A DNA stretch of 11,185 nt from Actinomycetes bacterium (GTDB taxonomy: Bacteria; Actinomycetota; Actinomycetes; Mycobacteriales; Mycobacteriaceae), in NCBI GenBank assembly GCA_022600695.1, contig JAHZJY010000293.1, positions 1 to 11,185 of the forward strand, in the 5' to 3' direction. Below the pieces are notes generated by a model. The model worked only from the letters and a program-made list of their open reading frames with translations, was not told where the DNA came from and ran no database searches. This document shows, in pieces, positions 1-11,185 of this stretch; the stretch's first letter is position 1, and every line of letters begins with the position of its first letter. Made by a program: the position numbers and the translations under genes.

Positions 1-392
1 ATTTGCTCGGCGATCTGCCCGACGGGAGCGTCTGGGGCGACTCGCCCGGCCAACTGCTCAAGCGTCTCGCCGAGCTGGACTTCGACCACCCCCAGCGGCA
101 GCGGGCCCGACGCCGGCGCCGCGACCCGTTCCGAGCTGAACTGTGCAAGTGTGCCCAGCCACAACGTGATCAGAGCGGACAGGCCCGCCAACATGACCGT
201 CACCGCAGTGCTCACCGGGCGGCGGGTATGCGGTGCGCACGACACCGCAATGCCGCTGCCCCGGAACTGCAGCGGTGCCCCGGCTGGGCGCTGTCGAGCG
301 CAGCGGCCGCCCACCGGCCGGCCCGTGGCACCCGGCAACAGGGCAAGGTCCACATTCCGATGAGCCAGACGCCGATCTTCGAGGACTGTCAT
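1..392 (-). CDS. chiZ: ChiZ-like LysM membrane protein, DNA-damage-induced cell division suppressor (Rv2719c homologue), 3' part missing
   Basis: The gene starts at the ATG at 392-390 and runs off the left edge after 130 codons. AGGAGG at 406-401, eight bases upstream, fixes the start. Seen: a basic, probably cytoplasmic N-terminal region (1-60), one hydrophobic helix (about 61-84, STAVTVMLAGLSALITLWLG), a short linker, then VVEVQLGETLEQLAGRVAP (about 102-120), which has the shape of the first strand and helix of a LysM domain. The family is known from M. tuberculosis Rv2719c, a LysM protein that is SOS-linked, interacts with the divisome and has reported cell wall hydrolase activity. Divergent pairing with lexA supports this identity. 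It most likely delays septation after DNA damage. The C-terminal half of the LysM domain lies outside the window. A competing minus-strand frame over 58-594 lacks these family traits and a ribosome binding site. Confidence 0.85.
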   Translation of the reverse strand, partial: MTVLEDRRLAHRNVDLALLPGATGRPVGGRCARQRPAGAPLQFRGSGIAVSCAPHTRRPVSTAVTVMLAGLSALITLWLGTLAQFSSERVAAPASGPLPLGVVEVQLGETLEQLAGRVAPDAPVGQIAEQ

Positions 393-414
393 GTCGTTTT
401 CCTCCTGCACGATT

Positions 415-471
415 TCGCTCGGGTGTTCGAATATACTCGCTCACGTGTTCGAAATTCGAACATGTGAGCGG
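415..471. promoter_or_regulatory. cluster of three degenerate SOS (LexA) boxes including a 33-bp near-palindrome
   Basis: The mycobacterial SOS box is TCGAAC-N4-GTTCGA. Three 16-mers each carry one perfect half-site: TCGCTCGGGTGTTCGA (415-430, 10 of 12 conserved bases), TCGCTCACGTGTTCGA (437-452, 10 of 12) and TCGAACATGTGAGCGG (456-471, 9 of 12). The first two are direct copies exactly 22 bp apart, about two helical turns. The second and third form an inverted repeat with 16-bp arms at 438-453 and 455-470, one mismatch and a one-base centre. The cluster lies over and upstream of the candidate chiZ -10. LexA binding is inferred. Confidence 0.6.
430..435 (-). promoter_or_regulatory. candidate -10 element of the proximal chiZ promoter
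   Basis: TATATT on the minus strand fits the mycobacterial -10 form TANNNT. Transcription would begin near 423, giving a leader of about 31 bases that contains AGGAGG at 406-401. The element abuts an SOS half-site (GTTCGA on the plus strand, 425-430), so LexA bound there would cover the -10 region. The -35 is poor (TTCGAA at 19 bases spacing is the best I see). Inference from sequence only. Confidence 0.45.
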
Positions 472-481
472 GCGTGTCCGA

Positions 482-504
482 ACGATACGACTCACCCCCG
501 ACAC
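482..504 (-). promoter_or_regulatory. RecA-NDp-like (LexA-independent DNA-damage) promoter for chiZ
   Basis: The RecA-NDp motif of mycobacteria, TTGTCRGTG-N8-TANNNT, drives many damage-induced genes independently of LexA. On the minus strand, GTGTCGGGG (504-496), eight bases, then TATCGT (487-482) matches 7 of 9 bases of the first box, with exact spacing and the second box intact. The predicted start is near 475, leaving a leader of about 83 bases that contains the SOS-box cluster. The match is imperfect and could be chance. Confidence 0.4.
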
Positions 505-547
505 ATCCGTCGGGCGCGGCGGTTCGCCGGCGCAACGACCGACACGG

Positions 548-563
548 TCGAACACATGTTTGA
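548..563. promoter_or_regulatory. SOS box (LexA operator) of lexA
   Basis: TCGAACACATGTTTGA matches the mycobacterial SOS consensus TCGAAC-N4-GTTCGA at 11 of 12 conserved positions. It lies 33 bases before the lexA start codon and its last four bases (TTGA, 560-563) are the start of the predicted lexA -35 hexamer. Bound LexA would therefore block RNA polymerase, giving autorepression. I recall a very similar or identical box upstream of lexA in M. tuberculosis. Confidence 0.92.
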
Positions 564-588
564 TAATCGGCTGAACTCCGGCTACATT
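560..588 (+). promoter_or_regulatory. lexA promoter, apparently giving a leaderless transcript
   Basis: TTGATA at 560-565 (5 of 6 to TTGACA), a 17-base spacer, then TACATT at 583-588 (fits TANNNT). Eight bases after the -10 comes the A of the lexA ATG at 597, so transcription probably starts at or within two bases of the start codon. There is no Shine-Dalgarno sequence between the -10 and the ATG, which agrees with a leaderless mRNA, a common form in mycobacteria. Confidence 0.7.
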
Positions 589-596
589 CACCACCC

Positions 597-1265
597 ATGA
601 GCGACACTGCGAAGACGCCGGGCGCCGCCGGCCTCACCGAACGCCAGCGGACCATTCTCGAGGTCATCAGGACCTCGGTGACTCGCCGCGGCTACCCGCC
701 GAGCATCCGGGAGATCGGCGATGCTGTCGGACTCACTTCGACGTCATCGGTGGCCCACCAGCTGCGCACCCTCGAGCGCAAGGGCTACCTGCGGCGCGAC
801 CCCAACCGTCCGCGCGCCGTCGACGTGCGGGGAACCGAGGAGGCGACGCCTTCGGCGACCACTGACATCGCGGGTTCGGACGCGCTGCCGGAACCGACTT
901 TCGTCCCGGTCCTGGGGCGGATCGCCGCAGGCGGACCGATTCTCGCCGAGGAGGCGGTGGAGGACGTCTTCCCGCTGCCGCGCGAGCTCGTTGGCGAGGG
1001 GTCGCTGTTTCTGCTCAAGGTCGTCGGCGAATCGATGATCGACGCGGCCATCTGCGACGGTGACTGGGTGGTGATCCGTCAGCAGAATGTCGCCGACAAT
1101 GGCGACATCGTTGCCGCGATGATTGACGGCGAGGCCACCGTCAAAACCTTCAAGCGAGCCGCGGGCCAGGTGTGGCTGATGCCGCACAATCCGGCGTTCG
1201 ACCCGATCCCGGGTAACGATGCCGTCATCCTCGGCAAAGTCGTGACCGTCATGCGCAAGATCTGA
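597..1265 (+). CDS. lexA: LexA, SOS-response repressor and self-cleaving peptidase
   Basis: The 222-residue protein represses DNA-damage genes and is inactivated when RecA filaments stimulate its self-cleavage. Residues 13-75 form the winged helix-turn-helix ([12 protein letters not shown], then [19 protein letters not shown] with the recognition helix). Residues about 100-222 form the S24 peptidase domain: cleavage site Ala111-Gly112 (GRIAAGGP), catalytic Ser146 in GESM and Lys183 in TVKTFKR, 37 residues apart as in E. coli (119 and 156). M. tuberculosis LexA is a little longer (about 236), with the difference in the N-terminal tail. The ATG is chosen because the promoter places transcription at this codon and no upstream in-frame start is plausible. 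The gene is divergent from chiZ and convergent with the LGFP protein gene. It should repress itself and chiZ. Confidence 0.98.
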
Positions 1266-1271
1266 GGCACC

Positions 1272-1290
1272 CGCGATGTCGGACACCGCG
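1272..1290 (-). terminator. candidate hairpin between converging lexA and LGFP gene
   Basis: In RNA from the minus strand, CGCGGUGU and ACAUCGCG pair over eight positions (one G-U wobble) around a three-base loop, about 30 bases after the LGFP gene stop. The plus-strand RNA has an A-C mismatch at the same place, so the hairpin is better for the minus-strand transcript. There is no U-tract, which is usual for mycobacterial terminators. Function is inferred. Confidence 0.35.
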
Positions 1291-1322
1291 ACCCGGGGCC
1301 GGGCCTGCGAACGCTCGGGTGT

Positions 1323-3368
1323 CTACTCGGGCGCCTTGACGAAACCGTTCGCCTGAGCAAGTTCCTCGCTGGCAAACCACACTTCAGGGATCGTGTTCTC
1401 GTAGAGCGCCGAATCCGGGGTGTAGTACATCCCCGAATGGGTGTTGCCCTTGATCGAGTAGCCTTCCGGCGCCTGATACGGGTCGGCCAGCGGTAGATGA
1501 ATCGCGGGTCGCCACGGCTCATCAGCGGCCTCGCCCCGATCCCAGGCATCCTCTGGAGCGACCGATTCGGTTTCGACGACTTCCACGATCTCATCCACCT
1601 CGACGACCCCAACGGCCTCGTCGACCACACCAACGCCATCGGACTCGTCGAGCGACCCGAACTCGGGGCCCCCGGAATCGGCGTCGTCCGCAGCATGACG
1701 ACGGCGTCGACCACCAGGCTCGTCGAGATTCAGCCGCCACAGTGATTCCGAGGCGGCGGCAGTACCGGCCGAATGCCGACCCTCTTCCGACCCGGCTGCG
1801 CCGAACCAGTCATCCGCCTCGGTGGTCGCCACCTGGAATTCGGCGACTTCGGCTTCGGACGGAACGCGAGTCGGAGCGGTATCGATGGCGTCTTCGTCGG
1901 AGTCGAAACCCACCTTCTCGTCAGCCGCGCCGACTGCGGGCGAGGACCAGAAATCGGAATCCCGCCCAGACGCCGTGCCGTACGACTCCGGCGAATAGGG
2001 GTTCGGCTCCGCAGCACCCTGATCGGGGCCGGATTTACGCAGCGCTCGCGCACCGAGCAGACCGAGTAGCAAAACCAAGGGGATGGCGATCAGCAACCAC
2101 CACCAGCCCCATCCGCCCTTCTCGGCGGTCTCGCCGGACGCCGGGGCGGCCGGGGTTTGCGCAACCGCTTCAGGCATTTCCAGCCCGGACAGCGACGCCC
2201 CCAGTTCGGCCGGCTTGGTGCTGAACTCCTCCGTGGCCTCGTTCCACGAGATCTCACCACCGCTGAACGTCTGAGTGACGGTGTCGCCCTTTACGGTCGG
2301 ATCACCGGTCGGCACCCCGACGTCACCGGTGGCGCCGCCGAGCTCTTGCCAGGCGGCGTTGACCGCGCCGCGAACAATGATCGCCCCGGTGTCGGGAGTC
2401 CAGAAGATGACCGGGTTGTCGGGCGCACTGAAGGCGCTCACCCGGCTGTTGGGCACACCGCCATCAGCCTCCGGAGCGATCGGGTAGCCGAGATCTCCGC
2501 CGGCCCCGCCCACCGACTCGTATTTGGACAGGATCGCGCCCGTCACGGCGTATGCGCCGGTCTCCGGGGAGTAGAAGATCTTTCCCCCGGCGTACCCTTG
2601 CGCGGCCCCGTTGTCACCGATCACCGATTGCTCACCCTGCGGCGCCCCCAGAGGGCCGCCCAAGCCGCCGCTGGCCCGCCACGCGAGGTTGATCAACGTG
2701 GTGGCATCCAGGGGAACCTCGAGGCCGACCAAGCCGTCAGCGAGGCCGGGCGGATCGGTGGTGAAGGTGTTGGTGGCCCGATTCCAGGACAACTCGCCAC
2801 CGGTGAACCGCTGACTGACCAGGTCGCCGTCGTACCGCTCGTCCTCGACCGGTACACCGAGCGCCCCGGCGGAGCCACCGAGGTTGTCCCAGGCGACATT
2901 GATGGCGCCGCGAACCGCCCAGGCTCCGGTTTCCGGTGTCCAGAAGATCGCGGGCTTATCGCTACCGTTGAAGGTGCTGACCCGACTGTCCGGGCCGACC
3001 AGGCCGGTGACCACATTGATATTGGGGAATCCGAGATCGCTGTCGGCGGGACCGCCGAGCGACTCGTATTTGTCCAGGATGGGCCCGTACATCAGATGTG
3101 CGCCGGCATCCGGTTCGAAGAAGATCTTGCCGTCGGTGAACTTCTGGCCGTATCCACCACCGACCTGGTAGACCTCACCTTCCTTACTGCCGACCGCCGA
3201 CCCGGCGCCCCCGGCGGCGCTCCAGGCCTGGTTGATGGCATCGGCGGCATCGCCCTCCGGTGTCGCGATCGCCGTCGGGACCACCAACGCCGCCGAGGCG
3301 ACCGTGGCGATAGCTCCCAGTGTCAGGCGCCCAATGGTCCGGTTCAGCCGTTTACCTACCCGCGTCAT
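1323..3368 (-). CDS. LGFP-repeat single-pass membrane protein with C-terminal sunset-like module (Rv2721c homologue)
   Basis: A 681-residue envelope protein of unproven function. Start: ATG at 3368 preceded by GGGAG with eight bases spacing. Seen: basic N terminus and signal-like helix (15-36, TLGAIATVASAALVVPTAIA); six LGFP-type repeats, marked by AVGS (58), DLGFP (111), ALGVP (169), PLGAP (239), DLGYP (292) and DVGVP (349); a Trp-rich transmembrane helix (419-440); basic stop-transfer RALRK; then a long acidic, low-complexity tail (about 480-620) with an RRRR patch at 554-557; and a compact end (about 629-679) with GYSIKGN, MYYTP and PEVWFASEELAQANGF. LGFP repeats in corynebacteria and mycobacteria are thought to bind the cell wall. 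The end resembles the actinobacterial sunset domain. Predicted topology is repeats outside, tail inside. The two halves of the repeat region (about 42-218 and 223-399) are an internal duplication. M. tuberculosis Rv2721c has about the same length and plan. Confidence 0.9.
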   Translation of the reverse strand: MTRVGKRLNRTIGRLTLGAIATVASAALVVPTAIATPEGDAADAINQAWSAAGGAGSAVGSKEGEVYQVGGGYGQKFTDGKIFFEPDAGAHLMYGPILDKYESLGGPADSDLGFPNINVVTGLVGPDSRVSTFNGSDKPAIFWTPETGAWAVRGAINVAWDNLGGSAGALGVPVEDERYDGDLVSQRFTGGELSWNRATNTFTTDPPGLADGLVGLEVPLDATTLINLAWRASGGLGGPLGAPQGEQSVIGDNGAAQGYAGGKIFYSPETGAYAVTGAILSKYESVGGAGGDLGYPIAPEADGGVPNSRVSAFSAPDNPVIFWTPDTGAIIVRGAVNAAWQELGGATGDVGVPTGDPTVKGDTVTQTFSGGEISWNEATEEFSTKPAELGASLSGLEMPEAVAQTPAAPASGETAEKGGWGWWWLLIAIPLVLLLGLLGARALRKSGPDQGAAEPNPYSPESYGTASGRDSDFWSSPAVGAADEKVGFDSDEDAIDTAPTRVPSEAEVAEFQVATTEADDWFGAAGSEEGRHSAGTAAASESLWRLNLDEPGGRRRRHAADDADSGGPEFGSLDESDGVGVVDEAVGVVEVDEIVEVVETESVAPEDAWDRGEAADEPWRPAIHLPLADPYQAPEGYSIKGNTHSGMYYTPDSALYENTIPEVWFASEELAQANGFVKAPE

Positions 3369-3541
3369 GCACCGTTCTCCCGCGTTCGGTCGAGATTGTC
3401 AACAAGCTCGATAATGGGTATTACCGTCGCATATATCCGCGCCAGCTAACCACGACACGCAGGGCGGACAGTAGCCGTAATCCGAATCGAGATACAAACC
3501 GAATTGAATCGAAATCGCGTGAGCAGCGCGTCAAGCCCCTG

Positions 3542-4702
3542 TCAGACCCCGAGGCTGCGCCCGATAATCTCCTTCATGATCTCGGTGGTGCCACCGTAAA
3601 TTGTCTGCACGCGGGCGTCGAGGAATGCCCGGGCAACGTTGTATTCGCGCATATAGCCGTACCCTCCGTGCAACTGCAGACACCGATCTGTCAGCCGGAC
3701 CTGCGCCTCGGTGGTCCACCACTTGGCCATCGCGGCCTGATCGACGGTGAGTTCGTCCTCGAGCAGTAGCTTGATGAATTCGTCGACCATGATGCGGACC
3801 GCGGTGGTCTCGGTAGCCAATTCGGCGAGCAGGAACCGGCTGTTCTGGAATGAGCCGATCGGCTTGCCGAATGCCTTGCGTTCCTTGGTGTATTGAATGG
3901 TTTCCTCGAGCACCGCCTCCATGGCCGCGGCGGCCATAATGGCAATGGAGAGTCGCTCCTGGGGCAGATTCTCCATGAGGTAGATGAACCCCATCCCCTC
4001 CTCGCCGATCAGATTCTCGACGGGAACCCGCACGTCGGTGAACGACAACTCGGCAGTGTCCTGAGCATCCAGGCCCACCTTGTCGAGATGCCGGCCGCGT
4101 TCGAAGCCCGGCATGCCGCGTTCGACACCGAGCAGGGAGAAGCCCTGGGCCCCCTTCTCCGGATTGGTCTGCGCCACCACGATCACCAGGTCGGCGTTGA
4201 TGCCGTTGGTGATGAACGTCTTCGAGCCGTTGAGGATGTAGTGATCACCATCCCTGACCGCGCGGGACTTGATGCCCTGCAGATCACTGCCGGTGCCCGG
4301 TTCGGTCATCGCGATTGCGGTGATCATCTCGCCGGTGCAGAACTGCGGCAGCCACCGTTGCTTCTGCTCCTCGTTGGTCTGGTGCAGCAGATAGGGCGCT
4401 ACCACATCGTTGTGCAGGGAAAATCCCAGCCCGCTGTAGCGAGCGGCAACGGTCTCCTCGACGACGATGGTGTTGTACCGGAAGTCGGGGTTGCCTCCGC
4501 CGCCGTACTCCTCCGGTACCGCCATGCCGAGAAACCCCTGCTTGCCCGCCTCGAGCCACACCCCGCGGTCGACGATCTTCTCCTTCTCCCACTGATCGTG
4601 GTACGGCGCCACGTGCTTATCGAGAAAAGCCCGGAAGGACTCCCGGAACAAGTTGTGTTCCGGCTCGAATATGGTGCGGGTGTATTTGACGGCGTTGCCC
4701 AT
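3542..4702 (-). CDS. fadE20: FadE20-type acyl-CoA dehydrogenase
   Basis: A 386-residue FAD enzyme that oxidises acyl-CoA to trans-2-enoyl-CoA and passes electrons to electron-transfer flavoprotein in beta-oxidation. Length equals M. tuberculosis FadE20, to which it is closely similar. Seen: N-terminal helical domain, FAD/substrate motif AMTEPGTGSD (131-140), FITNG (163-167), helix with ERKAFGKPIG (274-283), LQLHGGYGYMREY (342-354) and YGGTTEIMKEIIGR (369-382). The Tyr-Glu-Gly-Thr glutamate of medium- and short-chain enzymes is Gly here. The base should instead be Glu249 in LPQERL, as in long-chain and isovaleryl-CoA dehydrogenases. The ATG at 4702 follows GGAGG by eight bases and gives the family N terminus. 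A GTG at 4753 would add 17 unrelated residues and would overlap the operator and promoter. It has its own promoter with a TetR-type operator. The true substrate is unknown. Confidence 0.95.
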   Translation of the reverse strand: MGNAVKYTRTIFEPEHNLFRESFRAFLDKHVAPYHDQWEKEKIVDRGVWLEAGKQGFLGMAVPEEYGGGGNPDFRYNTIVVEETVAARYSGLGFSLHNDVVAPYLLHQTNEEQKQRWLPQFCTGEMITAIAMTEPGTGSDLQGIKSRAVRDGDHYILNGSKTFITNGINADLVIVVAQTNPEKGAQGFSLLGVERGMPGFERGRHLDKVGLDAQDTAELSFTDVRVPVENLIGEEGMGFIYLMENLPQERLSIAIMAAAAMEAVLEETIQYTKERKAFGKPIGSFQNSRFLLAELATETTAVRIMVDEFIKLLLEDELTVDQAAMAKWWTTEAQVRLTDRCLQLHGGYGYMREYNVARAFLDARVQTIYGGTTEIMKEIIGRSLGV

Positions 4703-4741
4703 GGCGGTGTCCTCCGGAGATGCTGCGCTGAATCTCTTTCG

Positions 4742-4767
4742 AGAATAGACCAACCGGATGGTTGGTC
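4742..4767 (-). promoter_or_regulatory. fadE20 promoter with palindromic TetR-type operator
   Basis: On the minus strand, -10 TATTCT is at 4747-4742. Immediately upstream is a perfect palindrome, GACCAACC-N4-GGTTGGTC, at 4748-4767, filling the -10/-35 spacer. A weak -35 (GTGACC, with a 17-base spacer) overlaps its outer edge. The 8-bp arms with a four-base centre are typical of TetR-family operators, which commonly control mycobacterial acyl-CoA dehydrogenase genes. No regulator gene is in the window. The leader would be about 30-35 bases, ending in GGAGG. Confidence 0.65.
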
Positions 4768-4777
4768 ACCCTCACGG

Positions 4778-5461
4778 TCAACCGATGCTCCAGCCTCCGT
4801 CGATCGGAACGACAGCACCGAAGAGATAGGACGCTTCATCTGATGCCAACCACCGGACCAGCGCAGCGGCCTCGACGCCGGTGCCGAGACGGCGGGCAGG
4901 AACGATATCGGCGATCTCGGCTCGAAACGTCGGATCGGCCACGACCTCGGGAGGGAAATACGACGGATTCTCGATGAAGTTGGGCGCGACACCGTTGACC
5001 CGCACACCGTGCCTGGCGACTTCGGACCCGACACTGCGGACCAGGTTCATCTGGGCCGCGCGGGCCGCTTCGTAACCGGCGATCGGGTGCGACGATGTGC
5101 GCAGCACCGTGGCCGACGAGGGGATGACCACTGCGCCTGAACCCGCGCTAATCATCGGCGGCAGACAGCGCTCCAGCAGCCAGAACAAGCGGTGGACCAG
5201 GCGATCGAAGATTGCCGACACCAGATCGGGGTCATGGGCGGTAATAGGACGGACGGCGATCGGAACGTCAAGATTCGCAATGAGAACGTCGAATGGCCCC
5301 CGGCGTTCGACCAGCTCCGCCACCTCTGCCGCGGTACGGAGCGGATCGATGGCCGCCGTCACCTCGTCACCATCTGACCGAAAGCGTTCCACGCACGCCG
5401 GTCCGAGGAACGCGTCGGCGTCGGTCACGAGAACCCGTCGGGGTGAATGCTCAGCAGCCAT
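4778..5461 (-). CDS. halohydrin dehalogenase-like protein of the SDR fold
   Basis: A 227-residue Rossmann protein whose motifs differ from oxidoreductases. The TGxxxGxG cofactor loop is replaced by T13-x4-F18-x-G20 (VTDADAFLG), the halide-site loop signature of halohydrin dehalogenases, and the YxxxK pair by Y130-x3-R134 (GYEAAR). Ser116 (PSSAT) would complete a Ser-Tyr-Arg triad; it is 13 residues before Tyr130, one more than the usual S-x12-Y-x3-R. APNFIENPSYFPPE (159-172) matches the halide-pocket GPNYL...YF.P segment I recall from HheC, and LASDEASYLFGAVVPIDGGW recalls HheB. Such enzymes interconvert vicinal haloalcohols and epoxides without NAD(P). The ATG at 5461 follows AGGAGG by 13 bases, a long gap, but no better in-frame start is seen. 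It lies between hflX (75 bases) and the fadE20 operator (10 bases). I recall no such gene here in M. tuberculosis. It could instead be a cofactor-free SDR with another role. Confidence 0.72.
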   Translation of the reverse strand: MAAEHSPRRVLVTDADAFLGPACVERFRSDGDEVTAAIDPLRTAAEVAELVERRGPFDVLIANLDVPIAVRPITAHDPDLVSAIFDRLVHRLFWLLERCLPPMISAGSGAVVIPSSATVLRTSSHPIAGYEAARAAQMNLVRSVGSEVARHGVRVNGVAPNFIENPSYFPPEVVADPTFRAEIADIVPARRLGTGVEAAALVRWLASDEASYLFGAVVPIDGGWSIG

Positions 5462-5536
5462 AGCGTGTCTGCAACCTCCTCATCGGCCTGGAGCCAGGAG
5501 TTACCGGTGGTTCTCGGACGCCCGGCACTGGCGGCA

Positions 5537-6955
5537 CTACGTGGTGGTAAAGACGCCCACGGTTGCGGCCAGGGCCGCGGGCACCCTGGCTTTGACCCGG
5601 GTGCCGGCCTCGGTGTGTTCGGTGGCGTCGACCCGCCCGTCATCGTGCAGCCGCGCGACCAGATCACCCCGCGAATAGGGAATGGTCACGTCGACCGCGA
5701 CCTCGCGGGGCTCCACCAGTTCGCCCAGCCGACTGCGCAGCCGATCCAGACCGTCACCGGTGCGGGCCGAGACGAACACCGCGCCGGGCAGGGCGCCGCG
5801 CAACTCAGCCAGTGTCAGCCCATTGGCGGCATCGATTTTGTTGACCACCAGCAGTTCCGGGGCCGGCGGGGCGTGGTGGTCGGCCTGGACTTCACGAATC
5901 ACGTGGTGCACCGCCCCGACCTGAGCCAACGGGTTGACGTCGGAGCCATCGACCACGTGAAGGATCAGTTCGGCGTCGATGACCTCCTCAAGAGTCGAGC
6001 GGAAGGCCTCGACTAGCTGGGTCGGGAGATGCCGGACGAACCCGACGGTGTCGGTGAACACCACCGGCCGCGCATCGTCGAACTGCCCCCGGCGGGTCGT
6101 GGGTTCGAGCGTGGCGAACAGCGCGTTCTGCACCAGGACACCGGCCCCGGTCAGCGCATTGAGGAGGCTGGATTTACCGGCGTTGGTGTAGCCGACGATC
6201 GCGATGGACGGCACGTCGCTGTGTAACCGCCGACTGCGCTGAGTGTCGCGGACCTGCTTCATGTCCTTTATCTCGCGGCGCAGCCTGGACATCCGCTCCC
6301 GGATTCGGCGACGATCCGTCTCGATCTTGGTCTCGCCGGGGCCACGGGTGCCCACACCGCCGCCACTGCCACCGGCTCTACCGCCGGCCTGCCGGGACAT
6401 CGACTCACCCCAGCCGCGCAGTCGCGGCAGCATGTATTGCATCTGGGCCAACTCCACCTGCGCCTTACCCTCCCGACTGGTGGCGTGCTGGGCGAAAATG
6501 TCCAGGATCAGCGCGGTGCGGTCGACGACCTTGACCTTGACCACCTTCTCCAGAGCGTTCAGTTGGGCGGGGCTCAGTTCGCCGTCACAGATGACCGTGT
6601 CTGCGCCGGTCGCGATGACGATCTGGCGTAATTCGATCGCCTTGCCGGATCCGATATAGGTAGCCGGGTCCGGTTTGTCGCGGCGTTGGATGATGCCCTC
6701 AAGAACCTCCGACCCGGCGGTCTCGGCCAGTGCAGCGAGTTCGGCCAGGCTGGCATCCGCATCGGCGGCGCTGCCCTCGGTCCATACCCCGACAAGCACC
6801 ACGCGCTCAAGCCGGAGTTGCCGGTACTCGACCTCAGAGACGTCGGCGAGTTCCGTGGACAACCCAGCGACGCGGCGCAGCGCGGCGCGGTCTTCGAGCG
6901 CGAGTTCGCCCAGGCTGGGCTCAACGCCGGGGGCGCGGCTATCAGGATCGGTCAT
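5537..6955 (-). CDS. hflX: HflX, ribosome-associated GTPase
   Basis: A 472-residue translational GTPase that binds the 50S subunit and splits stalled or hibernating ribosomes. In mycobacteria HflX is linked to macrolide tolerance. Seen: N-terminal HflX domain (about 20-190; GVWTEGSA, RRDKPDPATYIGSGK), a glycine-rich loop (191-209, GGRAGGSGGGVGTRGPGETK), helical linker with many Arg and Lys, then the G domain: Walker A GYTNAGKS (255-262), TLEPTTRR switch I, DTVGF (302-306), NKID (372-375), SARTG (396-400), and a C-terminal ferredoxin-like part. All nucleotide-binding motifs are intact. The ATG at 6955 (MTDPDSRAP) has AGGA six bases upstream. A GTG at 6976 would add seven residues and is possible. 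The gene follows dapF after 66 bases, probably in the same transcript. Confidence 0.97.
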   Translation of the reverse strand: MTDPDSRAPGVEPSLGELALEDRAALRRVAGLSTELADVSEVEYRQLRLERVVLVGVWTEGSAADADASLAELAALAETAGSEVLEGIIQRRDKPDPATYIGSGKAIELRQIVIATGADTVICDGELSPAQLNALEKVVKVKVVDRTALILDIFAQHATSREGKAQVELAQMQYMLPRLRGWGESMSRQAGGRAGGSGGGVGTRGPGETKIETDRRRIRERMSRLRREIKDMKQVRDTQRSRRLHSDVPSIAIVGYTNAGKSSLLNALTGAGVLVQNALFATLEPTTRRGQFDDARPVVFTDTVGFVRHLPTQLVEAFRSTLEEVIDAELILHVVDGSDVNPLAQVGAVHHVIREVQADHHAPPAPELLVVNKIDAANGLTLAELRGALPGAVFVSARTGDGLDRLRSRLGELVEPREVAVDVTIPYSRGDLVARLHDDGRVDATEHTEAGTRVKARVPAALAATVGVFTTT

Positions 6956-7021
6956 GGCAGATCCTGATGGTGTCACGCGGCCGGGCGGTCGCGCATCCCG
7001 AATGACGTACCCGGACGACGA

Positions 7022-7891
7022 TCACCCCTGCGCCGCCCACCAGTCATCCGAGATTTCCCCCCGCGCGACCATAATCGAGGGACCACGCAGGAAACTCGTC
7101 GTCTCGGTGATCTCGACGCAGACCTCCCCGCCTGGAACCCGGACCCGAAGTGCTCCGGTGCGAGCGCCCTGGTGATCAAGCGCGGCGGCGGCCGCGGCCA
7201 CCGTGCCGGTGCCGCAGGACCGGGTTTCGCCAACACCACGTTCGTGGACTCGCATCGACACCACCCCGCCGACCACCGGTGTCACGACCTCCACGTTCAC
7301 GCCCTCCGGGAACTCGGCCCGGTCGAACTCCACGGCAGAACCAACATCGAGGGCCGCGAGCTCCTCCGCGCTCAAGGCGGGTGCGACACAGGCCAGGTGC
7401 GGATTACCCACGTCCACCCCCATTCCGGTCATCCGGCGCCCGCCGACGGTCGCCCAACCGGCGCCCAACCGCTTGACGGTACCCATTTCCACCGTGACGT
7501 CAGCACTCAACTCGTCAGCGGCGTGCACGACGACCGGCCGGGGGCCGGCCAGCGACCCGACCACGAACTCGTTGCAGTCCACCAACCCATTGGAGCGCAG
7601 GTAGTGCGCGAAGACCCGCACCCCGTTGCCGCACATCTGGGCGACTGAACCATCGGCGTTGCGGTAATCCATGAACCAGTCGCCGGGGCCCATCCGGTCC
7701 GGCAGTCGGTCGAGGATTCCCGCGGCCACCGCAGCCCCGGCAGTGACGACCCGCAGCACACCGTCGGCACCCAGGCCACGACGACGGTCGCACAGCGCCG
7801 TCACCACAGACGTGGTCAGGACAAGCTCGGCGGCCGGGTCCGGCAACACCACGAAGTCATTCTCGGTGCCGTGCCCCTTGCCGAAGATCAC
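7022..7891 (-). CDS. dapF: DapF, diaminopimelate epimerase
   Basis: A 289-residue PLP-independent epimerase that converts LL- to meso-diaminopimelate, the last step before lysine and the cross-linking residue of mycobacterial peptidoglycan. The catalytic cysteine pair is present: Cys87 in QMCGNG and Cys226 in RSCGTGT, with GADG (41-44), NADGS (78-82), DVGNPHLAC (160-168) and [10 protein letters not shown] around the active site. The start is the GTG at 7891-7889 ([12 protein letters not shown]): it gives the family N terminus and the same length as M. tuberculosis DapF, while a frame extending to 8008 overlaps miaA coding sequence. miaA ends four bases upstream (TGAGCAGGTG), and only a weak ribosome binding site is visible, so translation is probably coupled to miaA. 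Confidence 0.97.
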
Positions 7892-7895
7892 CTGC

Positions 7896-8825
7896 TCAGG
7901 ATACCGAGCGCCAGGACGCCAGCACGGCGCCGACGAGTCCGTCCGACTCGGTGTCCAGCCAGTGGATGCGGTGGTCGCGCCGGAACCAGGAGCGTTGACG
8001 CCGCACATAGCGGCGCGTGCCGACGAATGTCGATTCGCGGGCCCGGTCGAGTTCGGCCGCGCCGCCGCCGGTATCGAGCGCCTCGATCACCTGGGCATAA
8101 CCCAGCGCACGGGCCGCGGTGCGGCCGTCACGAAGCCCGCGGCCCAGCAGCGCACGCACTTCACCGACCAAACCGCTGCTGAACATGCCCTCGGTCCGTT
8201 TGGCCAGCCGGTCGTCCAGAACATCGGTTGCCCGATCCACTCCGACGATCACCGTGTCCCAGCGGGGTTCGCCGATGGCCGGCGCCGAGGCGGCGAACGG
8301 CCGGCCGGTCAGTTCGATGACCTCCAATGCCCGCACGATCCGGCGGCCATCGGTGGCCAGGATCGCCGCCGCGGCGGCCGGATCACGCCGAGCCAGCTCG
8401 GTGTGCAGGCCGGCTGCCCCCACCTCATCGAGCCGGCCCTCCCAGCGCGCCCGCACCGCCGGATCCGTTGCAGGAAAGGACCATTCGTCGAGCAGCGACT
8501 GGACATACATCATCGATCCCCCGACGATGATCGGCACCGCACCGCGGGCCGCGACCGACTCCACAGCGGCGACGGCGGCGTACTGGTACCGCGCGACCGT
8601 GGCAGTCACCGTGACGTCGAGAACATCGAGCTGGTGGTGCGGGATGCCGAGCCGCTGCTCCGGCGGGACCTTCGCGGTGCCGATATCCATGCCACGGTAC
8701 TGCTGCATGGCGTCGGCGTTGATCACCTCGACCGCGGTCCTGCCGCCCAGCCGCTCGGCAACCGCGAGAGCCAGCGCCGATTTTCCGGTGCCGGTCGGCC
8801 CGACGATCGCTATCGGCCGGCTCAT
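7896..8825 (-). CDS. miaA: MiaA, tRNA dimethylallyltransferase
   Basis: A 309-residue enzyme that transfers dimethylallyl from DMAPP to A37 of tRNAs reading UNN codons. Seen: P-loop GPTGTGKS (9-16), [17 protein letters not shown] (36-52) with the catalytic Asp38, PHHQLDV (62-68), [12 protein letters not shown] in the DMAPP/tRNA channel, and the C-terminal [14 protein letters not shown] tRNA-binding region. The Ser-for-Thr in GGSMMY and the Gln in PHHQ are also in M. tuberculosis MiaA as I recall it, so are lineage traits. The ATG at 8825 follows GAGGGG by nine bases and begins directly at the P-loop strand. An in-frame extension to 8999 would translate the tandem repeat upstream ([11 protein letters not shown] twice) and is an artefact. 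It sits in a tight cluster with dapF. Confidence 0.97.
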
Positions 8826-8836
8826 GAGATCAGGCC

Positions 8837-8907
8837 CCTCATCCCCGAGTCGCTTCGCTCCCGCCCGCCGGTCCTCATCCCCGAGTCGCTTCGCTCCCGC
8901 CCGCCGG
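8837..8907. repeat. perfect 35-bp tandem direct repeat, two copies
   Basis: Copies at 8837-8871 and 8873-8907 are identical over 35 bases and separated by one base (period 36). The minus-strand core reads GGGAGCGAAGCGACTCGGGG, containing a small imperfect hairpin (GAGCG, loop AAG, CGACTC). Copy 2 encodes the last residues and stop codon of the LigB-like protein, and copy 1 ends in the miaA ribosome binding site (GAGGGG straddles its edge). Similar GAGCGAAGCGA motifs occur dispersed in mycobacterial genomes as far as I recall, so this may be a member of a dispersed family. Confidence 0.95.
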
Positions 8908-9588
8908 GGCCCACGTACCGACGAAATACCCGACGCCGTACGGCGCCCCGCGGGCCAACTCCGTGGCGTCCCACTGTCGGAGTTCCGCCAGCCCGGCAAG
9001 CACCTGATAGGCCACGCGCCCGGCGATCCAGCCCCCTAGCTGCATCAACGCGGCGACATCGCCACCGGCGAGGGCATCGTCGAGGATGGCCTGCGCTGAT
9101 TCGGCGGCGGCGTCGTGACCGCCCGGTGCCGACGGTGTCAGCGCGGTGGCGCCGTCGGCCAACACCAGTACACCGACCGGCTCTGCGATGTCGTCGATCT
9201 CAGCGCGGAGCGTCCGTCCAAGCTCTACTGCCGCCGGGCCGTCGTGATCGGCGGCGTACACCCGGACCTGCACCGCCGCATCCGGGTTGGCCTGTCCGCG
9301 CAACCAGCCGCCGAACAGGGCACACAGCGGAAGGTCGGCGATCCGGGGTCCGGCCTCCGGGGACAGCGCGACCTGAACATCCGCCCCGTAGCCGGCGAAG
9401 GTGCCGCTGGCGTCCGGACCGATGACGTCGTCAGCCGGCCCTACACCGACGGCGATCCACCGTCGCGGAAGCGAGGTGGCCGCTGCTACTGCGGCCTTGC
9501 GAAACTCAAGGACCTCGGCGGCAGCCCGGCCCGCCAGTTCGGGTATCAGGACCGGCCCGGTGGGCGTCAGTGCGATAGCGGACAACAC
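8875..9588 (-). CDS. LigB-like (class III extradiol dioxygenase subunit B-like) protein, Rv2728c homologue
   Basis: A 237-residue Ala-rich protein (M. tuberculosis Rv2728c has about 231). The N terminus, [19 protein letters not shown], and the pattern of short strands ([19 protein letters not shown]) fit the group annotated as class III extradiol dioxygenase subunit B-like. The ligand histidines of true dioxygenases are not evident: the few His lie in DHDGP and GGHDAAAES. Catalysis is therefore unproven, and I assign no reaction. The start is the GTG at 9588, nine bases after the stop of the upstream membrane-protein gene. No clear Shine-Dalgarno is seen, so coupling is likely; the next codon TTG is an alternative. 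The last nine residues (GGSEATRG with the preceding Ala) and the stop codon come from the 35-bp repeat, so the native C terminus may have been replaced. Confidence 0.82.
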
Positions 9589-9597
9589 GCCCTAACG

Positions 9598-10494
9598 CTA
9601 GCCGCCCGCGCTGGGACTCTGCCCGGCGGCGGCCGGCGAACCCGAGTCAGCCTCGCGGCGGGCCAGTGCCGCCGTGGAGACCACCATGACAGCGACTGCG
9701 GCGATCAACACCACCCAGCCGTCCGCACCGGGCCGCAAAGCCTCACCGAGAACCAGGATGCCCAGAATCGACGCGACGACAGGCTCGGCGACTGTCATGG
9801 TCGGCAGCGACGCCGACAGCGAACCCGCCCGGAACGACGACTGCTGCCAGGCGGTTCCTGCGATGGCCACCGCGATGGCAACGTACAACTCCGGGGTGCT
9901 CAGCACCGCCGACATCCCGTCACCGAGCCGCTCGACGACTCCCTTGATGAGAACGGCGAACACACCCCACAGCGAACCCGACACCAATCCGAGCAGCACT
10001 GCGGCGGTGGGTCGGCCGGCGAACGCTCGGGCGCCCAGAACACACAACACCAGTGCCGGACCCATGACTGCGATCACCACCACCCAGATCTCGAAGGCAG
10101 CACGCGCCTGGCCGGCGGTCGGATTCCCGACCGTCACGATCACCGCCACCGACGTGGCAAGCAGTGCCGCCCAGAGCAGCTGACTCCGACTGACCGCCTG
10201 GCCGGTGGAACGGGATTGGATCGGCAGGGCGAACAGCAGCGACGTGACCAGCAGCGCCTGCACCATGAGCACCGAACCGAGCCCGAGAGCCGCTGCCTGA
10301 AAACCGAACCCGAGAACGGACACCATCGTGCCCAGCCACCACTGCCGGTCCTTGAGCAACTCGATGAAAAGCTCCAGGTAGCCGACGGGTTTGTCGGTCA
10401 CCTCTTTGGCGGACCGCTGGTGGATGACATCGCCGACCCCGATGAAGAAGGCGGCCGCCAATGCCAGCAGGGCGGCCACATCGGCACTAGACAC
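9598..10494 (-). CDS. DMT-like multi-pass membrane protein, Rv2729c homologue
   Basis: A 298-residue protein with about nine hydrophobic helices: roughly 5-25, 54-72, 75-92, 107-123, 135-155, 163-183, 203-220, 235-251 and 258-277. The pattern of two related halves, the early VGDVIHQRSA motif and the late LxxAEPVVASILGILVLGEALRPG motif resemble the drug/metabolite transporter (EamA-like) superfamily. The second motif is typical of the penultimate helix pair of DMT proteins. The substrate cannot be told from sequence. The start is the GTG at 10494, with a purine-rich AGAGGA 12 bases upstream, a long spacing. A stronger AAGGAGG-ATG start 24 bases upstream is in frame but hits TGA after five codons. 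It is first of the minus-strand cluster and ends nine bases before the LigB-like gene. The polar C-terminal tail (279-298) is probably cytoplasmic. Confidence 0.88.
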   Translation of the reverse strand: MSSADVAALLALAAAFFIGVGDVIHQRSAKEVTDKPVGYLELFIELLKDRQWWLGTMVSVLGFGFQAAALGLGSVLMVQALLVTSLLFALPIQSRSTGQAVSRSQLLWAALLATSVAVIVTVGNPTAGQARAAFEIWVVVIAVMGPALVLCVLGARAFAGRPTAAVLLGLVSGSLWGVFAVLIKGVVERLGDGMSAVLSTPELYVAIAVAIAGTAWQQSSFRAGSLSASLPTMTVAEPVVASILGILVLGEALRPGADGWVVLIAAVAVMVVSTAALARREADSGSPAAAGQSPSAGG

Positions 10495-10732
10495 GATTCG
10501 TCACGGTCCTCTCCCCATGGTCCTGTCCTCCTTCTGGTCCTGCCCGCCTTCGCCGCCAGCGTGCCCGCAGCGGCGCGGCCAGGGCAAACCGCAACCAACC
10601 AACCCGGAGGCACGGACACCGGGGAACTGGTTCAATAACCCACGTGGCTGCCGCCGGGCGGTGTGCCATGAGGAATCGGAGCCGCTTCGCGCGGCAGGTG
10701 CGCGGAGAAACCGCGCGGAGGGTAGGTGACTC
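10495..10732. other. divergent intergenic region between the DMT-like and DUF349 genes
   Basis: A 238-bp region that should hold promoters for both the leftward five-gene cluster and the rightward DUF349 gene. I find no convincing -35/-10 pair on either strand. It contains the five-codon ORF on the minus strand, a run of AACC repeats (about 10590-10603) and a 22-codon plus-strand ORF. I see no regulatory palindrome. Confidence 0.5.
10501..10518 (-). CDS. five-codon upstream ORF (MGRGP) with strong ribosome binding site
   Basis: AAGGAGG at 10533-10527 lies eight bases before an ATG at 10518, the best initiation signal in this region. The frame ends at TGA (10503-10501) after five codons, in the same frame as the membrane-protein gene whose GTG follows six bases later. 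It may be a leader whose termination feeds reinitiation, or the remnant of the true start disrupted by a nonsense change or a base-call error. Confidence 0.45.
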   Translation of the reverse strand: MGRGP

Positions 10733-10736
10733 ATGA
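10668..10736 (+). CDS. possible 22-codon ORF overlapping the DUF349 gene start by ATGA
   Basis: ATG at 10668 opens a frame for a 22-residue, very basic peptide ([20 protein letters not shown], then two more residues) that stops at TGA 10734-10736, overlapping the ATG of the next gene as ATGA. This geometry is typical of translational coupling. There is only a weak ribosome binding site in front of it (GGGCGG) and no homology I recognise. It may be no more than leader sequence. Confidence 0.25.
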
Positions 10737-11185
10737 ACGGCGACGACGCACATGGCGGCGAGGCCCCGCGGCCCGTTCCCCGGCCGGGACCTCCCCGACC
10801 GGGCCCTGCCCGAGCTGTTCCCCGTTCCCATCCGCCCACCCGGCCGGCGCTGTTGCACAACGACCCCCGGAAGTTCGGCCGGGTCGCCGAGGACGGCAGC
10901 GTGTATCTGGTGACCTCGTCCGGGGAACGCGTGATCGGTTCGTGGCAGGCCGGCGACCCCGAGGCCGCGTTCGACCACTTCGGCCGTCGCTTCGACGATC
11001 TCGCCACTGAGGTCACCCTGATGGAAGCCCGGTTGGCCTCCGGAACCGGTGACGCCCGCAAGATCAGGGCCGCCGCCGATTCACTGGCCGACTCCCTGGC
11101 CACCGCCAGCGTTCTGGGTGACGTCGATGCCCTGGCAACGCGGCTTGCCGCCATCGCCGAGCAGGCCGACGAAACCGCTCAGGCC
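10733..11185 (+). CDS. DUF349 family protein (Rv2731 homologue), 5' part only
   Basis: The frame opens at ATG 10733 and stays open to the window end (151 codons). GGAGGG lies ten bases upstream. Seen: a Pro/Arg-rich, probably disordered N-terminal tail (11-38), then [35 protein letters not shown] (40-74), a small beta-rich module, followed by a predicted alpha-helical, coiled-coil-prone region from about 76 ([27 protein letters not shown]). This is the N-terminal layout of actinobacterial DUF349 proteins such as M. tuberculosis Rv2731, whose repeated DUF349 helical segments would follow beyond the edge. Biochemical function is unknown. It is divergent from the minus-strand cluster, so only position links it to those genes. 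Confidence 0.82.

Follow-up and report, generated by a model that had tools for sequence, protein, structure and literature searches.

The window, an 11,185-nucleotide stretch of contig JAHZJY010000293.1 from an Actinomycetes bacterium of the Mycobacteriaceae (assembly GCA_022600695.1), encodes a predicted cofactor-independent lyase resembling halohydrin dehalogenases (HHDHs). Its sequence and a structural model suggest that it belongs to a separate actinobacterial branch next to the B- and D-types, a reading to which we assign a probability of roughly 0.8. The most informative feature is the spacing of 13 residues between the catalytic serine and tyrosine, which is fixed in the whole branch.

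Gene context and sequence motifs

The gene encodes a 227-amino acid protein from an ATG start, with an AGGAGG 13 bases upstream, and has hflX as its 5' neighbor and an acyl-CoA dehydrogenase that we take to be fadE20 as its 3' neighbor. Other open reading frames in the window are presumably lexA, dapF and miaA. A 681-amino acid protein (1323-3368), in which we believe we recognize LGFP-like repeats by eye, bears at its C terminus a 'sunset' domain (NF051437, scoring above cut-off).

The initial annotation had read three HHDH hallmarks in the protein, T-x4-F-x-G, Tyr-x3-Arg and an APNF...YFPP segment, and all three are present in the sequence (Table 1). Motif 1 (T13-D-A-D-A-F18-L-G20) occurs in 13 of 13 full-length rows of the branch, the window included, as does the Ser-Tyr-Arg triad (S116, Y130, R134) that replaces Ser-Tyr-Lys. 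The A-P-N-F-I-E-N-P-S-Y of the putative halide loop is likewise invariant (13/13), F-P-P is found in 12 of the 13 rows (Y-P-P in L041), and S-A-T at residues 116-118 is also shared by 12 (S-A-V in L049). All 22 rows of short-chain dehydrogenases (SDRs) have Y-x3-K and none carries T-x4-F/Y-x-G up to residue 40; L002 and L089 have a loop that begins at residue 43 and is glycine-rich. Since the SDR rows lack the hallmarks and all 13 branch rows combine motif 1 with S-x13-Y-x3-R, their presence in the 227-amino acid protein is more than chance.

Table 1. Features of the HHDH-like gene and its surroundings, in window positions.
Feature	Position	Strand	Basis
HHDH-like gene, 227 aa	4778..5461	-	ORF, motif table, PDB sequence search, tree, AF2 model, fold search
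Motif 1, residues 13-20 TDADAFLG (T-x4-F-x-G; nucleophile pocket at the site of the SDR glycine-rich loop)	5402..5425	-	Sequence, motif table; definition from the available text of PMC4989007 and PMC11976700
Residues 62-65 ANLD, at the position of the SDR NNAG; carrier strand begins 45 residues after motif 1	5267..5278	-	
Catalytic triad segment S116-x13-Y130-x3-R134	5060..5116	-	Motif table
Residues 122-129 TSSHPIAG, loop preceding the catalytic Tyr	5075..5098	-	Alignment gap, motif table
Residues 159-171 APNFIENPSYFPP, putative loop of the halide site, with 'PN' for the SDR 'PG'	4949..4987	-	
hflX, upstream neighbor	5537..6976	-	TIGR03156, 432.8 bits (cut-off 216.75)
fadE20-like acyl-CoA dehydrogenase, downstream neighbor	3542..4702	-	Related sequences align starting with the ATG at 4702
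Palindrome GACCAACCGGATGGTTGGTC, an operator-like site ahead of fadE20 that relatives lacking the insertion also have	4748..4767	.	
TATTCTC between palindrome and fadE20 (TATCCTC or TATTCTC in L053-L057)	4741..4747	-	

Relationship to known halohydrin dehalogenases

The four best matches in a sequence search of the PDB are all HHDHs: 8xxb (3.1e-42), 7b73 (1.2e-38), 4zd6 (2.1e-38) and 5b12 (2.6e-38), the first three titled as an HheD8 mutant with chloride, HheD2 and HheB. They are followed by 6a41, titled 'dehalogenase' (1.1e-24), and the first SDR appears at 1.7e-22. A first AF2 model built on five rows reached a pLDDT of 70.9 and was poor in places that include the lengthened loop and the halide loop; a second, whose alignment was filled with 33 viral SDRs, reached 96.2. 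The nearest structures in the AF2 fold search are HheD8, whose entry contains chloride, HheD2 and HheB.

A tree of 47 rows was built from 13 branch members, 10 other HHDH-like proteins, two G-like proteins and 22 SDRs that were hand-picked out of 46 extracted; its HheC row is partial with an odd letter make-up, and the E and F types are not among its rows. The initial annotation had proposed a phylogeny with SDR outgroups as a check. The protein indeed groups with the B/D-type HHDHs (99/92) and the 22 SDRs stand apart (100/97). The branch of 13 is itself supported at 100/100 and the wider group with the A/C-like rows at 97/87. It forms its own branch beside the B/D rows, whose mutual grouping gets only 89/69. 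With the tree drawn from its midpoint, the two G-like rows are on the SDR side, apart from the other HHDHs, and HHDHs as a whole are thus not one group in it. These G-like proteins (L081 and L092) occur in G698 and G1250, and L081 has Ala for Thr in motif 1.

HheD8 (8xxb, a chloride-containing triple mutant) and HheD2 (7b73) are D-type enzymes of similar fold, with query TM-scores of 0.91-0.93. The likeness extends to T-x4-F-x-G, Ser-Tyr-Arg, the shortened cofactor half and an N-P-T-Y-F-P loop. However, they are 35-40% identical to the window protein and have S-x12 where it has S-x13, A-Q-N-F where it has A-P-N-F, and S-A-A or S-A-S at the catalytic serine where it has S-A-T. HheB (4zd6, B-type; 36-37% identity) differs by a Tyr in motif 1, an A-Q-H-W loop and S-x12. 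HheC (1pwx, C-type), compared over its residues 34-243 only, shares Ser-Tyr-Arg, the P-N of the halide loop and S-A-T at the catalytic serine, but it has S-x12 and sits in another part of the tree. The halide segment had been described as HheC-like; the P-N and S-A-T bear this out in part, whereas the loop is closer to HheD8 and HheD2 (AQNFVENPTYFPPE / AQNFVDNPTYFPEE) than to HheC (GPNYLHSEDSPYFYP).

A lengthened loop before the catalytic tyrosine

The 13 rather than 12 residues between Ser116 and Tyr130 had been flagged as an oddity. They turn out to be a fixed character of the branch: S-x13-Y-x3-R is found in 13 of 13 full-length rows and S-x12-Y-x3-R in none (0/13). This count includes L046 despite its divergent C-terminal end and leaves out a 14th member, L051, in which the first half including the serine is missing. 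The L051 copy (1-878) consists of the second half of the gene, with a tRNA-Val about 0.5 kb away. HheB, HheC, HheD2 and HheD8 read as x12 only, and 6a41, L039 and L075 can be read as both x12 and x13 because of neighboring serines. The alignment places the extra residue before Tyr130 (residues 122-129), opposite a one-residue gap in 8xxb, 7b73 and 4zd6. Within this loop, Pro126 is invariant (13/13) and His125 occurs in 12 of 13 rows (Asn in L052).

Distribution of the branch

The genus scan, own genome included, matched 65 of 396 genomes at 1e-20; among the matches listed, four are at least 60% identical (own, G182, G209 and G257) and the others 29-40%. The scans of the family (1/301 at 1e-28) and class (1/394 at 1e-40) recovered only the own genome; as G182, G209 and G257 went unmatched, these samples did not contain them. 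The phylum scan matched four of 396 genomes at 1e-28, own included; G698 (60%) is a further branch member, and outside the branch are G818 (39%) and G920 (37%, with one stop). Within the class of G698, four of 247 genomes matched at 1e-35, and G698 is the only branch member.

Two exact peptide patterns retrieved 53 stretches from the genome_contigs collection (84,980 species) and yielded 12 loci, a lower bound because the patterns are narrow. Four are Mycobacterium/Mycolicibacterium MAGs (HKST-UBA35, -37, -39 and HK-STAS-ACTI-10), and the others belong to Nocardioides (three), Isoptericola sediminis, Ilumatobacter, Acidimicrobiales (two) and an Acidimicrobiaceae MAG. Carriers not titled as MAGs are Nocardioides bruguierae BSK12Z-4, Nocardioides sp. 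GY 10113 and Isoptericola sediminis JC619. Two patterns matched 83 IMG/VR stretches, none of which encodes a relative, and two plasmid records matched at E <= 1e-20 (37.0% and 35.6% identity). The branch is small, rare and actinobacterial.

Crude pairwise dN/dS among four mycobacterial members (six pairs) is 0.11-0.18. In the tree the window sequence lies outside the other 12 branch members (96/85), as might be expected if the window's species and the four other mycobacterial members had acquired the gene separately; holding the five mycobacterial rows together gave an AU test p of 0.185, so this grouping is not rejected.

Proposed reaction

The mechanism we propose is taken from HheC, as set out in the available text of PMC4989007. 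By analogy, Ser116 would hold the substrate hydroxyl, and Tyr130, its pKa lowered by Arg134, would accept the hydroxyl proton. The alkoxide would displace the vicinal halide and close the epoxide with no cofactor, and the halide would exit into a pocket formed by motif 1 together with residues 159-171, the place of nicotinamide in an SDR. In the reverse direction, small anions could open the epoxide. With its additional residue, the loop directly preceding Tyr130 is longer, which probably gives the substrate pocket a different shape. Cofactor-free interconversion of vicinal haloalcohols and epoxides by Ser116, Tyr130 and Arg134 would most likely be the activity; both this reaction and the substrate are proposed from the comparison with HheC.

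It is possible, if less probable, that the protein is a relative of SDRs that needs no cofactor and naturally acts on something other than a halohydrin, for example a lyase or epoxide opener that uses another anion and dehalogenates as a side activity. The two readings overlap, as in vitro dehalogenation would be compatible with either. The available text of the 2016 review (PMC4989007) considers other physiological functions of HHDHs possible, and the loop one residue longer before the catalytic tyrosine would fit this alternative. So would the gene neighborhoods. No common neighborhood is found among the branch loci in flanks of 1.5 to 8 kb (often shorter on one side), and three Acidimicrobiia loci (L038/L182, L041 and L042) have a TetR gene and a Rieske oxygenase alpha subunit close by. 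The TetR assignment draws on Pfam in L182 and on similarity to the L182 TetR in L041 and L042; the Rieske alpha subunit is identified by Pfam in L042, by NCBIfam below cut-off in L041 and by eye in L182. Arguments against a non-halohydrin substrate are the low dN/dS of the relatives and the conservation of both triad and motif 1 (13 of 13 rows).

The TetR/Rieske/HHDH-like sets span L182 16253-19501, L041 951-3924 and L042 6185-8666. A 346-amino acid protein without a Pfam or NCBIfam match at 1e-3 lies between TetR and the HHDH-like gene in L182 (16941-17981), and L041 also encodes an ATC_hydrolase-family protein near its HHDH-like gene.

Weighing against the HHDH reading, neither an epoxide hydrolase nor a haloalkane dehalogenase partner was found in the window or 17 related loci, save in L039. 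There, a B/D-like HHDH gene outside the branch has a P450 on one side and a haloalkane dehalogenase on the other (13-3264; NF002043 above cut-off), plausibly a haloalkane-haloalcohol-epoxide set. Two plasmid-encoded HHDH-like genes, also outside the branch, directly follow an epoxide hydrolase gene (L095 3805-5678, L096 2739-4636); the L096 set is flanked by two IS1634 family transposase genes. The genome of the window does encode an EHN epoxide hydrolase away from the HHDH-like gene (L183 4726-8842); its gene is divergent from those of a Pyr_redox_2 reductase and a P450. G698 has an EHN hydrolase as well; it lies about 13 kb from the branch gene, a distance too great to build on.

An operator-like site separates the gene from fadE20

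Placement beside an acyl-CoA dehydrogenase had suggested a catabolic link, in which the protein would perform a step of acyl-CoA or haloalcohol catabolism in an operon with fadE20. The two genes share a strand, and the HHDH stop codon is 75 bases from the fadE20 ATG. Between them, however, lie a perfect operator-like palindrome, by eye presumably of the kind bound by TetR regulators, and a TATTCTC that may be a -10 element. The core ACCAACC-N4-GGTTGGT precedes fadE20 with TATCCTC or TATTCTC in all five of L053-L057, close relatives without the gene at this place. The full 20-mer GACCAACCATCCGGTTGGTC is kept in three of these five, and L058 has a degenerate form. Allowing up to two mismatches, the core occurs once in the window (0.04 expected), and genome-wide it is found in four places, one perfect and three weaker. 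A scan of 4600-5700 for the sigma-70 consensus, the only promoter type covered, returned no site. Furthermore, across 13 branch loci other than the window's, the gene is never next to fadE20 or hflX in the flanks examined. Since a conserved operator-like site of its own precedes fadE20 and relatives show empty sites, we reject the link as unlikely.

Insertion between hflX and fadE20

The gene had also been proposed to be a lineage-specific gain, and three relatives substantiate this: G209, G182 and G257 carry the HHDH-like gene elsewhere and have hflX and fadE20 adjacent, that is, an empty site. The order hflX then fadE20 within about 200 bases is seen in six of 16 fadE20-like loci (L053-L058). 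In L062 some 600 bases separate the two, and L064 has an 88-residue hflX match about 1.2 kb off, at the locus edge. Eight loci have no hflX within the 1.5 kb examined, three of them at 58-60% identity. Aligned with the empty sites of L053-L056, the extra DNA runs from about the last hflX codons to just before the palindrome. This alignment and the kept palindrome indicate that the gain added little beyond the gene and retained the upstream site of fadE20. The HHDH-like gene was probably acquired laterally, between hflX and the operator-like site.

The gene has the lowest GC3 of nine window genes (0.724) and, marginally, their lowest codon fit (-1.117; next -1.101). A tRNA search of the window came back empty. 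Among other branch loci, L045, L047 and L049 encode a tyrosine integrase within about 1.5 kb of the gene, and in L043 an rve-type transposase adjoins it.

An assembly chimera, with the gene foreign to this place, would account for the low GC3 and for an arrangement found in no other genome, and the source is a single draft genome (401 contigs, 85.82% complete). We consider a chimera very unlikely, as the sequence continues into an intact hflX and an intact fadE20 operator-like site and the same branch is present in genomes of the same genus.

Distinction from short-chain dehydrogenases

Family models name the protein after its SDR relatives. Pfam adh_short_C2 and adh_short score above their gathering thresholds, NCBIfam returns SDR/FabG-like models only (none of the best 25 of 165 reaches its cut-off), and PHROGs yields one FabG-like family. 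Yet the dinucleotide-binding motifs are missing: the 227 residues contain no glycine-rich loop, NNAG or PG. Classical SDRs of the MabA type (PDB 1uzn; MabA itself is outside the table) have Tyr-x3-Lys, and the glycine-rich pattern occurs in 20 of 22 rows. The position of NNAG follows motif 1 by 45 residues, compared with 57-75 in the 16 SDR rows measured, and the cofactor half, like that of HheB and HheD, is shorter than in SDRs, the difference typically being 25-30 residues. An ordinary NAD(P)-dependent SDR whose motifs had drifted would explain the Pfam and NCBIfam names, but we regard this as negligible and reject it given the tree, the triad Arg for Lys and other differences in the motif table, the shortened cofactor half and the HHDHs nearest in fold. 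The claim that the protein is halohydrin-dehalogenase-like rather than a cofactor-dependent SDR therefore stands, with the motif table, PDB search, tree and fold search in agreement.

Implications for the halohydrin dehalogenase family

The available text of PMC4989007 and PMC11976700 gives the HHDH signature as T-x4-F/Y-x-G plus S-x12-Y-x3-R, and the family was mined from databases by two fixed motifs according to these and PMC10099379, as far as their available text goes. The S-x12-Y-x3-R string itself is printed in two of the open-licence papers searched. Since the signature demands x12, pattern-based mining would miss S-x13 proteins. The exact S-x12-Y-x3-R is absent here, and we therefore file the protein as a variant lineage rather than a signature member; judged by its residues, it appears HHDH-like in its working while standing outside the letter of the signature. 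Among open-licence PMC papers, we found no report of an S-x13 HHDH, of the actinobacterial branch or of an activity assay for any of its members.

We give about even weight to the broader proposal that the branch is a new HHDH subtype, confined to Actinobacteria in the present sampling and laterally spread, in which the fixed insertion gives a pocket and substrate range unlike those of types A-G, and that exact-pattern mining missed it, perhaps along with others. Sequenced strains not titled as MAGs carry the gene, so the effect of loop length on substrate range is directly testable. HHDHs are prized in asymmetric epoxide chemistry. As the branch keeps the catalytic residues but fails the second motif, relaxing that motif to S-x12-13 may reveal further enzymes.
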